DNA of 64,000 nucleotides from the NCBI RefSeq assembly GCF_038443705.2, contig NZ_CP151767.2:3525501-3589500 (forward strand), given 5' to 3'. This DNA comes from Yoonia sp. SS1-5. Lineage in GTDB: Bacteria; Pseudomonadota; Alphaproteobacteria; Rhodobacterales; Rhodobacteraceae. Of this stretch, positions 1 through 64,000 are shown one piece after another (position 1 is the first letter of the stretch; the number at the start of each line of letters is the position of its first letter). Under the pieces are notes generated by a model. That model was given only the letters and a program-made list of their open reading frames with translations, had not been told where the DNA came from and ran no database searches. The translations under genes and the position numbers were made by a program.

Positions 1-213
1 ATTCCGGCGTTGCGCCTGGGCGTGGCTGTCAAGATTACTGATGGGGCCACGCGCGCAAGTGAATGCGCGATTGCGGCGATCCTCGTGCGTCTGGGGGTAT
101 TGGACGCAGCGCATCCGGCGGCGAAGGCCCGGATGATGCCGGATCAGACAAACCGGCGCGGCATCGTGACAGGTGTGATCAAACCCGCCCCCGCCTTGCT
201 GGCTGCGTTCTAG
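1..213 (+). CDS. L-asparaginase II family protein, C-terminal part
   Basis: This is the 3' end of a gene that enters from the left edge; the open frame runs from base 1 to the TAG at 211-213. The visible ~70 residues include the segment 'LGVAVKITDGATRASE' and 'RMMPDQTNRRGIVTGVIKP', which match the C-terminal end of the Rhizobium/thermolabile-type asparaginase family that hydrolyses asparagine to aspartate and ammonia. The N-terminal catalytic part lies outside the window. The stop codon is the first three bases of a 16-bp palindrome shared with the convergent cobD gene. Family identification is from recognised C-terminal sequence only; substrate is inferred. Confidence 0.75.
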   Translation: MPALRLGVAVKITDGATRASECAIAAILVRLGVLDAAHPAAKARMMPDQTNRRGIVTGVIKPAPALLAAF

Positions 214-226
214 GGTCCTGACCCTA
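211..226. repeat. 16-bp palindrome TAGGGTC-CT-GACCCTA carrying both stop codons
   Basis: The palindrome has 7-base arms around CT. Its first three bases are the TAG stop of the plus-strand asparaginase gene, and its last three (CTA) are the TAG stop of the minus-strand cobD gene, so two convergent genes end inside one symmetrical site. Near-identical copies occur at 5158-5173 and 13857-13871, and a partial one at 55190-55201. The role is unknown; a termination or protein-binding site is possible. Confidence 0.8.
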
Positions 227-1123
227 AAAGACGACAGCCCACAAAGCGGCAAGGGCAAATACGCCCCACCAGCAATGCCACAGAACCCGAACGGCCATAT
301 CCACATGGTCCGGGGTCAGGTCGTGTTCTCCGCCAGCGTTGACAAAAGGCTCGTCTCTGACGGTGCCGTCATAACTGCGCGGCCCGCTCAGCGCGATATC
401 CAGCCCGTGGGCCAGCGCGGCCTCTGGCCATCCTGCATTGGGTGAGCGATGCAGCGGGGCCTCTTGCAGGATCGGCCGCGGGTCAGGGCGGCCTGTCACC
501 AACCAGATCAACGCAGCTGTCAGACGGGCAGGGATCAGGTTCAGCAGATCATCCAGACGGGCAGAGGCCCAGCCAAATGCCGCGTGACGTTCGGTGCGGT
601 AGCCGATCATGCTATCCGCGGTATTCACGGCCTTGTAGATCAGCAGCCCGGGCAAACCCGCAACCCAGAACCAGAAAATCGGCGCAATCACACCGTCGGA
701 CAGATTTTCCGCCGCACTTTCGATCGCGGCCCGGGCGACCTGGCTGCGGCTCATGTCTTTGGTATCACGACCGACCACCATCTGCACCGCACGCTTACCG
801 TCACCAAGGGACAGACGCAGCGCATCGCCAACCCGGGTGATATGGGTGACAAGGGATTTGTGGGCCAGCAGAATGCCAAGGACAATCACGTCAACCACGC
901 CGCCGGGCAATTGTTCCAACACCCATCCGACGATTGCTGCCGCAATGCAGATCTCGACAATTGTCATGGTCCCCATCAGGCGCTGTTGGTCACCCTTGTT
1001 GAAACTGCGATCACACCAGTTAATCAGGCGCCCGGTCAGAACCGCCGGATGTGGGACGCGGTCCCACAGCCATTTCGGCTCGCCAAAGATCGCGTCAAGG
1101 ATCATGCCGAACACTAGGATCAT
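224..1123 (-). CDS. cobD: Adenosylcobinamide-phosphate synthase (CobD/CbiB)
   Basis: The product is an integral membrane enzyme that joins adenosylcobyric acid to (R)-1-amino-2-propanol phosphate in late cobalamin synthesis. The 299-residue protein shows the family N-terminus 'DAIFGEP' (about residues 10-16) followed by 'HPAVLTG', the conserved 'AVNTADSMIGY' segment and several hydrophobic segments, ending in a C-terminal membrane helix. The ATG at 1121-1123 is chosen over an upstream one because it overlaps the cobC stop in an ATGA junction and begins with the typical 'MILVFGMILDAIFGEP'. It is the last gene of the minus-strand cob run. CobD here follows the Pseudomonas denitrificans nomenclature. 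Confidence 0.93.
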   Translation of the reverse strand: MILVFGMILDAIFGEPKWLWDRVPHPAVLTGRLINWCDRSFNKGDQQRLMGTMTIVEICIAAAIVGWVLEQLPGGVVDVIVLGILLAHKSLVTHITRVGDALRLSLGDGKRAVQMVVGRDTKDMSRSQVARAAIESAAENLSDGVIAPIFWFWVAGLPGLLIYKAVNTADSMIGYRTERHAAFGWASARLDDLLNLIPARLTAALIWLVTGRPDPRPILQEAPLHRSPNAGWPEAALAHGLDIALSGPRSYDGTVRDEPFVNAGGEHDLTPDHVDMAVRVLWHCWWGVFALAALWAVVF

Positions 1124-2055
1124 AGCGCCGCCTCTAACTGCGCCCAGCGATCTGGTGCGGGAAGGCCCAGACGGATCCATTCCGGCGCATAGGGGAAGAC
1201 CCGCGACCAAACCTTGCCTGCGGCAAGGTGCCGTTGCGAGGCTTGCGCATCCTTGACCTGATAAAGCTGGAACAGCGATGTCCCGCCCAGCACCTTTGCA
1301 CCCGCGCGCTGTAGCAGTGCATCCAGCCGGTCTGCATCGGCGGCCAACCGTTTGCGGGTATCATCGGCCCAATGGGGATCTGACAAGGCATTGGCCCCGA
1401 TTGACAGCGCCGGACCAGAAATCTGCCAGGGTCCCAAAAGATCACCCAGCCGATTGATGATCGCGGGATCACCGATTGCAAATCCCAGCCGCAAGCCAGC
1501 CAGCCCCCAGAATTTCCCAAAGCTTTTCAGGATGACTGTTCCGGGCTCTGCCGCGCGCGCGATCATTGTCTGTGCGGGCATTACATCACAAAAGCTTTCG
1601 TCGATAATCGTCAGTGGGGCGGTCAGTGCGGACGCCTCCCACAGGTAGCCGTCAGGATTGTTGGGATGGACCGCCACAAGGGCATCGTTTGCATCTTCTG
1701 CCAATGTCCAGCCCGCAGCCAGAAATGCGGCGCCGTGTTCGTTATATGTGGGGCCCGGAATGTTAACCTGCCCCGGGCCCGCAACCTGTGGCAGTGCCGC
1801 AATCAGGGCAGAAGCGCCCGCCGCGCCGATGATTGCGGCGTCTGCCGGGACATTCCAGAATGCCCGGGCGAGATCGTAAAGGCGGGCGAAGGCAGCCTTG
1901 TCAGGCAGGGCGGTCCAGGCTTCTGTTGCAAGATGGGGCAGGGGATATGGGACGGGGTTGATCCCGGTCGACAGATCAAGCCAATCCGCCCGGGTTCCGC
2001 CATAACGGGTGATGGCTGCATCCAGATCACCGCCATGATCCCGGTCCATCCTCAT
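1120..2055 (-). CDS. cobC: Threonine-phosphate decarboxylase (CobC)
   Basis: This PLP-dependent class I/II aminotransferase-fold enzyme of 311 residues is the partner of CobD; it makes the aminopropanol (phosphate) arm of cobalamin. Visible signatures are 'HPNNPDG' (about 130-136), 'DESF' (about 152-155), the Schiff-base lysine in 'SFGKFWGLAGLRLG' (Lys about 181) and the C-terminal Arg region. Start and stop both lie in ATGA overlaps: the start (2053-2055) overlaps the DUF1636 gene stop and the stop overlaps the cobD start, so the three genes are translationally coupled. An ATG two codons downstream is an alternative start. Confidence 0.92.
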   Translation of the reverse strand: MRMDRDHGGDLDAAITRYGGTRADWLDLSTGINPVPYPLPHLATEAWTALPDKAAFARLYDLARAFWNVPADAAIIGAAGASALIAALPQVAGPGQVNIPGPTYNEHGAAFLAAGWTLAEDANDALVAVHPNNPDGYLWEASALTAPLTIIDESFCDVMPAQTMIARAAEPGTVILKSFGKFWGLAGLRLGFAIGDPAIINRLGDLLGPWQISGPALSIGANALSDPHWADDTRKRLAADADRLDALLQRAGAKVLGGTSLFQLYQVKDAQASQRHLAAGKVWSRVFPYAPEWIRLGLPAPDRWAQLEAAL

Positions 2056-2426
2056 TCGTCAGCAGGTAGCGGGGGGTGACGGGTCACAAAGTGACCTTTG
2101 ATGGCCTGCGGCCATTCGCGATAGGGGACCTGGCCGGTTTCGCTTTCCGAATGGGCCATCGCATAGGCGACGATCCCTGACGCTGCCTCTGCATTGGGTT
2201 CAAATGCGCCCAAGGTGTAATTCAGTTTGCCATTGGCCTGAATAGACACGTTGCATGCCCCCTTGCATCCCATCAGGCATGAGACACGGCGGGTTTTGAC
2301 ATGTTCCAGACCTGTTGCGGCGGCTTCGACCAAAACGGCCAGGGATTCGCCATCTGTCTGCGCCATATCACCGGTTTCCCAGCCCTCGCGCTTGCAGGTG
2401 TCGCATATCGTGATCCATGTTTTCAT
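2052..2426 (-). CDS. DUF1636 family putative metal-binding protein
   Basis: The product is a small (124 aa) cytoplasmic protein with an N-terminal C-x2-C ('ICDTCKREGW') and a central C-x3-C-x3-C ('SCLMGCKGACN'), a cysteine pattern suited to an iron-sulfur cluster, as in thioredoxin-like ferredoxins. Members of this family recur next to cobalamin genes in Rhodobacterales, and here it is the first gene of a coupled cob operon (ATGA overlap with cobC). Its exact reaction is unknown; an electron-transfer or metal-handling role in corrin synthesis is inference from context. The ATG at 2424-2426 is preferred because homologues start 'MKTWITICDTC'; an upstream in-frame ATG at 2480 adds a poor 18-residue leader. 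Confidence 0.8.
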   Translation of the reverse strand: MKTWITICDTCKREGWETGDMAQTDGESLAVLVEAAATGLEHVKTRRVSCLMGCKGACNVSIQANGKLNYTLGAFEPNAEAASGIVAYAMAHSESETGQVPYREWPQAIKGHFVTRHPPLPADE

Positions 2427-2488
2427 TGATTCTGCCCGTTTTTCATCGCCGCATATCAAGCGGATTATTGCCGCTTTCACAAGCTTTC

Positions 2489-2496
2489 GTGATCAC
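2489..2496. promoter_or_regulatory. Single GTGATCAC half-copy of the TCA-operon operator
   Basis: The 8-bp palindrome GTGATCAC, in the context CGTGATCACAC, lies about 65 bp upstream of the DUF1636 gene start. It matches the core of the tandem sites in front of sucC and sdhC but stands alone, with no partner 21 bp away. It may be fortuitous. Confidence 0.25.
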
Positions 2497-2527
2497 ACAT
2501 GTCTTTTCGGGCAGTTCCCGTTCGTCG

Positions 2528-2542
2528 TTAACGCTTCGTTAG
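2528..2542. promoter_or_regulatory. Probable CtrA-type box upstream of the receiver gene
   Basis: TTAA-CGCTTCG-TTAG has the spacing of the alphaproteobacterial cell-cycle regulator CtrA consensus TTAA-N7-TTAA with one mismatch. It lies about 85 bp upstream of the response-regulator-like gene at 2626. Two perfect boxes occur at the luxR/luxI end of the window. Confidence 0.45.
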
Positions 2543-2625
2543 GGATTTGAGCCGAGTGGTTGTATAACAAATTTTTTACAAGTTGTTCACTTTGGGTTAA
2601 ACTAGTGCGAGCAAGTGGGGGAACC

Positions 2626-3012
2626 ATGAAAGTCCTGATCGTCCAAAGCAATGTTACTCTCGGGCAGCTGTGGAAACGGCACCTGGAGCGTTTGGATGCG
2701 GACGTTATTCATGTGCATTCCGGCTTTGACGCCATCAATCAGATCGAATTGCAAGATTTCGATGTGATCGTCCTTGATCTCTTCCTCAGCGAAGGCAGCG
2801 CGCTGACCGTGGCCGACCTCGCCGAGTTTCGGCAGCCCGATGCCAATGTTGTCTTTGTGACGGATACAACCTTCTTTTCGGACGGGTCGATCTTTCATCA
2901 CAGTTCAAACGCGCGCGCCTTTATCGAGACAAGCACGCCGCCAAAGGATCTGGCGGCGATCGTCGATTATTACGGACGCCCTAGCCCCGACCGTGTGGCG
3001 CTTCCCAATTGA
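2626..3012 (+). CDS. Stand-alone receiver-like protein with degenerate acidic pocket
   Basis: The 128-residue product has the alternating strand/helix pattern of a CheY-type receiver: 'MKVLIVQSN' as strand 1, 'DVIVLDLFLSEGS' with the would-be phospho-Asp51, and 'NVVFVTD' with Thr79. The two acidic residues that normally follow strand 1 are replaced by Gln-Ser-Asn, and the usual Lys of strand 5 is absent around 'AFIETSTPP'. Normal Mg2+-dependent phosphorylation is therefore doubtful. There is no output domain. A Shine-Dalgarno 'GTGGGGGA' precedes the ATG. A CtrA-like box upstream suggests cell-cycle control. The 3' end overlaps the convergent gene by 32 bp. Related single-domain proteins are seen in roseobacters; the function is not established. 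Confidence 0.75.
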   Translation: MKVLIVQSNVTLGQLWKRHLERLDADVIHVHSGFDAINQIELQDFDVIVLDLFLSEGSALTVADLAEFRQPDANVVFVTDTTFFSDGSIFHHSSNARAFIETSTPPKDLAAIVDYYGRPSPDRVALPN

Positions 3013-3955
3013 TCTGAGGATTGATCGGAACAATCCGGTTCGGATTGATGCTTTCATGGCTGTAGTGATAGTGCCGCACGATGTGATCCATGTTCACCGT
3101 CTCGGCCACACCGGGCCACTGATATAGCTCGCGGGTGAAGCCCATGATGTTGGGGTAGTCCATGATCCGCTTGCGGTTGCATTTGAAATGCTGGTGATAG
3201 ACCATGTCAAACCGGATCAGCGTGGTCCACAGCCGCCAATCCGCCTCGGTGATCTGGTCGCCCATCAGATAGCGGTTCTGGCTTAGCCGATCTTCCAGCC
3301 AGTCAAGTGTGTCAAACAGCGGGTATACAGCCGCCTCATAGGCGTCTTGCGTTGTGGCAAAGCCCGATTTGTAGACCCCGTTATTCAGCGTGTCATAGAT
3401 GCGGGCGTTCACCTCTTCGATGTCGTCCCGCATCGCTTCGGGCCAGTAGTCATCGGTGTTGCCGGTCAGATCGTTGAAGGCGCTGTTGAACATCCGGATG
3501 ATCTCTGACGATTCATTCGACACGATGGTGTTTTTCTGCGTATCCCACAGGATCGGGACAGTGACCCGGCCAGAGATCTGCGGATCAGCCTTGATGTAGA
3601 TGTCGCGCGCATAGGGCAGCCCAAAAAGCTGATCGCCCGTCGCACCCTGATCATCAGTTTCGAATGTCCAGCCTTCGGACAACATATCGGGGTGCACGGC
3701 CGAGACGCCGATATGTGCGGTCAGTCCCTTGATCGCGCGAAACACCAGTGTCCGGTGGGCCCACGGGCACGCGTAAGAGACGTAAAGATGGTAGCGCCCG
3801 CTTTCGGCCTTGAACCCGCCACCGCCGGACGGTCCCGGGCTGCCATCCGCTGTGATCCAGTTGCGAAATTTCGCGTTGGAGCGTTTGAACGCCCCGCCAG
3901 TGGATTTCGTATCATACCAAACGTCATGCCAGACGCCGTCAACCAGTTGGCCCAT
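2981..3955 (-). CDS. Glutathionyl-hydroquinone reductase-like GST (ECM4/YqjG family)
   Basis: This cytoplasmic glutathione transferase (324 aa) has an N-terminal thioredoxin-like domain with the catalytic cysteine in 'YACPWAHRTL' (Cys about 63), followed by a helical C-terminal domain ('RYLMGDQITEADWRLWTTLIRFD'-type region). Family members reduce glutathionylated quinols or other glutathione conjugates using a second glutathione. The ATG at 3953-3955 gives the family N-terminus 'MGQLVDGVWHDVWYDT' and has a GGAG-type ribosome site; an upstream TTG/GTG extension is unlikely. It is monocistronic and convergent with the receiver gene, overlapping it by 32 bp. Substrate is not visible. Confidence 0.87.
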   Translation of the reverse strand: MGQLVDGVWHDVWYDTKSTGGAFKRSNAKFRNWITADGSPGPSGGGGFKAESGRYHLYVSYACPWAHRTLVFRAIKGLTAHIGVSAVHPDMLSEGWTFETDDQGATGDQLFGLPYARDIYIKADPQISGRVTVPILWDTQKNTIVSNESSEIIRMFNSAFNDLTGNTDDYWPEAMRDDIEEVNARIYDTLNNGVYKSGFATTQDAYEAAVYPLFDTLDWLEDRLSQNRYLMGDQITEADWRLWTTLIRFDMVYHQHFKCNRKRIMDYPNIMGFTRELYQWPGVAETVNMDHIVRHYHYSHESINPNRIVPINPQINWEAPHGRG

Positions 3956-4215
3956 TGCGATGCTCCTATTGCTAAAGAAGGAGGTAGCGCAATTGCGTGA
4001 GTGAACCAATACGGACCGAGGCGCAGGGACCGTGCGTCATTGCACATAGGGTGGGGCCGGGCATGCATTCGTGGCCGGCACGCACCTGCACAAACGGGGG
4101 GTGTCGCCGTCAGAATTTTGGGAGGCCGGTTTAAACGCGCCTGGACCCTTTCGCTGCCATTGGTTTAAGGGAGCGGTCATCCGCAGACCGAATACGTTTG
4201 ATGACGGGATAGAAA

Positions 4216-5160
4216 ATGAAACGTTTTGCTGCGTTGCTGCTATGTATATTGGTGACGCTTGGCTGCGCGTCGCAACGATCGCCCGAAGAATTGCAGGCTC
4301 TTCGTGAAATGGGACCCCGGGATGTTGGGGTGCGGTCCCCATCAAATGGTGATCGTATCCTGGCAAGTCTTCGCCCGTTTACACAAAGTGGCACTGTACA
4401 GACCCTGCAACTGGAAATGCGTATTCCGCGCGAGTGGTCTGGCAAGTCTGCGGATGTTCAGATTGCCGACGGTGACTATCGCGCGCTGCGGGAGGCGATC
4501 AGCCGGGAAACCGCTGTGGATCTGGCAACCGGATTGCGGATTGGGCAAGCGATTGCCCGACATACATTCTGCCGATCCGGACCGGTCGCCTTAAACACCG
4601 GCATGACCCGATGGTCGGCCGGTCATCCGCGCGATGCCCGGACCGCCATACCACCGGTTCGGTTCGAGGATCGCTTTCAGCCGTCGATCATTGTCAGCCT
4701 GACTTGCGATGCGACAAACCCATACATGTCCGCCGAGAAACTTGCGCAGGCCAGAAGGCCTGCGCCAACCGTTGCTGAATTCCGTGCCATGACCGTTGGG
4801 CGCACATCACTGTCGTTTTCACAGCAGCATGGGACGCAGATTGTTTATATTGCGCCCAACGGGGCCAGCTATCTTTGGTATCCAGGCAACCCGCGCGTGG
4901 TTGTCGGCAAATGGCGTATCACCCCACCACGGGCGCCCGCCCCTTATCCGTTGATCTGTTTTGATTACGGCACCCCGTCGGTTGACATCATCACAGGGAC
5001 CCGCGGAACAGAGCGTTGCATGTCGCCAGGCAATTACCTGGGCCTCGAGAAAGAGGCCCGAAACGGCGACTTGTTTGGTTTGGCCGTAGCCGGCATTCCC
5101 TTTGTCCTTACCAATGACCAGCGCTACAGCATGGCCGCACTGTTGGGGCGGTCTCGCTAG
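4216..5160 (+). CDS. Hypothetical lipoprotein
   Basis: The N-terminus is a lipoprotein signal, 'MKRFAALLLCILVTLGC', with a lipobox ending at Cys17, so the mature protein should be anchored in a membrane facing the periplasm. The 314-residue protein has no family I can name. It has a few cysteines (about residues 114, 143, 257, 277) that could pair in the periplasm and segments such as 'IAPNGASYLWYPGNPRVVVGKWRI', suggesting a beta-rich fold. It stands alone between a minus-strand GST gene and the cbiX operon. The TAG stop is the start of a perfect 16-bp palindrome. Function unknown. Confidence 0.75.
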   Translation: MKRFAALLLCILVTLGCASQRSPEELQALREMGPRDVGVRSPSNGDRILASLRPFTQSGTVQTLQLEMRIPREWSGKSADVQIADGDYRALREAISRETAVDLATGLRIGQAIARHTFCRSGPVALNTGMTRWSAGHPRDARTAIPPVRFEDRFQPSIIVSLTCDATNPYMSAEKLAQARRPAPTVAEFRAMTVGRTSLSFSQQHGTQIVYIAPNGASYLWYPGNPRVVVGKWRITPPRAPAPYPLICFDYGTPSVDIITGTRGTERCMSPGNYLGLEKEARNGDLFGLAVAGIPFVLTNDQRYSMAALLGRSR

Positions 5161-5173
5161 GGTCCGGACCCTA
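5158..5173. repeat. Perfect 16-bp palindrome TAGGGTCCGGACCCTA
   Basis: This is a second copy of the palindrome at 211-226, differing only in the two central bases. Its first three bases are the TAG stop codon of the lipoprotein gene. Confidence 0.8.
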
Positions 5174-5217
5174 ATCCACTGGCTGTCACCTTGCAGTTTT
5201 GGCGACTTTCAGAACCG

Positions 5218-5235
5218 CCGGGCATGCTTGCCCGG
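5218..5235 (+). terminator. Hairpin downstream of the lipoprotein gene
   Basis: A 7-bp stem CCGGGCA / TGCCCGG closes a TGCT loop and is followed by only three T residues. It could help end transcription of the lipoprotein gene before the cbiX operon, but it lacks a good U-tract, so the call is weak. The rest of 5174-5444 shows no gene and no recognisable cobalamin riboswitch. Confidence 0.35.
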
Positions 5236-5444
5236 TTTGGGGGCCTTTGCCGTCCCTTCGTCGTGATAGGTCGTTTATCCGTTTGCCCCGGCCCCTGCCT
5301 CGCCTTATACGTTGACCCAGACGAAGCCCGATGTGGCCAGAACGGTTGGAGGTGCGGCGGTTGACCCAAAACGGGGACCAAACACCACGTCGTCAAATCC
5401 CGGATCATCCGGGCCTCTGGTCGTGACATGAAACGGAGGACCCG

Positions 5445-5654
5445 ATGCGTATTTTGCTGTCTCTGATGCTGGTTTTTGCAGGCTCTGCTGCTGTGGCACA
5501 TCCCGGCCATTGGGCAGATGTGGCCGGGCACGACCATTGGGTCGCGGGCGCCGCGATTGGCCTGGCGGGTCTTGCCGCCATCTGGGGCGCGCTCAAGGGC
5601 AAAAAGGCGAAAGAAGACACAGCTGACGACGCACCTGAAGAGGAAGCCGCATGA
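5445..5654 (+). CDS. Small secreted/membrane protein preceding cbiX
   Basis: The 69-residue product has a signal peptide ('MRILLSLMLVFAGSAAVA' then 'HPGHWADVAGHDHW'), a second hydrophobic helix ('WVAGAAIGLAGLAAIWGAL') and an acidic/lysine tail. The four histidines just after the signal peptide could bind a metal such as cobalt on the periplasmic side. A strong AGGAGG-like ribosome site ('AACGGAGGACCCG') precedes the ATG, and its stop overlaps the cbiX start (ATGA), so it is the first gene of the plus-strand cob operon. Similar short proteins sit before cbiX in other Rhodobacterales. A cobalt-handling role is inference. Confidence 0.75.
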   Translation: MRILLSLMLVFAGSAAVAHPGHWADVAGHDHWVAGAAIGLAGLAAIWGALKGKKAKEDTADDAPEEEAA

Positions 5655-6847
5655 AAACCGGTGTCATGATCTGCGGCCATGGCTCGCGCAGCCAGTCGGC
5701 GGTGGATGAATTTGCCGTCCTGGCGGAAAAGCTGCCCGCCTATCTGCCTGACGATTGGCTGACGGATTATGGCTATCTTGAATTTGCCAACCCGGTGATC
5801 CGTGATGGCTTGGACAAGTTGCGCGCGGCGCGATGTGAGCGCATTCTGGCGGTGCCTGGCATGTTGTTTGCCGCCATGCATGCCAAGAATGATATTCCCA
5901 CCGTCCTGAACACCTATGCCGCAAAACACGGGATGCAGGTCAGCTATGGCCGAGAGCTGGGTGTGGATCCCAAGATGATCGCCGCCGCTGCGGGCCGCGT
6001 GCAAGAGGCTGTGGACCGGGCCAATGCGGATCTGGGTGACCTCCCTCTGGAGGAGACCTGTCTGGTGGTTATTGGCCGTGGCGCATCCGACCCGGACGCC
6101 AATGGCAATGTGTCCAAGGTTGCCCGTCTTATCCAAGAGGGCATGGGCTTTGGCTGGTGCGAGGTTGGCTATTCCGGTGTGACCTTCCCGCTGGTTGAAC
6201 CTTGCCTGCAGCATGTGACGCGGCTGGGCTACAAGCGTGTTATTGTCTTCCCGTATTTTCTGTTCTCCGGCATTCTGATTGACCGGATTTATGGCTTTAC
6301 CGATCAGGTGGCAGCCGAATACCCCGACATTGATTTTGTGAAAGCCGGTTATCTGGGTGATCATCCGAAAGTACTAGAGACATTCGCTGAGCGCATCCTC
6401 GAGCAAGACAGCGACACCCCGCCCCCCAATTGCGGGATTTGCGGGTACCGTGCGCAGGTGCTGGCGTTGGAAGATGGCGGTCACCACCATATCAGCGTCG
6501 CAGACCGCGCCCATCCTGCCTTTGGGGCGGTGCCGCCGCCCACTTGCGTTTTGTGCAAATACCGCACCCAGGTGTTGGGATTTGAGGGCGAAGTAGGTGC
6601 CGTGCAGGAAAGCCATCATCATCATGTCGAAGGGCAGGGGGCCAATGCGCCGGGCTCAAACGTCGCTGATTGCACGTTATGTGATACGTTCTGCACCGGG
6701 CTTTGCAGGCTGGAGGCGCAGCATGATCACCACCACCATCATCATGACCACGATCATGATCATCATCACCACCACCATCATGCGGTCTACCCTCATGCCA
6801 AACACCCGCACGGGCCCGAAAGCGCCCGCAGACCTGTCAAAACCTGA
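5651..6847 (+). CDS. cbiX: Sirohydrochlorin cobaltochelatase (CbiX, long form)
   Basis: CbiX inserts Co2+ into sirohydrochlorin at the start of the cobalt-early corrin route. The 398-residue protein has two CbiX-type halves: the first begins 'GVMICGHGSR' (catalytic His about 10), the second includes 'RVIVFPYFLFSGILIDRIYG'. A long C-terminal extension carries cysteine clusters 'NCGICGYR', 'CVLCKYR' and 'CTLCDTFCTGLC' and a histidine-rich tract at about 6721-6782 followed by more His near the end. The Cys motifs resemble the Fe-S/His region known from long-form CbiX of Bacillus megaterium and could bind an iron-sulfur cluster and store cobalt. Its start is coupled to the upstream small gene. 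Confidence 0.9.
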   Translation: MKTGVMICGHGSRSQSAVDEFAVLAEKLPAYLPDDWLTDYGYLEFANPVIRDGLDKLRAARCERILAVPGMLFAAMHAKNDIPTVLNTYAAKHGMQVSYGRELGVDPKMIAAAAGRVQEAVDRANADLGDLPLEETCLVVIGRGASDPDANGNVSKVARLIQEGMGFGWCEVGYSGVTFPLVEPCLQHVTRLGYKRVIVFPYFLFSGILIDRIYGFTDQVAAEYPDIDFVKAGYLGDHPKVLETFAERILEQDSDTPPPNCGICGYRAQVLALEDGGHHHISVADRAHPAFGAVPPPTCVLCKYRTQVLGFEGEVGAVQESHHHHVEGQGANAPGSNVADCTLCDTFCTGLCRLEAQHDHHHHHHDHDHDHHHHHHHAVYPHAKHPHGPESARRPVKT

Positions 6848-6915
6848 CGATCATCTTGCCAAAAATACTCCCGCCGGAGGCGTCGACGCTATCCGCACAG
6901 ACCACAGGCCTGCAA

Positions 6916-7551
6916 ATGCGCCCCTATGAAACCGACCCCGCCGCAATCTACGCGGCCAGTTTTGCGACCGTGCGGGCAGAGGCGCGGCTGGACCGGTTTG
7001 CACCCGCACTGCAGCCTTTGATCACGCGGCTGATCCACTCCTGTGGCATGATCGAGGTCGCGGATCGGTTGGTGTTTTCGCCCGATGCTGTCACCGCTGG
7101 TCAGGCGGCCCTGGCGGCAGGTGCGCCCGTGCTGTGTGATTGCGAAATGGTGGGTGCGGGGATTATTCGCAGGTATTTGCCGGCCGCGAATGATGTGATT
7201 GTGACCTTGAATGATCCATCCGTTCCGGACCGGGCCAAAGAGATAGGCAATACACGGTCGGCAGCAGCGGTAGAGCTCTGGCGCGACCGGATAGAAGGCG
7301 CTGTCGTTGCCGTCGGCAATGCGCCGACAGCCTTGTTTCATTTGCTCGAATTGATCGACGGGGGATGGCCGAAACCAGCGGTCATCCTGGGCTTTCCGGT
7401 GGGTTTCATCGGTGCGGCGGAAAGCAAGGCCGAACTGGCCCGCGACCCGCGCGGTTGCGCGTTTGTTGCCCTTCGCGGGCGCAGAGGCGGGTCGGCCATG
7501 GCCTCGGCTGCGGTGAATGCATTGGCTGCGGGGTTGCCGGAAGATGTCTGA
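6916..7551 (+). CDS. cobH: Precorrin-8X methylmutase (CobH/CbiC)
   Basis: The enzyme moves the C-11 methyl group to C-12 to give hydrogenobyrinate (or cobyrinate). The 211-residue product shows the active-site histidine in 'LIHSCGMIEVAD' (His41), the 'DCEMV' segment and 'GFPVGFIGAAESK', all typical of the family. The ATG at 6916 ('MRPYETDPAAIY') is chosen to match the family's N-terminus; an in-frame upstream start at 6856 lacks conservation. It follows cbiX after 68 bp and overlaps cobL by 8 bp (7544-7551). Confidence 0.93.
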   Translation: MRPYETDPAAIYAASFATVRAEARLDRFAPALQPLITRLIHSCGMIEVADRLVFSPDAVTAGQAALAAGAPVLCDCEMVGAGIIRRYLPAANDVIVTLNDPSVPDRAKEIGNTRSAAAVELWRDRIEGAVVAVGNAPTALFHLLELIDGGWPKPAVILGFPVGFIGAAESKAELARDPRGCAFVALRGRRGGSAMASAAVNALAAGLPEDV

Positions 7552-8746
7552 TCCCTGGTTGCATATTGTGGGCATCGGCGAAGACGGCATGGATGGTCTG
7601 GTGCCAGCCACGCGCGCCGTGATTGAGGCCGCCGAGATTATCATTGGCGGTGACCGGCATCATGTGCTGGCAGACAATCTGACCGCCGAGCGTCTGGCCT
7701 GGCCGCACCCTTTTGATGCATTGATCGAGACGATCAAGGGCCTGCATGGCCGTCGTGTTGTTGTTCTGGCCACGGGCGATCCATTGTGGTTTTCCGTCGG
7801 CGCCAGGATCGGCCGCGCGATTGACCCCTCCCAGATCACCTATCATCCACAATTATCGGCCTTTCAGCTTGCGGCGGCCCGGATGGGCTGGTCCCTGCCG
7901 GATGTGGAAACATTGACAGTGCATGGCCGCCCGGTTGAGCAGATGATCGCATTCATTCAACCGGATGCGCGCCTGCTGGTGCTGACCACAGGCGCCGAAA
8001 CACCGGCGCAGATTGCGCGATTTCTGACCGAACGCGGCTTTGGCCAATCAAGGATGACAGTCCTTGCTGCGATGGGTGGCAAAGATGAGGCGCGTTTCGA
8101 CGGGGTGGCCGATAGTTGGGATCATGTGGTTCCCGCGTTCAACACCTTGGCTGTGGATTGTATTGCCGCCCCGAATGCGGCCCTGCTGCCCCGTGTGCCG
8201 GGATTGGCGGATGATCTGTTTCAATCTGATGGCACGATGACCAAGCAAGAGGTGCGTGCGGCCACGGTGGCCAAGCTGATGCCGATGCGGGGCGCGCTTT
8301 TGTGGGATATCGGCTGTGGCTGTGGGTCGGTCGCGATTGAGTGGATGCGCGCGGCCCGCTACGCCCGTGCTGTGGGGATTGAACCGCGTGCGGACCGGCG
8401 TGCAATGGCGGCGGCAAATGCGTTGGCGCTGGGCGCACCGAAGCTGGAGCTGGTGGATGGCGAGGTGCCGGATGCTTTGGAGGGATTGGCGGCACCTGAT
8501 GCGATTTTCATCGGGGGGGGCTTGAGCCGTCAGACGTTTGAAGCGGCGTGGGATACGTTGCGTCCGTTAGGCCGGATGGTGGCCAACGCTGTGACGTTGG
8601 AAAGTGAGGCAGAGCTGATCGCTTTGCATAAGGCTTATGGCGGTGATTTGGTCAAGCTGTCGGTGCATCGCGCCGAACCTGTGGGTCGCTTGACAGGCTG
8701 GCGTCCGCTGATGCCTGTGACCCAGTGGAGTTTGGTAAAGCGATGA
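7544..8746 (+). CDS. cobL: Precorrin-6B C5,C15-methyltransferase, decarboxylating (CobL)
   Basis: This is the usual two-domain fusion of CbiE and CbiT (400 aa). It methylates C-5 and C-15 and removes the C-12 acetate carboxyl from precorrin-6B. The N-terminal tetrapyrrole-methylase domain (about 1-205) begins 'LHIVGIGEDG' and has 'VVVLATGDPLWF'; the C-terminal Rossmann methyltransferase domain has the SAM loop 'LLWDIGCGCGS' (about 252-262). The start ATG 7544 overlaps the cobH stop and the TGA overlaps the cobI start (ATGA). Confidence 0.94.
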   Translation: MSDPWLHIVGIGEDGMDGLVPATRAVIEAAEIIIGGDRHHVLADNLTAERLAWPHPFDALIETIKGLHGRRVVVLATGDPLWFSVGARIGRAIDPSQITYHPQLSAFQLAAARMGWSLPDVETLTVHGRPVEQMIAFIQPDARLLVLTTGAETPAQIARFLTERGFGQSRMTVLAAMGGKDEARFDGVADSWDHVVPAFNTLAVDCIAAPNAALLPRVPGLADDLFQSDGTMTKQEVRAATVAKLMPMRGALLWDIGCGCGSVAIEWMRAARYARAVGIEPRADRRAMAAANALALGAPKLELVDGEVPDALEGLAAPDAIFIGGGLSRQTFEAAWDTLRPLGRMVANAVTLESEAELIALHKAYGGDLVKLSVHRAEPVGRLTGWRPLMPVTQWSLVKR

Positions 8747-9486
8747 CTGGAGACGCTCGGTTGGCGCCATCGCCCCTCCCGCCATCCCGTGGCACGCTTT
8801 ATGGCGTAGGCTTAGGCCCGGGTGCGCCGGATTTGATCACTTTGCGTGCGGCCCGACTGATTGAGCGCGCAGCGGTGGTCGCCTATCCGACATTGGCGGG
8901 CGCTGACAGTTTTGCCCGATCTATTGCAGCGGAGTTGATTGCCGACAATGCGCGCGAGATCGTCATGGATGTCCCGATGTCGGTGGAGCGTGCGCCTGCG
9001 CAGGTGGCTTATGATCAAGGTGCTGCCTCTATTTCGGACGCTCTGGATGCGGGTGATGATGTGGTGTGTCTGTGTGAGGGTGATCCGTTTTTCTACGGCT
9101 CATTTATGTATTTATTCGCCCGTTTGTCAGATCGCTACCGGGTGGAGGTGGTGCCGGGTGTGACATCGGTCACCGCCTGTGCGGCCCGCGCGGGAATGCC
9201 GTTGGCGGCCCGCAATGAACGGTTGACCGTGTTGCCCGGACCCTTGCCCGAGGAAGAGCTGCGTGCCCGGATCGAAGGCGCTGAAAGCGTTGTGATCATG
9301 AAGGTGGGGCGGCATTTGCCGAAAATTCGTGCTGTGATTGATGGGTTGGGGCTGACGGCGTCGGCTGTATATGTGGAGCGCGCCACATTGCCGGACGAGG
9401 TTGTGTTGCCACTGGCGGATGCACCCGAAAAGGCCCCCTATTTTTCGATGATTTTGCTGACTAAAGGGGCTGATCCATGGCTTTGA
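8743..9486 (+). CDS. cobI: Precorrin-2 C20-methyltransferase (CobI)
   Basis: SAM-dependent tetrapyrrole methylase of 247 residues that adds the C-20 methyl. It begins with 'GTLYGVGLGPGAPDLITL' (about 19-36), the SAM-binding P-loop of this class, with 'CEGDPFFYGS' and 'VVPGVTSVTACAA' further on. The ATG at 8743 overlaps the cobL TGA and gives a 17-residue Pro-rich leader before the fold. The gene overlaps the next by 10 bp (9477-9486). Whether the enzyme takes metal-free precorrin-2 or the cobalt complex (CbiL) cannot be told from sequence; cbiX upstream leaves the second possible. Confidence 0.92.
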   Translation: MTGDARLAPSPLPPSRGTLYGVGLGPGAPDLITLRAARLIERAAVVAYPTLAGADSFARSIAAELIADNAREIVMDVPMSVERAPAQVAYDQGAASISDALDAGDDVVCLCEGDPFFYGSFMYLFARLSDRYRVEVVPGVTSVTACAARAGMPLAARNERLTVLPGPLPEEELRARIEGAESVVIMKVGRHLPKIRAVIDGLGLTASAVYVERATLPDEVVLPLADAPEKAPYFSMILLTKGADPWL

Positions 9487-11282
9487 AACCTGTTGTTTTG
9501 GCCTTGTCCCGGTCAGGCGAGCCTGTGGCGCACCGTGTGGCCGACGCGTTGGGCGCACAGGTGCATGGTCGTGCGGGCCGAGTGGCGCAGGCGGACGCGT
9601 TTTTTCCCAACGCGCTGGATCACGCGCGCGATTTGTTTGCGGCGGGTGTGCCGATTGTGGGGGTCTGTGCCTCGGGGATATTGATCCGGGCTGTCGCCCC
9701 TCTCTTGGCCGACAAGACGACTGAGCCGCCGGTGATTTCAGTGTCCGATGATGGGGGTGTGGTCGTGCCATTGCTGGGTGGCCATCGTGGGGCAAACCGC
9801 TTGGCCGCGCAGGTCGCTGAGGCTCTGGGCTCTGTGTCTGCCGTGACGACTGCGGGCGATGTGGCCATGGGGGTGGCTCTTGATGCCCCGCCTGCGGGCT
9901 ATCGCTTGCAGAACCCTGGGGATGCCAAATCGGCAATGGCGGCGTTGTTGTCGGGTGGTGGCGTTGCCTTGTCGGGTGAGCCGTTCTTTGCGCAGGATTT
10001 GCCTGTGGGTGATGATCTGGAGATTTGCGTGGCGGAGACGCCTTTGGCGGGGTCCGCGGCACGTCTTGTCTATCATCCGCAGTGCTTTGTGTTGGGGCTG
10101 GGCTGCGCCCGCAATGCCGACCCGGAGGCGATGTGGACCCATGTTCAAGCCATCCTGAAAGAGGCGGATATTGCCCCCGGTGCCGTGGCCTGTGTCGCAT
10201 CGCTTGATCTGAAAGCGGATGAACCTGCGATCCTGGCTGTGGCGGATCGCCTGGGGGTGCCGTTCCGCGTGTTTTCCGCGGCAGAGCTGGAGGCTGAAGC
10301 CGGGCGATTGGCCAACCCGTCTGATGTGGTGTTTGCCGAAGTGGGCTGCCATGGCGTGGCCGAAGGTGCGGCACTTGCGTGCGCCGGTGCGGACGCTGTT
10401 TTGACCGTTGAGAAGGTCAAGACGGGTGAGGCGACCTGCGCCATTGCCCGCGCGCCGGAGCCTGTTGTGACGATGCGCGGCCGCGCCCGTGGTCGATTGT
10501 CAGTCGTGGGCATCGGACCGGGCCAGGCGGCCTGGCGAACGCCCGAGGTGTCAAAGCTGGTGGCGGAGGCCGACGAGCTGGTGGGCTATGGCCTTTATAT
10601 CGACTTGCTGGGGCCTTTGGCTGTGGGCAAGGACCGGTCGGATTTTCCCTTGGGTGGTGAGGAGGATCGGTGCCGCTATGCGTTGGAGCAGGCGGGCAAG
10701 GGCAAGAATGTTGCCTTGGTCTGTTCCGGTGATGCGGGGATTTATGCGATGGGGGCGCTGGTGTTTGAATTGCTGGATCGTGGCCCGGACCAGATGGGCG
10801 TATCGGATGCTGCGCGCCGGGTTGAGGTGATTTGTTCGCCGGGGGTGAGTGCGTTGCAAGGGGCGGCGGCCCGTGCGGGTGCGCCTTTGGGCCACGATTT
10901 CTGTGCCATTTCCTTGTCGGATTTGCTGACCCCGCGCGAGGATATCGTCAAGCGGTTGAAAGCGGCGGCTGAAGGAGACTTTGTGATCGCTTTTTATAAC
11001 CCGGTGTCAAAACGGCGGCGGACCTTGTTGGCGGAGGCGCGCGATATATTGTTGGCGCATCGTCCCGCCGATACGCCTGTGATGCTGGCCTCGTCCTTGG
11101 GTCGCCCGGAGGAGGAAATCCGCTATCGCCGGTTGGATGCGCTAGAGGTGGATGAGGTGGATATGCTGACTGTTGTGTTGGTCGGGTCATCGCATTCACG
11201 TTTGGCGCAATTGGGTGAGGGGCCGCGGATGTTTACGCCGCGTGGCTATGCCCGCAAGATTGATGGGGATCTGGCCGGGTGA
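9477..11282 (+). CDS. cobJ: CbiG-CobJ fusion (cobalamin protein CbiG / precorrin-3B C17-methyltransferase)
   Basis: The 601-residue product joins two enzymes. Residues 1 to about 330 are CbiG-like: the N-terminal segment 'VGVCASGILIRAVAPLL' (62-77), the conserved 'GGHRGANRLA' (101-110), and a CbiG C-terminal/CobE part beginning 'CFVLGLGCARN' (203-213). From about residue 341 ('LSVVGIGPGQAAWRTPE') it is a CobJ/CbiH tetrapyrrole methylase that drives C-17 methylation and ring contraction. CbiG opens the ring-A lactone in the cobalt-early pathway, so its presence next to cbiX is informative. Overlaps cobI by 10 bp; 57 bp separate it from cobM. Confidence 0.9.
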   Translation: MALKPVVLALSRSGEPVAHRVADALGAQVHGRAGRVAQADAFFPNALDHARDLFAAGVPIVGVCASGILIRAVAPLLADKTTEPPVISVSDDGGVVVPLLGGHRGANRLAAQVAEALGSVSAVTTAGDVAMGVALDAPPAGYRLQNPGDAKSAMAALLSGGGVALSGEPFFAQDLPVGDDLEICVAETPLAGSAARLVYHPQCFVLGLGCARNADPEAMWTHVQAILKEADIAPGAVACVASLDLKADEPAILAVADRLGVPFRVFSAAELEAEAGRLANPSDVVFAEVGCHGVAEGAALACAGADAVLTVEKVKTGEATCAIARAPEPVVTMRGRARGRLSVVGIGPGQAAWRTPEVSKLVAEADELVGYGLYIDLLGPLAVGKDRSDFPLGGEEDRCRYALEQAGKGKNVALVCSGDAGIYAMGALVFELLDRGPDQMGVSDAARRVEVICSPGVSALQGAAARAGAPLGHDFCAISLSDLLTPREDIVKRLKAAAEGDFVIAFYNPVSKRRRTLLAEARDILLAHRPADTPVMLASSLGRPEEEIRYRRLDALEVDEVDMLTVVLVGSSHSRLAQLGEGPRMFTPRGYARKIDGDLAG

Positions 11283-11339
11283 CGCTGTTTCGCTGGCGCG
11301 AAAGGCGCCCCACCCTGCCTTCCCGCATGGAGAGTTGAG

Positions 11340-12113
11340 ATGACGGTTTACTTTATTGGTGCGGGCCCGGGTGATCCGGAATTGCTGACGCTGAAAGCGG
11401 CCCGGGTGATTGGCGAATGTCCGGTCTGTCTTTATGCTGGATCTCTGGTGCCCGAGGCTGTTGTGGCCTGCGCCCCGGATGATGCGTTGGTCATGGATAC
11501 CGCACCCATGACCCTTGATGACACCCATCGTGTGATTGTTGCGGCCCATACAAAGGGGCAGGATGTTGCCCGGGTGCATTCGGGTGATCCATCGCTATAT
11601 GGCGCGATTGCCGAACAAATCCGGCGGCTGAAGGCTGACGGGATTGCGTATCAGATTATCCCCGGTGTGCCTGCTTATGCAGCAGCTGCGGCCGCATTAG
11701 GAACCGAATTGACGGTGCCGGAGGTTGCGCAGTCAATCGTCCTCACACGCATGTCGATGAAATCGACCGGGATGCCCGAAGGTGAGACCCTGGCGAATTT
11801 TGCGCGGACGGGTGCGACATTGGCCATTCATCTGGGTATCCGTGCCCTGCGCGAGATTGAGCGGCAGCTGGCGCCCTATTATGGCGAAGATTGTCCGGTC
11901 GCCGTGATCTATCGCGTCGGCTGGCCGGATCAGATGATCATTCGTGGCACATTGATGGATGTGCGCGAAAAGGTGCGTGCCGCCAAGATTACCCGCACGG
12001 CGCTGATCCTGGTTGGTCCCGCATTGAACGATTCGCATGGGTTTCCGGACAGCGCGCTGTATGATGCGGCCAAACCACATGTGCTGCGACCGCGTGTGAA
12101 GCCAGACATATAA
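11340..12113 (+). CDS. cobM: Precorrin-4 C11-methyltransferase (CobM)
   Basis: SAM-dependent tetrapyrrole methylase, 257 residues, adding the C-11 methyl of the contracted corrin ring. It opens directly with the family motif 'VYFIGAGPGDPELLTLKAA' (3-21), continues with 'VARVHSGDPSLYGA', 'QIIPGVPAYAAAAAALG' and 'LTRMSMKSTGMPEGE'. The start has a 'GGAGAG' ribosome site. It is the last gene of the plus-strand cob operon; cobK, cobF/cobG-type genes, cobA and the chelatase/amidase genes are not in this window. Confidence 0.93.
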   Translation: MTVYFIGAGPGDPELLTLKAARVIGECPVCLYAGSLVPEAVVACAPDDALVMDTAPMTLDDTHRVIVAAHTKGQDVARVHSGDPSLYGAIAEQIRRLKADGIAYQIIPGVPAYAAAAAALGTELTVPEVAQSIVLTRMSMKSTGMPEGETLANFARTGATLAIHLGIRALREIERQLAPYYGEDCPVAVIYRVGWPDQMIIRGTLMDVREKVRAAKITRTALILVGPALNDSHGFPDSALYDAAKPHVLRPRVKPDI

Positions 12114-12210
12114 GGCTCTTGTGCCTTGTGCCGCAGTGCGGCGGATTATGTCACTTGATATTTACCTTTGCAGGTCCATTCTTGGCATATGTCTGGAGGG
12201 GACAGTAACG

Positions 12211-12564
12211 ATGTATGCATTTTTACCAGAAGCGATCCGTCAGGGTCTGGAAGACGCCCGCAAGGCGTCGTTGAAGCGCAAGGACCGCCTGTCTGTTCAT
12301 GATGGGTCGGAAACTTACCGGATCAGACGGTTCTGGGATAGTGGCTTTGCACTGGATCTGGACGCGTCCGACAAATTGCGCGGGCATGTTGATATCTATG
12401 ACGGCCCGCGACACCTTTATCAGTGTCTGGTTGTGTCATCGGTTTCGGACGCGCATGAGCATGTGTTCGAGTTCAAATGGCTGACACCGGTCGCAACCGC
12501 ACCTGCGGCTGATTTCGTGCGACCGGATTTTGTTCCAGCCGGGTTGATTGATCTTCAAAACTGA
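12211..12564 (+). CDS. Conserved hypothetical protein (117 aa)
   Basis: A short cytoplasmic protein with no signal peptide or membrane segment. A clear ribosome site ('CTGGAGGGG') lies before the ATG at 12211; the in-frame extension upstream is not credible. The middle ('ETYRIRRFWDSGFALD', 'GHVDIYDGPRHLYQCLVVSS') looks like a small beta-barrel, and the pattern of an N-terminal Arg-rich strand and 'D/N-x-S-x-x-G'-like turn is loosely reminiscent of PilZ-type folds, but I cannot assign a family. Similar proteins occur in other Rhodobacterales. It follows cobM after 97 bp and is probably a separate unit. Confidence 0.65.
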   Translation: MYAFLPEAIRQGLEDARKASLKRKDRLSVHDGSETYRIRRFWDSGFALDLDASDKLRGHVDIYDGPRHLYQCLVVSSVSDAHEHVFEFKWLTPVATAPAADFVRPDFVPAGLIDLQN

Positions 12565-13003
12565 TTGTCGTTCCACGGTTGCAGCGCTAGGTGGTGGCTC
12601 AGAACTTCGAACCCATACTATTGCGGACGAGATGGCAAAGACGGACGTGACTGGGAGTTTCGCGAAGCGAGTGACGATCCAGCGGCCGTGCTTAAGTGTG
12701 TCGAACGATTACTCTTCGAGGTTTCGCCGCAGATAGATCCTTAGGTCAACCGATCGCAGCATTTTTTGGGCTGCGTTGGGTGGGAAGCTGGGCCTTGACG
12801 CTTTCCAGATTATTCGTTGACTTCCGGCGGCGTCATGTATCCAGCATCAACGATGCCGGATCGACAGTGGCGTCCTGCTTACCGAAACCCGCTAACTGCC
12901 TATAGAAATCGGTCGACCGATGTACAGCGCCGGCGTTTGAAAAAGTTTCACGCGACTGCGCAGCTCGGTCATCGTTCAATGAAAACAGTTTTTGGGTCCC
13001 TAC
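12565..13003. other. Intergenic stretch without recognisable gene
   Basis: About 440 bp with only short, non-conserved open frames on both strands. The base composition and lack of codon structure differ from flanking operons. I see no RNA gene, IS end or long repeat. Together with the frameshifted gene and two IS remnants to its right it looks like decaying accessory sequence. Confidence 0.5.
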
Positions 13004-13647
13004 TTAATCAATCGATTGAGTCACAAAAAATACCGTGCCTAAAGTGCGTTCCATACGCCCTGGGGGCGCGATCCATGAGTGTAGTGCATTCTCGTCAAAA
13101 GCGGGCCATGCGGGGGTGCCTTGCCAAATCACGGTCGTCAGCCGAATTCTGACCGACAGGGTATCATCAAAACGTGCAAACAATGTGCAGGTTTCGGCCC
13201 CTGGCGTGGCCAGATGCGGGGCAAGCGACGGGGCACACCGCACAAAAATGGCGCCCCGAACAAGGTCAGGCCATCCGGCTCAAGATATGTTAGGCGACCG
13301 TCATGCAGCGCCTTTGCCGCCGGGCGGTCGGAGATCGTAAACCGCTGCGGGTCGGGCTGAACCATCGGCCGCGCCATAAGTGCGGCATCATGTTTGCCGT
13401 GCGGCGTATCAGTTAGGGCAGTGTCAAAATCGGGAACATTCAGGGGAAACGCAGCGCCGGTCGCATCGGCTATCTGGGTGATAGGAATGTCCGACGCTAC
13501 ACACACTTTCGCACCGCCAAGGGCGATACCGGTTTGGTTTTCGTCGCATTCATTCAGGTCTGCTTGGCTGGGCAAAGTGACCACACACAAAGCAGTCATA
13601 AGTGTTATACTGAAAAGTACACCGCGCAAGACGCTTCCACAAAACAA
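13004..13647 (-). pseudogene. Frameshifted secreted-protein gene, function unknown
   Basis: Two overlapping minus-strand frames form one broken gene. The upstream part starts near 13647 (TTG, or an internal start) with a signal peptide ('VLFSITLMTALCVVTLPSQA') and runs to a change of frame; the downstream part continues from about 13249 to the stop at 13004 in the next frame ('CAPSLAPHLATPGAETCT', 'ALHSWIAPPGR'). The switch maps to a run of five A (five T on the coding strand) near 13245-13249, so a one-base indel or a sequencing error is likely. Cysteines in both parts would suit a periplasmic protein of about 210 residues. It lies next to IS remnants, which fits loss of function. No family recognised. 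Confidence 0.55.
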
Positions 13648-13856
13648 ATTTGTCGATATCGCAAGCGGGTTATTTCCCTCGATTATGATGAACTGGATTC
13701 TAAGTTTCCCGCACCGCGCGGAAGGACCTCAATGGTTAGTTGAAAGCTCGCTACGGCCGGGTTGTCCATCATCTTTTTCTTGCAAACTCTCTCGTTGTCA
13801 GATCTCCTACAGCCGAACCCAGTCTTTTATTGTTGTCGTCCTTCGACCACGCATAA

Positions 13857-13871
13857 TGGGTCCTGACCCTA
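13857..13871. repeat. Third copy of the GGGTC-CT-GACCC palindrome, interrupted by an IS
   Basis: TGGGTCCTGACCCTA matches the copies at 211-226 and 5158-5173 with one change in the left arm. The CTAG at its right edge (13869-13872) is duplicated at the far end of the adjacent IS5-family element (14753-14756), so the element inserted at the edge of this palindrome. Confidence 0.7.
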
Positions 13872-13872
13872 G

Positions 13873-14752
13873 GTTGTGTTGACATTCGGGATTCCCAGAA
13901 GGGGCTGTTTGTGATTCAAGCTGGGTACTGTGCAGGAAGCCAGCATGATTGAGCGGGCAAGAACTAAGTGACAGTGTCTGGACGAAGCTGGAACCGCATT
14001 TGCCCGGCAAACAGACGGACCCAGGACGGAGCGGTCAGGACAATAGAAAATTCATGGAAGCCATTCTTTGGCTTGCGAGAACCGGAGCGCACTGGCGGGC
14101 CCTACCGGAGCATTTCGGGAAGTGGAATTCGGTCTATATGCGCTTCAATCGCTAGTGCCGGGACGGGGTGTTTGATCGTCTTTTCAATGCGATGGCAGAT
14201 GATCCAGACTTCGCGTATATCGTTTTGGACAGCACCTTCGTTCGCGCCCACCAGCACAGCGCGGGCGCGCAAAAAGGGGGGCTGAAGCTCAGGCGTTAGG
14301 ACGCTCACGGGGTGGGATCAGCAGTAAAATCCACCTTGCGACCGATGCGCATGGCAATCCAGTCCGCCTGATCCTGACGGGTGGACAGCGCAATGACATC
14401 ACCCAAATTGAACCTCTGCTTCAGGGGCTGAAAGCCGACTTTGTTCTCGCGGACAAAGGGTATGATGGTGCGCAGGCAATACACGCAATCGCTGCGGCGG
14501 GGGCGACCCCGGTCGTTCCGCGTCGCACCACGACGACATCGTGGGGCGGGTGCGATGCAGTACTCTATAAAGACCGTAACGCCGTCGAACGGTTCTTCAG
14601 CACCCTCTCGTTGCTGCAAGCAGCAACTGCCGGGCAATGGATCAAACACTTCCGCCGCATCGCCACCCGCTATGATAAACTGGCCCAAAACTATCTAGGC
14701 TTCACAAACCTCGTCTGTGCCCTCAAATGGTGTACCTGAATGTCAACACGAC
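13873..14752 (+). mobile_element. IS5-family (IS427-like) insertion sequence, 880 bp
   Basis: The ends are inverted repeats: the left reads GTTGTGTTGACATTCGGG and the right, on the opposite strand, GTCGTGTTGACATTCAGG (16 of 18 identical). Both are flanked by CTAG (13869-13872 and 14753-14756), a plausible 4-bp target duplication as in this IS group. The size, the two-frame transposase joined through a homopolymeric run and the DDE-type protein fit IS427-group elements. The transposase carries an in-frame stop, so this copy is probably not autonomous. Confidence 0.85.
13949..14739 (+). pseudogene. IS5-family transposase, two frames, broken by an amber codon
   Basis: Frame 1 starts 'MSGQELSDSVWTKLEPHLPG' and has 'WLARTGAHWRALPEHFGKWN', typical of the IS427 N-terminal part, but a TAG at 14153-14155 replaces the Trp expected after 'RFNR'. 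The same frame then continues 'CRDGVFDRLFNAMADDPDF' and 'VLDSTFVRAHQHSAGAQKGG', containing the first catalytic Asp. An A5G6 run at 14271-14281 marks a -1 frame change to 'ALGRSRGGISSKIHLATD', 'LADKGYD' (second Asp) and 'RNAVERFFSTLSLLQ' (Glu), ending at 14739. The -1 change at such a run is normal for this IS group; the amber codon is the disabling lesion. Confidence 0.82.
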
Positions 14753-14756
14753 CTAG

Positions 14757-14922
14757 GGTTTTTCGTGCCTCGGCCAGTACGCTGAAGTGCGTTTCATTGA
14801 CGTATTTGTTACGGAGCTTTCCATTGAAGCTTTCGATGAATCCGTTTCGAGCGGGCTTTCTCGCCAGCTTCCTGTTCATCGATCATCTGGATGATTTGTT
14901 CGGCGGTAAATCTCGGCTGCAT
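14757..14922 (-). pseudogene. Internally deleted IS3-family transposase relic
   Basis: The minus strand starts at 14922 with 'MQPRFTAEQIIQMIDEQEAG', the usual N-terminus of an IS3-family OrfA. Within about 25 codons it jumps, with a change of frame, to 'ARNGFIESFNGKLRNKYVNE', the C-terminal catalytic part of OrfB with its last acidic residue. Everything between is missing, and the OrfB end is cut at 14757, exactly at the edge of the IS5-family element. The remainder of OrfB is not found on the far side of that element. The relic is non-functional. The stretch 14923-15166 shows no further gene. Confidence 0.72.
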
Positions 14923-15166
14923 TTGTCCGTCCCTGTGTTGGCCGGACGTTATGAAAGGCTGGGGCAGATTTGGCAGTCAGGTCATTTCCTGGAACTGCAG
15001 CAAGCCGACAGCATTGCCGCGATTTCAACGCTGCTACGGTACCGTCCCCGAGGTCATCAGAGTACGTTTTCGTTATTCAAGCAGGCCTCCGTCATCGTTC
15101 CGGACCCTGAACCAGAGTTTACGCCAAATGGAAGTCGCCAAGGACTTAATGAAGGGCCAAACCGCT

Positions 15167-15586
15167 TCAGTTGCGGAGCACCAGCACCGATGTTTTTGCG
15201 TGCCGCACGACGCGAGCGGCGTTAGACCCTAACAGGTAGTCCCGCAGCGCAGGCTGGTGCGCGCCGATCAGGATCAGATCAATCGCGAGCTTGTCAGCCA
15301 GATCAATGACCTTGTCATAGACCGTGCCTGTCAGCGCGTAAGTGTTCGCGGACAAACCAGCCGCATTCACGGCCTCGTCAAGGGCCACTTGAACCGCGCT
15401 TTTGCTTTTGGCCTCGAAATCGTCATCAAAATAGGACCCGACGATGGCCATGCCGACATTGGGCACAACTGTCACCACATGCAGGTCGCTGTTCCACGGC
15501 GCGGTCAGCGTCTTGGCGGCTTGCAGTTGTCGCTGTGTCTCATCCGTAAGCGAGACATCGACAGGGACGAGAACTTTGCTGAACAT
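15167..15586 (-). CDS. Universal stress protein (UspA family)
   Basis: A single-domain UspA protein of 139 residues: 'MFSKVLVPVDVSLTDE' at the N-terminus, then 'DLHVVTVVP', and near the C-terminus 'DLILIGAHQPALRDYLLGSNAARVVRHAKTSVLVLR'. The last segment contains the ATP-binding G-x2-(H/G)-x9-G-S/N pattern, so nucleotide binding is likely. The ATG at 15584-15586 has a 'GGGAGAAA' ribosome site. It lies 10 bp downstream of the TRAP permease gene on the same strand, an arrangement known from several TRAP operons in which a UspA-type protein accompanies the transporter (as TeaD does for the ectoine TRAP system). Confidence 0.9.
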   Translation of the reverse strand: MFSKVLVPVDVSLTDETQRQLQAAKTLTAPWNSDLHVVTVVPNVGMAIVGSYFDDDFEAKSKSAVQVALDEAVNAAGLSANTYALTGTVYDKVIDLADKLAIDLILIGAHQPALRDYLLGSNAARVVRHAKTSVLVLRN

Positions 15587-15596
15587 CGGTTTCTCC

Positions 15597-18215
15597 CTAG
15601 AAGGCCGGTTGGGTTGCGCGCCCACGCTGCAGGAAGACAATCAGTGCCAGAAGCAGGAATGCGGGGATGAAGAAGATTTCTTTGGGCATCCGCTCGTTTT
15701 CGATGGCGACCGTGGCGATTTGCGCGGGTTCATCGCCGTAGAAATCATAGTCGTTTGCCAGCGTGTCGAAATAGGGCGTTCCGGGGAATGGTTCGTCCAG
15801 GGTCAGCATGTCACCATCTTCGAACACGGTCAGGCCGGCGGCTTCCAATCGCTCCAACCCGGTGCCTTCTGTCTCGGGTGTGAAGACCACTGTGATATTG
15901 CCGACGATCCCTGTGTCGAAATCAGGTGCCGAAATTTCCAACCGTGCATTGCTGCCACTTGGCAGTTCCTGCAGGGCTGCAAGCGCCGCCGGACCTTGAT
16001 GATAAGTGTATTTGTCCTGCCACTGGTCCAGCCAGAAATCCGGTCGGAACAGCATGAAGACGATCAACAACATCACCCCTGCTTCCCATTTGCGGTTCTT
16101 GGCGATGAAATACCCTTGGGTCACCGCGGCAAAGACCAGCATCGCAACAAGGGAGACAAAGAAGACAAAGACCGCCTTGGCGGGCCCCACATTGATCAGC
16201 AGCAAATCCGTGTTGAAGATGAACATGAACGGCAGCAGGGCTGTCCGGATGTCGTAGGCAAAGCCCTGCACCCCTGTCTTGATCGGATCACCCCGGCTGA
16301 TCGCCGCTGCCGCGTAGGCCGCGAGGCCGACGGGAGGTGTATCATCCGCCAGAATGCCGAAATAAAACACAAACATGTGCACAGCGATCAACGGCACAAT
16401 CAGCCCAGACTGCGCCCCGACGGACACGATGACCGGGGCCATTAGTGAGGACACCACGATATAGTTGGCTGTGGTCGGCAGGCCCATCCCCAGGATCAAC
16501 GACAGTACCGCCACCAGCACAAGCAGAATGATCAGGTTGCCGCCCGAGATAACCTCGATCACCTGGCCGATGATCTGATGCGCCCCGGTCAGGGAAATGG
16601 TGCCCACGATGATGCCCGCGGCCCCGGTTGCTACGCCGATCCCGATCATGTTGCGCGCGCCCCCTTCGAGGCCCGCGACAAAGTCACGGAAACCCGCGAC
16701 GGTCTGATTGGCAAAATCGGATTCGCCCCGGAAAATCGCCTTGAGTGGTCTGTGGGTCAGCGCCACGATGATCATCGCAATGGTGGCCCAGAAGGCCGAG
16801 AGGGCAGGCGATAGCCGGTCGAGCGTCTCTGTTCGCACCATCAGGTTCCAGACCAATACGAAAATAGGGAGCGCAAAATACGCCCCGCCCAGGAAGGTAG
16901 GCGTCAGCCGTGGTGCTGCGACCGCGGTTGCATTGGGGTCATCAACCTGCACATCGGGGTAACGTGATGCGATGTAAACCAGCGCCAGATAGGCGACCCC
17001 CAACAGGACAAGGGCCGCATAGACCGTATTGCCCGGCATCATGGGTTCCAGCATCGCCCGAAAGCCGATCACAAGGAAGGTAATCGCGGCCATGCCGATG
17101 AAGCCGCTGATGAACAGGATCAGGATCATCACCACACCGATATGGCGCCCTGGCTTTTTCAACCCTTCCAGCCCCATCTTCAGGCTTTCCAGATGCACGA
17201 TATAAAGCAGGGCGATGTAGGAAATCACCGCAGGCAGGAAGGCATGCTTGACGACTTCGATATAGGGAATGTTCACATATTCGACCATCAGGAAGGCCGC
17301 GGCCCCCATAACGGGTGGTGTCAGTTGCCCATTGGTGGACGATGCCACCTCTACCGCGCCCGCCTTTTCACCGGAAAAGCCGATCCGCTTCATCAGGGGG
17401 ATGGTGAAGGTCCCGGTGGTCACAGTGTTCGCAATAGATGAGCCAGAGATCATGCCCGTCATCATCGAGGACAGGACCGCTGCCTTGGCCGGACCGCCCC
17501 GTAGGGCGCCCAGCAGGGCGATGGCCACCTTGATGAACCAGTTGCCGCCGCCCGCCTTTTCAAGAAGCGCCCCAAAGAGCACGAAGAGGAAAATCATTGA
17601 CGTCGAAACGCCCAGAGCGACCCCGAAGACCCCTTCGGTCTGCATCCAGTAATGGCCCATCGCCTTGCTGAAAGACGACCCGCCGTAATTTGTAATACTG
17701 CCGACCCATTCGGAATACCCGCCAAAGAATGCCAGCGCGAGGAACATCGACGCAATGATCACAAGCGGCAGTCCCAGCGAGCGGTACACAGCGATCATCA
17801 GAACCACCATGCCGATACCGGACATGACGATATCCGTTGTGGACCACAGGCCCGGACGGGTCGCAATTTCGAACCTGTTCACAACCAGATAGAGACAGGC
17901 CACCGTTCCAAGGATCGCAAGGATCCAGTCATAGGTGGGGATACGGTCCCGGTGCCCAAAGATCGGAAAGGCCAGCGTGGCCAGAACAATGGCAAAGGCC
18001 AGATGCACGTAGCGCGCCTGTGCAACAATATTGGCAAAGTCACTGAAACCTGTTGCCTGCGCCAGAACGCCGGGCAGCTTGGAGGCAATATAAAGCTGAA
18101 AGAGCGACCAGATGATGCACAGGGCGAAAATCATCTGCATGGCAAAGGGGCTGGCTTGGCGGGCGCCGGTATCGGCTTCGGCCACCATGTCTTCGGCGGT
18201 GCGTGTCTCGGTCAA
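15597..18215 (-). CDS. TRAP transporter, fused DctQM-type permease (TAXI class)
   Basis: The product is a large integral inner-membrane protein (872 aa with the chosen start) combining the small and large TRAP permease subunits, as is usual for TAXI-type systems. The large subunit region includes 'FGALLEKAGGGNWFIKVAIALLG', 'GMISGSSIANTVTTGTFTIPLMK' and 'MGLPTTANYIVVSSLMAPV'. It is expected to import a solute captured by the TAXI binding protein, driven by an ion gradient. The TTG at 18213-18215 is preferred because 'CAGGGGGA' lies 7 bases upstream; the ATG at 18270-18272 lies inside a stable hairpin. A downstream ATG (18186-18188) is possible. Followed by uspA. Confidence 0.9.
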   Translation of the reverse strand: MTETRTAEDMVAEADTGARQASPFAMQMIFALCIIWSLFQLYIASKLPGVLAQATGFSDFANIVAQARYVHLAFAIVLATLAFPIFGHRDRIPTYDWILAILGTVACLYLVVNRFEIATRPGLWSTTDIVMSGIGMVVLMIAVYRSLGLPLVIIASMFLALAFFGGYSEWVGSITNYGGSSFSKAMGHYWMQTEGVFGVALGVSTSMIFLFVLFGALLEKAGGGNWFIKVAIALLGALRGGPAKAAVLSSMMTGMISGSSIANTVTTGTFTIPLMKRIGFSGEKAGAVEVASSTNGQLTPPVMGAAAFLMVEYVNIPYIEVVKHAFLPAVISYIALLYIVHLESLKMGLEGLKKPGRHIGVVMILILFISGFIGMAAITFLVIGFRAMLEPMMPGNTVYAALVLLGVAYLALVYIASRYPDVQVDDPNATAVAAPRLTPTFLGGAYFALPIFVLVWNLMVRTETLDRLSPALSAFWATIAMIIVALTHRPLKAIFRGESDFANQTVAGFRDFVAGLEGGARNMIGIGVATGAAGIIVGTISLTGAHQIIGQVIEVISGGNLIILLVLVAVLSLILGMGLPTTANYIVVSSLMAPVIVSVGAQSGLIVPLIAVHMFVFYFGILADDTPPVGLAAYAAAAISRGDPIKTGVQGFAYDIRTALLPFMFIFNTDLLLINVGPAKAVFVFFVSLVAMLVFAAVTQGYFIAKNRKWEAGVMLLIVFMLFRPDFWLDQWQDKYTYHQGPAALAALQELPSGSNARLEISAPDFDTGIVGNITVVFTPETEGTGLERLEAAGLTVFEDGDMLTLDEPFPGTPYFDTLANDYDFYGDEPAQIATVAIENERMPKEIFFIPAFLLLALIVFLQRGRATQPAF

Positions 18216-18260
18216 ATCTGGTCCCCCTGCAGATGCACTGGCGATGTGCAAAATGTGGCA

Positions 18261-18287
18261 ACCGCCCCCCATGTTGCGGGGGGCGGT
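18261..18287 (-). terminator. Strong hairpin between TAXI binding protein and permease genes
   Basis: A perfect 10-bp stem, ACCGCCCCCC / GGGGGGCGGT, with a 7-base loop sits between the two genes of the TRAP operon. It is not followed by a U-run on the minus strand, so it is more likely to protect the 3' end of the upstream message or attenuate read-through than to stop transcription fully. Such a hairpin would make more binding protein than permease, as is needed for these systems. Confidence 0.6.
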
Positions 18288-18319
18288 CGCGTTGTTTCTA
18301 GGCCGTCAGAACGACGGTC

Positions 18320-19291
18320 CTATTCCATCAGACCAAGCTCTTTATAGGCTTTTTCTGCGCCGGGATGCAGTGGTGCAGACAGCCCGTCGCTGACCATCTC
18401 GCTGGCTTCCAGATTTGCAAATGCAGGGTGCAATCCGCGGAAATCATCCAGGTTCGACATCACGGCCTTGGCAACCACGTAAGCCACATCATCGGACACC
18501 TGCGCAGAGGTCACGAATGTCGCCCCAACACCAAAGGTTGTTGTGTCTTCATCAGTGCCCGCATACATGCCGGCAGGAATAGTCGCCACGCGGTAGTAAG
18601 GGTTGTCGTTCACAAGCGCATCAACAGGCGCGCCGGTGACAGAGACCAGTTTCACGTCACAGGTTGTTGTCGCTTCCTTGATTGCGGCAGCCGGGTGACC
18701 GATCGTGTAGATCATCGCGTCGATATTATCGTCGCAGATCTGCTTGGCCATTTCAGAACCTTTATACTCTGTCGCGAGGGCGAAATCGTCCATAGTCATC
18801 CCGAAGGCTTCCATGACAACTTCCATTGTGGCGCGCTGGCCAGATCCGGGGTTGCCGACATTCACGCGCTGGCCTTTGAGCTCTTCAAAGGATGTGATGC
18901 CGCTATCGGCACGCACGATCAGTGTGAATGGCTCTGGATGGACCGAGAACATCGCGCGGACATCAGGGAACGGGTTGTCTGCAAACTGCGATGTGCCGTT
19001 ATAGGCATGGTACTGCCAGTCAGATTGGGCCACGCCGAACTCTAGCTCGCCCGCCTTGATGGTGTTGATGTTGTAGACAGATCCACCGGTCGACTCGACT
19101 GCGCAGCGGATCCCGTGATCCTTGCGGTCGCGATTGACGAGGCGACAGATCGCGCCGCCGGTTGGGTAGTAGACGCCTGTGACGCCACCGGTCCCGATTG
19201 AGATGAATTGCTGATCCTGTGCGCTTGCCGCGCCGCCGAATGTAAGTGCGGCGGCCGCAATGGCGCCACCGATAATGTTGAGATGTTTCAC
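18320..19291 (-). CDS. TAXI family TRAP transporter solute-binding protein
   Basis: A periplasmic binding protein of 323 residues with signal peptide ('GGAIAAAALTFGGAASAQ'), then 'FISIGTGGVTGVYYPTGGAICRLVNRDR', the hallmark start of the TAXI (TRAP-associated extracytoplasmic immunogenic protein) family, and 'GQRVNVGNPGSGQRATMEVVM'. It feeds solute to the fused permease encoded next. The GTG at 19289-19291 is chosen for the 'AGGGAG' ribosome site 6 bases upstream. Ligands known for TAXI proteins include glutamate and other dicarboxylates, but none can be read from sequence. First gene of a three-gene minus-strand operon ending in uspA. Confidence 0.9.
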   Translation of the reverse strand: MKHLNIIGGAIAAAALTFGGAASAQDQQFISIGTGGVTGVYYPTGGAICRLVNRDRKDHGIRCAVESTGGSVYNINTIKAGELEFGVAQSDWQYHAYNGTSQFADNPFPDVRAMFSVHPEPFTLIVRADSGITSFEELKGQRVNVGNPGSGQRATMEVVMEAFGMTMDDFALATEYKGSEMAKQICDDNIDAMIYTIGHPAAAIKEATTTCDVKLVSVTGAPVDALVNDNPYYRVATIPAGMYAGTDEDTTTFGVGATFVTSAQVSDDVAYVVAKAVMSNLDDFRGLHPAFANLEASEMVSDGLSAPLHPGAEKAYKELGLME

Positions 19292-19544
19292 GAAATACTC
19301 CCTTTTTCGCTGCGGGCTTTTGCGCACCGCTTGGCAGAAGGTTCGCGAAACTGCCCAGTGATGTCAAACTTTGAAAAGCAATTGTGCAGAATTCCTATGC
19401 TTTTTGGGGTTGGCTGCGCGCAGATCATCGTAGGTGTGCCTCGCATTTAGGACTTGCTTGTACGCAGTGCGGTGGATTCCCTGTGCCGATCATGCCATGC
19501 CTATACAAAGCTTGGACCCCGACGATCACAAAGGTAGTCACCCC

Positions 19545-20870
19545 ATGAGCCACGTCTTTCCGCGCCAAATTGCAGCCCCTCCCGTCAAGGCCGTCAGCGG
19601 CGAGGGGTGTTATCTGATTGATGACAGCGGCAAGTGGTATTTCGATGGGTCAGGGGGCGCGGCGGTGTCCTGTCTTGGCCATGGCGATGCCGCCGTAATC
19701 AAGGCAATACAGGACCAGGCGGGCCAGCTTGCCTTTGCGCATACGGGCTTTTTCACCAGCGAACCGGCGGAAAAACTGGCGGATCTGCTGATCGCGCAGG
19801 CCCCGGGGGATCTGGATCGCGTTTATTTCGTCTCTGGTGGGTCCGAGGCGGTCGAGGCTGCCTTGAAGCTTGCCCGGCAATACCATCTGGAACGCGGCGC
19901 CCCGGACCGGCGCCATATCATCGCGCGGCGCCAAAGTTATCATGGCAATACGCTTGGGGCGTTGGCCACCGGCGGCAACGCCTGGCGGCGGGCGCAATTC
20001 GCCCCGATCCTGATTGATGTCAGCCATATCGCCCCCTGTTACGAGTACGTCGAAAAAGACGCGGACGAGACCGCGTTCGACTACGGGCAACGCGCCGCCC
20101 AAGAGTTGGAGGACGAAATCCTGCGCCTTGGGCCGGACACGGTGATGGCCTTTGTGGCTGAACCGGTTGTGGGTGCAACAATGGGGGCAGTCCCCGCGGT
20201 CGAAGGGTATTTCAAACGTATCCGCGAGATTTGCGATACATATGGCGTCTTGCTGATCCTTGACGAGGTCATGTGCGGCATGGGGCGCACGGGACATTTG
20301 TTTGCCTGCGAGGCGGATGGTGTGACGCCGGACATCCTGTGCATCGCCAAGGGATTGGGCGCGGGCTACCAGCCGATTGGTGCGATGTTGTGTACGGATG
20401 CGATCTATCAGGCACTCGCCGCAGGTTCGGGGTTTTTCCAGCATGGTCATACCTATATCGGCCATCCGGTCGCCTGTGCCGCCGGTGTTGCCGTGGTGGA
20501 CGCGATCTTGAGCCGCGGGTTGTTGCCCCGGGTGAATGAGATGTCGCAAAAGCTGCGCGGTGCGCTGCATGACGCGTTTGGCCAGCACCCGAATATCGGG
20601 GATATCCGGGGCAGGGGTCTGTTTCTGGGTATGGAATTTGTGGCTGACCGGGCAGACAAGACACCGTTTGCGCCGGGCCTGAACATTGCTGGCCGTTTCA
20701 AGGCGGCCGCCTTTGAGGCCGGGTTGATCTGCTATCCGATGCGCGGCACCCGTGACGGCCAGTATGGCGATCATGTCCTGCTGGCGCCGCCTTTCATCAT
20801 GTCGGATGATCAGGTCGGCGAGATCGTCGACAAGCTGAAACGCGCGGCAATTGTCCTCGATACAGCCTAG
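19545..20870 (+). CDS. Class III (omega) aminotransferase
   Basis: A PLP enzyme of 441 residues. Recognisable parts are 'YFVSGGSEAVEAALKLARQY' (cofactor phosphate site), 'SYHGNTLGALATGG', the cofactor-contacting Asp-Glu in 'LLILDEVMCGMGRTG' (240-241) and the Schiff-base lysine in 'CIAKGLGAGYQPIGA' (Lys269). The family transfers amino groups from omega-amino acids or amines to pyruvate or 2-oxoglutarate; the substrate is not evident. The ATG at 19545 gives the usual N-terminus and an 'AAAGG' upstream; the longer in-frame start is not supported. It is convergent with the acyl-CoA synthetase gene (5 bp between stops). Confidence 0.87.
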   Translation: MSHVFPRQIAAPPVKAVSGEGCYLIDDSGKWYFDGSGGAAVSCLGHGDAAVIKAIQDQAGQLAFAHTGFFTSEPAEKLADLLIAQAPGDLDRVYFVSGGSEAVEAALKLARQYHLERGAPDRRHIIARRQSYHGNTLGALATGGNAWRRAQFAPILIDVSHIAPCYEYVEKDADETAFDYGQRAAQELEDEILRLGPDTVMAFVAEPVVGATMGAVPAVEGYFKRIREICDTYGVLLILDEVMCGMGRTGHLFACEADGVTPDILCIAKGLGAGYQPIGAMLCTDAIYQALAAGSGFFQHGHTYIGHPVACAAGVAVVDAILSRGLLPRVNEMSQKLRGALHDAFGQHPNIGDIRGRGLFLGMEFVADRADKTPFAPGLNIAGRFKAAAFEAGLICYPMRGTRDGQYGDHVLLAPPFIMSDDQVGEIVDKLKRAAIVLDTA

Positions 20871-20875
20871 CGACG

Positions 20876-22411
20876 TTATTCGGCGGCAATCTTGTCGCGC
20901 AGGAACCGGCGCAGGATCTTGCCGGATGCAGATTTCGGGATTTCGTCCACAAACCGTATTTGATGCAGCTGCTTGTAGGAGGCCAGCGTTTTGTCGAAAT
21001 GCGCCATGATCGCGGTTTCGTCCGGCCCCCCTTCGGCCGCGACGACAAAACCGATGGGCAGCTCGCCTGCTTCCGGGTCGGGCAGACCGATCACGGCGGC
21101 ATCGGTGATGCCGTCCATACCAACCAGCGTGGCCTCCAGCTCGGCCGGGGCCACCTGAAAGCCCTTGTATTTGATCAGCTCTTTCAGCCGGTCCACAATG
21201 AACATGTAACCATCGGCGTCAATCCGGGCGATATCGCCGGTGCGCAGCCAGCCATCATCCACAATGGTTGCGGCGGTGGCTGAGGGATTGTTCAGATAGC
21301 CCTGCATCACCTGCGGACCCTTGATCCACAATTCACCTTCCTGTCCGGCAGGCAGATCAGCGCCGGTTTCGATATCGACAATGCGACAATGGGTATTGGG
21401 AACAGCCTGCCCGGACCCGCCGGGTTTGTTGGCGGCACCCGGGGTCACGTGTGACACCGGGGCCAGCTCTGTCATGCCGTAGCCCTGCAACGATGTGCAG
21501 CCAAGCCGGGCCTCGACCGCATTGGAGAGTTCCGCACCCAATGGCGCCGCGCCGGAAAACACCTGTTCCAGCGCGCTGAGGTCGTAGTCATCCACAATCG
21601 GATGCTTGGCAAGCGCCAGTGCGACCGGTGGCACGATCCACATGCGCCGCGACTTGTGATCCTGACTGATTTGCAGGAACAACGGCAGATCAAAACGCGG
21701 CAAGGTCACCACGGCCCCACCACCGGCAAGATGCACATTCATCAAAACTGTCATACCATAGATATGGAAGAACGGCAGAAAGCCTGCCGCAACCTCGCCT
21801 TTCCGAAAGCCCCCCGCAGCGATGATCTGATCGCAATTGGCCACAAGGTTGCGGTGCGATAACATGACGCCCTTGGGCAGCCCGGTCGTGCCTGACGAGT
21901 ATGGCAGCACAACCGTATGCTTATCGAGGTCAACGGGAACCTGTGCGTTGATGGGATCACCCATGAGGCCCAGAAACTCAGGTGAGCCGATTGCGATCAC
22001 GCCGATATCACCGGCGGCTTCCTGTGCCGTGCCCACAAAATCGGGAATGGTGATCAGCAACTCGGCTTGCGAGTCCGCCAGCTGATGTTTGATCTCGGGG
22101 GCGGTGTAGGTTGGGTTCAGTGTCGTGATTGTTCCCCCAGCCCAGGCCACCGCATGGAAAATCACACAATATTCCGGGATGTTCGGGGCCATCAGCGCAA
22201 CAGTATGCCCTGCACCGAACCCCGCCTGGGTCAGACCGCCCGCCAACCGCTTGACCTGATCCATGAAAGCCGCAGTCGTCATCGTGCGCCCTGTGGGGCC
22301 GTCCGTCAGGACAACGTCGTCGGGGCGGTCAATCAATCCTGCAAAAACCCGTTCGGTGATGGACTGATCGGTAAGTGGGACGTCGGCGAACGCGCTGCTG
22401 AATATGGTCAT
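20876..22411 (-). CDS. AMP-dependent acyl/aryl-CoA synthetase (4CL-like)
   Basis: Adenylate-forming ligase of 511 residues that activates a carboxylic acid with ATP and transfers it to CoA. Motifs in order: the phosphate-binding loop 'PYSSGTTGLPKGVMLSHRN', 'PFFHIYGMTVLMNV', the adenine-binding 'LQGYGMTELAP', 'DGWLRTGDIARIDADGYMFI', the hinge 'VDRLKELIKYKGFQVAP' and the C-terminal catalytic Lys in 'PKSASGKILRRFLRDK'. Overall similarity is to 4-coumarate-CoA ligase-like enzymes, but the acid is unknown. The ATG at 22409-22411 has a perfect 'AGGAGGA' ribosome site. No obvious operon partner. Confidence 0.87.
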   Translation of the reverse strand: MTIFSSAFADVPLTDQSITERVFAGLIDRPDDVVLTDGPTGRTMTTAAFMDQVKRLAGGLTQAGFGAGHTVALMAPNIPEYCVIFHAVAWAGGTITTLNPTYTAPEIKHQLADSQAELLITIPDFVGTAQEAAGDIGVIAIGSPEFLGLMGDPINAQVPVDLDKHTVVLPYSSGTTGLPKGVMLSHRNLVANCDQIIAAGGFRKGEVAAGFLPFFHIYGMTVLMNVHLAGGGAVVTLPRFDLPLFLQISQDHKSRRMWIVPPVALALAKHPIVDDYDLSALEQVFSGAAPLGAELSNAVEARLGCTSLQGYGMTELAPVSHVTPGAANKPGGSGQAVPNTHCRIVDIETGADLPAGQEGELWIKGPQVMQGYLNNPSATAATIVDDGWLRTGDIARIDADGYMFIVDRLKELIKYKGFQVAPAELEATLVGMDGITDAAVIGLPDPEAGELPIGFVVAAEGGPDETAIMAHFDKTLASYKQLHQIRFVDEIPKSASGKILRRFLRDKIAAE

Positions 22412-22574
22412 GGGGGATCCTCCTGTCGGGCGAACATGGCACAACGGGTGGCAACCTGCCTAGGGTCGGACACGACTAATTCCGCGACGCCTGTGCAGAT
22501 TTCATGAAGTATCAGTCAAACTGGGGGCCCGGTCTGCGTGGGTCATGCCCCTTACGTCATCCGACAGGTCTGCT

Positions 22575-23006
22575 TTAGCGGACGCCGATAGCGGCCAGCG
22601 CCTTGCTGAGTTCGGGGGGCAGGGCCTCTTCGCTTTGTCGGCCTTGGGGCAAATCGGCAGGTGCGTCGTCCACGCTCAGATATCGCCAGCCCTGAAAGGC
22701 GCGTTTTGGTGTCGCCGCAACCCTGATCAATCCGGGTTTGCAGCAGATGGCGCAGCGCCGGATGCCATCGGCCCCGATATATTCGTCAAGCCGCAAAACG
22801 GGTTGCCTGCACAGGATGACGCCCTTGATGACCCAGAAAATCGAGCCCCCGTTGACAATCTCGTCGCCGCGTTTCGGCCACATCCGGGTGATGTGACGAG
22901 GCAGGCCGTCATCCGACTGCGCCCGCTTTGTCGATTGCCAGGCGGCCAGGCCTGCGACGTCTTCGGTGCCGACGGAAAGTTTGAGCAGATGAACGGTCTT
23001 GGTCAT
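22575..23006 (-). CDS. DUF1489 family protein
   Basis: A 143-residue cytoplasmic protein beginning 'MTKTVHLLKLSVGTEDV', with 'HITRMWPKRGDEIVNGGSIFWVIKG' and 'RCAICCKPGLIRVAATPKRAFQGWRYL', the conserved signature of DUF1489, a family confined mainly to Alphaproteobacteria. The Cys-x2-Cys-Cys in the middle could bind a metal. The function is not known. It is divergent from nrdJ across a 203-bp intergenic region holding a perfect inverted repeat. Confidence 0.87.
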   Translation of the reverse strand: MTKTVHLLKLSVGTEDVAGLAAWQSTKRAQSDDGLPRHITRMWPKRGDEIVNGGSIFWVIKGVILCRQPVLRLDEYIGADGIRRCAICCKPGLIRVAATPKRAFQGWRYLSVDDAPADLPQGRQSEEALPPELSKALAAIGVR

Positions 23007-23085
23007 TTATCGTTTATCCCCCCCCGGATTATGATAACAAATAGGCCTGCCTGGTCGATATTCAACGTGATCAGGGGTATCGGTG

Positions 23086-23120
23086 TATATGGTGGTTTTC
23101 TTGAGTTCAACCACCATATA
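23086..23120. promoter_or_regulatory. Perfect 12-bp inverted repeat upstream of nrdJ
   Basis: TATATGGTGGTT (23086-23097) and AACCACCATATA (23109-23120) are exact inverted repeats separated by 11 bases. The pair sits 90-124 bp upstream of the nrdJ start in the divergent promoter region with the DUF1489 gene. It could be an operator for a dimeric regulator or an mRNA hairpin. It does not resemble the standard NrdR box pair, and no B12 riboswitch features were seen in the leader. Confidence 0.6.
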
Positions 23121-23209
23121 TGGTAAGTATGGCCGTCAATCTAACATCCTGGCGGTCTGAATATCAGGGCTTTCCGCGAATCCCTCATGTGAAAAGGACG
23201 ACATTCCTC

Positions 23210-25492
23210 ATGTCTCGTTTCTCTGCCCCAATTGCTGAACAAATCTGGGATATGAAATACCGGTTCAAAGAGGCTGATGGCACGCCGATTGACGAAACGG
23301 TTGAGGATACCTGGCGCCGGATCGCACGCGCATTGGCCGCGGTCGAGAGTGACCCGGCCGCCTGGGAGGATCGGTTTTACGACGCTTTGGCCGATTTCAA
23401 ATACCTGCCCGCTGGCCGGATCACCGCAGGTGCGGGCACTGCCCGCTCGGTCACCTTGTTCAACTGCTTTGTCATGGGAACGGTGCCTGACAGTATGGGT
23501 GGTATCTTTGATATGCTCAAAGAGGCGGCGCTGACCATGCAGCAGGGTGGCGGGATCGGCTATGATTTCTCGACCATTCGTCCCAAGGGCGCGGGTGTCA
23601 AAGGCGTGGCAGCGGATGCATCCGGCCCGCTGTCGTTCATGGATGTCTGGGATGCGATGTGCCGCACGATCATGTCCGCGGGATCCCGCAGGGGTGCGAT
23701 GATGGCAACAATGCGCTGTGACCATCCGGATATCGAGGCGTTCATCACGGCCAAGTCCGATCCGGCCCGTCTGCGTATGTTCAACATGTCGGTACTGGTG
23801 ACGGACCCATTCATGGATGCGGTCAAGGCGGACGGGCCGTGGGATCTTGTCTTTGATGGCGAAACCTATCGCACCGTGCAGGCTCGCGATCTGTGGGATG
23901 CGATCATGCGGTCAACCTATGACTATGCCGAACCGGGTGTGATCTTTATCGACCGTATCAACCAGATGAACAATCTGAGTTACTGCGAGACAATTGCTGC
24001 AACCAACCCATGTGGTGAGCAGCCGCTGCCGCCTTATGGCGCCTGCCTGCTTGGCTCGATCAATCTGGCCCGTCTTGTGACGGACCCGTTTGGGGATGCG
24101 GCTGCGCTGGACGATGACGCGCTGACAGAACTGGTCGCCACAGCCGTACGGATGATGGATAATGTGGTCGACGCATCCCGTTTTCCATTGGCGGCGCAGC
24201 AGGCCGAAGCGCAGGCAAAGCGCCGCATCGGGCTGGGCATTACCGGACTGGCGGATGCGCTGCTGATGGTCGGTCTGCGCTATGGCTCGGAGGAGGCGGC
24301 GCGTCAGACCGATCGCTGGATGCACGCTATCGCCCGCGCCGCTTATCTGGCCTCTGCGAGCCTGGCGAGCGAGAAAGGCGCTTTCCCGCTGTTTGATGCT
24401 GACGCGTTCCTGGCGAGCGGCGCAATGCAAGACATGGATGAGGACGTAAAAGATGCTATCCGTCAAAAAGGCATACGAAATGCGTTGCTGACGTCAATCG
24501 CGCCAACCGGTACGATCAGCTTGTATGCAGGCAACGTCTCTTCCGGAATCGAGCCCGTGTTTGCCTATGCCTACACCCGAAAGGTTTTGCAAAAGGATGG
24601 ATCGCGGACCGAGGAAGAGGTTGTCGACTATGCCGTCCAGCTGTGGCGTGATTTGAAAGGGGACGCGCCCCTGCCAGATTATTTTGTCAACGCGCAGACG
24701 TTGGCGCCGCTTGATCATGTGCGTATGCAGGCGGCCGCGCAGAAATGGATCGACAGTTCGATCTCCAAAACAATTAACTGCCCTGAAGACATCAGCTTTG
24801 AAGACTTCAAGGAAGTATACATGGCAGCCTGGGATCAGGGCTGTAAGGGCTGCACCACGTATCGTCCGAATGATGTGACCGGATCCGTTTTGTCAGTGTC
24901 AGAGGAGGCCTCGCCATCAGAGGTTCCCGATCAGGTCCGGGACGGCGACGAAGGTGCTGAGGTGGTCTATATGTCCGAACCGCTGGATCGGCCACAGGAG
25001 CTGGACGGGGCGACCTACAAGCTGAAATGGCCTGATTCAGAGCATGCCATTTACATCACTGTAAATGATCTGGTGATTGCTGGACACAGGCGCCCATTCG
25101 AGGTGTTCATCAATTCCAAGAATATGGAGCATTTTGCCTGGACCGTCGCGCTGACCCGGATGATTTCCGCGGTCTTTCGGCGCGGTGGTGACGTGTCGTT
25201 TGTGGTGGAGGAACTCAAGGCGGTGTTCGACCCGCGCGGCGGTGCGTGGATGCAGGGCAAGTATGTGCCATCAATCCTCGCCGCAATTGGTGGGGTGATT
25301 GAAAAGCACATGATCTCCACCGGATTTCTGGCGGGTGAAGGGATGGGGCTGAAGGCCGATCCGCAGGCGGATGTTGTTGCGATCAACGGTGGACAGCGCG
25401 GCAAAGCATGCACCTCGTGTGGGGCATATGAGTTGCGGATGATCGAAGGCTGTATGACATGCGCGTCATGCGGTTATTCGAAGTGTGGGTAA
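23210..25492 (+). CDS. nrdJ: Adenosylcobalamin-dependent ribonucleotide reductase (class II)
   Basis: The enzyme makes deoxyribonucleotides using adenosylcobalamin as radical source. The 760-residue protein shows 'RSVTLFNCFVMGTVPDSMGGIFDML' with the first active-site Cys, the conserved 'TNPCGEQPLPPYGACLLGSINL' (Asn-x-Cys-x-Glu radical and catalytic residues), 'TGTISLYAGNVSSGIEP', and at the extreme C-terminus two Cys pairs ('ACTSCGAYEL', 'TCASCGYSKCG') that re-reduce the active site. The ATG at 23210 gives 'MSRFSAPIAEQIWDMKYRF'; the upstream in-frame ATGs are less likely. It needs cobalamin, whose synthesis genes lie at the left end of this window. Confidence 0.94.
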   Translation: MSRFSAPIAEQIWDMKYRFKEADGTPIDETVEDTWRRIARALAAVESDPAAWEDRFYDALADFKYLPAGRITAGAGTARSVTLFNCFVMGTVPDSMGGIFDMLKEAALTMQQGGGIGYDFSTIRPKGAGVKGVAADASGPLSFMDVWDAMCRTIMSAGSRRGAMMATMRCDHPDIEAFITAKSDPARLRMFNMSVLVTDPFMDAVKADGPWDLVFDGETYRTVQARDLWDAIMRSTYDYAEPGVIFIDRINQMNNLSYCETIAATNPCGEQPLPPYGACLLGSINLARLVTDPFGDAAALDDDALTELVATAVRMMDNVVDASRFPLAAQQAEAQAKRRIGLGITGLADALLMVGLRYGSEEAARQTDRWMHAIARAAYLASASLASEKGAFPLFDADAFLASGAMQDMDEDVKDAIRQKGIRNALLTSIAPTGTISLYAGNVSSGIEPVFAYAYTRKVLQKDGSRTEEEVVDYAVQLWRDLKGDAPLPDYFVNAQTLAPLDHVRMQAAAQKWIDSSISKTINCPEDISFEDFKEVYMAAWDQGCKGCTTYRPNDVTGSVLSVSEEASPSEVPDQVRDGDEGAEVVYMSEPLDRPQELDGATYKLKWPDSEHAIYITVNDLVIAGHRRPFEVFINSKNMEHFAWTVALTRMISAVFRRGGDVSFVVEELKAVFDPRGGAWMQGKYVPSILAAIGGVIEKHMISTGFLAGEGMGLKADPQADVVAINGGQRGKACTSCGAYELRMIEGCMTCASCGYSKCG

Positions 25493-25615
25493 GGACGAGT
25501 AAATTTGCTGTAGATGAAAAAAGTCACCCGACATCGCCATTTGGGTCACGAAACGGCCTATGCTTCAAACTTCATTGGCTGCGATGAAGCAATAAAATAG
25601 CTTTAATTCAATGGA

Positions 25616-25819
25616 CTAGTCTTTGCGAAGTAGGCCTTCAATCTCGGAGACAACCGCAGTCATCGTGGTCCCGAGACCGTCGCTGAGCCCATTTATCGCA
25701 TCGAGCGTCGGTTGGTGCTTTTGCCTCTCTAGACGAGAGATGTAACGCATCGAAACACCAGCCCTGTGTGCAAGTTCCTTTTGGGTTAGCCCAAGCGCGG
25801 TCCGGTGAACTGGAAACAA
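25616..25819 (-). CDS. Small XRE-family helix-turn-helix protein
   Basis: A 67-residue DNA-binding protein that is essentially one Cro/CI-type domain: 'TALGLTQKELAHRAGVSMRYISRLERQKHQPTLDAINGLSDGLG'. The only available start in frame is a TTG at 25817-25819, and the first helix is shorter than usual, so the N-terminus may be truncated or the gene may be decaying. It lies 68 bp downstream of katG on the same strand but is separated from it by a strong terminator. Target unknown. Confidence 0.6.
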   Translation of the reverse strand: MFPVHRTALGLTQKELAHRAGVSMRYISRLERQKHQPTLDAINGLSDGLGTTMTAVVSEIEGLLRKD

Positions 25820-25847
25820 TATGTCAGGGCATATTCAGCCAATGAAA

Positions 25848-25878
25848 CGGCCGGGCGAGCGTTCGCGCTGCCCGGCCG
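25848..25878 (-). terminator. Strong hairpin downstream of katG
   Basis: A 9-bp GC-rich outer stem, CGGCCGGGC / GCCCGGCCG, is continued by a 4-bp AGCG / CGCT inner stem and a 4-base loop. It begins 10 bp after the katG stop codon. On the minus strand it is followed by TTTCATT, so it probably ends katG transcription. Confidence 0.7.
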
Positions 25879-25887
25879 CTTGGTCAT

Positions 25888-28181
<2,294 letters not shown>

Positions 28182-29072
28182 ATGATCGGTCTGACCTTGA
28201 AGCAATTGCAGTATTTCGACGCTCTGGCCCGCCATAAACATTTTGGCCGGGCGGCGGAGGCCTGCGCAATTTCACAACCAGCCCTGTCCGTGCAGATCAA
28301 AGAGCTTGAGGGGATCGCTGGCGCGCCCTTGGTCGAACGCGCCACGCGACAGATCAGATTAACGGCGTTGGGACAGGCTTTCTTGGACCGGGCGCGCACC
28401 GTGTTGCTGAATGTGGGCGAGTTGGAAGAACTGATGCGGGCCTCCAAAGGCCCGTTGGCGGGCCGATTGCGCCTGGGGATCATTCCAACCGTTGCACCCT
28501 ATCTTTTGCCTGGGATCATGACCGCGCTCACCGACCGGTTCCCGGATCTTGATCTGGAGGTCCGCGAGACCGTGACCCAATCATTGATCAACGAACTGTC
28601 TGCCGCACATCTTGATCTGGCAGTCGTGGCGCTGCCGATGTCCGAGCCGTCCTTGCAGGAATTTGCCCTTTTTGACGAAAACTTCGTTCTTGTGCGCCCC
28701 TGCAAGGATCAGAATAAACCCGTTCCCGCACCGCAAAGCCTGGCCATGATGGAACTTTTGTTGCTGGAAGAAGGCCACTGCTTTCGGGACCAGGCGTTGT
28801 CGTTCTGCGCCCTGAACGGCAGCCCGGCCAAACGAATTATGGAAGGGAGTTCGCTGACCACGCTGGTGCAGATGGTCAGCGCGGGCATGGGTGTCACGCT
28901 CATTCCGGAAATGGCTGTCCCTATCGAGACGCGCTCGGCCGATGTGGCAATCGCGCGTTTCCCGGCCCCCGCGCCCTCGCGCACGATCGGCATGGTCTGG
29001 CGCAAGACAAATCCGCTCTATGAACAACTCATGGAAGTCGGTGCAATCGTACGTGGTGCAGCCCGACGCTAG
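28182..29072 (+). CDS. oxyR: Hydrogen-peroxide-sensing LysR-family regulator OxyR
   Basis: A 296-residue LysR-type activator with N-terminal winged helix ('LKQLQYFDALARHKHFGRAA', 'ISQPALSVQIKELE') and a C-terminal sensor domain. The two redox cysteines are at Cys200 ('LLLEEGHCFRDQ') and Cys209 ('LSFCAL'), the same spacing and almost the same numbering as Cys199 and Cys208 of E. coli OxyR, so it should form a disulfide on oxidation by peroxide. The gene is divergent from katG, the classic OxyR target, which supports the assignment. Confidence 0.94.
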   Translation: MIGLTLKQLQYFDALARHKHFGRAAEACAISQPALSVQIKELEGIAGAPLVERATRQIRLTALGQAFLDRARTVLLNVGELEELMRASKGPLAGRLRLGIIPTVAPYLLPGIMTALTDRFPDLDLEVRETVTQSLINELSAAHLDLAVVALPMSEPSLQEFALFDENFVLVRPCKDQNKPVPAPQSLAMMELLLLEEGHCFRDQALSFCALNGSPAKRIMEGSSLTTLVQMVSAGMGVTLIPEMAVPIETRSADVAIARFPAPAPSRTIGMVWRKTNPLYEQLMEVGAIVRGAARR

Positions 29073-29214
29073 AGTTGGGGCGGAATGGTTTTATGATAAG
29101 GGCTGCAGCAAAGTCCGGTCGATGAAACTTGCGGCTGACGGACTAGCGCAGATTTCGCACGGAACGCAATCACTGCCCAAGCGCAAAATCACGGTGAATG
29201 GCGTAAAAGCAGGA

Positions 29215-29290
<76 letters not shown>

Positions 29291-29394
29291 ATCTTTGGCG
29301 AAACACTTCGCCGGGATGCAGATCAAACTGCGTGATGCTGTCTAGGCAGCAGGTCAGGCGAGATCAAGTAAAAATCGCGCCTGCCAATCGTAAT

Positions 29395-29721
29395 TTAGCT
29401 ATCGTCTTCATTGGTTGCGACGTCGGCCAGTTCGTCAAGCGAGACTGTGTCATCGTCGTCGTCATCTTCCAGAACGTCGTCACCAAGATCGACATCTTCG
29501 TCGTCGTCATCATCGAGGACCAGATCGTCTTCTTCCTCGGCCTCTTTCATTTTCTTGGTTTGGGCGTCCTCTGCATCGGCAACCATTGTCCGGGTTTTGG
29601 AGGTGTCCACTGTCACTTCGTTGCCGGTATAGGGGCTGATGATCGGCGTCGCGTTCAGGTCGTAAAAGCGCTTGCCGGTCTCAGGGCAAAGACGCTTGGT
29701 GCCCCATTCTTCCTTTGGCAT
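29395..29721 (-). CDS. TIGR02300 family acidic protein
   Basis: A 108-residue protein whose N-terminal half is conserved in Alphaproteobacteria ('MPKEEWGTKRLCPETGKRFYDLNATPIISPYTG'; the single-Cys motif and Pro-rich turn recall a degenerate zinc ribbon) and whose C-terminal half is almost wholly Asp and Glu. The acidic stretch explains the GTC/ATC-rich DNA on the plus strand at 29440-29540. Family function is unknown. The ATG at 29719-29721 fits the family start. Transcribed divergently from the metalloprotease gene to its right. Confidence 0.87.
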   Translation of the reverse strand: MPKEEWGTKRLCPETGKRFYDLNATPIISPYTGNEVTVDTSKTRTMVADAEDAQTKKMKEAEEEDDLVLDDDDDEDVDLGDDVLEDDDDDDTVSLDELADVATNEDDS

Positions 29722-29831
29722 TGGCAATCCCTTCGAATCTTGCTTGGCCCCTTGCGGGGTATCGCTGCCAACTGCCATAAGCCGCATGGGCTGTCAAAGG
29801 CTTTGGCAGTGTTAAAAGATGAAAGTTGGAT

Positions 29832-30521
29832 ATGGGCCGTCACACGCTTGAAGGCAACCCCCCGATTGATGTGATCCTGCGCCGATCTGCCCGCGCTAAA
29901 AGGATGTCGTTGCGTCTGTCCCGGCTTGACGGCCGGGTGATCCTGACGCTGCCGCCGCATGCGCGGGATCGCGAGGGGGTAGCCTTTCTGTCCGAGCGCG
30001 AGGCGTGGCTGCGCGAACATCTTGCGGATGTGGCGCCTGTAATCCCCGTTGGACTGGGTGGTGATGTCATGTTCGAGGGGCGATCCCACCCGATCATCGC
30101 TGCGACATCGGGCCGGGCGCGGCTTGAGGCGGGCAATTTTCTGGTGACAGATCCCGCGCGTGCGGCGACTCAGGTAAAGGCGATCCTGCGCATAGCGGCG
30201 CGTGACCGGTTGGCAGCGGCATCCGATGCGTATGCGACACAGCTCGGGCGGCAATATGCCAGATTATCGTTGCGCGATACGCGGTCGCGCTGGGGGTCGT
30301 GTTCCAGTGCAGGGGTCTTGATGTATTCGTGGCGTCTGATCATGGCGCCGCCCGAAATCCTGAACTATGTGGCGGCACATGAGGTGGCGCATCTGGTGGA
30401 AATGAACCATTCCGATGCGTTCTGGGCGGTGGTTGCAGGGCTTGATCCGGACTACCAGCCCAAGCGTCGCTGGCTGCGCGAGAATGGCGATCAATTGCAC
30501 CGATATCAGTTTGATGATTGA
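29832..30521 (+). CDS. YgjP-like zinc metallopeptidase domain protein (DUF45)
   Basis: A 229-residue cytoplasmic protein with the C-terminal metallopeptidase signature 'LNYVAAHEVAHLVEMNHSDAFW': His183, Glu184 and His187 form the HExxH-type site and His193 is the likely third ligand. Upstream is the conserved 'RDTRSRWGSCSSAGVLMYSWRL'. The family (M48-related, known as YgjP/DUF45) is widespread in bacteria and often near restriction or housekeeping genes; the substrate is unknown. The ATG at 29832 is chosen over a TTG two codons upstream. Confidence 0.87.
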   Translation: MGRHTLEGNPPIDVILRRSARAKRMSLRLSRLDGRVILTLPPHARDREGVAFLSEREAWLREHLADVAPVIPVGLGGDVMFEGRSHPIIAATSGRARLEAGNFLVTDPARAATQVKAILRIAARDRLAAASDAYATQLGRQYARLSLRDTRSRWGSCSSAGVLMYSWRLIMAPPEILNYVAAHEVAHLVEMNHSDAFWAVVAGLDPDYQPKRRWLRENGDQLHRYQFDD

Positions 30522-30553
30522 CCGGCGGTGCCGCGCCAATCAAAACTTCACCC

Positions 30554-31204
30554 ATGATGATACAACCGCGCCCTATTGATCCATCGACCGCGGCGCATGA
30601 GCGCGTCTATCGCGCGTTACGCACCCGGATCATGCATGGCGAAATTGGCCCCGGCGAGGCGTTGACCCTGCGCGGTATTGGCAAGACCTATGATGTGTCC
30701 ATGACCCCGGCGCGCGAAGCAGTGCGCAGGTTAGTCGCAGAAGGGGCGTTGTTCCTGTCATCCTCGGGCCGGGTATCAACGCCAGCCCTGTCAAACGAGC
30801 GTATCGAGGAGCTGGCGACCCTGCGCGCCTTGCTCGAGCCCGAGCTTGCGTCACGTGCGCTGCCGCGTGCCCACTTTGCGCTGATCGAACGGTTGGAGAC
30901 GATAAATCAGGGCGTCAGCCAGATGGTGGCGCGGCATGACGCGTCGGGCTTCATCCGCATGAACCTGGAATTTCACCGCACATTGTATCTGCGCGCGCAG
31001 GCGCCGGCGATGCTGGCGATCACTGAAACCGTCTGGCTGCAACTTGGGCCAACCATGCGCGCCCTCTACGGCCGATTGAACAGGAAAGAGCCGCCGGCCC
31101 ATCACAAGTTGATCCTGTCTGCATTGAAGGCAGGGGATGAACCGGGCTTGCGCCTGGCGGTTCGCGGCGATTCAACCCAAGGCCTGCGCATGCTGCGTGG
31201 TTAA
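30554..31204 (+). CDS. GntR-family regulator (FCD-type)
   Basis: A 216-residue transcription factor with an N-terminal winged helix ('HERVYRALRTRIMHGEIGPGEAL', 'VSMTPAREAVRRLVAEGALF') and an all-helical C-terminal effector domain of the FadR/FCD group, where His residues in 'FHRTLYLRA' and 'HHKLILSALKAGD' usually bind a metal and an organic acid. Either of two adjacent ATGs (30554, 30557) could start it. It lies 32 bp after the metallopeptidase gene and is convergent with the next gene. Its targets are unknown; it is one candidate, among genes elsewhere, for the TGTGATCACA sites in this window, but nothing links it directly. Confidence 0.85.
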   Translation: MMIQPRPIDPSTAAHERVYRALRTRIMHGEIGPGEALTLRGIGKTYDVSMTPAREAVRRLVAEGALFLSSSGRVSTPALSNERIEELATLRALLEPELASRALPRAHFALIERLETINQGVSQMVARHDASGFIRMNLEFHRTLYLRAQAPAMLAITETVWLQLGPTMRALYGRLNRKEPPAHHKLILSALKAGDEPGLRLAVRGDSTQGLRMLRG

Positions 31205-31228
31205 GGAATTGCGGTCTATCCCCATGGT

Positions 31229-32107
31229 TCAGACGGGATTGGCTTCCATGTCTTCAAATGCCTGGTAGAGCACCCGACGGAAATCTTCGGCAGGAATGCC
31301 AAGACCATGCGCAAGCTCAGTCGCAAACTTATGCTCGCTGGGAAGCATGCGGCCCCCCGCCATGGTGATATAAAGCACGGCCTGCAGCATGACGTCCTTC
31401 TCGCGGTCACGCAGTCCCTTGCCAAAGTTGATATAGTCCTGCGGCGTAAGGTTCAGATGCACCCGGTCCGCCAGACGCACGATCTCGGCATCGGCAAACT
31501 TGCGCCGCGTCAGCCGGTCCATCGTGCGGCCGATCAGCCTGACTTCGCGGGATGATACCAGCCCGTCGCATTTGGCCGCATGGCAAAGGGCGGACATGAT
31601 GCTATGCGCCGCTTTTTTCCGCAGCGGGCTGCTGGGGTTCAATCCGAACAATGCCTTCAAACCGCGCCAGATGAGCCAGAACAGGATCAGAGCAGCGCCG
31701 ATCAGAACGCCATAGGTCTGCGCATTGCGCTGCAGCGTGTTGCCTGCAATCGGCGGAATGTCCTGCGATACCAGATTGAGCGACTGGGCGGTTGTCATCT
31801 GTTCGGTGCTGAACGATCTGATCTCGGGGCCAGCGCATTCGTTGCTTGCCAGCACATAAGCCAGAATATCATTGGTGATCGGATAGTCGAATATGGTGAT
31901 CCCGCGTGTCTGATGGCAAAGCGCCATCATGGTCCCGTCATTGCCCGGGATTTTTGTCATATCGACAAATTCAAGGTCTTCCTGAATAAGCCCTGACAGC
32001 GTTGTCGCCAGAAAATTCGGATCTGCATCCTGCACAGGCGTACCCTGCGCATGCAAAACACTTGCATACGTCCAGATGACGGTGAACGCGATTAAGAACT
32101 TATTCAT
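31229..32107 (-). CDS. Secreted/membrane protein with C-terminal TerB-like region
   Basis: The 292-residue product starts with a signal peptide ('MNKFLIAFTVIWTYASVLHAQ'), has a periplasmic segment with two or three Cys, one membrane helix ('GVLIGAALILFWLIWRGLKALF') and then a cytoplasmic helical region ('AAHSIMSALCHAAKCDGLVSSREVRLIGRTMDRL', 'LQAVLYITMAGGRMLPSEHKFATELAHGLGI') typical of TerB/DjlA-N acidic helical domains. The topology suggests signalling between periplasm and a cytoplasmic partner. The ATG at 32105-32107 is set by the signal peptide. Specific function unknown. Confidence 0.72.
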   Translation of the reverse strand: MNKFLIAFTVIWTYASVLHAQGTPVQDADPNFLATTLSGLIQEDLEFVDMTKIPGNDGTMMALCHQTRGITIFDYPITNDILAYVLASNECAGPEIRSFSTEQMTTAQSLNLVSQDIPPIAGNTLQRNAQTYGVLIGAALILFWLIWRGLKALFGLNPSSPLRKKAAHSIMSALCHAAKCDGLVSSREVRLIGRTMDRLTRRKFADAEIVRLADRVHLNLTPQDYINFGKGLRDREKDVMLQAVLYITMAGGRMLPSEHKFATELAHGLGIPAEDFRRVLYQAFEDMEANPV

Positions 32108-32314
32108 AGGTATCTTCAAAAAAACACTCGGTATGAGAGGGTTAAATGCAGTAATTGTGGCGTATATGTGTTCGTTTGTGACTATGTCTGAGGCATTTTC
32201 CCAACTTGCATGAATGCGCAATTGTGAGAGCCGCGCCCCAATTGCGCTGAATTCTTGCCATAGTGTTGCGTATATAGAGACACCATCAGTGTTTCGCAGA
32301 TATAGTTTGAGAAA

Positions 32315-33361
32315 ATGGAAACAGTCACGCAGTTCTTCTCGGGATTATACCAGACTGTTGCGAAACAGTTCTGGTCGTTGATGGACACCCCGTTTGATCC
32401 CAGCAATCGGCTGTTCTGGCTCTATCTGATTTCTGCGATCTTCTTCAGCTACTGGGTCTATTACAGCGCAAGCCGCACCAATGATGGTGAGCCGCGCAGC
32501 CTGAAAGGCTTTGCCAGCTTCGTGTTCCCCACATCCGTGTGGCGGCATCCCTCCGCCTGGCTCGATCTGCGGTTTTTCCTCGTCAATCAGTTCACGGGCA
32601 AGCTGCTCTATGTCGGGCTGACGGGGGTCAGCCTGGGCTTTGTCTTTTATTGGATCACGGGCGGCCTTAGCCTTGTTGACGCGGTCACCAACGCGACAAT
32701 GCCGACCTGGGGCGATGTTTTCATCTCGATCATTTACATGTTTGTGGTGATCGGACTGACGGATTTCACCGCCTTCTATATCCATTATCTGCAACACAAA
32801 ATTCCGATCCTGTGGGAATTCCACAAGGTGCATCACAGCCCCGAGGTGATGCATCCGCTGTCAAACTTCCGCGAACACCCGTTTGACAACGTGGTGTATG
32901 CGCTGGGGATCGGCGCGGTATACGGGCTTGTCATTGGCGGGGTGCATGTCTGGCTGGGTTACCTGCCGAGCATGCCAGCGGTTCTGGGTGTGCCGCTGTT
33001 GTTGTTCCTGTTCAATATTGGTGGATATCACCTGCGGCATTCGCATGTCTGGCTGCGCTGGCCGGGCATATGGTCGATGGTTTTCCCATCACCCGCGCAT
33101 CACCACGTTCACCACAGCTCGCACCCGGATCATCTGGACAAGAATTTTGCATTCTTGTTTCCGCTTTGGGACGTGCTGTTCAAAACCTACCACATGCCGC
33201 AAGACAATCGGGACGTGAAATTCGGAATCTACGGGATGGAGGACACCGAATATACGTCAATCTCGCGACTGTATTTCCTGCCCTTCCGCAACATCTATCG
33301 CCGCCTGCGCCGCGCATCGACAGAGACGGAAAAGCCCGCACCCAGCCGCGACCAGGTCTAG
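32315..33361 (+). CDS. Sterol desaturase / fatty acid hydroxylase family protein
   Basis: A membrane-bound di-iron oxygenase of 348 residues with several hydrophobic helices and the three histidine boxes of the family: 'IHYLQHKIP', 'EFHKVHHSPEVMHP' and 'SPAHHHVHHSSHPDHLDKNF'. Members hydroxylate or desaturate lipids or carotenoids at the membrane surface; the substrate here cannot be told. The 207-bp gap upstream (32108-32314) is AT-rich and contains the divergent promoters. It ends 24 bp from the lpdA stop. Confidence 0.85.
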   Translation: METVTQFFSGLYQTVAKQFWSLMDTPFDPSNRLFWLYLISAIFFSYWVYYSASRTNDGEPRSLKGFASFVFPTSVWRHPSAWLDLRFFLVNQFTGKLLYVGLTGVSLGFVFYWITGGLSLVDAVTNATMPTWGDVFISIIYMFVVIGLTDFTAFYIHYLQHKIPILWEFHKVHHSPEVMHPLSNFREHPFDNVVYALGIGAVYGLVIGGVHVWLGYLPSMPAVLGVPLLLFLFNIGGYHLRHSHVWLRWPGIWSMVFPSPAHHHVHHSSHPDHLDKNFAFLFPLWDVLFKTYHMPQDNRDVKFGIYGMEDTEYTSISRLYFLPFRNIYRRLRRASTETEKPAPSRDQV

Positions 33362-33385
33362 CTGGGTTTGAGCTGATACCGCCTA

Positions 33386-34774
33386 TCAGGCGTGAATGGC
33401 ACCGTCACCGCAGGCTAAGGCCGCTTCGCGGACCGCCTCGGAATAGGTCGGATGCGCGTGGCAGGTCCGGGCGAGGTCTTCGGCGGCCGCGCCAAATTCC
33501 ATCGCGACGCAGATTTCATGGATCAGGTCGCCCGCCATTGGCCCAATGATATGGGCGCCAAGAATGCGGTCTGTCGTCGCGTCCACAAGGATCTTGACGA
33601 AACCTTCGCCCGAAAAATTGGCCTTGGCGCGGGCGTTGCCCATGAACGGGAACTTGCCGACCTTATAGGCGCGCCCTTGCTCTTTCAGGGTCTCCTCGGT
33701 CTCGCCGACGCTGCCAACCTCGGGGTGGGTGTAGATCACGCCGGGGATCACGCCGTAATTGACATGCGGGTGCTGTCCGGCAATGCCTTCGGCAACGGCC
33801 ATGCCTTCGTCTTCGGCCTTATGTGCCAGCATGGGGCCGTCAATCGCATCGCCGATGGCATAAATGCCCGACACATTGGTCGCATACCGCGCATCGGTTT
33901 TGATCTGGCCGCGATCGCTCATTTCGACACCCAGCGCATCAAGGCCGAGGCCGTCGGTAAACGGCTTGCGTCCGGTCGCGACCAGGACGGTATCCGCGAC
34001 CAGCGTATGCTCACTTTCGTCCTTGCGCAGCTGATAGGTGACGGTGGCTTTGTTGGATTTGACGGTGACACCCTGAACAGCGGCCCCAAGCGTGAATTTC
34101 AGCCCCTGCTTGGTCAACATCTTCTGAAACTGCCGTGCGATTTCCGCGTCCATGCCGGGGGTGATCCCATCGAGATATTCGATGACGGTCACATCCGATC
34201 CCAACCGTGCATAGACAGACCCAAGTTCCAGCCCGATCACACCGGCGCCGATCACCGCAAGCGTTTTGGGGATCTTTCCCAGTTCAAGCGCCCCGGTGGA
34301 GGTCACGACAGTCTTTTCATCAATCTCAACCCCGGGGAGGGAGGACGGCTCTGACCCGGATGCAATGATGATGTGCTTGGCCTCGTGCACATCGTCGCCA
34401 ACCTTGACCTTGCCGGCCTCGGGGATGGATCCCCAGCCTTTAAGCCAGTCGATCTTGTTTTTCTTGAACAGAAATTCGATGCCGCTGGTATTCTGGCCGA
34501 TTGTCTTGTCCTTGTAGGCTAGCATCTGTTTCCAATCGACCGATTGTGCTTTGCCTTTCAGCCCCATTTCCGCAAAATTGTGCTGCGCCTCATGCAGCAT
34601 ATGGCTTGCATGCAGCATGGCTTTGGACGGGATGCAGCCAACGTTCAGACAGGTGCCACCCAGCGTTTCACGCCCCTCGACGCAGGCGACTTTCATGCCA
34701 AGCTGCGCGCAGCGGATGGCGCAAACATAGCCACCGGGGCCGGCACCGATTACGATGACATCATAGCTGGACAT
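33386..34774 (-). CDS. lpdA: Dihydrolipoyl dehydrogenase (E3)
   Basis: A FAD enzyme of 462 residues that re-oxidises dihydrolipoamide with NAD+ in 2-oxo acid dehydrogenase complexes. Visible are the FAD loop '[16 protein letters not shown]', the redox disulfide '[13 protein letters not shown]' (Cys42, Cys47), the NAD loop '[21 protein letters not shown]', '[22 protein letters not shown]' and the C-terminal catalytic His-Glu in '[16 protein letters not shown]'. The ATG at 34772-34774 has 'GGAGACC' upstream. Being the last gene of the minus-strand run that includes sucA and sucB, it probably serves the 2-oxoglutarate dehydrogenase complex. Confidence 0.94.
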
Positions 34775-34837
34775 GGGGTCTCCTTTGGTCTGCATATTTG
34801 GCAGGTGGGTCTATGCACCATGCCCGGTTTTGGGGTG

Positions 34838-35248
34838 TTAGATCAGGGCCGACAGTAGCATGAGCATTGTCGAGAGGAACCCCACAAACCAGATCAGCGA
34901 ACGCCATGGCGCCCAGCCGAAATAATAGGCGGGGATATAGAGGATACGCGCGGCCAGATAGGTCCAAGCACAGGCAGCCGTCAGCCCGGTATTCTTGTCG
35001 CCAAGGCTGATCACGACGACGGCGATGGTAAACAGGATCAATGCCTCGAAATGGTTGTTCATCGCCCGGATCAGGCGCCCGGTCTTGTCGCTGACCTGTT
35101 CGATGAGCGGCTTGCCCAATCGGCTGGTATCGCGTGGCGACAGGGTTTTCCCGACCCCGACCTCCAGATTGGTGGGGATGGCCATCAGGGTGAATTGAAG
35201 TCCCTGCAAGAGCGCTGCAAGGCAAAGCACGGTAAGTTCGGGGGTCAT
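34838..35248 (-). CDS. MAPEG family membrane protein
   Basis: A 136-residue protein with four hydrophobic helices and the MAPEG features 'RAMNNHFEALILFTIAVVVISL' and 'AARILYIPAYYFGWAPWRSLIWFVGF'. MAPEG proteins are integral membrane glutathione-dependent transferases or peroxidases, but many bacterial members have no known reaction. Its ATG overlaps the stop of the upstream gene (ATGA), so the two are coupled, and lpdA follows after 63 bp. Its place in the suc-lpd run suggests co-transcription rather than shared chemistry. Confidence 0.85.
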   Translation of the reverse strand: MTPELTVLCLAALLQGLQFTLMAIPTNLEVGVGKTLSPRDTSRLGKPLIEQVSDKTGRLIRAMNNHFEALILFTIAVVVISLGDKNTGLTAACAWTYLAARILYIPAYYFGWAPWRSLIWFVGFLSTMLMLLSALI

Positions 35249-35652
35249 GGCGCGCGCAACTCCTGTTTAAGGACGAGATAAGACAGAATGGCCGCGCCGA
35301 TTGCAAACGCAATACCCACCAGCGTTGCGAGCAGTGCAAAGCTACCTGTGGGTGTCCACGCTGCGATCAACATAGGCGTGCTGGTAAAGAGAAACTGCAT
35401 GCCCAAGAGCCATACCACTGCGCCAGAGCGAAGCAACATTGCAAGACAACAGATCGCAAGCGATATTGGCCCGGTCATAACCGAAAACTGAGCGATCCAC
35501 AGTGTCGTGCCTGCCGCATTGGCTGTTAGTTGCGGGATCTGATCCCACACGAACTGCGTCGCACGCGCGGCCCCGATGATCATCAAGGAGAGACAAACCC
35601 GGTAGACCCATTTGGAAACGGCTGTGCGGCGGCTGATATGTTCAGACAAGGA
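35245..35652 (-). CDS. Hypothetical four-helix membrane protein
   Basis: About 135 residues with four predicted membrane helices ('VYRVCLSLMIIGAARATQFVW', 'LWIAQFSVMTGPISLAICCLAM', 'GAVVWLLGMQFLFTSTPMLIAAW', 'FALLATLVGIAFAIGAAILSYLVL'). No family recognised. The TTG at 35650-35652 is chosen because 'GAGGA' lies 7 bases upstream; a GTG at 35685 would add 11 residues. The stop overlaps the MAPEG gene start. It lies about 235 bp downstream of sucB, beyond the palindromic repeat. Confidence 0.6.
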   Translation of the reverse strand, partial: SLSEHISRRTAVSKWVYRVCLSLMIIGAARATQFVWDQIPQLTANAAGTTLWIAQFSVMTGPISLAICCLAMLLRSGAVVWLLGMQFLFTSTPMLIAAWTPTGSFALLATLVGIAFAIGAAILSYLVLKQELRAP

Positions 35653-35784
35653 TGTGTCCTCGTTTTGATGCGGGTGGCGCTGCACGGTTTGGGTTTGATT
35701 TGCGCGGCCATGGCCAAGGGTGATCAGATGGCTATGTGCTAAGGTGGCGGATCAATTCATTGTTTTATGATAGCATTGCGTTTG

Positions 35785-35880
35785 CGGGCATGTCCCGCCC
35801 GGCATCGCCGGGCAGCGCCCGGACCGCCCCCATGGGGAGGGCGCTTCGCACCCACCCCGAGGTCCGGGAACTGCCCTTTT
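35785..35880. repeat. Palindromic intergenic repeat, copy A
   Basis: Downstream of sucB the sequence folds into consecutive hairpins: GCCCGGC / GCCGGGC (35797-35803 and 35807-35813, 3-base loop), then GGGCAGCGCCCGGAC (35810-35824) against GTCCGGGAACTGCCC (35862-35876), which pair with a few mismatches, with a C/G-rich inner hairpin. A diverged copy with the same order of blocks is at 40639-40705. Because it follows sucB on the minus strand it may act as a terminator or message stabiliser as well as being a dispersed repeat. Confidence 0.65.
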
Positions 35881-35887
35881 TGTTGTA

Positions 35888-37078
35888 TTAGAGATCCATC
35901 AACAACCGCCGTGGATCCTCCAGCGCTTCTTTCACCCGCACAAGGAAGGTCACCGCCCCCTTGCCGTCCACGATCCGGTGGTCGTAGGACAGGGCCAGAT
36001 ACATCATGGGGCGGATGACGACTTCGCCGTTGATCGCCATGGGCCGGTCCTGGATTTTGTGCATGCCAAGGATACCCGATTGCGGCGGGTTCAGGATGGG
36101 GGAGGACATCAGCGAGCCGTAGACCCCACCGTTGGAGATCGTGAAGGTCCCACCCTGCATTTCCGCCATACTCAGCTTGCCATCGCGGGCCTTGGCGCCT
36201 TTTTCGGCGATGGCTTTTTCGATGGCGGCGAATGACATCTGGTCAGCGTCGTTGATCACGGGGACGACAAGGCCCGTCGGCGTGCCTGCAGCGATGCCCA
36301 TATTGACGTAGTTTTTGTAGACCACATCGGTGCCGTCAATCTCTGCGTTGACCTCCGGCACTTCGTTCAGGGCATGGATACAGGCCTTGGTGAAGAAAGA
36401 CATGAAGCCCAGTTTCACGCCATGCTTTTTCAGGAAAAGGTCCTTGTATTCGTTGCGCAGGGCCATGACCTCGGTCATGTCGACCTCGTTATAGGTGGTC
36501 AGCATGGCGGCCGTGTTCTGGCTGTCTTTCAGACGCTTGGCGATGGTCTGGCGCAAACGGGTCATCTTGACCCGTTCCTCGCGCGCGGCCTGATCTGCGG
36601 CCACCGGTGCGCGCGGTGCAGCAGCGGGGGCAGGGGCGGCGGCCCCGGACAGCGCGTTCAGCACATCCTCTTTCATCACCCGGCCATCCTTGCCGGTGCC
36701 TTGCACGTCGGTCAGGTTGTTTTCAGCCATCAGTTTCTTGGCGGATGGGGCGTCTTCGACATCCTTGGCAGCTGCTGCGGGGGCAGGGGCGGCCTCTGCC
36801 TTGGGTTCTTCTTTCTTGGCAGCCGGAGCGGGTGCCGCATCACCTTCGGCGATTTGGGCCAGCAGCGCGTCAACGCCAACGGTCTCGCCCTCGGCAGCGA
36901 CAATTTCGGACAAGGTTCCGGCGACGGGGCTTGGCACCTCGACCGTCACTTTGTCGGTTTCCAGTTCACACAGCATTTCGTCCACCGCCACGGCATCGCC
37001 GGGCTGTTTGAACCATGTGGCGACAGTGGCCTCGGTCACGGATTCGCCAAGGGTAGGGACGCGGACTTCGGTGCTCAT
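35888..37078 (-). CDS. sucB: 2-Oxoglutarate dehydrogenase E2 (dihydrolipoamide succinyltransferase)
   Basis: The E2 core of the 2-oxoglutarate dehydrogenase complex, 396 residues. Domains in order: lipoyl domain with the lipoylated lysine in '[14 protein letters not shown]' (Lys43), an Ala/Pro linker, peripheral-subunit-binding domain ('[30 protein letters not shown]'), a second Ala/Pro linker, and the catalytic domain ending in '[15 protein letters not shown]' with the active-site His and Asp. The start overlaps the sucA stop (ATGA). The E1 and E3 partners are sucA and lpdA in the same run. Confidence 0.95.
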
Positions 37079-40035
37079 GACTTGCTTCCTTCGAGTGTCA
37101 GCGCATCATTCACGAGCGCTTCTTGTTGTGCTTTGTGTTGGCTGGCCAGACCCGTCGCAGGCGAGGCTGCGGCGGCGCGTCCGGCGTAATGCGGACGGGT
37201 GTTCTTGGCTTTGATGCGGGTCAGAACCCATTCGATATTGGGCTCCATGAACGACCAGGCGCCCTGGTTCTTGGGTTCTTCCTGACACCAGACCATGTCT
37301 GCGTTCTTGAACCGTTCAAGCTCGTTCACTGCCGATTGGGCGGGGAATGGATAGAACTGTTCGAAGCGCAGGATGTAGATATCCTTGATCCCGCGGTTGT
37401 CGCGTTCTTCCAGCAGGTCGTAATAGACCTTGCCGGAACACATCACGACGCGCTTGATTTTGTCATCGGCCACCAGTTTCGTGTCCGAATTGCCCTGTTG
37501 TGCGTCGTCCCACAGTACCCGGTGGAAAGAGGACCCGGTTGTGAATTCCTCTTTCTTCGAGACGGCCAGTTTGTGCCGCAACAGCGACTTTGGCGTCATC
37601 AGGATCAGTGGTTTGCGGAATGTCCGGTGCAGCTGACGCCGCAAAAGGTGGAAGTAGTTCGCAGGCGTCGTACAGTTGGCCACGATCCAATTGTCCCCGC
37701 CGCACATGGTCAGGAACCGTTCCAGACGGGCCGATGAGTGTTCCGGCCCTTGCCCTTCATACCCGTGGGGCAACAGGCAGACGAGGCCGGACATGCGCAA
37801 CCATTTCGACTCACCTGACGAAATGAACTGGTCGAACATGATCTGCGCGCCATTGGCAAAGTCGCCGAACTGCGCTTCCCACAAGGTCAGCGCGTTGGGT
37901 TCGGCCAGTGAGTAGCCATATTCAAAGCCCAGCACCGCATATTCCGACAGCATGGAGTCGATGACTTCATAATGTGCCTGACCATCGCGGATGTGGTTCA
38001 GCGGGTAGTAGCGGTCTTCGGTTTCCTGATTGATCAGCCCCGAATGACGGTGGCTGAAGGTGCCGCGCGTACAGTCCTGACCGGACAGACGAACGGGGTA
38101 GCCCTCGGTCAGTAGTGACCCGAAGGCGAGCGCTTCGCCCGTTGCCCAGTCAATCCCTTCGCCGGTGTCGAACATCTTGGCTTTCGCATCCAGCAGACGC
38201 CCAACAGTCTTGTGCAGCGGAAAGTTATCCGGAGCCTTTGACAAGGCCTCGCCCACGGCGTTGAAGGTTGCCTCTTCGATTGCGGTGACGCCGCGTTGGT
38301 AATCCTCTTCCTTGCGGTCAAGATGAGACCACTTGCCGTCCAGCCAATCGGCCTTGTTGGGTTTGTAGGACTTACCTGCCTCGAACTCCTCGTTCAGATG
38401 CGCCTGAAACGCGGCTTTCATATCCTCGATCTCGCCTTCGGGGATCAGCCCGTCATTCACGAGCCGCTCGGTGTAGAGGGTCAAGGTTGTCTTTTGCTTC
38501 TTGATCTTCTTGTACATCAAAGGGTTGGTGAACATCGGCTCATCCCCTTCGTTATGTCCAAACCGGCGGTAGCAGATGATATCCAGCACCACGTCCTTGT
38601 GGAACTTCTGGCGGAATTCCGTAGCGACGCGTGCGGCATGAACGACGGCCTCTGGATCGTCGCCGTTGACGTGGAAAATCGGCGCCTCGACCATCAGCGC
38701 GATGTCGGTGGGGTAGGGGCTGGACCGGCTGAAATGCGGGGCCGTGGTGAACCCGATCTGGTTGTTGACCACGATATGCATGGTTCCACCGGTCTTGTGC
38801 CCTTTGAGGCCCGACAGACCAAACCCTTCGGCCACCACGCCTTGCCCTGCAAAGGCCGCGTCACCGTGCAGAAGGATGCCCATCACGCGGGTGCGGTCTT
38901 CGTCATTCTTCTGGTCCTGCTTGGCGCGAACCTTGCCCAGCACAACGGGGTTCACCGCCTCAAGGTGGCTGGGGTTTGCGGTCAATGACAGGTGCACTTC
39001 GTTATCGTCAAACGTGCGGTCGGAGGAGGCGCCGAGGTGGTACTTCACATCGCCTGATCCATCCACGTCTTCGGGTTTGAACGACCCGCCCTGGAATTCG
39101 TTAAAGATCGCCCGGTAGGGTTTTTCCATGACGTTGGCCAGTACCGATAGACGGCCGCGATGGGGCATGCCGATGATGATTTCATCCAGCCCCAGCTGCC
39201 CGCCGCGCTTGATGATCTGCTCCATCGCAGGGATCAGGCTTTCGCCGCCATCAAGGCCGAACCGTTTGGTGCCCATATATTTGACATGCAGGAATTTTTC
39301 GAAGCCTTCAGCCTCGACCAGGCTGTTCAGGATCGCCTTGCGGCCATTCTTGGTGAACGCGATTTCCTTGCCGTAGCCTTCGATCCGTTCTTTCAGCCAG
39401 CCGGCCTCTTCGGGGTTGGAAATATGCATGTATTGCAGGGCGAATGTGCCGCAATATGTCCGCTGCACGATGGCGAGAATTTCGTTCATCGTGGCCATTT
39501 CCAGGCCGAGGACATTGTCGATAAAGATCGGGCGGTCCATGTCGGCGGCGGTAAAGCCGTAGCTGGCCGGGTCAAGTTCCGGGTGCGGCGTGTTTTCGCG
39601 CATGCCCAACGGATCAAGATCAGCGATAAGGTGGCCACGGATGCGGTAAGCGCGGATGATCATCAGCGCGCGGATCGAGTCGAGGACAGCGTGGCGCACT
39701 TGATCCTCGGACAGGTTCACGCCTTTTTCGGCGGCCTTATTCTTGATCTTCTTGCTCGCAACCTCAGGCTCTGCGGCCCATTGCCCATCAAGGGCTGCTG
39801 TCAGGTCGTCATTGGGAACAGGCGGCCAATCCGTACGGGCCCAAGAGGGGCCGGTTGCCTCTGCCTTGGCGTCTTGAGGGGCGTCGCCCAGCGACCGGAA
39901 GAAGGATTGCCACTGTTCGTCCACTGCGCCGGGGTTGTCGGCGTAGCGGGCGTAGAGCTGTTCAATGTATTCCGCGTTGTGGCCTTGCATGAAGGATGAG
40001 GCGTGGAAGATGTCGTTAGGAGAATGGTCGTTCAT
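37075..40035 (-). CDS. sucA: 2-Oxoglutarate dehydrogenase E1
   Basis: Thiamine-diphosphate-dependent decarboxylase subunit of 986 residues that takes 2-oxoglutarate into the TCA cycle. It starts with the E1o N-terminal element '[29 protein letters not shown]', has the ThDP-binding '[15 protein letters not shown]' and '...NNQIGFTT', '[16 protein letters not shown]' and the C-terminal '[17 protein letters not shown]'. The stop overlaps sucB and the start overlaps the DUF805 gene stop, so translation is coupled on both sides. Transcription is likely from the sucC promoter region at 43.3-43.45 kb. Confidence 0.95.
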
Positions 40036-40619
40036 GAGGATGCCTCATTTGGGTTGGGGCCGTATTCCGTGCGGCCTTCTTCGGAGGGGCGAGTGAGAAG
40101 AATGAGAAGGATGAGAGGACAAATCAACCAAACAAGCCAAGAGGCGATGCTTAATATAAAGCCGATGGTTATTGCTAATCCTGCCGATAAGTTGAAAATC
40201 AAATGAATGGATCCGACGGCTAGTAGTGCGGAGGCAGGACCGATCAGGAGCATTGTAAGACCAAACCAACCCGACGAACCGACATCATGCAAGCGGCGAA
40301 CCGTTGCAGCGGTGATGAGGCAATAGAACGCTATAATGATAGTGATCGAAATCATATTCCATTTAACGCTGTATAAATGCCATTCAGTTTGGCGCTCCAA
40401 CTCACGTGTCGTTTCTCCGGTCACCGCGCTCGTCTTTATCACCATAAGTTCCGCAGTTTCCGTGGATAAAATCGTTGCGTGAGGCCAGAGCAAAGCAAAT
40501 GTCACAACCAACAAAAGCCCACCATACCACCAAAACTCTGACCGCGAAGCACGGCCCTTGAATTGAAATGACTTGGCGAGGCAAGTCTTGATGGCGTCGG
40601 CGGGTCCCATCAAAGACAT
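40032..40619 (-). CDS. DUF805 family membrane protein
   Basis: A 195-residue inner-membrane protein with four helices; the N-terminus 'CLAKSFQFKGRASRSEFWWYGGLLLV' is the DUF805 signature, and 'ATVRRLHDVGSSGWFGLTMLL' is the second conserved part. The function of the family is unknown. Unusually, the gene lies inside the suc operon between sucD and sucA and its stop overlaps the sucA start (ATGA). Starts at 40619 or 40610 are possible. The palindromic repeat copy B lies just upstream. Confidence 0.82.
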   Translation of the reverse strand: MSLMGPADAIKTCLAKSFQFKGRASRSEFWWYGGLLLVVTFALLWPHATILSTETAELMVIKTSAVTGETTRELERQTEWHLYSVKWNMISITIIIAFYCLITAATVRRLHDVGSSGWFGLTMLLIGPASALLAVGSIHLIFNLSAGLAITIGFILSIASWLVWLICPLILLILLTRPSEEGRTEYGPNPNEASS

Positions 40620-40638
40620 CCTTCGGCCCGGAGGATAG

Positions 40639-40705
40639 GCCGGGCAGCGTCCGACGCTCTCCAAGGGGCGGCACTTTGCAACCACCCAAGGTCGGGCGCT
40701 ACCCT
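40639..40705. repeat. Palindromic intergenic repeat, copy B
   Basis: GCCGGGCAGCGTCCGAC at 40639-40655 and GTCGGGCGCTACCC at 40691-40704 are imperfect inverted arms around an inner GGGGCGGC...ACC block. Order and sequence of blocks match copy A at 35807-35880. It lies in the 113-bp gap between sucD and the DUF805 gene, within the suc operon. Confidence 0.62.
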
Positions 40706-40732
40706 CAGGTAGGATGCAGCACCGTTTTTCAT

Positions 40733-41614
40733 TTATCCAATCGCTTCCAGCACAGCTTCACCCAAAGTCGCAGGGCTGTCGGCCACGATGATCCCGGCAG
40801 ATTTCATCGCCTCGATCTTGCTTTCTGCATCGCCTTTACCTCCCGCGACAATCGCACCGGCGTGGCCCATACGGCGGCCCGGAGGGGCGGTGCGCCCGGC
40901 GATGAAACCGGCTGTGGGCTTCCAGCGGCCCTTCTTCTTTTGAGCGGTCAGGAATTCGGCGGCCTCTTCTTCGGCGGATCCGCCGATCTCGCCGATCATG
41001 ATCATCGAATGGGTTTCATCGTCGTCCAGGAACATGTCGAGCACGTCGATATGCTCTGTCCCTTTGATCGGGTCGCCACCGATGCCCACCGCCGTAGACT
41101 GGCCGAGACCGGAGTCCGAGGTCTGCTTGACCGCCTCATAGGTCAGCGTACCGGACCGGGACACAACACCGACGGAGCCACGTTTGTGGATGTGGCCGGG
41201 CATGATGCCGATCTTGCAAGCATCAGGTGTGATAATGCCGGGGCAGTTGGGGCCGATCAGGCGGCTGGCGGACCCTTCCAGCGCGCGTTTCACACGCATC
41301 ATGTCCAGCACCGGGATGCCTTCGGTGATGCAGATGATCAGTTCCATCTCGGCATCAATCGCCTCGAGGATCGAATCCGCCGCGAAGGGTGGAGGGACAT
41401 AGATGACCGATGCGTTGGCTTCGGTTTTTGCCTTCGCCTCGTGGACCGAGTTGAAGATCGGCAGGTCGAGATGCGTCTGGCCACCTTTGCCGGGGGTGAC
41501 CCCGCCGACCATTTTGGTGCCATAGGCAATGGCCTGTTCAGAGTGGAACGTGCCTTGCGACCCGGTGAGGCCCTGGCAGATGACTTTGGTGTTTTCGTTT
41601 ACGAGAATGGCCAT
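40733..41614 (-). CDS. sucD: Succinyl-CoA ligase alpha subunit
   Basis: Catalytic alpha subunit (293 aa) of succinyl-CoA synthetase. It begins '[29 protein letters not shown]' (CoA-binding), has 'GGVTPGKGG', '[10 protein letters not shown]' and the phosphorylated-histidine region '[14 protein letters not shown]'. The ATG at 41612-41614 fits all homologues. It is separated from its partner sucC by a lipoprotein gene, an arrangement discussed under findings. Confidence 0.95.
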
Positions 41615-41678
41615 TATGCGGTCCTTCGTTCTAAGTCTGGGGCGCAACGCCTGTTGCGCAATTTATTCTGCTTTTGTG

Positions 41679-42098
41679 TCAACCACTTATGATGGCAAGC
41701 TGATAAGTGCCTTCCCCTGCGCTGTTCCCTATGCCGGTTTGGTGGAGAAGTTCACCTCGTGGATAACCCGTGAATACTGATACAATGCCCGCGAGACCGG
41801 CCCTTTGAGGTGCCCCGTAGCGTTGCTGCAGCGTCCCGCGAACATCGACGTTTTTCGGCGCACGGGCGCGCATTGAGCAAAGCGTTGTGCCATCAGTACG
41901 GCTATCGATTTTGAAAAGAAAAGCGTCATCCGGGTTATCTGCCTTTCCATCCAGGCAAACGGCTTCAAATTCGGCAAGTCCGGCGTCAAGCGGCGTAGAC
42001 GGCAATGTAAGTACCGTCATCGCCTCGCTTTTGGGTTGGGGGCCACACGCTGCCAGGGCCACGAGAAGCATCGTGGTTGCGTGAATTGAGCGGATCAT
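41679..42098 (-). CDS. Small lipoprotein encoded between sucC and sucD
   Basis: A 139-residue predicted lipoprotein: signal '[18 protein letters not shown]' with lipobox ending at Cys18, mature part with two more Cys ('[10 protein letters not shown]', 'GTTLCSMRA') that could pair. No family recognised. The start overlaps the sucC stop (ATGA), so it is translated with sucC; 64 bp separate it from sucD. Its function and its link to the TCA operon are unknown. Confidence 0.7.
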
Positions 42099-43288
42099 CC
42101 CTTTACCGCCTTCACGATCTTCTGCGCCCCATCCTTCAGGTCATCCGCCGCAATCACGTCCACGTCGGAATTGTTGATGATATCCTTGCCCTGTTGCACG
42201 TTTGTGCCTTCCAGGCGAACCACCAGCGGCACTTTCAGGCCGACCTCTTTCACTGCGGCGACTACGCCTTCGGCGATGACGTCGCAGCGCATGATGCCGC
42301 CGAAGATGTTGACGAGGATCCCTTTGACCTGCGGGTCAGAAGTGATGATCTTGAACGCCTCTGTCACCTTTTCCTTGGTGGCACCCCCACCCACGTCGAG
42401 GAAGTTGGCAGGTTCGGCCCCGTAGAGCTTGATGATGTCCATCGTCGCCATGGCCAGACCCGCGCCGTTGACCATGCAGCCAATCTCACCGTCAAGCGCG
42501 ATATAGTTCAGGTCGTATTTGGAGGCAGCGAGTTCTTTGGGGTCTTCTTCCGTCTCGTCCCGCAGGGCCGCCACATCGGCATGGCGGTAGACCGCGTTGC
42601 CGTCGAAAGCGACTTTCGCATCCAGTACCTTCAGGTCGCCCTTGTCCGTCACGATCAACGGGTTGATCTCGAGCATTTCCATGTCTTTTTCGGTGAAGGC
42701 TTTGTAGAGCAGTCCCATCAGTTTGACGCATTGCTTGACCTGATTGCCTTCCAGGCCGAGGGCAAAGGCGACACGGCGGCCGTGATAGGGTTGATAGCCG
42801 GTGGCCGGATCAACCGTGAAATTCAGGATTTTCTCGGGGGTGCTGGCGGCAACTTCTTCAATGTCCATGCCGCCTTCGGTCGAGCAGACAAAGCCAATGC
42901 GGCTGGTTTGGCGATCAACCAGCAGGGCCAGATACATTTCCGTTTCAATGCCAGAGCCGTCTTCGATGTAAATCCGGTTGACCTGCTTGCCTGCCGGACC
43001 GGTCTGATGCGTCACCAATGTGCGCCCCAGCATTTTCTTTGCTTCCTGGGCGGCTTCCTCGACCGACTTGGTCAAGCGCACACCGCCAGCCTCGCCTGCA
43101 TCGGCCTCTTTGAACTTGCCTTTGCCACGGCCGCCTGCATGAATTTGCGCCTTGACCACCCAAAGCGGCCCGTCCAGTTCACCAGCAGCGGTCTTGGCGT
43201 CTTCGGCTTTCAGCACGGCGCGGCCGTCGGATACGGGGGCGCCAAAACTGGCGAGGAGCGCTTTGGCCTGATATTCGTGGATATTCAT
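42095..43288 (-). CDS. sucC: Succinyl-CoA ligase beta subunit
   Basis: Nucleotide-binding beta subunit (397 aa) of succinyl-CoA synthetase, with N-terminal ATP-grasp start '[19 protein letters not shown]', '[29 protein letters not shown]', 'EINPLIVT', '[24 protein letters not shown]' and '[15 protein letters not shown]'. The ATG at 43286-43288 is the family start. It is the first gene of the minus-strand suc operon; tandem TGTGATCACA palindromes lie 101-131 bp upstream. Confidence 0.95.
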
Positions 43289-43388
43289 GAGAGGCATGTC
43301 CAATATGGCTTCGGTTCGGACATCTTAGATCACAGGGGTTCACGGGTTTCTAACGCAAATTCGGGAATTTGGCTGATAATCGAACATT

Positions 43389-43419
43389 TGTGATCACAGT
43401 GGAAAAATGTGTGATCACA
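43389..43419. promoter_or_regulatory. Tandem TGTGATCACA palindromes upstream of sucC
   Basis: Two perfect 10-bp palindromes, at 43389-43398 and 43410-43419, have centres exactly 21 bp apart, so both would face the same side of the helix. They lie between the divergent sucC and glycosyltransferase genes. The same pair with the same 21-bp spacing occurs upstream of sdhC. This looks like a two-dimer operator. In Rhodobacter sphaeroides the GntR-family activator AkgR controls TCA genes; whether it reads this motif is not known to me. Confidence 0.72.
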
Positions 43420-43495
43420 AAATGCTTCGCGATATGTCGCAGCGGCGCATAAAGCCCGTTTGAAAAGATTCGCGCCGGTGCTAACACCTTCCAAT

Positions 43496-44503
43496 ATGGT
43501 TGAACCAACAACAACTTGGTCCGTGGTGGCAATGGTCGACGAGCCGCCCGCGCTGCTACAGGCGTTTGTCGCCTGGCATCTGGGCTTGGGTGCGGCGGAA
43601 ATATTCCTCTACTTCGATAGGCCAGATGATCCGGCGCAGCATATGTTTGCGCATTTGCCGCAGGTCAGGGTGGTCGCCTGTGACGCTGCGCATTGGTCCG
43701 CGCTGGGCAAGAGCAGACCAGCCCGCCATCAGGTCCGACAGGTGCAAAACGCGCGGCATGCTTATGCTCTGACCCGCAGCGCCTGGCTGCTTCACGCGGA
43801 TGCCGATGAATTTGTGTGGGTTGAGGGATCCGTCGCCGATTGTCTGGCCGGGGTGGTGCCAGCGGCGGATTGTTTTGTGCTGCCTGTTGCGGAACGCATT
43901 CACAGGCCCGGCGAAAATGCCGGCACGATACTTGATGGCCCGTTCCGGCGCCCCTTTCCCGGGCGTTTTGAACTGGGCCAGAGGTTGTTTGGGCCAACAT
44001 ACGCCCTGACCAATCGGGGGTTGACCGGGCATCTGCTGGGCAAAGCCTTCGTGCGGACAGGGCGGGATTTGCGCCTGTCAATTCATCGCCCACGTCACGG
44101 GGAACTGCCAGAGCCGCAGATCGCACGCGCTGACAGAACGCAGCTTGAGTTGCTCCACTTTGATGGTCTGACGCCCGAATACTGGATATATAAACTGATG
44201 CGCATGGCCTCGGCACTGGTTCATCGCAATGGCATGCCGCCCTCGCGTCACAGACGTGCGCAGGCCGACGCACTGCTGGCCAATCCTGACGGCGCATTGG
44301 GCCTTTATGATCAATTGAAGGTGATTGATGACGACACCCGTGCCATTCTGCTGGCGCAAGACTTGTTTGCGGCGCCTTCATTTGACCCACAGGGCGCGCT
44401 CGCACAGTTCTTTCCGGGAATGTCTGTTGATCTGTCACCGGGGGCCATTGACGCATGGTTGCGGGACCACAAGAGCGACATTCGGGCGTTCCTGCGGGGT
44501 TAG
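43496..44503 (+). CDS. Glycosyltransferase family 2-like protein
   Basis: A 335-residue protein with the pattern of bacterial Glyco_tranf_2_4-type enzymes: N-terminal 'TWSVVAMVDEPPALLQAFVAWHLGLGAAEIFLYFDRPDD', the metal-binding 'LLHADADEFVW' (DxD) and a His/Arg-rich C-terminal half with 'LSIHRPRHGELP'. Such proteins transfer sugars to cell-surface polymers; donor and acceptor are unknown. The ATG at 43496 fits family N-termini; a TTG at 43460 would add 12 residues. It is divergent from the suc operon and ends at a bidirectional terminator. Confidence 0.75.
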   Translation: MVEPTTTWSVVAMVDEPPALLQAFVAWHLGLGAAEIFLYFDRPDDPAQHMFAHLPQVRVVACDAAHWSALGKSRPARHQVRQVQNARHAYALTRSAWLLHADADEFVWVEGSVADCLAGVVPAADCFVLPVAERIHRPGENAGTILDGPFRRPFPGRFELGQRLFGPTYALTNRGLTGHLLGKAFVRTGRDLRLSIHRPRHGELPEPQIARADRTQLELLHFDGLTPEYWIYKLMRMASALVHRNGMPPSRHRRAQADALLANPDGALGLYDQLKVIDDDTRAILLAQDLFAAPSFDPQGALAQFFPGMSVDLSPGAIDAWLRDHKSDIRAFLRG

Positions 44504-44535
44504 GGCAGTCCAACGTCGGCTGCAGCCAAACACGA

Positions 44536-44563
44536 AAAAAGGGCGCCGATGGGCGCCCTTTTT
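44536..44563. terminator. Bidirectional rho-independent terminator
   Basis: AAAAAGGGCGCC (44536-44547) and GGCGCCCTTTTT (44552-44563) form a perfect 12-bp stem with a 4-base GATG loop. It has A-run/T-run flanks suitable for both strands. It sits between the convergent glycosyltransferase and mdh genes and should terminate both. Confidence 0.92.
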
Positions 44564-44582
44564 AGTGCAATGATCGGGGAAT

Positions 44583-45581
<999 letters not shown>

Positions 45582-45644
45582 CTAGTCTTTTGGTGGCACA
45601 GGTGCAAGGGTAGCGCCGTTCAAGACGGATCAAAAGGGTGTGGC

Positions 45645-46394
45645 GTGGACGATTTGACGTTCTGGATGGCAGCTGTGCTGGCATCTGTCTGTGTAGGGCT
45701 GGCCAAAGGTGGGCTGTCTTTGGTGGGCGCTTTGGCGGTACCGATTCTCGCGCTGACGATCTCGCCGGTGACTGCAGCGGCAATGCTGTTGCCGGTCTTT
45801 GTGGTCTCTGACGTCATCGGATTGATCGCCTATCGCAGGCAAGTCGATCCGGTGGTGTTGAAGATCATGATGGTTGCGATGCCGCTGGGTGTCTTGGTGG
45901 GTTATCTGACTGTCGATATCGTGTCCGACGCGGTTGTGACGACAATCATCGGCGCGATCGGCGCCGTCTTTTCGCTGTCGCTGATCATGCGACGCAAGGC
46001 TGATGTGCCGCCAAAGTCACCCGCATGGCCTGCGGGGCTTTTCTGGGGTGGCATCACGGGGTTCACCAGTTTTGTCAGCCATACCGGTGCCGTGCCATAT
46101 CAGGTCTTCACCTTGCCATTGCGCATGCCCAAGATGATATTTGCGGGAACCGTGACCGTGGCTTTTGCCTATATCAACCTGATCAAGTTGATACCGTATT
46201 TCCTGCTTGGGCAGCTATCCTTGGGCAATCTGAAAATCGCGGTGATCCTGCTTGCCCCTGCGGCGATTGGTGTCGCTGCTGGTCTGAAACTGGTGAAAAT
46301 CCTGCCCGAGCGGCTGTTCTTTCGCTTTATCACCGGCGCGTTGCTGGTTTTGTCCTGCAAACTGCTTTGGGATGGGCTGACGTCGCTGATATAA
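45645..46394 (+). CDS. TauE/SafE family sulfite exporter-like membrane protein
   Basis: A membrane protein of 249 residues with about eight helices; the N-terminal 'VCVGLAKGGLSLVGALAVPILAL' and the repeat-half 'GLFWGGITGFTSFVSHTGAVPYQVFTLPLRM' are typical of the TauE/SafE (DUF81) family, which exports sulfite or sulfur-containing anions. Substrate is unknown. The GTG at 45645 ('VDDLTFWMAAV') is preferred, with 'AAAGGG' upstream; the frame stays open far to the left but that part is antisense to mdh and has no coding character. Confidence 0.85.
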   Translation: MDDLTFWMAAVLASVCVGLAKGGLSLVGALAVPILALTISPVTAAAMLLPVFVVSDVIGLIAYRRQVDPVVLKIMMVAMPLGVLVGYLTVDIVSDAVVTTIIGAIGAVFSLSLIMRRKADVPPKSPAWPAGLFWGGITGFTSFVSHTGAVPYQVFTLPLRMPKMIFAGTVTVAFAYINLIKLIPYFLLGQLSLGNLKIAVILLAPAAIGVAAGLKLVKILPERLFFRFITGALLVLSCKLLWDGLTSLI

Positions 46395-46398
46395 AGAA

Positions 46399-46419
46399 GC
46401 GGCCCCGTGATGAGGCCGC
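46399..46419. terminator. Hairpin between convergent genes
   Basis: GCGGCC and GGCCGC (46399-46404 and 46414-46419) form a 6-bp stem with a 9-base loop directly after the TauE-like gene. It may end transcription from either side, but it lacks a clear U-tract. Confidence 0.4.
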
Positions 46420-46461
46420 ATGTCATAATAATGGCCGCAGGCTGACGGTTGCGGCATCGGA

Positions 46462-46776
46462 TCAGGTGGCACCGTCGGCGTTTGGCAATGCCTCAGCCAC
46501 CATCTGGAAGTTCTGACCGGCTGCAACGAGACAGGTTGGCCCGCCCGGTCTGGTGACAACGATGGTCCAGCTGCCGGTTTCCGAGGATGCAAAAACCTCG
46601 ACCACTGAATTGTCGCTGCCAAGTCCGATGGATTGACGGCTTTCGCCATATCGGTCGGCAAGTCGTTCAACCACTGCGGCATGTGCCGCGCAGTTATGTG
46701 TTTGAGCATTTGCATGATTTGCCGCCAGCATCATTGCACCGATGCCGAAAGACATGAGAAAAAGATTGCGCTTCAT
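46462..46776 (-). CDS. Hypothetical secreted protein
   Basis: A 104-residue protein with a signal peptide ('MKRNLFLMSFGIGAMMLAANHANA', cleavage before 'QTHNC'). The mature part has two cysteines ('HNCAAHAAVVERLADRYGE' and 'GGPTCLVAAGQNF') likely to form a disulfide, and the pattern 'ERLADRYGESRQSIGL...VEVFASSETGSWTIVVTRPGGPTCLVAAG' found in a set of short periplasmic proteins of Rhodobacterales. Function unknown. The ATG at 46774-46776 is set by the signal peptide; divergent from the CitE-like gene. Confidence 0.75.
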   Translation of the reverse strand: MKRNLFLMSFGIGAMMLAANHANAQTHNCAAHAAVVERLADRYGESRQSIGLGSDNSVVEVFASSETGSWTIVVTRPGGPTCLVAAGQNFQMVAEALPNADGAT

Positions 46777-46977
46777 TATGTCGCCTTTCTGCGAATGGGG
46801 GGACCGCGGCTGGTCGTTTGTCGCAGTCGGCAAGTGATCCAAAGTCTGGGATCAGGGTGCCTCAAATTGGTTAATACACCGTGACGGTCGGTAAATTCTG
46901 CGTTGCGGCATATTTGGTATTGAATGATTTGGCGATTTCGGGCCAGTTTTGCGCAATAATATTACAAGGAAGAATCG

Positions 46978-47820
46978 ATGCACGATCGCCCCTACCGCTC
47001 TGCGCTGTATATTCCCGGCTCGAAAGAGCGTGCGTTGGACAAGGCCCGGGGGCTACCTGTGGACGTTATCCTGTTCGATTTGGAAGACGCCGTGGCCCCG
47101 GATGCCAAGGCCCGCGCCCGCGCCACACTGACAGATGCGCTGGCGGCTGGCGGTTATGGCGCCCGTTTGCGGATTGTCCGCATCAACGGGTTGGATACGG
47201 CCTGGGGCGCCGCCGATGCGGCCGCTCTGCGTGACATGGCATGCGACGCCGTCCTGCTACCCAAAGTCAACACGCCTGCCGATGTGGATGCTCTGGCCGC
47301 GCTCATTCCCGATCTGCCGATCTGGGCCATGATGGAGACACCGGAAGGTATCTTGAACGCCGCGGCAATCGCGCGCCACCCGCGCATCGCCGGGTTTGTG
47401 CTGGGCACCAATGATCTGGCCAAGGATCTGAATTCACGTGGACGGGCCGCTTTGGCCACCGCGTTGCAGATGTGTCTTCTGGCGGCAAAGGCGGCCGGGA
47501 TCGTGGCGCTTGACGGCGTTTACAACGCGTTCAAGGACGAAGACGGGCTGCGCGCCGAATGCGCGGAAGGCCGTGATATGGGGTTTGATGGCAAAACGTT
47601 GATCCACCCCGCACAGGTTGCGATTGCGAATGCCGCCTTCGGGCCGACGGAAGACGAGGTCGCGTTGGCCCGACGGCAGATCGAAGCCTTTGAGGCAGCC
47701 GAGGCTGACGGGCAGGGGGTTGCCGTCGTCGATGGGCGCATTGTCGAGAGCTTGCATATTGTGACCGCGCGCGCGACTTTGGCCAAAGCCGAAGCCATCG
47801 CCGCATTGGAGACAGCATGA
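46978..47820 (+). CDS. HpcH/HpaI-CitE family CoA-ester lyase or malyl-CoA thioesterase
   Basis: A 280-residue TIM-barrel protein of the citrate lyase beta/malyl-CoA lyase family: 'RSALYIPGSKERALDKARGLPVDVILFDLEDAVAPDAKARAR', 'VRINGLDT', 'LPKVNTPADVDAL', 'MMETPEGILNAAAIA', 'GTNDLAKDL' and 'GFDGKTLIHPAQV'. These carry the metal-binding Glu/Asp and CoA-binding residues. It is shorter than malyl-CoA lyase Mcl1 (about 318 aa) and closer in form to Mcl2, the (3S)-malyl-CoA thioesterase that yields malate in the ethylmalonyl-CoA pathway. Co-transcription with mesaconyl-CoA hydratase two genes downstream favours that role; a lyase function is not excluded. Confidence 0.8.
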   Translation: MHDRPYRSALYIPGSKERALDKARGLPVDVILFDLEDAVAPDAKARARATLTDALAAGGYGARLRIVRINGLDTAWGAADAAALRDMACDAVLLPKVNTPADVDALAALIPDLPIWAMMETPEGILNAAAIARHPRIAGFVLGTNDLAKDLNSRGRAALATALQMCLLAAKAAGIVALDGVYNAFKDEDGLRAECAEGRDMGFDGKTLIHPAQVAIANAAFGPTEDEVALARRQIEAFEAAEADGQGVAVVDGRIVESLHIVTARATLAKAEAIAALETA

Positions 47821-48371
47821 CCTTATTGATTGCCGGGCTTGCCCTTTGGTGGGCGGCGCATCTGTTCAAGCGGCTGGCCCCTGGGCCACGTGCAGCGATG
47901 GGCGCGGCGGGGCAGGGCATTATGGCTGTGTTGATCATTGCGAGCGTCGTTCTGATGGTGCTGGGCTACCGGGCATGGGACGGCACGTTCTATTGGGGGC
48001 GCGACCCGATGCGGGTCGGGATCAATAATCTGCTGATGGTCCTTGCCTTCTACTGTTATGCCGCAAGCGGTGCGAAAGGGGCCAAGATCTGGCTGGGCAC
48101 CAAGCTGCGTCACCCGCAACTGACGGGCTTTTCGATTTGGGCTATTGCGCATTTGCTAGTCAATGGGGACACGCCGTCATTTGTTTTATTCGGTGGTCTG
48201 CTGGCGTGGGCCGTTGTTGAGGTGCGGGTGATTAACGCGCAAGAGGGGCCGTGGGTCCGCCCTGACCGTGCGCCTGCCAAGAAAGAAGTCACAGCAATTG
48301 TGATTACCCTTGTCATTGTTGCGCTTGTCATGGCCGTTCATCACGCTTTCGGCGTCACACCCTGGGGATAA
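47817..48371 (+). CDS. NnrU family membrane protein
   Basis: A membrane protein of 184 residues with five to six helices and the NnrU pattern 'LALWWAAHLFKRLAPGPRAAMG', 'NNLLMVLAFYCYAASG' and 'KLRHPQLTGFSIWAIAHLLVNGD'. NnrU was first linked to nitric-oxide metabolism near denitrification genes, but many members occur without them and resemble an isoprenoid-quinone-type membrane enzyme; no denitrification genes are seen here. Its start overlaps the CitE-like gene stop (ATGA), so it is coupled to an ethylmalonyl-CoA pathway operon. Confidence 0.87.
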   Translation: MTLLIAGLALWWAAHLFKRLAPGPRAAMGAAGQGIMAVLIIASVVLMVLGYRAWDGTFYWGRDPMRVGINNLLMVLAFYCYAASGAKGAKIWLGTKLRHPQLTGFSIWAIAHLLVNGDTPSFVLFGGLLAWAVVEVRVINAQEGPWVRPDRAPAKKEVTAIVITLVIVALVMAVHHAFGVTPWG

Positions 48372-48374
48372 ACC

Positions 48375-48578
48375 ATGAAAATATATCGCTTTTTGACCGA
48401 GGATGATACCTCTGCATTTTGCCACAAGGTATCGGAGGCCCTGTCAAAGGGTTGGGAGCTTTACGGCGATCCGCAATATGCATTTGATCAGGCAAACGGC
48501 GTGATGCGGGCCGGGCAGGCGGTCACTAAAGACGTCAGCGAACCCTATCACAAAGACATGAAGCTGGGTGCGCAATGA
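48375..48578 (+). CDS. DUF1737 small protein
   Basis: A 67-residue protein. The N-terminal half 'YRFLTEDDTSAFCHKVSEALSKGWELYGDPQYAFD' matches DUF1737, a small domain centred on a 'GW-x-L-xG-x-P' motif found in many proteobacteria, often downstream of metabolic genes. Function unknown. Its stop overlaps the mesaconyl-CoA hydratase start (ATGA), and only 3 bp separate it from nnrU, so it belongs to the same operon. Confidence 0.85.
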   Translation: MKIYRFLTEDDTSAFCHKVSEALSKGWELYGDPQYAFDQANGVMRAGQAVTKDVSEPYHKDMKLGAQ

Positions 48579-49600
48579 CCAAAACCAATGCGGGCCGGTT
48601 TTTCGAAGATTATAGCGTTGGCGATGTGATCACACATGCGGTGCCGCGCACGATTTCGGGTGGCGAGCGGGCGATGTACCATGCGCTCTATCCCGCGCGT
48701 GGCGCTCTATATTCATCTGATGCGTTTGCGCAGCGATGCGGCTTGCCCGCTTCACCGGTCGATGATCTTATCACGTTTCATACGGTATTCGGCAAGACGG
48801 TGCCGGATGTCTCACTGAATGCGGTGGCCAATCTGGGCTACGCAGAAGGGCGCTGGCTGGCGGCTGTCTATCCGGGCGATACCCTGACCGCACGGTCAGA
48901 GGTGATCGGGGTCAAGCAGAACTCGAACGGGAAATCCGGTGTCGTCTGGGTCCGCACGACCGGGCGCAATCAGCACGGTGTTGACGTGTTAAGCTATGTG
49001 CGTTGGGTGATGGTCCGCAAACCAGGTGATGGGCCGGCCCCGGAAACTGTTATCCCCGAATTGGCGCGCGCCGTTGCGGCCAGCGACCTGATTGTGCCTG
49101 ACGGGCTGTCCTTTGCGGATTACGACGCCACTTTGGCCGGCGAGCCGCATCGGCTGGGTGACTACAAACTTGGCGAGGTAATCGACCATGTCGATGGGGT
49201 CACTATCGAAGAAGCCGAACATATGCTGGCCACCCGTCTGTGGCAGAATACGGCAAAGGTTCATTTTGACGCCACCCACAGGCCAGACGGAAAACGCCTG
49301 ATCTATGGGGGACACGTTATTTCCATGGCCCGTGCGCTGTCTTTCAACGGGCTTGCGAATGCGCAAATGATTGTTGCGTTGAATGGCGGGGCGCATGCCA
49401 ACCCATGCTTTGCCGGTGATACGATACGGGCCTGGTCAGAGGTGCTGGATATTGCCGAGACACCGGCACCCGGCGTTGGTGCCATAAGGTTGCGGTTGGT
49501 GGCGACCAAAGGCGCCTTAACGGCGTTGCGCGATGATGACGGAAAATATGCGCCTGACGTCTTGCTTGACCTCGATTATTGGGCCTTGATGCCGGTATGA
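48575..49600 (+). CDS. mch: Mesaconyl-CoA hydratase (beta-methylmalyl-CoA dehydratase)
   Basis: A MaoC-like double-hotdog dehydratase of 341 residues that interconverts mesaconyl-C1-CoA and beta-methylmalyl-CoA in the ethylmalonyl-CoA pathway. It has two hydratase halves: the first begins 'RFFEDYSVGDVITHAVPRTIS' and the second 'YKLGEVIDHVDGVTIEEAEHMLATRLWQNTAKVHFDA', followed by 'YGGHVISMARALSFNGL' with the catalytic Asp/His-type residues. Length and sequence agree with the Rhodobacter enzyme. Ccr and Ecm of the same pathway are encoded at 57.4-62.3 kb. A TGTGATCACA motif lies inside its 5' end. Confidence 0.9.
   Translation: MTKTNAGRFFEDYSVGDVITHAVPRTISGGERAMYHALYPARGALYSSDAFAQRCGLPASPVDDLITFHTVFGKTVPDVSLNAVANLGYAEGRWLAAVYPGDTLTARSEVIGVKQNSNGKSGVVWVRTTGRNQHGVDVLSYVRWVMVRKPGDGPAPETVIPELARAVAASDLIVPDGLSFADYDATLAGEPHRLGDYKLGEVIDHVDGVTIEEAEHMLATRLWQNTAKVHFDATHRPDGKRLIYGGHVISMARALSFNGLANAQMIVALNGGAHANPCFAGDTIRAWSEVLDIAETPAPGVGAIRLRLVATKGALTALRDDDGKYAPDVLLDLDYWALMPV
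48625..48634. promoter_or_regulatory. Intragenic TGTGATCACA palindrome in mch
   Basis: A perfect 10-bp copy of the motif found in tandem upstream of sucC and sdhC lies 50 bases inside mch, encoding the Val-Ile-Thr of 'GDVITHA'. There is no second copy 21 bp away. It may be fortuitous or a secondary binding site. Confidence 0.3.
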
Positions 49601-50019
49601 AGCATATCGCCCTCGCTATCGCCTTGACGGCACCCGGACTTGCGTTTGCGCAGTCCTGCCCGCCATCAACAAGCGCGGACCTGCCGGTTTTCGAGGCCGC
49701 AAAAGCCGCCTTTCTGAAAACGGATTACAAGGCATTCGCCAATCTGGTTGATGACTATATTCCCACGATAGACGACCAGTTCGAGGCGCTTTTTGGCCCA
49801 CTCGATGCGCTTGGTCCACGTGGGTTTGATCGGTGCCGGACTGTGTTGCAACGGCGCGAAACACCCGGTTTTGCCCAGGAACTCATTCTGTTCTTTCCAA
49901 AAGGAAGCACTGTTCCCCTGGCGTTGCACCTTGTTGGGGTCGAGGCCGATGGTGAAGTCCGCATGCTGGAATTTACCTATAACACCGCCATCAGCGAGGT
50001 GCTTGAGGGGCTGCATTAG
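49597..50019 (+). CDS. Hypothetical secreted protein
   Basis: A 140-residue protein with a signal peptide ('MKHIALAIALTAPGLAFAQ', then 'SCPPSTSADLPVFEAAKAAF') and two Cys in the mature part (about residues 21 and 82). The helical start 'FLKTDYKAFANLVDDYIPTIDDQF' and the beta-rich end ('PLALHLVGVEADGEVRMLEFTYN') resemble SnoaL/DUF4019-type cone folds, but this is only an impression. The start overlaps the mch stop (ATGA). Function unknown. Confidence 0.7.
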   Translation: MKHIALAIALTAPGLAFAQSCPPSTSADLPVFEAAKAAFLKTDYKAFANLVDDYIPTIDDQFEALFGPLDALGPRGFDRCRTVLQRRETPGFAQELILFFPKGSTVPLALHLVGVEADGEVRMLEFTYNTAISEVLEGLH

Positions 50020-50098
50020 ACGGGCTTTGACGACCGATGCCGACCCGGATGACATCTATGTCGCTTGTCCCTTGGGAGGCTGCGTGTAGTCTGCCCAG

Positions 50099-50764
50099 AT
50101 GCGTGGCGTTCTTCTGACAGGTATCATCTGCCTTTCTACCCCGGCAGCGGGATGTGATGTCGCGCTGATGTTGGCTGTGGATGTGTCGGGATCTGTTGAT
50201 GGTGCAGAATATCGCATTCAGATGGACGGGCTTGCGCAGGCCCTTGTTGACCCTACGGTCACGGCAGCACTTGTTGCCGGAAACGCACGCCTGGCCTTGA
50301 TGCAGTGGACAGGATCGGGGCGCCAATCGGTGGTGATCCATTGGGTCGAGATCGCCAACGACAACGACGTCGTGGGTTTTGCGACGCAGGTTCAGCAACA
50401 GCCCCGGCTGTGGCGGAATTTTTCAACGGCAATTGGTGAGGCGATGGCGCTTTCGGTTGCCTATTTCGCGCTTGTTCCTGAATGCAAACGGTTCGTCCTG
50501 GATATTTCCGGTGACGGGGAAAACAACGAGGGCCGCGTCCCGCGTGATGTGTGGGATGATCTCGCGACTGCAGATGTCACCGTAAACGCGCTGGTTATCG
50601 AAGAGAGCGTGCCGGGACTGACCGCCTATTTTGAAAGTGACGTCATCACAGGGGTGGATGCATTTGCGGTGACTGCCAATACGTTCAAAGAGTATCCCGA
50701 ACAGATCACGCGAAAGCTGTATCGCGAGTTGACCAAGGCTGTCGCACATCTTGAGGGGCAATAG
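50099..50764 (+). CDS. DUF1194 von Willebrand A-like secreted protein
   Basis: A 221-residue exported protein: signal peptide ('MRGVLLTGIICLSTPAAG'), then a VWA-like domain with the metal-site motif 'LMLAVDVSGSVDGAEY' (Asp-x-Ser-x-Ser), Thr/Asp-containing 'FVLDISGDGENNEG' and 'ADVTVNALVI'. This is the DUF1194 pattern, common in Alphaproteobacteria with unknown binding partner. It lies 79 bp after the preceding gene and ends before the sdh promoter region. Confidence 0.87.
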   Translation: MRGVLLTGIICLSTPAAGCDVALMLAVDVSGSVDGAEYRIQMDGLAQALVDPTVTAALVAGNARLALMQWTGSGRQSVVIHWVEIANDNDVVGFATQVQQQPRLWRNFSTAIGEAMALSVAYFALVPECKRFVLDISGDGENNEGRVPRDVWDDLATADVTVNALVIEESVPGLTAYFESDVITGVDAFAVTANTFKEYPEQITRKLYRELTKAVAHLEGQ

Positions 50765-50793
50765 ATACACAAGCAGATCGGAATGAGCATCAT

Positions 50794-50825
50794 TTGTGAT
50801 CACGCCATTTTATTCTGTGATCACA
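50794..50825. promoter_or_regulatory. Tandem TGTGATCAC(A) palindromes upstream of sdhC
   Basis: TTGTGATCACG (GTGATCAC core at 50796-50803) and TGTGATCACA (50816-50825) have centres exactly 21 bp apart. Both spacing and sequence match the pair in front of sucC. They lie 141-172 bp upstream of sdhC and are the best candidate for its activator or repressor site. Confidence 0.72.
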
Positions 50826-50965
50826 ACTGAGAAAAAGTTGATCCGCCGCGACGATTTTTCACGCGTTAGTCACTTTCGCCTGCGTGACTCTCTGGAATGA
50901 ATAGTGCAGAAAGACGCAAAGGCGCTGCTCTCGCCGGGTAGCAAAAGCCACTGAAGGGAACTGAC

Positions 50966-51349
50966 ATGGCCGACGTGAACAGGGGTAACAGACCCCTCTC
51001 TCCGCATCTGACAATCTATCGCCCGCAACTTACCTCGATGACTTCCATCTTTGTCCGCATCACCGGCAACGCGCTTGTGCTTGCGGCATTGCTGATCGTG
51101 TGGTGGTTCGTGGCAGCGGCATCCGGGCCAGAGGCGTTTGCGCGCGCGAACGGGTTTCTGACCAGCTGGTTTGGCGATCTGGTGCTGTTCGGATCGGTGC
51201 TGGCGCTTTGGTATCACAGCCTTGGCGGTATTCGGCATCTGATCTGGGATAGTGGTCGGATGCTTGATGTCGAGAAATCAGAGATGGCCGGACAGATGAT
51301 GATCGTCGCGTCTGTGTTGCTGACGATCTTTACCGTCATCGTACTTTAG
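50966..51349 (+). CDS. sdhC: Succinate dehydrogenase cytochrome b556 subunit
   Basis: Membrane anchor subunit of 127 residues with three helices; it holds haem b with SdhD and binds quinone. The N-terminal 'NRPLSPHLTIYRPQLTSMTSIFVRITGNALV' is the SdhC signature and the haem-binding His lies in 'LWYHSLGGIRHLIWD' (His84). First gene of the sdh operon, with 'GGGAACTGAC' before the ATG and the tandem palindromes upstream. Confidence 0.95.
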   Translation: MADVNRGNRPLSPHLTIYRPQLTSMTSIFVRITGNALVLAALLIVWWFVAAASGPEAFARANGFLTSWFGDLVLFGSVLALWYHSLGGIRHLIWDSGRMLDVEKSEMAGQMMIVASVLLTIFTVIVL

Positions 51350-51361
51350 AGGACCACAGCA

Positions 51362-51733
51362 ATGGCATTTTTGACAGACCGCAAACGCGCTGTAGGCCTT
51401 GGTTCGGCCAAATCGGGGACGGACCATCATTGGAAAATGATGATCTCCTCTGCCGCGCTGATCATCCTGATCCCGCTTTTCGTGTTCACTTTCGGTATGA
51501 TCCTGGGGTCGCCATATGAAGAGGTTGTGGCCTATTACCAACGTCCATTCCCGGCCGTTGTGGCCATTCTGACAATGCTGGTTGGCTGGTTTCATTTCCG
51601 CAAAGGCGTGCAAACCCTGATCGAGGATTATGTGCATGGCCTGGCACGGAAAATCGCCATTATCGCGATGATCTGCCTGTCTTATTCCGCTGCGGCCTTT
51701 GCGGTTTTCGCAATCGTTCGCATCGCCCTTTAA
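51362..51733 (+). CDS. sdhD: Succinate dehydrogenase membrane anchor subunit
   Basis: Second membrane anchor, 123 residues, three helices. The N-terminal 'KRAVGLGSAKSGTDHHWKMMISSAALIILIPLFVF' and the 'HFRKGVQTLIEDYVHG' segment (with the haem-ligand and quinone-side residues) mark SdhD of Alphaproteobacteria. It follows sdhC after 12 bp with an 'AGAGGA' ribosome site. Confidence 0.94.
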   Translation: MAFLTDRKRAVGLGSAKSGTDHHWKMMISSAALIILIPLFVFTFGMILGSPYEEVVAYYQRPFPAVVAILTMLVGWFHFRKGVQTLIEDYVHGLARKIAIIAMICLSYSAAAFAVFAIVRIAL

Positions 51734-51754
51734 TACCCTCGGAGCATCCTGAAA

Positions 51755-53560
51755 ATGGCAGCATACGACTACGAAACCCACACCTATGATGCAATTGTTG
51801 TCGGGGCTGGCGGCGCCGGTTTGCGTGCAACCCTGGGCCTGGCAGAGCAAGGCTTGCGCACGGCCTGTATCACCAAGGTGTTCCCGACCCGGTCGCACAC
51901 GGTCGCGGCGCAGGGCGGGATTGCGGCCTCATTGTCCAATATGGGTCCCGACCACTGGCAATGGCACATGTATGACACCGTAAAGGGGTCTGACTGGCTG
52001 GGTGATACCGACGCGATGGAGTACCTCGCGCGCGAGGCGCCCAAGGCTGTGTACGAGTTGGAACATTACGGCGTGCCGTTTTCGCGGACGGAAGAGGGCA
52101 AGATCTATCAGCGTCCCTTTGGCGGCCACACAACAGAATTCGGCGAAGGCCCCCCGGTGCAGCGTACCTGCGCCGCTGCCGACCGGACCGGTCACGCGAT
52201 CCTGCACACGCTTTATGGTCAGTCGCTCAAGCAGCAGGCGGAGTTCTATATCGAATATTTCGCGCTTGATCTGATCATGTCGGATGATGGCATCTGCCAG
52301 GGTGTGATCGCCTGGAAACTTGATGACGGCACGATGCATGTCTTTAACGCCAAGACGGTTGTGCTGGCCACAGGTGGTTACGGACGCGCCTATTTCTCGG
52401 CAACGTCTGCGCATACATGTACCGGCGATGGCGGCGGCATGGTCGCGCGTCAGGGGCTGCCTTTGCAGGATATGGAATTCGTGCAATTTCACCCGACCGG
52501 TATCTATGGCGCTGGCTGTCTGATCACAGAAGGTGCGCGCGGCGAAGGCGGTTACCTGACAAATTCCGAGGGCGAGCGTTTCATGGAACGTTATGCACCC
52601 AACTACAAGGATTTGGCCCCACGCGATTATGTGAGCCGCTGCATGACAATGGAAATCCGCGAAGGGCGCGGCGTTGGGGCTGGCGGTGATCACATTCACC
52701 TGAACCTGAACCACCTGCCTGCCGCGGCACTTGCCGAACGTTTGCCCGGCATCTCTGAATCCGCGCGTATCTTTGCGGGCGTGGACGTCACGAAAGAGGC
52801 GATCCCGGTTCTGCCGACCGTTCACTATAACATGGGCGGCATTCCAACGAACTATCATGGTGAGGTTCTGAGTCCGACCAAGGACGATCCGAACGCCGTT
52901 GTGCCGGGTCTGATGGCCGTGGGCGAGGCGGGCTGTGCATCTGTACATGGGGCCAATCGTCTGGGGTCAAATTCCCTGATTGATCTTGTTGTGTTTGGAC
53001 GGGCGGCGGCGATCCGCGCTGGCGAAGTTGTCGACCGCAACGCACCCAACCCGACATTGAACCAGGCATCGGTTGATGCATGCTTTGACCGGTTTGACGG
53101 GCTACGGCACGCAAAAGGCACCGTCGGGACCGCCGAGCTGCGGTTGGAGATGCAAAAGGCGATGCAGGCGGATGCGGCGGTGTTCCGGACGGACAAGACG
53201 CTGGGAGAAGGGGTCGAAAAGATGACCGCGATCGCAGGCAAGATGGATGATCTGTCTGTGACTGATCGCAGCCTTGTCTGGAACAGCGACTTGATGGAGA
53301 CGCTTGAGCTGACAAACCTGATGCCCAATGCGCTGGCCACAATTGTCGGGGCAGAGGCGCGAAAGGAAAGCCGTGGCGCGCATGCGCATGAGGACTACGC
53401 GACCCGCGACGATGAAAACTGGCGTGTTCACACGATCAGCCACATTGACGGCGCCAAGGTTGATCTAAGCTACCGCCCTGTCATCACCGAGGCCCTGACC
53501 ACCGAGGCCGAGGGTGGGATTTCTGATGCAAAGATCGCCCCCAAAGAGAGGACGTTCTGA
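51755..53560 (+). CDS. sdhA: Succinate dehydrogenase flavoprotein subunit
   Basis: FAD-containing catalytic subunit, 601 residues, oxidising succinate to fumarate. It has the dinucleotide loop '[21 protein letters not shown]', the covalent FAD histidine in '[17 protein letters not shown]' (His48), the substrate-site '[25 protein letters not shown]', '[19 protein letters not shown]' and '[19 protein letters not shown]'. The TGA overlaps by one base the ATG of the next gene (TGATG). Confidence 0.96.
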
Positions 53561-53895
53561 TGCGCATCTGGCTTGCCGCCGTTGCTCTTCTTGCCGTTGC
53601 CGCTTGCGCGGAGGTTTCGCAGCAAGGTGACAGATTGGCCCGCGACAGCGCCAAGGCGGTGACAAATGATGTGCTGGCTGCTCAGTTCCCCGGGCAGGAT
53701 GTCACACCGGTGACGGATTGCGTGATTGACAATGCCACCGGCCCCGAAGTGATCGAAATTGCGCGTGCCGCCGTTATTGGCACAACCGCTGATACCACGC
53801 GGCTGGTCCTGGGCATCGCGCAGCGGCGCGAAACCGTTGCATGCATTGCTGAAAAGACGCTGACAGTCGGGAACTTGCTGGGGGCGCTGCAATGA
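53560..53895 (+). CDS. Small lipoprotein encoded in the sdh operon (1)
   Basis: A 111-residue predicted lipoprotein: signal '[16 protein letters not shown]' with lipobox Cys16, then a helix-rich mature part with two further Cys ('TDCVIDNATGPEVIEIARAA', 'ETVACIAEKTL'). It is translationally coupled to sdhA (TGATG) and to the following lipoprotein gene (ATGA). Proteins of this kind are present between sdhA and sdhB in other Rhodobacterales. Function unknown; a role in assembly at the membrane is speculation. Confidence 0.75.
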   Translation: MRIWLAAVALLAVAACAEVSQQGDRLARDSAKAVTNDVLAAQFPGQDVTPVTDCVIDNATGPEVIEIARAAVIGTTADTTRLVLGIAQRRETVACIAEKTLTVGNLLGALQ

Positions 53896-54188
53896 TGTGG
53901 CGCGGTGGTGCCTTTGTGGTAGCGGTGTCGCTTGTCGTTGCTGGCTGTACGCCGCCCACCCCGGAACAGGCGGCCGATCGGTGCGAAGACCGCGCCCGTG
54001 CCGCCCAGGCCCCCGAAGTTGGTGTGACCCTTGGCGCGAACAGCCAGTCCGGCCCTTTCGCCAGCGGCAATATCAGCATCAGCCTTGACCAGATCAGGGG
54101 CCGGGACCCGCTTGAAGTTTATGAAAGCTGTGTGTTCCGCCTGACCGGTGAGCCGCCCGTGCGTCCGCCACGCTTGCGTGCCCTATGA
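53892..54188 (+). CDS. Small lipoprotein encoded in the sdh operon (2)
   Basis: A 98-residue predicted lipoprotein with signal 'MMWRGGAFVVAVSLVVAGC' and lipobox Cys19 followed by 'TPPTPEQAADRCEDRARAAQ'. Two more Cys flank a Gly/Ser-rich central part ('GVTLGANSQSGPFASGNISISL'), and a short 'PLEVYESCVFRLTGEPPVRPP' ends it. It overlaps the previous gene by 4 bp and is 97 bp from sdhB. No family recognised. Confidence 0.72.
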   Translation: MMWRGGAFVVAVSLVVAGCTPPTPEQAADRCEDRARAAQAPEVGVTLGANSQSGPFASGNISISLDQIRGRDPLEVYESCVFRLTGEPPVRPPRLRAL

Positions 54189-54285
54189 GGCGTCTTGCAG
54201 GACAATTTGCCCTCTGTTCCGGTTCAGCCCGGGCCTTATAGTTTGAACGAAATGGCGCAGACCCAGCCGCCAGGAGAGATGATAC

Positions 54286-55065
54286 ATGGTACAACTGACA
54301 CTCCCCAAGAATTCCCGCATGACCGTCGGGAAAACGTGGCCAAAGCCCGAAGGTGCCACCAATCTGCGTAAGGTTCAGATCTATCGCTGGAACCCCGATG
54401 ACGGACAGAACCCGCAGCTTGATACCTATTTCGTTGATATGGATACCTGTGGTCCGATGGTTCTGGACGTGTTGATCAAGATCAAGAACGAACTTGATCC
54501 AACGCTGACATTCCGCCGGTCCTGTCGCGAGGGTATCTGCGGGTCCTGTGCGATGAATATCGACGGGATCAACACGCTGGCCTGTATTTATGGCGTTGAT
54601 GAGATCAAGGGTGATATCAAGATTTACCCCCTGCCGCATATGCCGGTGATCAAGGATCTTATCCCAGACCTGACCCATTTCTATGCGCAGCATGCCTCGA
54701 TCATGCCGTGGCTTGAGACCAAGACAAACCGGCCCGCAAAGGAATGGAAACAGTCGATTGAGGACCGCAAGAAGCTTGATGGTCTTTATGAATGTGTGAT
54801 GTGCGCGTCCTGTTCGACCTCTTGCCCGTCATATTGGTGGAACGGTGACAGATATCTGGGGCCAGCGGCGCTGTTGCATGCCTATCGGTGGATCATCGAC
54901 AGCCGTGATGAGGCAACTGGCGAACGGTTGGACGAACTGGAAGATCCTTTCAAGTTGTATCGCTGTCACACGATCATGAACTGCGCCAAGACCTGCCCCA
55001 AGGGCCTGAACCCCGCCAAGGCGATTGCGCATATCAAAAAGATGATGGTCGAACGGGTCGTCTAA
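54286..55065 (+). CDS. sdhB: Succinate dehydrogenase iron-sulfur subunit
   Basis: Electron-transfer subunit (259 aa) carrying three clusters: the [2Fe-2S] site '[21 protein letters not shown]', the [4Fe-4S] site '[12 protein letters not shown]' and the [3Fe-4S] site '[15 protein letters not shown]'. It passes electrons from the SdhA flavin to the membrane quinone site. 'AGGAGAG' precedes the ATG. Last gene of sdhCDA-lipoprotein-lipoprotein-sdhB; a nested palindrome begins at its stop codon. Confidence 0.96.
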
Positions 55066-55164
55066 AGCGTTGTGCGAAAAATCTGAATCACCTAACGCTG
55101 CCTGAAATCAAAGATTTCAACGCGTTACGGGATGCACGAAGTCTCGGATATTTCGTTAAACGCT
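55066..55164. repeat. 99-bp nested palindromic element downstream of sdhB
   Basis: Three levels of inverted repeat share one centre. Outer arms are AGCGTTGTGCGAAAAATC (55066-55083) and its imperfect partner at 55147-55164 (14 of 18 match). Middle arms are TGAATCACCTAACGC (55084-55098) and 55122-55136 (12 of 15). The inner hairpin TGAAATC / GATTTCA (55103-55109, 55113-55119) is perfect. The element begins right after the sdhB stop. It resembles a small mobile palindrome or RNA structure rather than a simple terminator. Confidence 0.72.
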
Positions 55165-55189
55165 ATAGACCTGCGATGCACGGACGAGG

Positions 55190-55201
55190 GGCTTGACCCT
55201 A
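55190..55201. repeat. Partial copy of the GGGTC/GACCC palindrome at a stop codon
   Basis: GGCTTGACCCTA has the right arm of the 16-bp palindrome intact and a degenerate left arm. Its last three bases (CTA) are, on the minus strand, the TAG stop of the aldo/keto reductase gene, as seen in the full copies at 211 and 5158. Confidence 0.5.
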
Positions 55202-56182
55202 GCAGTACTGTTCCGGGGCACGTGACTGGGCGGCACTGTATCTGTCCCCCCATGCCCAGCCCACGGGAAGTACCGCGTCAATTTTTGCCTGCAGGTCAGG
55301 TGTCAATATAATGTCGTCTGCCATTGCCCAGTCTTTGATATGGGCAGCAGACCGGCTGCCGGGGATCGGAATGATGTGATCCCCTTGCGCCAGCACCCAT
55401 GCAAGCGCCAAGGCTGGAACACTGGCCCCATATTCATCCGCAATCATGTGAAACGCCATGGCCCGATTTTTGTTTTGAACCCAGTTTTCGCCCTGAAACC
55501 GGGGCATTTCTGTGCGGAACGGCCCGAAATCCGGGTGATCGGGATCTATGACATTGCGGCCAAACACCCCGCGCGCCAATGGCGAAAACGCAACGAAGCT
55601 GACGCCAAGCCGCGCACATTCATCCAGCAAACCCAACTCGGGTAAGCGGGTCCAAAGCGAATATTCGTTCTGCACCGCGCGCACCGGCGTTTCTGCATGG
55701 GCCTGTCGCAGTGTCGTCGGGGATATCTCGGACATGCCCCAGCCACCGATTTTGCCCTTGTCGATCATCCTGCCCATGAAACCGGCAACATCGGCAATCG
55801 GGATCGCCTGTTCCCGCCTGTGAATGTAGAAGACATCCACCCTTTCAACACCAAGCCGATTTAGCGAGCCATCCAACTCGGCCTCCAGATAGGTCGGATC
55901 GTTGTTGACGGGATGATCCGGATCGCGCTGGATGCCAGCCTTGGTCGCGATGCTTGGCCTGGCACCGCGGGCGTCGATCCATTGCCCAACGACCTGCTCT
56001 GAAATATGCGGGCCATAGACATTTGCAGTGTCGAAATGTGTGATCCCTGCCGCCCATGCGGCATCCATCGCGGCAAAGCTGGTGGACGGGTCGGTATCGC
56101 CCGACATGCCACCGAAAGACATGCACCCCAGACCAATTGCGCCGACATCGGGTCCGCAAGCACCAAGCGTACGCATCTTCAT
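55199..56182 (-). CDS. Aldo/keto reductase family oxidoreductase
   Basis: A TIM-barrel NADPH-dependent oxidoreductase of 327 residues: '[15 protein letters not shown]', the catalytic Asp-Tyr in '[20 protein letters not shown]', Lys in '[11 protein letters not shown]', His in '[14 protein letters not shown]', and the cofactor site '[16 protein letters not shown]'. It resembles the AKR subgroup that includes YakC/PLP-type reductases, without a known substrate. The start overlaps the deoD stop (ATGA); a second ATG two codons on is possible. Stop codon lies in a partial palindrome. Confidence 0.87.
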
Positions 56183-56883
56183 GCGAAGGCCGCCGACAAC
56201 GCAATTTCGACCATATCACCGAAAGAACGTTCTCTGTCTTTAGACGGCAGCGCTTCGTGGGTAATAAGGTGGTCGCTGACCGTCAGCACCGCCAGCGCCC
56301 GGCGCCCATGACGGGCCGCAAGATTGTAGAGTTCGGCGGCTTCCATCTCGACCCCCAGGATGCCGTGACGGATCATCTGGTCGTTTAAGTCGGGGCGTTC
56401 GTCATAAAACACATCCGAGGAATAAATGCCCCCCACATGTGTTGCGACGTTCTTTTGCTGGGCCGCTGCATACGCTGCAGATAAAAGGCCGTAATCGGCG
56501 CAAGGCGCGAAATTCAGATCCTTGAAGATACCACGTGAAGGGGTCGATATGGTCGATGCTGTCATTGCGAGAATGATGTCGCGCATGCCCACATGCTTTT
56601 GCATACCGCCGCAAGATCCGATGCGGATCAGGGTCTGTGCGTCGTAGTCTGCGATCAGTTCATTTGCATAGATCGACAGCGATGGCATTCCCATGCCTGA
56701 TCCCTGGATCGTGACGTCATGCCCATTCCATGTGCCGGTAAAGCCCAGCATGCCGCGGACTTCGTTCACGCATTTTGCATTTTGCAAAAATGTTTCGGCT
56801 GCCCATTTGGCCCGATACGGGTCGCCCGGCATCAATACGGTTGGGGCGATATCCTCTTTCGGGGCACCAATGTGGATGGTCAT
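56179..56883 (-). CDS. deoD: Purine-nucleoside phosphorylase (DeoD type)
   Basis: A hexameric-type phosphorylase of 234 residues that splits purine (deoxy)nucleosides with phosphate. It begins '[26 protein letters not shown]' (phosphate-binding Gly/Asp-Arg), then '[17 protein letters not shown]', 'RIGSCGGMQ', '[14 protein letters not shown]' and the catalytic Asp in '[14 protein letters not shown]'. Translationally coupled to the aldo/keto reductase gene downstream. Confidence 0.93.
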
Positions 56884-56969
56884 GTCGCAGTTCCCTTCTT
56901 ATACGCGTCCACCTTACGGTGATTGCGCAAAAAGGGGGAGGGCGAATAAACCGCCCTCCGACCGTGATG

Positions 56970-57311
56970 TCAGATTTCCATGCTCTCTGGCGAGGTGCCA
57001 GCCGCAATAGCGGATTTGAACCATTCTGGCTGGCGTCCTTTGCCTGTCCACGTCTGATCCGCGTCTTTTGGATTGCGATATTTTGCGACAGAGGGTGATT
57101 TGGCCGCGGCACGTTTCTTGCGTGTCTTGGGTGCTGCCTGCGGCTCACCCGTGATTTCGGCCAGGGAAAAACCATGTGCGGCTGCAGCCTTTTCAGCGGC
57201 GGCGAGCGCAGCTTTCTTTTCTTTTGTAGCGACCCTGGACAGCGCCTTCTCAACGTTGAGTTTCAACTTTTCGAGCTCTTTACGACTCATAGATTTAAGG
57301 TCAGGCTTCAT
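56970..57311 (-). CDS. H-NS/HvrA family nucleoid-associated protein
   Basis: A 113-residue H-NS-type protein. The N-terminal helix 'KSMSRKELEKLKLNVEKALSRVATKEKKAALAAAEKAA' provides oligomerisation; a basic linker ('KTRKKRAAAK') is followed by the conserved DNA-binding C-terminus 'YRNPKDADQTWTGKGRQPEWF'. In Rhodobacter the homologue HvrA tunes photosynthesis and nitrogen-fixation genes; here the targets are unknown. The ATG at 57309-57311 fits the family; an upstream in-frame start is not supported. Monocistronic. Confidence 0.9.
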   Translation of the reverse strand: MKPDLKSMSRKELEKLKLNVEKALSRVATKEKKAALAAAEKAAAAHGFSLAEITGEPQAAPKTRKKRAAAKSPSVAKYRNPKDADQTWTGKGRQPEWFKSAIAAGTSPESMEI

Positions 57312-57419
57312 TACGATCTCCGGAATGTATTGATTGGGGGGCCATAACACTTGGCCAAGCGGACATCATCCGTAAAACATACGGTACTTATACAAAAGTA
57401 TACGAATTGTTAAAGGGCG

Positions 57420-59387
57420 CTATTCCGCCGCGACCGAGCCCGGATCGACCAATGTGATGATATCGCCCATGATCTTGTTCAGCTCAAAATCCTTTGGCGT
57501 GTAGATTTTCGCGATACCCATCGCGCGCAATTCGGCGGCGTCATCCTCGGGAATGATACCGCCAGCAATCACCGGAATATGTCCCAGCCCTGCGGCATTC
57601 ATTTTTGCCAGAACTTCGCGCAATAACGGGATGTGAGACCCCGACAGAATCGATAACCCAATAACATGGACCTGTTCGTTTTGGGCGGCATCAACGATTT
57701 CATCCGGTGTTAGCCGAATACCTTCATAGGTAATTTCCATGCCGCAGTCGCGCGCGCGCGCGGCAATTTGTTCGGCACCATTGGAATGACCATCGAGCCC
57801 CGGTTTGCCAACCAGAAATTTAAGCCGGCGCCCCAATGCCGCACTGACCCGGTTCACATCTTCGCGCAAGTCATCCAGACCCTCAGTCCGATTGGATGGA
57901 TTGCTGCTGACCCCGGTCGGCGCGCGATATTGGCCAAAGACGGCGCGAATAACATCGGCCCATTCGCCCGTCGTCACACCCGCGCGCGCGCAAGCAATCG
58001 AGGCGGGCATGATATTTGTCCCGTCGTGGGCAGCATTCCGCAGCCCGGCAAGTGCATCGGTGACAAGTGCTTGATCCCGGTCGCTTTTCCATGCCGCCAG
58101 CCGTTTCAATTGATCAGCCTCGGCCTGGGGGTCGGCAATCATGATTGCATCGTCACCAGCAGTCAGGGGCGAAGGCTCGCCCGTTTGCCACTTGTTGACG
58201 CCAACGACCGTCGTTTGCCCCTTTTCGATGCCGCTGATACGGGCCGCATTGCTTTCGACCAGACGGGATTTCATATAGGCAATGGCACCGACAGCCCCGC
58301 CCATACCATCAATCTGCGCCAATTCCGCGCGCGCGCCGTCCTTTAGCGCAGCAACCTTGCGGTCAATCGCCGGATTGCCGTCAAAAAGATCGTCGAATTC
58401 CAGAAGGTCGGTCTCGTACGCCAGAATCTGTTGCATCCGAAGTGACCATTGCTGATCCCATGGCCGGGGTAGGCCCAACGCCTCGTTCCACGCTGGTAAT
58501 TGTACTGCACGTGCACGGGCCTTTTTCGAAAGCGTCACAGCCAGCGTTTCCAGCAGGATGCGGTAGACATTGTTTTCGGGCTGCTGTTCGGTCAGCCCAA
58601 GTGAATTCACCTGCACACCATAGCGGAAACGCCGGTATTTCGGGTCCTCGACGCCATAACGGGTTTCGCAGATTTCGTCCCATAATTCGACGAAAGCCCG
58701 CATTTTACAAAGCTCGGTCACAAAGCGGATGCCGGCATTGACGAAAAACGAAATGCGCCCGACCATTGCCGGAAAATGCTCTGCGGGAACTTTGCCTTTC
58801 AGGTCATCAAGAACCGCTGTGGCTGTGGCCAATGCAAAGGCGAGTTCCTCTTCCGGCGTCGCGCCTGCCTCTTGCAGATGATAGGAACAGACATTCATCG
58901 GGTTCCATTTTGGCAAATGCGCCCGCGTATAAGCGGCCACGTCGGTAATCATGCGCAACGATGGCTCTGGCGGGCAGATATACGTGCCGCGCGACAGGTA
59001 TTCCTTGATGATGTCATTTTGGACGGTGCCTTGCAGGGCGCTGATATCGGCACCTTGTTCCTCGGCGACCGCAATATAAAGCGACAGCAACCAGGGCGCT
59101 GTCGCATTAATCGTCATGGATGTGTTCATCTGATCCAGCGGAATGTCGTCGAACAGCGCACGCATATCACCCAGATGGCTGACCGGCACGCCAACCTTGC
59201 CGACCTCGCCTTTTGCCAAGACGTGATCGCTGTCATATCCGGTCTGTGTGGGCAGATCGAAGGCAACCGACAGCCCGGTTTGCCCCTTTGCGAGGTTCCC
59301 GCGATACAATGCGTTTGAGGCCGCCGCAGTCGAATGGCCCGCGTAAGTTCGAAAAAGCCACGGGCGGTCTTTCTGCGTTTGCGACAT
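57420..59387 (-). CDS. ecm: Ethylmalonyl-CoA mutase
   Basis: An adenosylcobalamin-dependent mutase of 655 residues that converts ethylmalonyl-CoA to methylsuccinyl-CoA in the ethylmalonyl-CoA pathway (MeaA in Methylobacterium). The N-terminal substrate barrel starts 'DRPWLFRTYAGHSTAAASNALYRGNLAKGQTGLSVAFDLPTQTGYDSDH'; the C-terminal B12 domain has the base-off cobalt-ligand motif 'GLDGHSNGAEQI' (Asp-x-His-x-x-Gly). The ATG at 59385-59387 has 'GGAG' 8 bases upstream. A 13-bp palindrome 26 bp upstream of the start also occurs before ccr. Confidence 0.93.
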   Translation of the reverse strand: MSQTQKDRPWLFRTYAGHSTAAASNALYRGNLAKGQTGLSVAFDLPTQTGYDSDHVLAKGEVGKVGVPVSHLGDMRALFDDIPLDQMNTSMTINATAPWLLSLYIAVAEEQGADISALQGTVQNDIIKEYLSRGTYICPPEPSLRMITDVAAYTRAHLPKWNPMNVCSYHLQEAGATPEEELAFALATATAVLDDLKGKVPAEHFPAMVGRISFFVNAGIRFVTELCKMRAFVELWDEICETRYGVEDPKYRRFRYGVQVNSLGLTEQQPENNVYRILLETLAVTLSKKARARAVQLPAWNEALGLPRPWDQQWSLRMQQILAYETDLLEFDDLFDGNPAIDRKVAALKDGARAELAQIDGMGGAVGAIAYMKSRLVESNAARISGIEKGQTTVVGVNKWQTGEPSPLTAGDDAIMIADPQAEADQLKRLAAWKSDRDQALVTDALAGLRNAAHDGTNIMPASIACARAGVTTGEWADVIRAVFGQYRAPTGVSSNPSNRTEGLDDLREDVNRVSAALGRRLKFLVGKPGLDGHSNGAEQIAARARDCGMEITYEGIRLTPDEIVDAAQNEQVHVIGLSILSGSHIPLLREVLAKMNAAGLGHIPVIAGGIIPEDDAAELRAMGIAKIYTPKDFELNKIMGDIITLVDPGSVAAE

Positions 59388-59412
59388 GTTGGGCACTCCG
59401 GAATCGTTTGGC

Positions 59413-59425
59413 GTAATTTAATTAC
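59413..59425. promoter_or_regulatory. GTAATTTAATTAC palindrome upstream of ecm
   Basis: A 13-bp palindrome (arms GTAATT/AATTAC around one base) lies 26-38 bp upstream of ecm and about 100 bp upstream of the divergent acyltransferase gene. The same palindrome, with A at the centre, occurs at 60922-60934 in front of ccr, the other signature gene of the pathway. No further copy was found in the window. Confidence 0.65.
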
Positions 59426-59524
59426 CTGTTTGACCTGATATATGAAATTTTGTGGCTCTGTCAATTCGCTGCATTGCGGCATGGCGGGATTTACGCCGCG
59501 TCGGTTCCCTGTCACCTTGCAGCA

Positions 59525-60925
59525 ATGACGCAAACCGTTTCCATGCCGCTTTGGGCATTTGTTCTTATTTTGCTTTTTGCCGCGGTGACGTTTGCGTCCC
59601 ACTTTCTGTTTCCGTCTGTCAGGTGGTTTTTTCGCAAGCGTGCCGAACGGGTCATTGCCCGCGTTAACCAACGCCTGCAGCGCCCGATCGAGCCGTTCAA
59701 GCTGGCCCGCCGGTATGACATGATCCAGCGACTTCTTTACGACCCCGAGGTTGCGCAAGCCGTTGCGGATCATGCGTTGCAAGAAGGCGTTCCCGAGAAT
59801 GTCGCCTTTGAAAAGGCGCAGAAATACGCCCGCGAGATCGTGCCGTCATTTTCGGCGACGGCCTATTTCAGTGTCGGCATCAGGTTGGCACGCTGGCTGT
59901 CAAAGTCCCTTTATCGTATCAAGCTGGGCACGTTCGAGCGTGAGCAGCTGGAACATATCGACCCCAACGCCACGGTCATCTTTGTGATGAACCACCGCAG
60001 CAATATGGATTACGTGCTAGTGACCTATCTGGCGGCGAATGCGGGTGCGTTGTCTTATGCCGTTGGCGAATGGGCCCGGGTCTGGCCCCTTTCGGGGATC
60101 ATCCGGGCGATGGGCGCGTATTTTATCCGCAGACGCTCGCGCGGGGCATTATACCGCAAGGTGCTTGCCCGTTACGTTCAGCTGGCAACACGGGGCGGCG
60201 TAACGCAGGCCATGTTCCCCGAGGGCCGGCTAAGCCTGACGGGACGCACCGCGCCGGCCAAGCTTGGCCTGCTGAACTATATTATCGAGGATTTTGACCC
60301 CGCCAAACGCGAGGTCATCTTTGTTCCTGTCGCGCTGAATTATGACAGGGTGCTGGAAGATACGTTTCTTATTGCCGCTGACAAGTCGGGCAAGCGCAGG
60401 TTCCGACCCCCATTATGGACGGTCATTCGCGGCCTGAGCTGGTATCTTTGGTCGCGCTTGCGCCGCCGGTTTCGTCTGTTTGGCACCGCCTCTGTCAGTT
60501 TTGGTCAGCCTCTTGAACTATCCGCATTCGTCAACGCAACTGGCGGGGACATGACGACTGCCGTCGCTGACGAGCTGATGCAGCGGATCAACCGTGTTGT
60601 GCCGGTGCTGGGCGTTCCCCTGGTCGCACGGCAATTGCTCGCAACGCCCGAAACAACCAAGGACGAGCTGATCGCGGCTATCGGCAGAACCATTCAATGC
60701 CTGACCGGCAGGCAAATTCCGGTACCGCGGCGCAAGACAGATGTCGTTGTGACGGATGCGCTGGACCATCTTGTTTTGCGCAAGCTGGTACATGTGGAGG
60801 CTGGCCGGATCCGGGCTGCTGACGATGCCGCGGACGTGCTGAGCTATTACGCCAATTCAATCGCACATCACTTTGACAGCAAGGATGATGTTGAGGGCGC
60901 TGAAATTTCTGCGCTCGCAAAGTAA
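59525..60925 (+). CDS. PlsB-like glycerol-3-phosphate/1-acylglycerol-phosphate acyltransferase
   Basis: A membrane-associated acyltransferase of 466 residues. After one N-terminal membrane helix ('PLWAFVLILLFAAVTFASHFLFP') it shows acyltransferase motif I 'VFVMNHRSNMDYVLVTYL' (His-x4-Asp), motif II 'GAYFIRRRSRGALYRKVL', motif III 'AMFPEGRLSLTGR' and motif IV 'VIFVPVALNYDRV'. The C-terminal part extends as in PlsB-type GPATs. It probably makes (lyso)phosphatidic acid for membrane lipids. The ATG at 59525 starts a good N-terminus. It lies between ecm and ccr and may share regulatory sites with them. Confidence 0.85.
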   Translation: MTQTVSMPLWAFVLILLFAAVTFASHFLFPSVRWFFRKRAERVIARVNQRLQRPIEPFKLARRYDMIQRLLYDPEVAQAVADHALQEGVPENVAFEKAQKYAREIVPSFSATAYFSVGIRLARWLSKSLYRIKLGTFEREQLEHIDPNATVIFVMNHRSNMDYVLVTYLAANAGALSYAVGEWARVWPLSGIIRAMGAYFIRRRSRGALYRKVLARYVQLATRGGVTQAMFPEGRLSLTGRTAPAKLGLLNYIIEDFDPAKREVIFVPVALNYDRVLEDTFLIAADKSGKRRFRPPLWTVIRGLSWYLWSRLRRRFRLFGTASVSFGQPLELSAFVNATGGDMTTAVADELMQRINRVVPVLGVPLVARQLLATPETTKDELIAAIGRTIQCLTGRQIPVPRRKTDVVVTDALDHLVLRKLVHVEAGRIRAADDAADVLSYYANSIAHHFDSKDDVEGAEISALAK

Positions 60926-60934
60926 TTAAATTAC
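60922..60934. promoter_or_regulatory. GTAATTAAATTAC palindrome upstream of ccr
   Basis: A 13-bp palindrome overlapping the stop codon of the acyltransferase gene, 109-121 bp upstream of ccr. It differs only in its central base from the site upstream of ecm. A shared regulator of the two genes is the simplest reading. Confidence 0.65.
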
Positions 60935-61042
60935 AAAAATAGCAATCATTGGGTTGCAATATTGCGAAGCCATCTAGTATTTATCCGGCAAGCGGCCGAT
61001 TCTGCGGCGCGGCAATAGTGGAAATTTATTATGGAGACTGAC

Positions 61043-62335
61043 ATGGCCCTCGACCAATCTGCACCGACGGAGGCTTACAACGCACCGCAAAAGGATCTCT
61101 ATGAAGTGGGTGAAATGCCGCCCTTGGGCCATGTACCCGCGCAGATGCATGCCTGGACCATTCGCCGCGAACGGCATGGAGAGCCAGAGCAGGCCTTTGA
61201 AATCGAGACCGTGGCCTGTCCGAAGCCTGACAGCAACGAGGTGCTGGTTTTGGTGATGGCTGCCGGTGTGAACTATAACGGCGTCTGGGCCGGTTTGGGA
61301 ATTCCGATCAGCCCGTTTGATGTCCACAAGGCCGATTATCACATTGCCGGTTCTGATGCTGCTGGCATCGTCTGGGCGGTCGGCGACAAGGTCAAGCGGT
61401 GGAAAGTCGGCGATGAGGTGGTCATCCATTGTAACCAGGATGACGGCGATGACGAGCATTGCAATGGCGGCGATCCGATGTTCTCTGAAAGTCAGCGTAT
61501 CTGGGGTTATGAGACCCCCGATGGGTCATTTGCACAGTTTACCTGTGTCCAGTCGCAACAATTGATGCATCGTCCCCAACACCTGACCTGGGAAGAGAGC
61601 GCCTGCTACACGCTGACGCTGGCAACTGCGTATCGGATGTTGTTCGGACATGAGCCACATGACCTGAAACCGGGCCAAAACGTTCTGGTCTGGGGGGCAT
61701 CAGGTGGTCTGGGGTCTTACGCGATTCAGTTGATCAACACGGCCGGCGCAAACGCAATCGGTGTGATCAGCGACGAAAGCAAACGCGACTTTGTCATGTC
61801 GCTGGGCGCCAAGGGTGTTATCAACCGCAACGACTTTGCCTGCTGGGGCCAGCTGCCGACGGTGAACACCCCCGAATACAATGCCTGGCTGAAAGAGGCC
61901 CGCAAATTCGGCAAGGCGATATGGGAGATTACCGGCAAGGGCGTCAATGTCGACATGGTCTTTGAACATCCGGGCGAGGCCACATTCCCGGTGTCATCAC
62001 TGGTCTGCAAGAAAGGTGGCATGGTGGTGATCTGCGCCGGGACAACCGGGTTTAACTGCACATTCGACGTCCGCTACATGTGGATGCACCAAAAACGCCT
62101 GCAAGGAAGCCACTTTGCCCACCTCAAACAGGCAAGTGCTGCCAACAATCTGATGATCGAACAGCGGCTGGATCCGTGCATGTCCGAGTGCTTTAGCTGG
62201 GATGAGATTCCGCAAGCCCATACGAAGATGCGCAAGAATGAACACAAGCCCGGAAATATGGCGGTACTTGTGCAAGCGCCTGTAACGGGGCTGCGCACGT
62301 TTGAGGATACATTGGAAGCGGCGAAAAACCGCTAA
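61043..62335 (+). CDS. ccr: Crotonyl-CoA carboxylase/reductase
   Basis: Key enzyme of the ethylmalonyl-CoA pathway, reductively carboxylating crotonyl-CoA with NADPH and CO2 to ethylmalonyl-CoA. The 430-residue medium-chain dehydrogenase/reductase shows 'HIAGSDAAGIVWAVGDKVKRWKVGDEVVIHCNQDDGDD', the NADPH loop 'LVWGASGGLGSYAIQLI', 'NVDMVFEHPGEATFPVSSLV' and 'KRLQGSHFAHLKQASAAN', near-identical to the Rhodobacter sphaeroides enzyme. The ATG at 61043 has 'GGAGACTG' upstream; an ATG four codons earlier is part of that region. Followed by a strong terminator. Confidence 0.97.
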   Translation: MALDQSAPTEAYNAPQKDLYEVGEMPPLGHVPAQMHAWTIRRERHGEPEQAFEIETVACPKPDSNEVLVLVMAAGVNYNGVWAGLGIPISPFDVHKADYHIAGSDAAGIVWAVGDKVKRWKVGDEVVIHCNQDDGDDEHCNGGDPMFSESQRIWGYETPDGSFAQFTCVQSQQLMHRPQHLTWEESACYTLTLATAYRMLFGHEPHDLKPGQNVLVWGASGGLGSYAIQLINTAGANAIGVISDESKRDFVMSLGAKGVINRNDFACWGQLPTVNTPEYNAWLKEARKFGKAIWEITGKGVNVDMVFEHPGEATFPVSSLVCKKGGMVVICAGTTGFNCTFDVRYMWMHQKRLQGSHFAHLKQASAANNLMIEQRLDPCMSECFSWDEIPQAHTKMRKNEHKPGNMAVLVQAPVTGLRTFEDTLEAAKNR

Positions 62336-62357
62336 CTTCGGCGCCAAAACGGACAGG

Positions 62358-62391
62358 GGGGTGTAGTCATCATGACTATACCCCTTTTTTT
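62358..62391 (+). terminator. Rho-independent terminator of ccr
   Basis: GGGGTGTAGTCA (62358-62369) pairs with TGACTATACCCC (62373-62384) through 12 bp with one G-U pair and a 3-base loop, then seven T residues. It begins 22 bp after the ccr stop. Confidence 0.93.
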
Positions 62392-62495
62392 ATTGAATTT
62401 TCGGGCGACAATTTTGAACATCCGTCTACTCGCTATTATTGGGGGGTATAAAGACGCTAGTAAATGTTTCAGATTTAGAATGCTACTATAGGTTG

Positions 62496-62510
62496 TTAAC
62501 GCTCTGTTAA
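62496..62510. promoter_or_regulatory. CtrA-type box upstream of the luxR operon
   Basis: TTAA-CGCTCTG-TTAA matches the CtrA consensus TTAA-N7-TTAA exactly. It lies 23 bp upstream of the small gene preceding luxR, in AT-rich promoter-like DNA. A second perfect box lies between luxR and luxI. Confidence 0.65.
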
Positions 62511-62532
62511 TCATTAGTGAGGGACACTAGTA

Positions 62533-62748
62533 ATGGGACATGAATGGATTATTGACGTACTTGCCGATCTAAAATCTTTTGCAAAGAAAAATGACCTGCC
62601 GCTGTTGGCAGCGCAACTTGATGATACTGCACTGATTGCATCAGCAGAAATAAGTACGATTTTTGAACGGACGTCTCCAATGAAGCGAGGAGATTGTGCT
62701 GGAACTGGAACGATTTTTAACAGCCCTGGAGCAGGCCGACGCGCTTGA
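62533..62748 (+). CDS. Small conserved protein preceding luxR
   Basis: A 71-residue frame. The first 45 residues ('MGHEWIIDVLADLKSFAKKNDLPLLAAQLDDTALIASAEI') form two amphipathic helices that recur in short proteins encoded next to roseobacter LuxR homologues; the last 25 residues have low complexity and overlap the luxR start. The frame runs 53 bp into luxR, implying translational coupling. 'GTGAGGGA' precedes the ATG. Function unknown; a modulator of LuxR is a guess from position only. Confidence 0.65.
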   Translation: MGHEWIIDVLADLKSFAKKNDLPLLAAQLDDTALIASAEISTIFERTSPMKRGDCAGTGTIFNSPGAGRRA

Positions 62749-63484
62749 GAAAATCCAGGAAATTACTGTTGGTTTGCGGGATCACTTCAAGATCGACCAT
62801 ATTGTCTACCATTGGGTAAGTTCCGATGGTGAGCAATATGGTTTCGGAACCTACGATCCGGCATGGGCGGCGCGGTATACTGAAAAGGAATACCTGCGTG
62901 TTGATCCGGTTATCATCGGCTGCTTCCAGCGATTTGATCCGGTTGACTGGAAGAAACTGGACTGGTCGTCAAAGGCAGCCCGCGCCTTTCGACGTGATGC
63001 AATTGAACACGGGATCGGCAACCAAGGGTTTTCGATACCGATCCGCGGGCCCAATGGGCAGCTGGCTTTGCTGACGGCCTCACACTCGACCGACGATGCG
63101 ACCTGGGACAAGATCACGGGCACCTACCAACGGGACTGGATTCTGATTGCGCATTACCTCAACCAAAAAGCGCTGAAGCTGGAAAAAGGCCGCACACCTG
63201 AACCCGTGCGCGCCTTGTCACCGCGCGAGACGGATGCGTTGACCTATTTGGCTATGGGATACAGCCGGGGCCAGGTCGCGGATCTGCTGAAAATCTCGGA
63301 ACACACATTGCGGGCCTATATCGAAAGTGCCCGTTTCAAGCTGTCTGCGCTGAATACAACACATGCCGTCGCGCGCGCCATCAGCGAGGGGCTGATCGTC
63401 GTGGGTGGGGCCGCACGCGCCGCCGAAGGCGGTTGGCCCGGCCGGGACGAGCACCAAAACCTGCCGAGCGCGGCGAATAGTTAA
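62696..63484 (+). CDS. LuxR-family autoinducer-binding transcription factor
   Basis: A 262-residue quorum-sensing regulator. The N-terminal domain has the acyl-homoserine-lactone pocket residues in 'YHWVSSDGEQYGFGTYDPAWAARYTEKEYLRVDPVI' (conserved Tyr, Trp, Asp) and the C-terminal GerE-type helix-turn-helix 'LSPRETDALTYLAMGYSRGQVADLLKISEHTLRAYIESARFKL'. The GTG at 62696, preceded by 'GAGGAG', is chosen. It overlaps the small gene upstream and is followed by a luxI gene, so they form a paired sensing system. Confidence 0.92.
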   Translation: MLELERFLTALEQADALEKIQEITVGLRDHFKIDHIVYHWVSSDGEQYGFGTYDPAWAARYTEKEYLRVDPVIIGCFQRFDPVDWKKLDWSSKAARAFRRDAIEHGIGNQGFSIPIRGPNGQLALLTASHSTDDATWDKITGTYQRDWILIAHYLNQKALKLEKGRTPEPVRALSPRETDALTYLAMGYSRGQVADLLKISEHTLRAYIESARFKLSALNTTHAVARAISEGLIVVGGAARAAEGGWPGRDEHQNLPSAANS

Positions 63485-63490
63485 CTTTCG

Positions 63491-63506
63491 TTAAGAATTG
63501 GTTAAC
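63491..63506. promoter_or_regulatory. CtrA-type box upstream of luxI
   Basis: TTAA-GAATTGG-TTAAC is a perfect CtrA consensus including the trailing C. It lies 83-98 bp upstream of the luxI start and a few bases after the luxR stop. Its right half-site overlaps the left flank of a palindrome centred on GCCACGCGTGGC. Confidence 0.7.
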
Positions 63507-63526
63507 GCCACGCGTGGCGCATTAAC
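63501..63526. promoter_or_regulatory. Palindrome in the luxR-luxI gap (lux-box candidate)
   Basis: GCCACGCGTGGC (63507-63518) is a perfect 12-bp palindrome flanked by GTTAA on the left and TTAAC on the right, giving a nearly symmetrical 26-bp site. It is about 76 bp upstream of luxI, a plausible place for LuxR binding, though its sequence is not the classic lux box. A terminator is less likely because no T-run follows. Confidence 0.45.
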
Positions 63527-63546
63527 CTCGAACGCCGCAGCGCAAA

Positions 63547-63584
63547 CTACCCTGATCGCAAGTGATCAACATGCCAAAGGGTAG
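63547..63584 (+). promoter_or_regulatory. Hairpin sequestering the luxI ribosome-binding region
   Basis: CTACCCT (63547-63553) is the exact complement of AGGGTAG (63578-63584), which immediately precedes the luxI ATG and contains its only Shine-Dalgarno-like sequence. Pairing would form a 7-bp stem with a 24-base loop and could limit luxI translation. Confidence 0.4.
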
Positions 63585-63588
63585 GACA

Positions 63589-64000
63589 ATGCTACGTTAC
63601 ATCTATGCAAATCAGTTAACGCAATATCCGGATCTGCAAGCTTCTATGCACCGTGATCGGGCCGCGCAATTCGCGACCCGATTGAAATGGGATGTCACTG
63701 TCGACGCGAAAGGGTGGGAGCGGGACGAATATGACGATCTGAACCCGCTCTATGTTATTTGGGTCAATGATGATGGCACACATGGCGGATCAATGCGTTT
63801 TTTGCCAACGACGGAACGCACAATGGTCGAGGACCATTTTTCCAACCTGCTGAACGGCACGGACATTCGCAGCCCGTTTATCTGGGAATGCACCCGTTTT
63901 TGTCTGGGCCAGAAATCCAGCCCGCGGATTGCCGCCGCGATGATGCTGGCCGGTGGTGAGTTGATGCGTGCTTTCTCGCTGACCCATCTGCTTGGCGTGT
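63589..64000 (+). CDS. Acyl-homoserine-lactone synthase (LuxI family), 5' part
   Basis: An open frame from the ATG at 63589 runs to the right edge without a stop (137 codons). It starts 'MLRYIYANQLTQYPDLQASM', includes 'DEYDDLNPLYVIW', 'GGSMRFLPTTERTMVEDHF' and 'SPFIWECTRFCLG', the LuxI-type catalytic core with its conserved Arg, Asp and Glu residues. The product makes the acyl-homoserine-lactone signal from SAM and an acyl carrier. It pairs with the LuxR regulator 104 bp upstream. The C-terminal end is outside the window. Confidence 0.9.
   Translation, partial: MLRYIYANQLTQYPDLQASMHRDRAAQFATRLKWDVTVDAKGWERDEYDDLNPLYVIWVNDDGTHGGSMRFLPTTERTMVEDHFSNLLNGTDIRSPFIWECTRFCLGQKSSPRIAAAMMLAGGELMRAFSLTHLLGV

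Follow-up and report, generated by a model that had tools for sequence, protein, structure and literature searches.

GntR-superfamily proteins are known mainly as repressors. One regulon of this superfamily that bears on the present locus is that of AkgR (RSP_0981) in Rhodobacter sphaeroides, reportedly described by Imam et al. in 2015 (mBio). The accessible text of PMC4344238 names RSP_0981 as the predicted regulator of sucCD, sdh and 2-oxoglutarate dehydrogenase, with sucCD numbered RSP_0967-6 and sdh RSP_0974-6; that of PMC6365646 lists GTGATCAC among the binding sites identified for AkgR and terms AkgR an activator.

Two further GntR regulators are comparable, as far as the accessible portions of their sources describe them. 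Atu1419 of Agrobacterium fabrum, a tetrameric regulator of the VanR type, shares with the present case an FCD domain, 10-bp palindromes and multiple sites in a promoter region, but it is a repressor whose sites lie 109-190 bp apart with DNA looping, and its palindrome is ATGTATACAT (PMC7797058). PS417_07240, the GntR protein of the deoxyribonate cluster of Pseudomonas simiae, is 32% identical to AkgR and has the conserved palindrome GTGATCAC upstream, but there it is one site before its own cluster, and the target genes differ from those here (PMC6365646).

We analysed a window, the whole stretch of 64,000 nucleotides, at C2:3525501-3589500 of a 4.47-Mb genome in two contigs. Like the AkgR regulon of R. 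sphaeroides, it has a regulator orthologous to RSP_0981, the motif GTGATCAC (at all four sites discussed here) and the same target operons, sucCD with 2-oxoglutarate dehydrogenase and sdh, with site pairs before sucC and sdhC. In reader, motif and target operons the locus is a new genomic instance of a known system. Distant looped palindromes of the Atu1419 kind were not found at the two promoters, where the sites are 20-21 bp apart in this genome and its relatives. The 20-21-bp tandem, a single site upstream of akgR and a 10.5-bp phasing at sdhC were not met in the literature searched, part of it in partial text and the primary AkgR paper lying outside it; we offer the tandem and the phasing as additions to the AkgR system and do not claim them as unpublished.

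Paired sites before sucC and sdhC

The operators and genes concerned are as follows, in window coordinates.

43389..43398, no strand: suc operator, sucC-proximal copy; TGTGATCACA, kept in relatives
43410..43419, no strand: suc operator, sucC-distal copy; TGTGATCACA, kept in relatives
50795..50804, no strand: sdh operator, sdhC-distal copy; TGTGATCACG, differing from the 10-mer at one base
50816..50825, no strand: sdh operator, sdhC-proximal copy; TGTGATCACA
42095..43288, minus strand: sucC, first gene of the suc operon (Pfam ATP-grasp_2 and Ligase_CoA)
33386..41647, minus strand: rest of the suc cluster, named from order and match to R. sphaeroides rather than from the family library, as are its four genes below
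40733..41647, minus strand: sucD
37075..40035, minus strand: sucA
35888..37078, minus strand: sucB
33386..34795, minus strand: lpd
50966..55065, plus strand: sdh operon, sdhC-D-A-B (Pfam for sdhC, sdhA and sdhB; gene order)
50966..51349, plus strand: sdhC (Pfam)
51362..51733, plus strand: sdhD (named by position)
51755..53560, plus strand: sdhA (Pfam)
54286..55065, plus strand: sdhB (Pfam)
30554..31204, plus strand: akgR orthologue, GntR/FCD regulator (Pfam GntR and FCD; reading frame open from 30518)

Among the metabolic genes the Pfam check covered sucC, mdh, sdhC, sdhA and sdhB, the other names coming from order and R. sphaeroides matches. The suc pair lies between sucC and a divergent glycosyltransferase-like ORF, and mdh sits between sucC and sdhC; the region upstream of mdh has no operator within one mismatch.

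Both pairs are real and non-random. The suc pair consists of two exact copies of TGTGATCACA centred at 43393.5 and 43414.5, 21 bp apart, just as the first-pass annotation had described it. For the sdh pair that annotation was right about the centres (50799.5 and 50820.5) and the 21-bp spacing but wrong in calling the copies perfect and the two pairs identical, because the sdh copy farther from sdhC reads TGTGATCACG. All four sites keep an unbroken 8-bp core, GTGATCAC. The 10-mer had been judged to occur by chance less than once per 64 kb. The exact TGTGATCACA is seen four times in the window against 0.08 expected (100 shuffles), and a pair with up to three mismatches twice against 0.00 expected in shuffled windows. 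The fourth perfect 10-mer (48625-48634) falls within ORF 48575-49600, a gene of the MaoC/mesaconyl-CoA-hydratase type.

Two findings had been named in advance as contrary to a dedicated operator, namely that the pair is common in unrelated DNA and that it is not conserved before suc and sdh; neither was obtained. Across the whole 4.47 Mb, TGTGATCACA-N11-TGTGATCACA with up to three mismatches occurs only as the suc and sdh pairs. The eight genomic copies of TGTGATCACA comprise three in the two pairs and five inside stop-to-stop ORFs of at least 250 aa. There are 17 TTGTGATCAC sites, of which four belong to the pairs, 11 fall within ORFs 240 aa or longer, and two lie elsewhere, one beside a resolvase-like ORF and one just past a folK-like ORF (labels by eye). 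We rejected further intergenic regulon members among these 17, as the two sites outside pairs and ORFs look unrelated.

Conservation was followed in several samples. Of 295 family genomes, 267 have an exact GTGATCAC pair whose cores are separated by 6-20 bases, mostly two such pairs per genome; a backward-pattern control matched in one genome. The class scan found exact pairs in 14 of 240 genomes, three of which are family members; in the other families of the class this leaves 11 of 237, with mixed spacings, and the control matched in two genomes (27 of the matches in one of them). We also examined 80 named relatives picked through the mdh gene rather than the motif, which gave usable upstream regions for 69 sucC and 63 sdhC genes, to which the window was added; the others were cut or had no N-terminal match. 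With up to one mismatch per 8-mer core and spacings of 14-28 bp permitted, a pair precedes sucC in 70/70 readable regions (64 at 21 bp, six at 20) and sdhC in 63/64 (59 at 21 bp, four at 20), the exception being L130, which has one site only. Exact cores in a 20- or 21-bp pair were present in 68/70 sucC and 60/64 sdhC regions. Within the permitted range no spacing other than 20-21 bp was seen before either gene, apart from irregular sucC sites (20, 18 or 38 bp) in L093. A second set (39 sucC and 35 sdhC regions; five of the 79 loci matched neither gene) gave 34 spacings of 21 bp and five of 20 at sucC, and 32 and three at sdhC. These genomes were chosen for exact pairs, so their spacings count as evidence and the presence of a pair does not; the two sets may share genomes (the SdhC proteins of L127 and L064 are identical).

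In the alignment of relatives the information content of the core columns is about 2 bits at both sites. Between the cores the sequence varies and is somewhat richer in AT than the flank (0.59 vs 0.45), and the outer flanks of the suc pair are partly conserved, with TTT before and AAA after. That the pairs arose by chance, or serve a non-transcriptional role such as GATC methylation, could be entertained on the ground that the core contains GATC; with zero pairs expected in shuffles, only two in the genome, and position, spacing and part of the flanks kept before the same two genes, conservation contradicts this explanation, which we regard as vanishingly improbable.

Some further sites were noted in passing. 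An additional exact GTGATCAC is present in seven relatives (L089, L097, L116, L118, L120, L157 and L162), 260-303 bp before sdhC, in the region corresponding to 50400-50795. In a genome of another family (L164:992-1020, G440), an exact 21-bp GTGATCAC pair lies between ORFs that look by eye like a TonB receptor and a GntR/FCD protein; the tandem code may therefore belong to a wider GntR clade. In another genome from outside the family (L174, G405) a 24-bp GTGATCAC pair is flanked by an AkgR-like gene (36% identity) on one side and an aldehyde-dehydrogenase-like ORF on the other, with another GTGATCAC upstream of the regulator gene.

The likely reader and a second GntR protein

The GntR protein encoded at 30554-31204 likely reads the pairs, judging from comparison with R. 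sphaeroides. It has an orthologue in G051 by identity (71-74%) and gene order. We take G051 to be R. sphaeroides 2.4.1, four of the five motif strings in the accessible text of PMC4344238 lying inside the chromosome intervals printed there; the fifth, a chromosome 2 string, is absent from the part of G051 searched. The G051 order is lpd-sucB-sucA-sucD-sucC-mdh ... sdhC-D-A .. sdhB-(152 aa)-GntR, which places the orthologue one gene beyond sdhB, where RSP_0981 belongs. Since this order fits the numbering of PMC4344238, we identify the G051 gene with RSP_0981, that is, AkgR. R. sphaeroides (G051) also has exact GTGATCAC pairs, spaced 21 bp, before sucC and sdhC. The first-pass annotation had proposed a dedicated operator of the TCA cycle, bound by two dimers on a single helix face, with AkgR as one possible reader, and the comparative evidence agrees with that proposal. 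It had also listed the GntR gene at 30554 separately from the AkgR orthologue; we rejected this distinction, the RSP_0981 place in G051 making them one protein.

Directly before akgR in the window lies a YgjP-like metallopeptidase gene (29826-30521), and in R. sphaeroides the ORF just upstream of the orthologue is 434 aa long. The usual metal ligands of FCD domains are Asp, His, His and His. In the aligned akgR orthologues these look altered by eye, with Asn at the Asp position and Asp near the last His.

A different regulator could read the pairs, and one candidate was a second conserved GntR/FCD protein of the L015 type, encoded in this genome at C2:1188634-1189284. It is present in 264 of the 295 family genomes and follows the pair closely (both in 255, pair alone in 12, protein alone in 9, neither in 19), and at first it was attractive because in three loci (L139, L154 and L158) its gene lies 1.2-6.2 kb from mdh. 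The corresponding table for the AkgR orthologue has 261 genomes with both, 6 with only the pair, 8 with only the protein and 20 with neither, kinship being ignored in both tables. The L015-type protein is absent at E 1e-40 from 12 pair-bearing genomes, all of which have the AkgR orthologue; conversely, six of the 267 pair-bearing genomes (G019, G096, G114, G256, G264 and G273, one scored 100% complete) lack the AkgR orthologue at that threshold, and all six have the L015-type protein. A permissive search of these six found relatives of 35-41% identity without a nearby GTGATCAC in three and nothing at E 1e-15 in the other three. Because each pair-bearing genome lacking one GntR protein has the other, we use co-occurrence as supporting evidence only.

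What set the L015-type protein aside was its position in R. sphaeroides, 2.27 Mb from sdh and not at the place of RSP_0981, together with the sites upstream of the two regulator genes. Among 31 akgR loci (a chosen set, not a random one), 16 have a single exact GTGATCAC within 60 bp upstream, mostly at about -17, distances being approximate and measured from the first aligned residue. None of 23 L015-type loci has GTGATCAC within 60 bp upstream; one of them (L246) has a single GTGATCAC at -591. That a regulator other than AkgR reads the pairs is, on these grounds, highly improbable.

In the window, the 700 bp upstream of akgR contain no site within one mismatch, and we rejected autoregulation in this genome; the upstream site is likewise absent from akgR of the close relative L209 and of R. 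sphaeroides. L224 (G187) has two GTGATCAC sites 13 bp apart upstream of akgR instead of the usual single one. Seven AkgR-like proteins of 35-40% identity were found in other families of the class, and three of their loci (L270, L271 and L273) have GTGATCAC within 350 bp upstream, the other four having none.

Helical phasing at the sdhC promoter

The sdhC promoter contains one further element of interest.

50884..50889, plus strand: GTGACT, candidate -35 element of the sdhC promoter

Its separation from the proximal sdh operator centre is 63.5 bp. In 88 of 95 sdhC promoters with an exact pair, GTGACW occurs exactly once between 30 and 120 bp past the proximal operator centre; it is absent in the other seven. 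Its distances fall into four classes, 51.5-52.5 (5 promoters), 61.5-64.5 (69), 73.5-74.5 (4) and 82.5-84.5 bp (10). The intervals between these classes are empty, and a period of 10.5 bp fits best. GTGACW was chosen by eye in the first set and then counted; the second set showed the same pattern. Of five control hexamers four gave 1-3 matches and one, GTGCAW, gave 22; GTGCAW seems to be part of the same sdhC promoters. R. sphaeroides, checked afterwards, has GTGACW at 62.5 bp. The value of 104.5 obtained for L162, which is outside the exact-pair count, is due to a mismatch in its proximal site.

On a tree of 87 SdhC proteins (of 88, one short SdhC having been dropped) the four classes need eight changes, although many forks are weak. 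A crude null of arbitrary indels, about one third of them in phase within a window fixed after the data were seen, gives about 1e-4 for eight such shifts and about 1e-3 for six. As GTGACW lies about 52, 63, 74 or 84 bp past the pair and never between, the phasing suggests activation from one face of the helix, and we infer that GTGACW is the -35 box of the sdhC promoter.

At the sucC promoter a k-mer count gave no candidate for a phased element. Across relatives the sucC start mostly lies 100-105 or 110-119 bp from the proximal operator (interval 43289-43389 in the window), and these two groups may represent another shift of about one turn.

Proposed mechanism and its meaning

We consider it very probable that the pairs are AkgR operators, read by the protein at 30554-31204 in the following way. 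The protein would bind the palindrome (T)GTGATCAC(A), presumably as a dimer. At sucC, with 2-oxoglutarate dehydrogenase downstream, and at sdhC, two dimers would lie next to each other on the same face of the helix, the 20-21 bp between them being two helical turns; they probably touch or form a tetramer, and binding may be cooperative. The bound pair would activate transcription through contact with RNA polymerase, and at sdhC it would be kept at whole helical turns from the -35-like GTGACW. In the roughly half of the sampled relatives that have it, the single site upstream of akgR, absent here, probably serves negative autoregulation.

Instead of two activating dimers, AkgR might read the pair as one tetramer over both palindromes, or act as a repressor. 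The tetramer is a live alternative because FCD-GntR proteins can be tetramers: Atu1419, by the accessible account in PMC7797058, is both tetramer and repressor, with one 10-bp palindrome per dimer. Its palindromes, however, are separated by 190 and 109 bp and brought together by looping, against 21 bp here, and its sequence similarity to the window protein is weak (E 3.4e-4). AkgR, moreover, is called an activator in PMC6365646, and the sdh pair does not overlap the -35-like element but stands 50-85 bp upstream of it. We therefore hold this alternative to be unlikely.

Beyond two activating dimers, the sign and strength of AkgR action might be set by operator number and helical phase, a two-turn tandem some five to eight turns from the -35-like element activating sdh and a single site at its own gene repressing; in the promoters seen, the pair would have been moved repeatedly by whole turns and never by half. 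This broader proposal we regard as evenly poised between right and wrong.

A motif first seen by eye thus becomes a defined and very small regulon, covering the TCA-cycle passage of 2-oxoglutarate, succinyl-CoA and succinate, and the likely reader of its pairs is encoded in the same window. Whether a GntR protein activates from one face of the helix could readily be tested on the promoters in which the distance between operator and promoter has changed naturally by whole turns.
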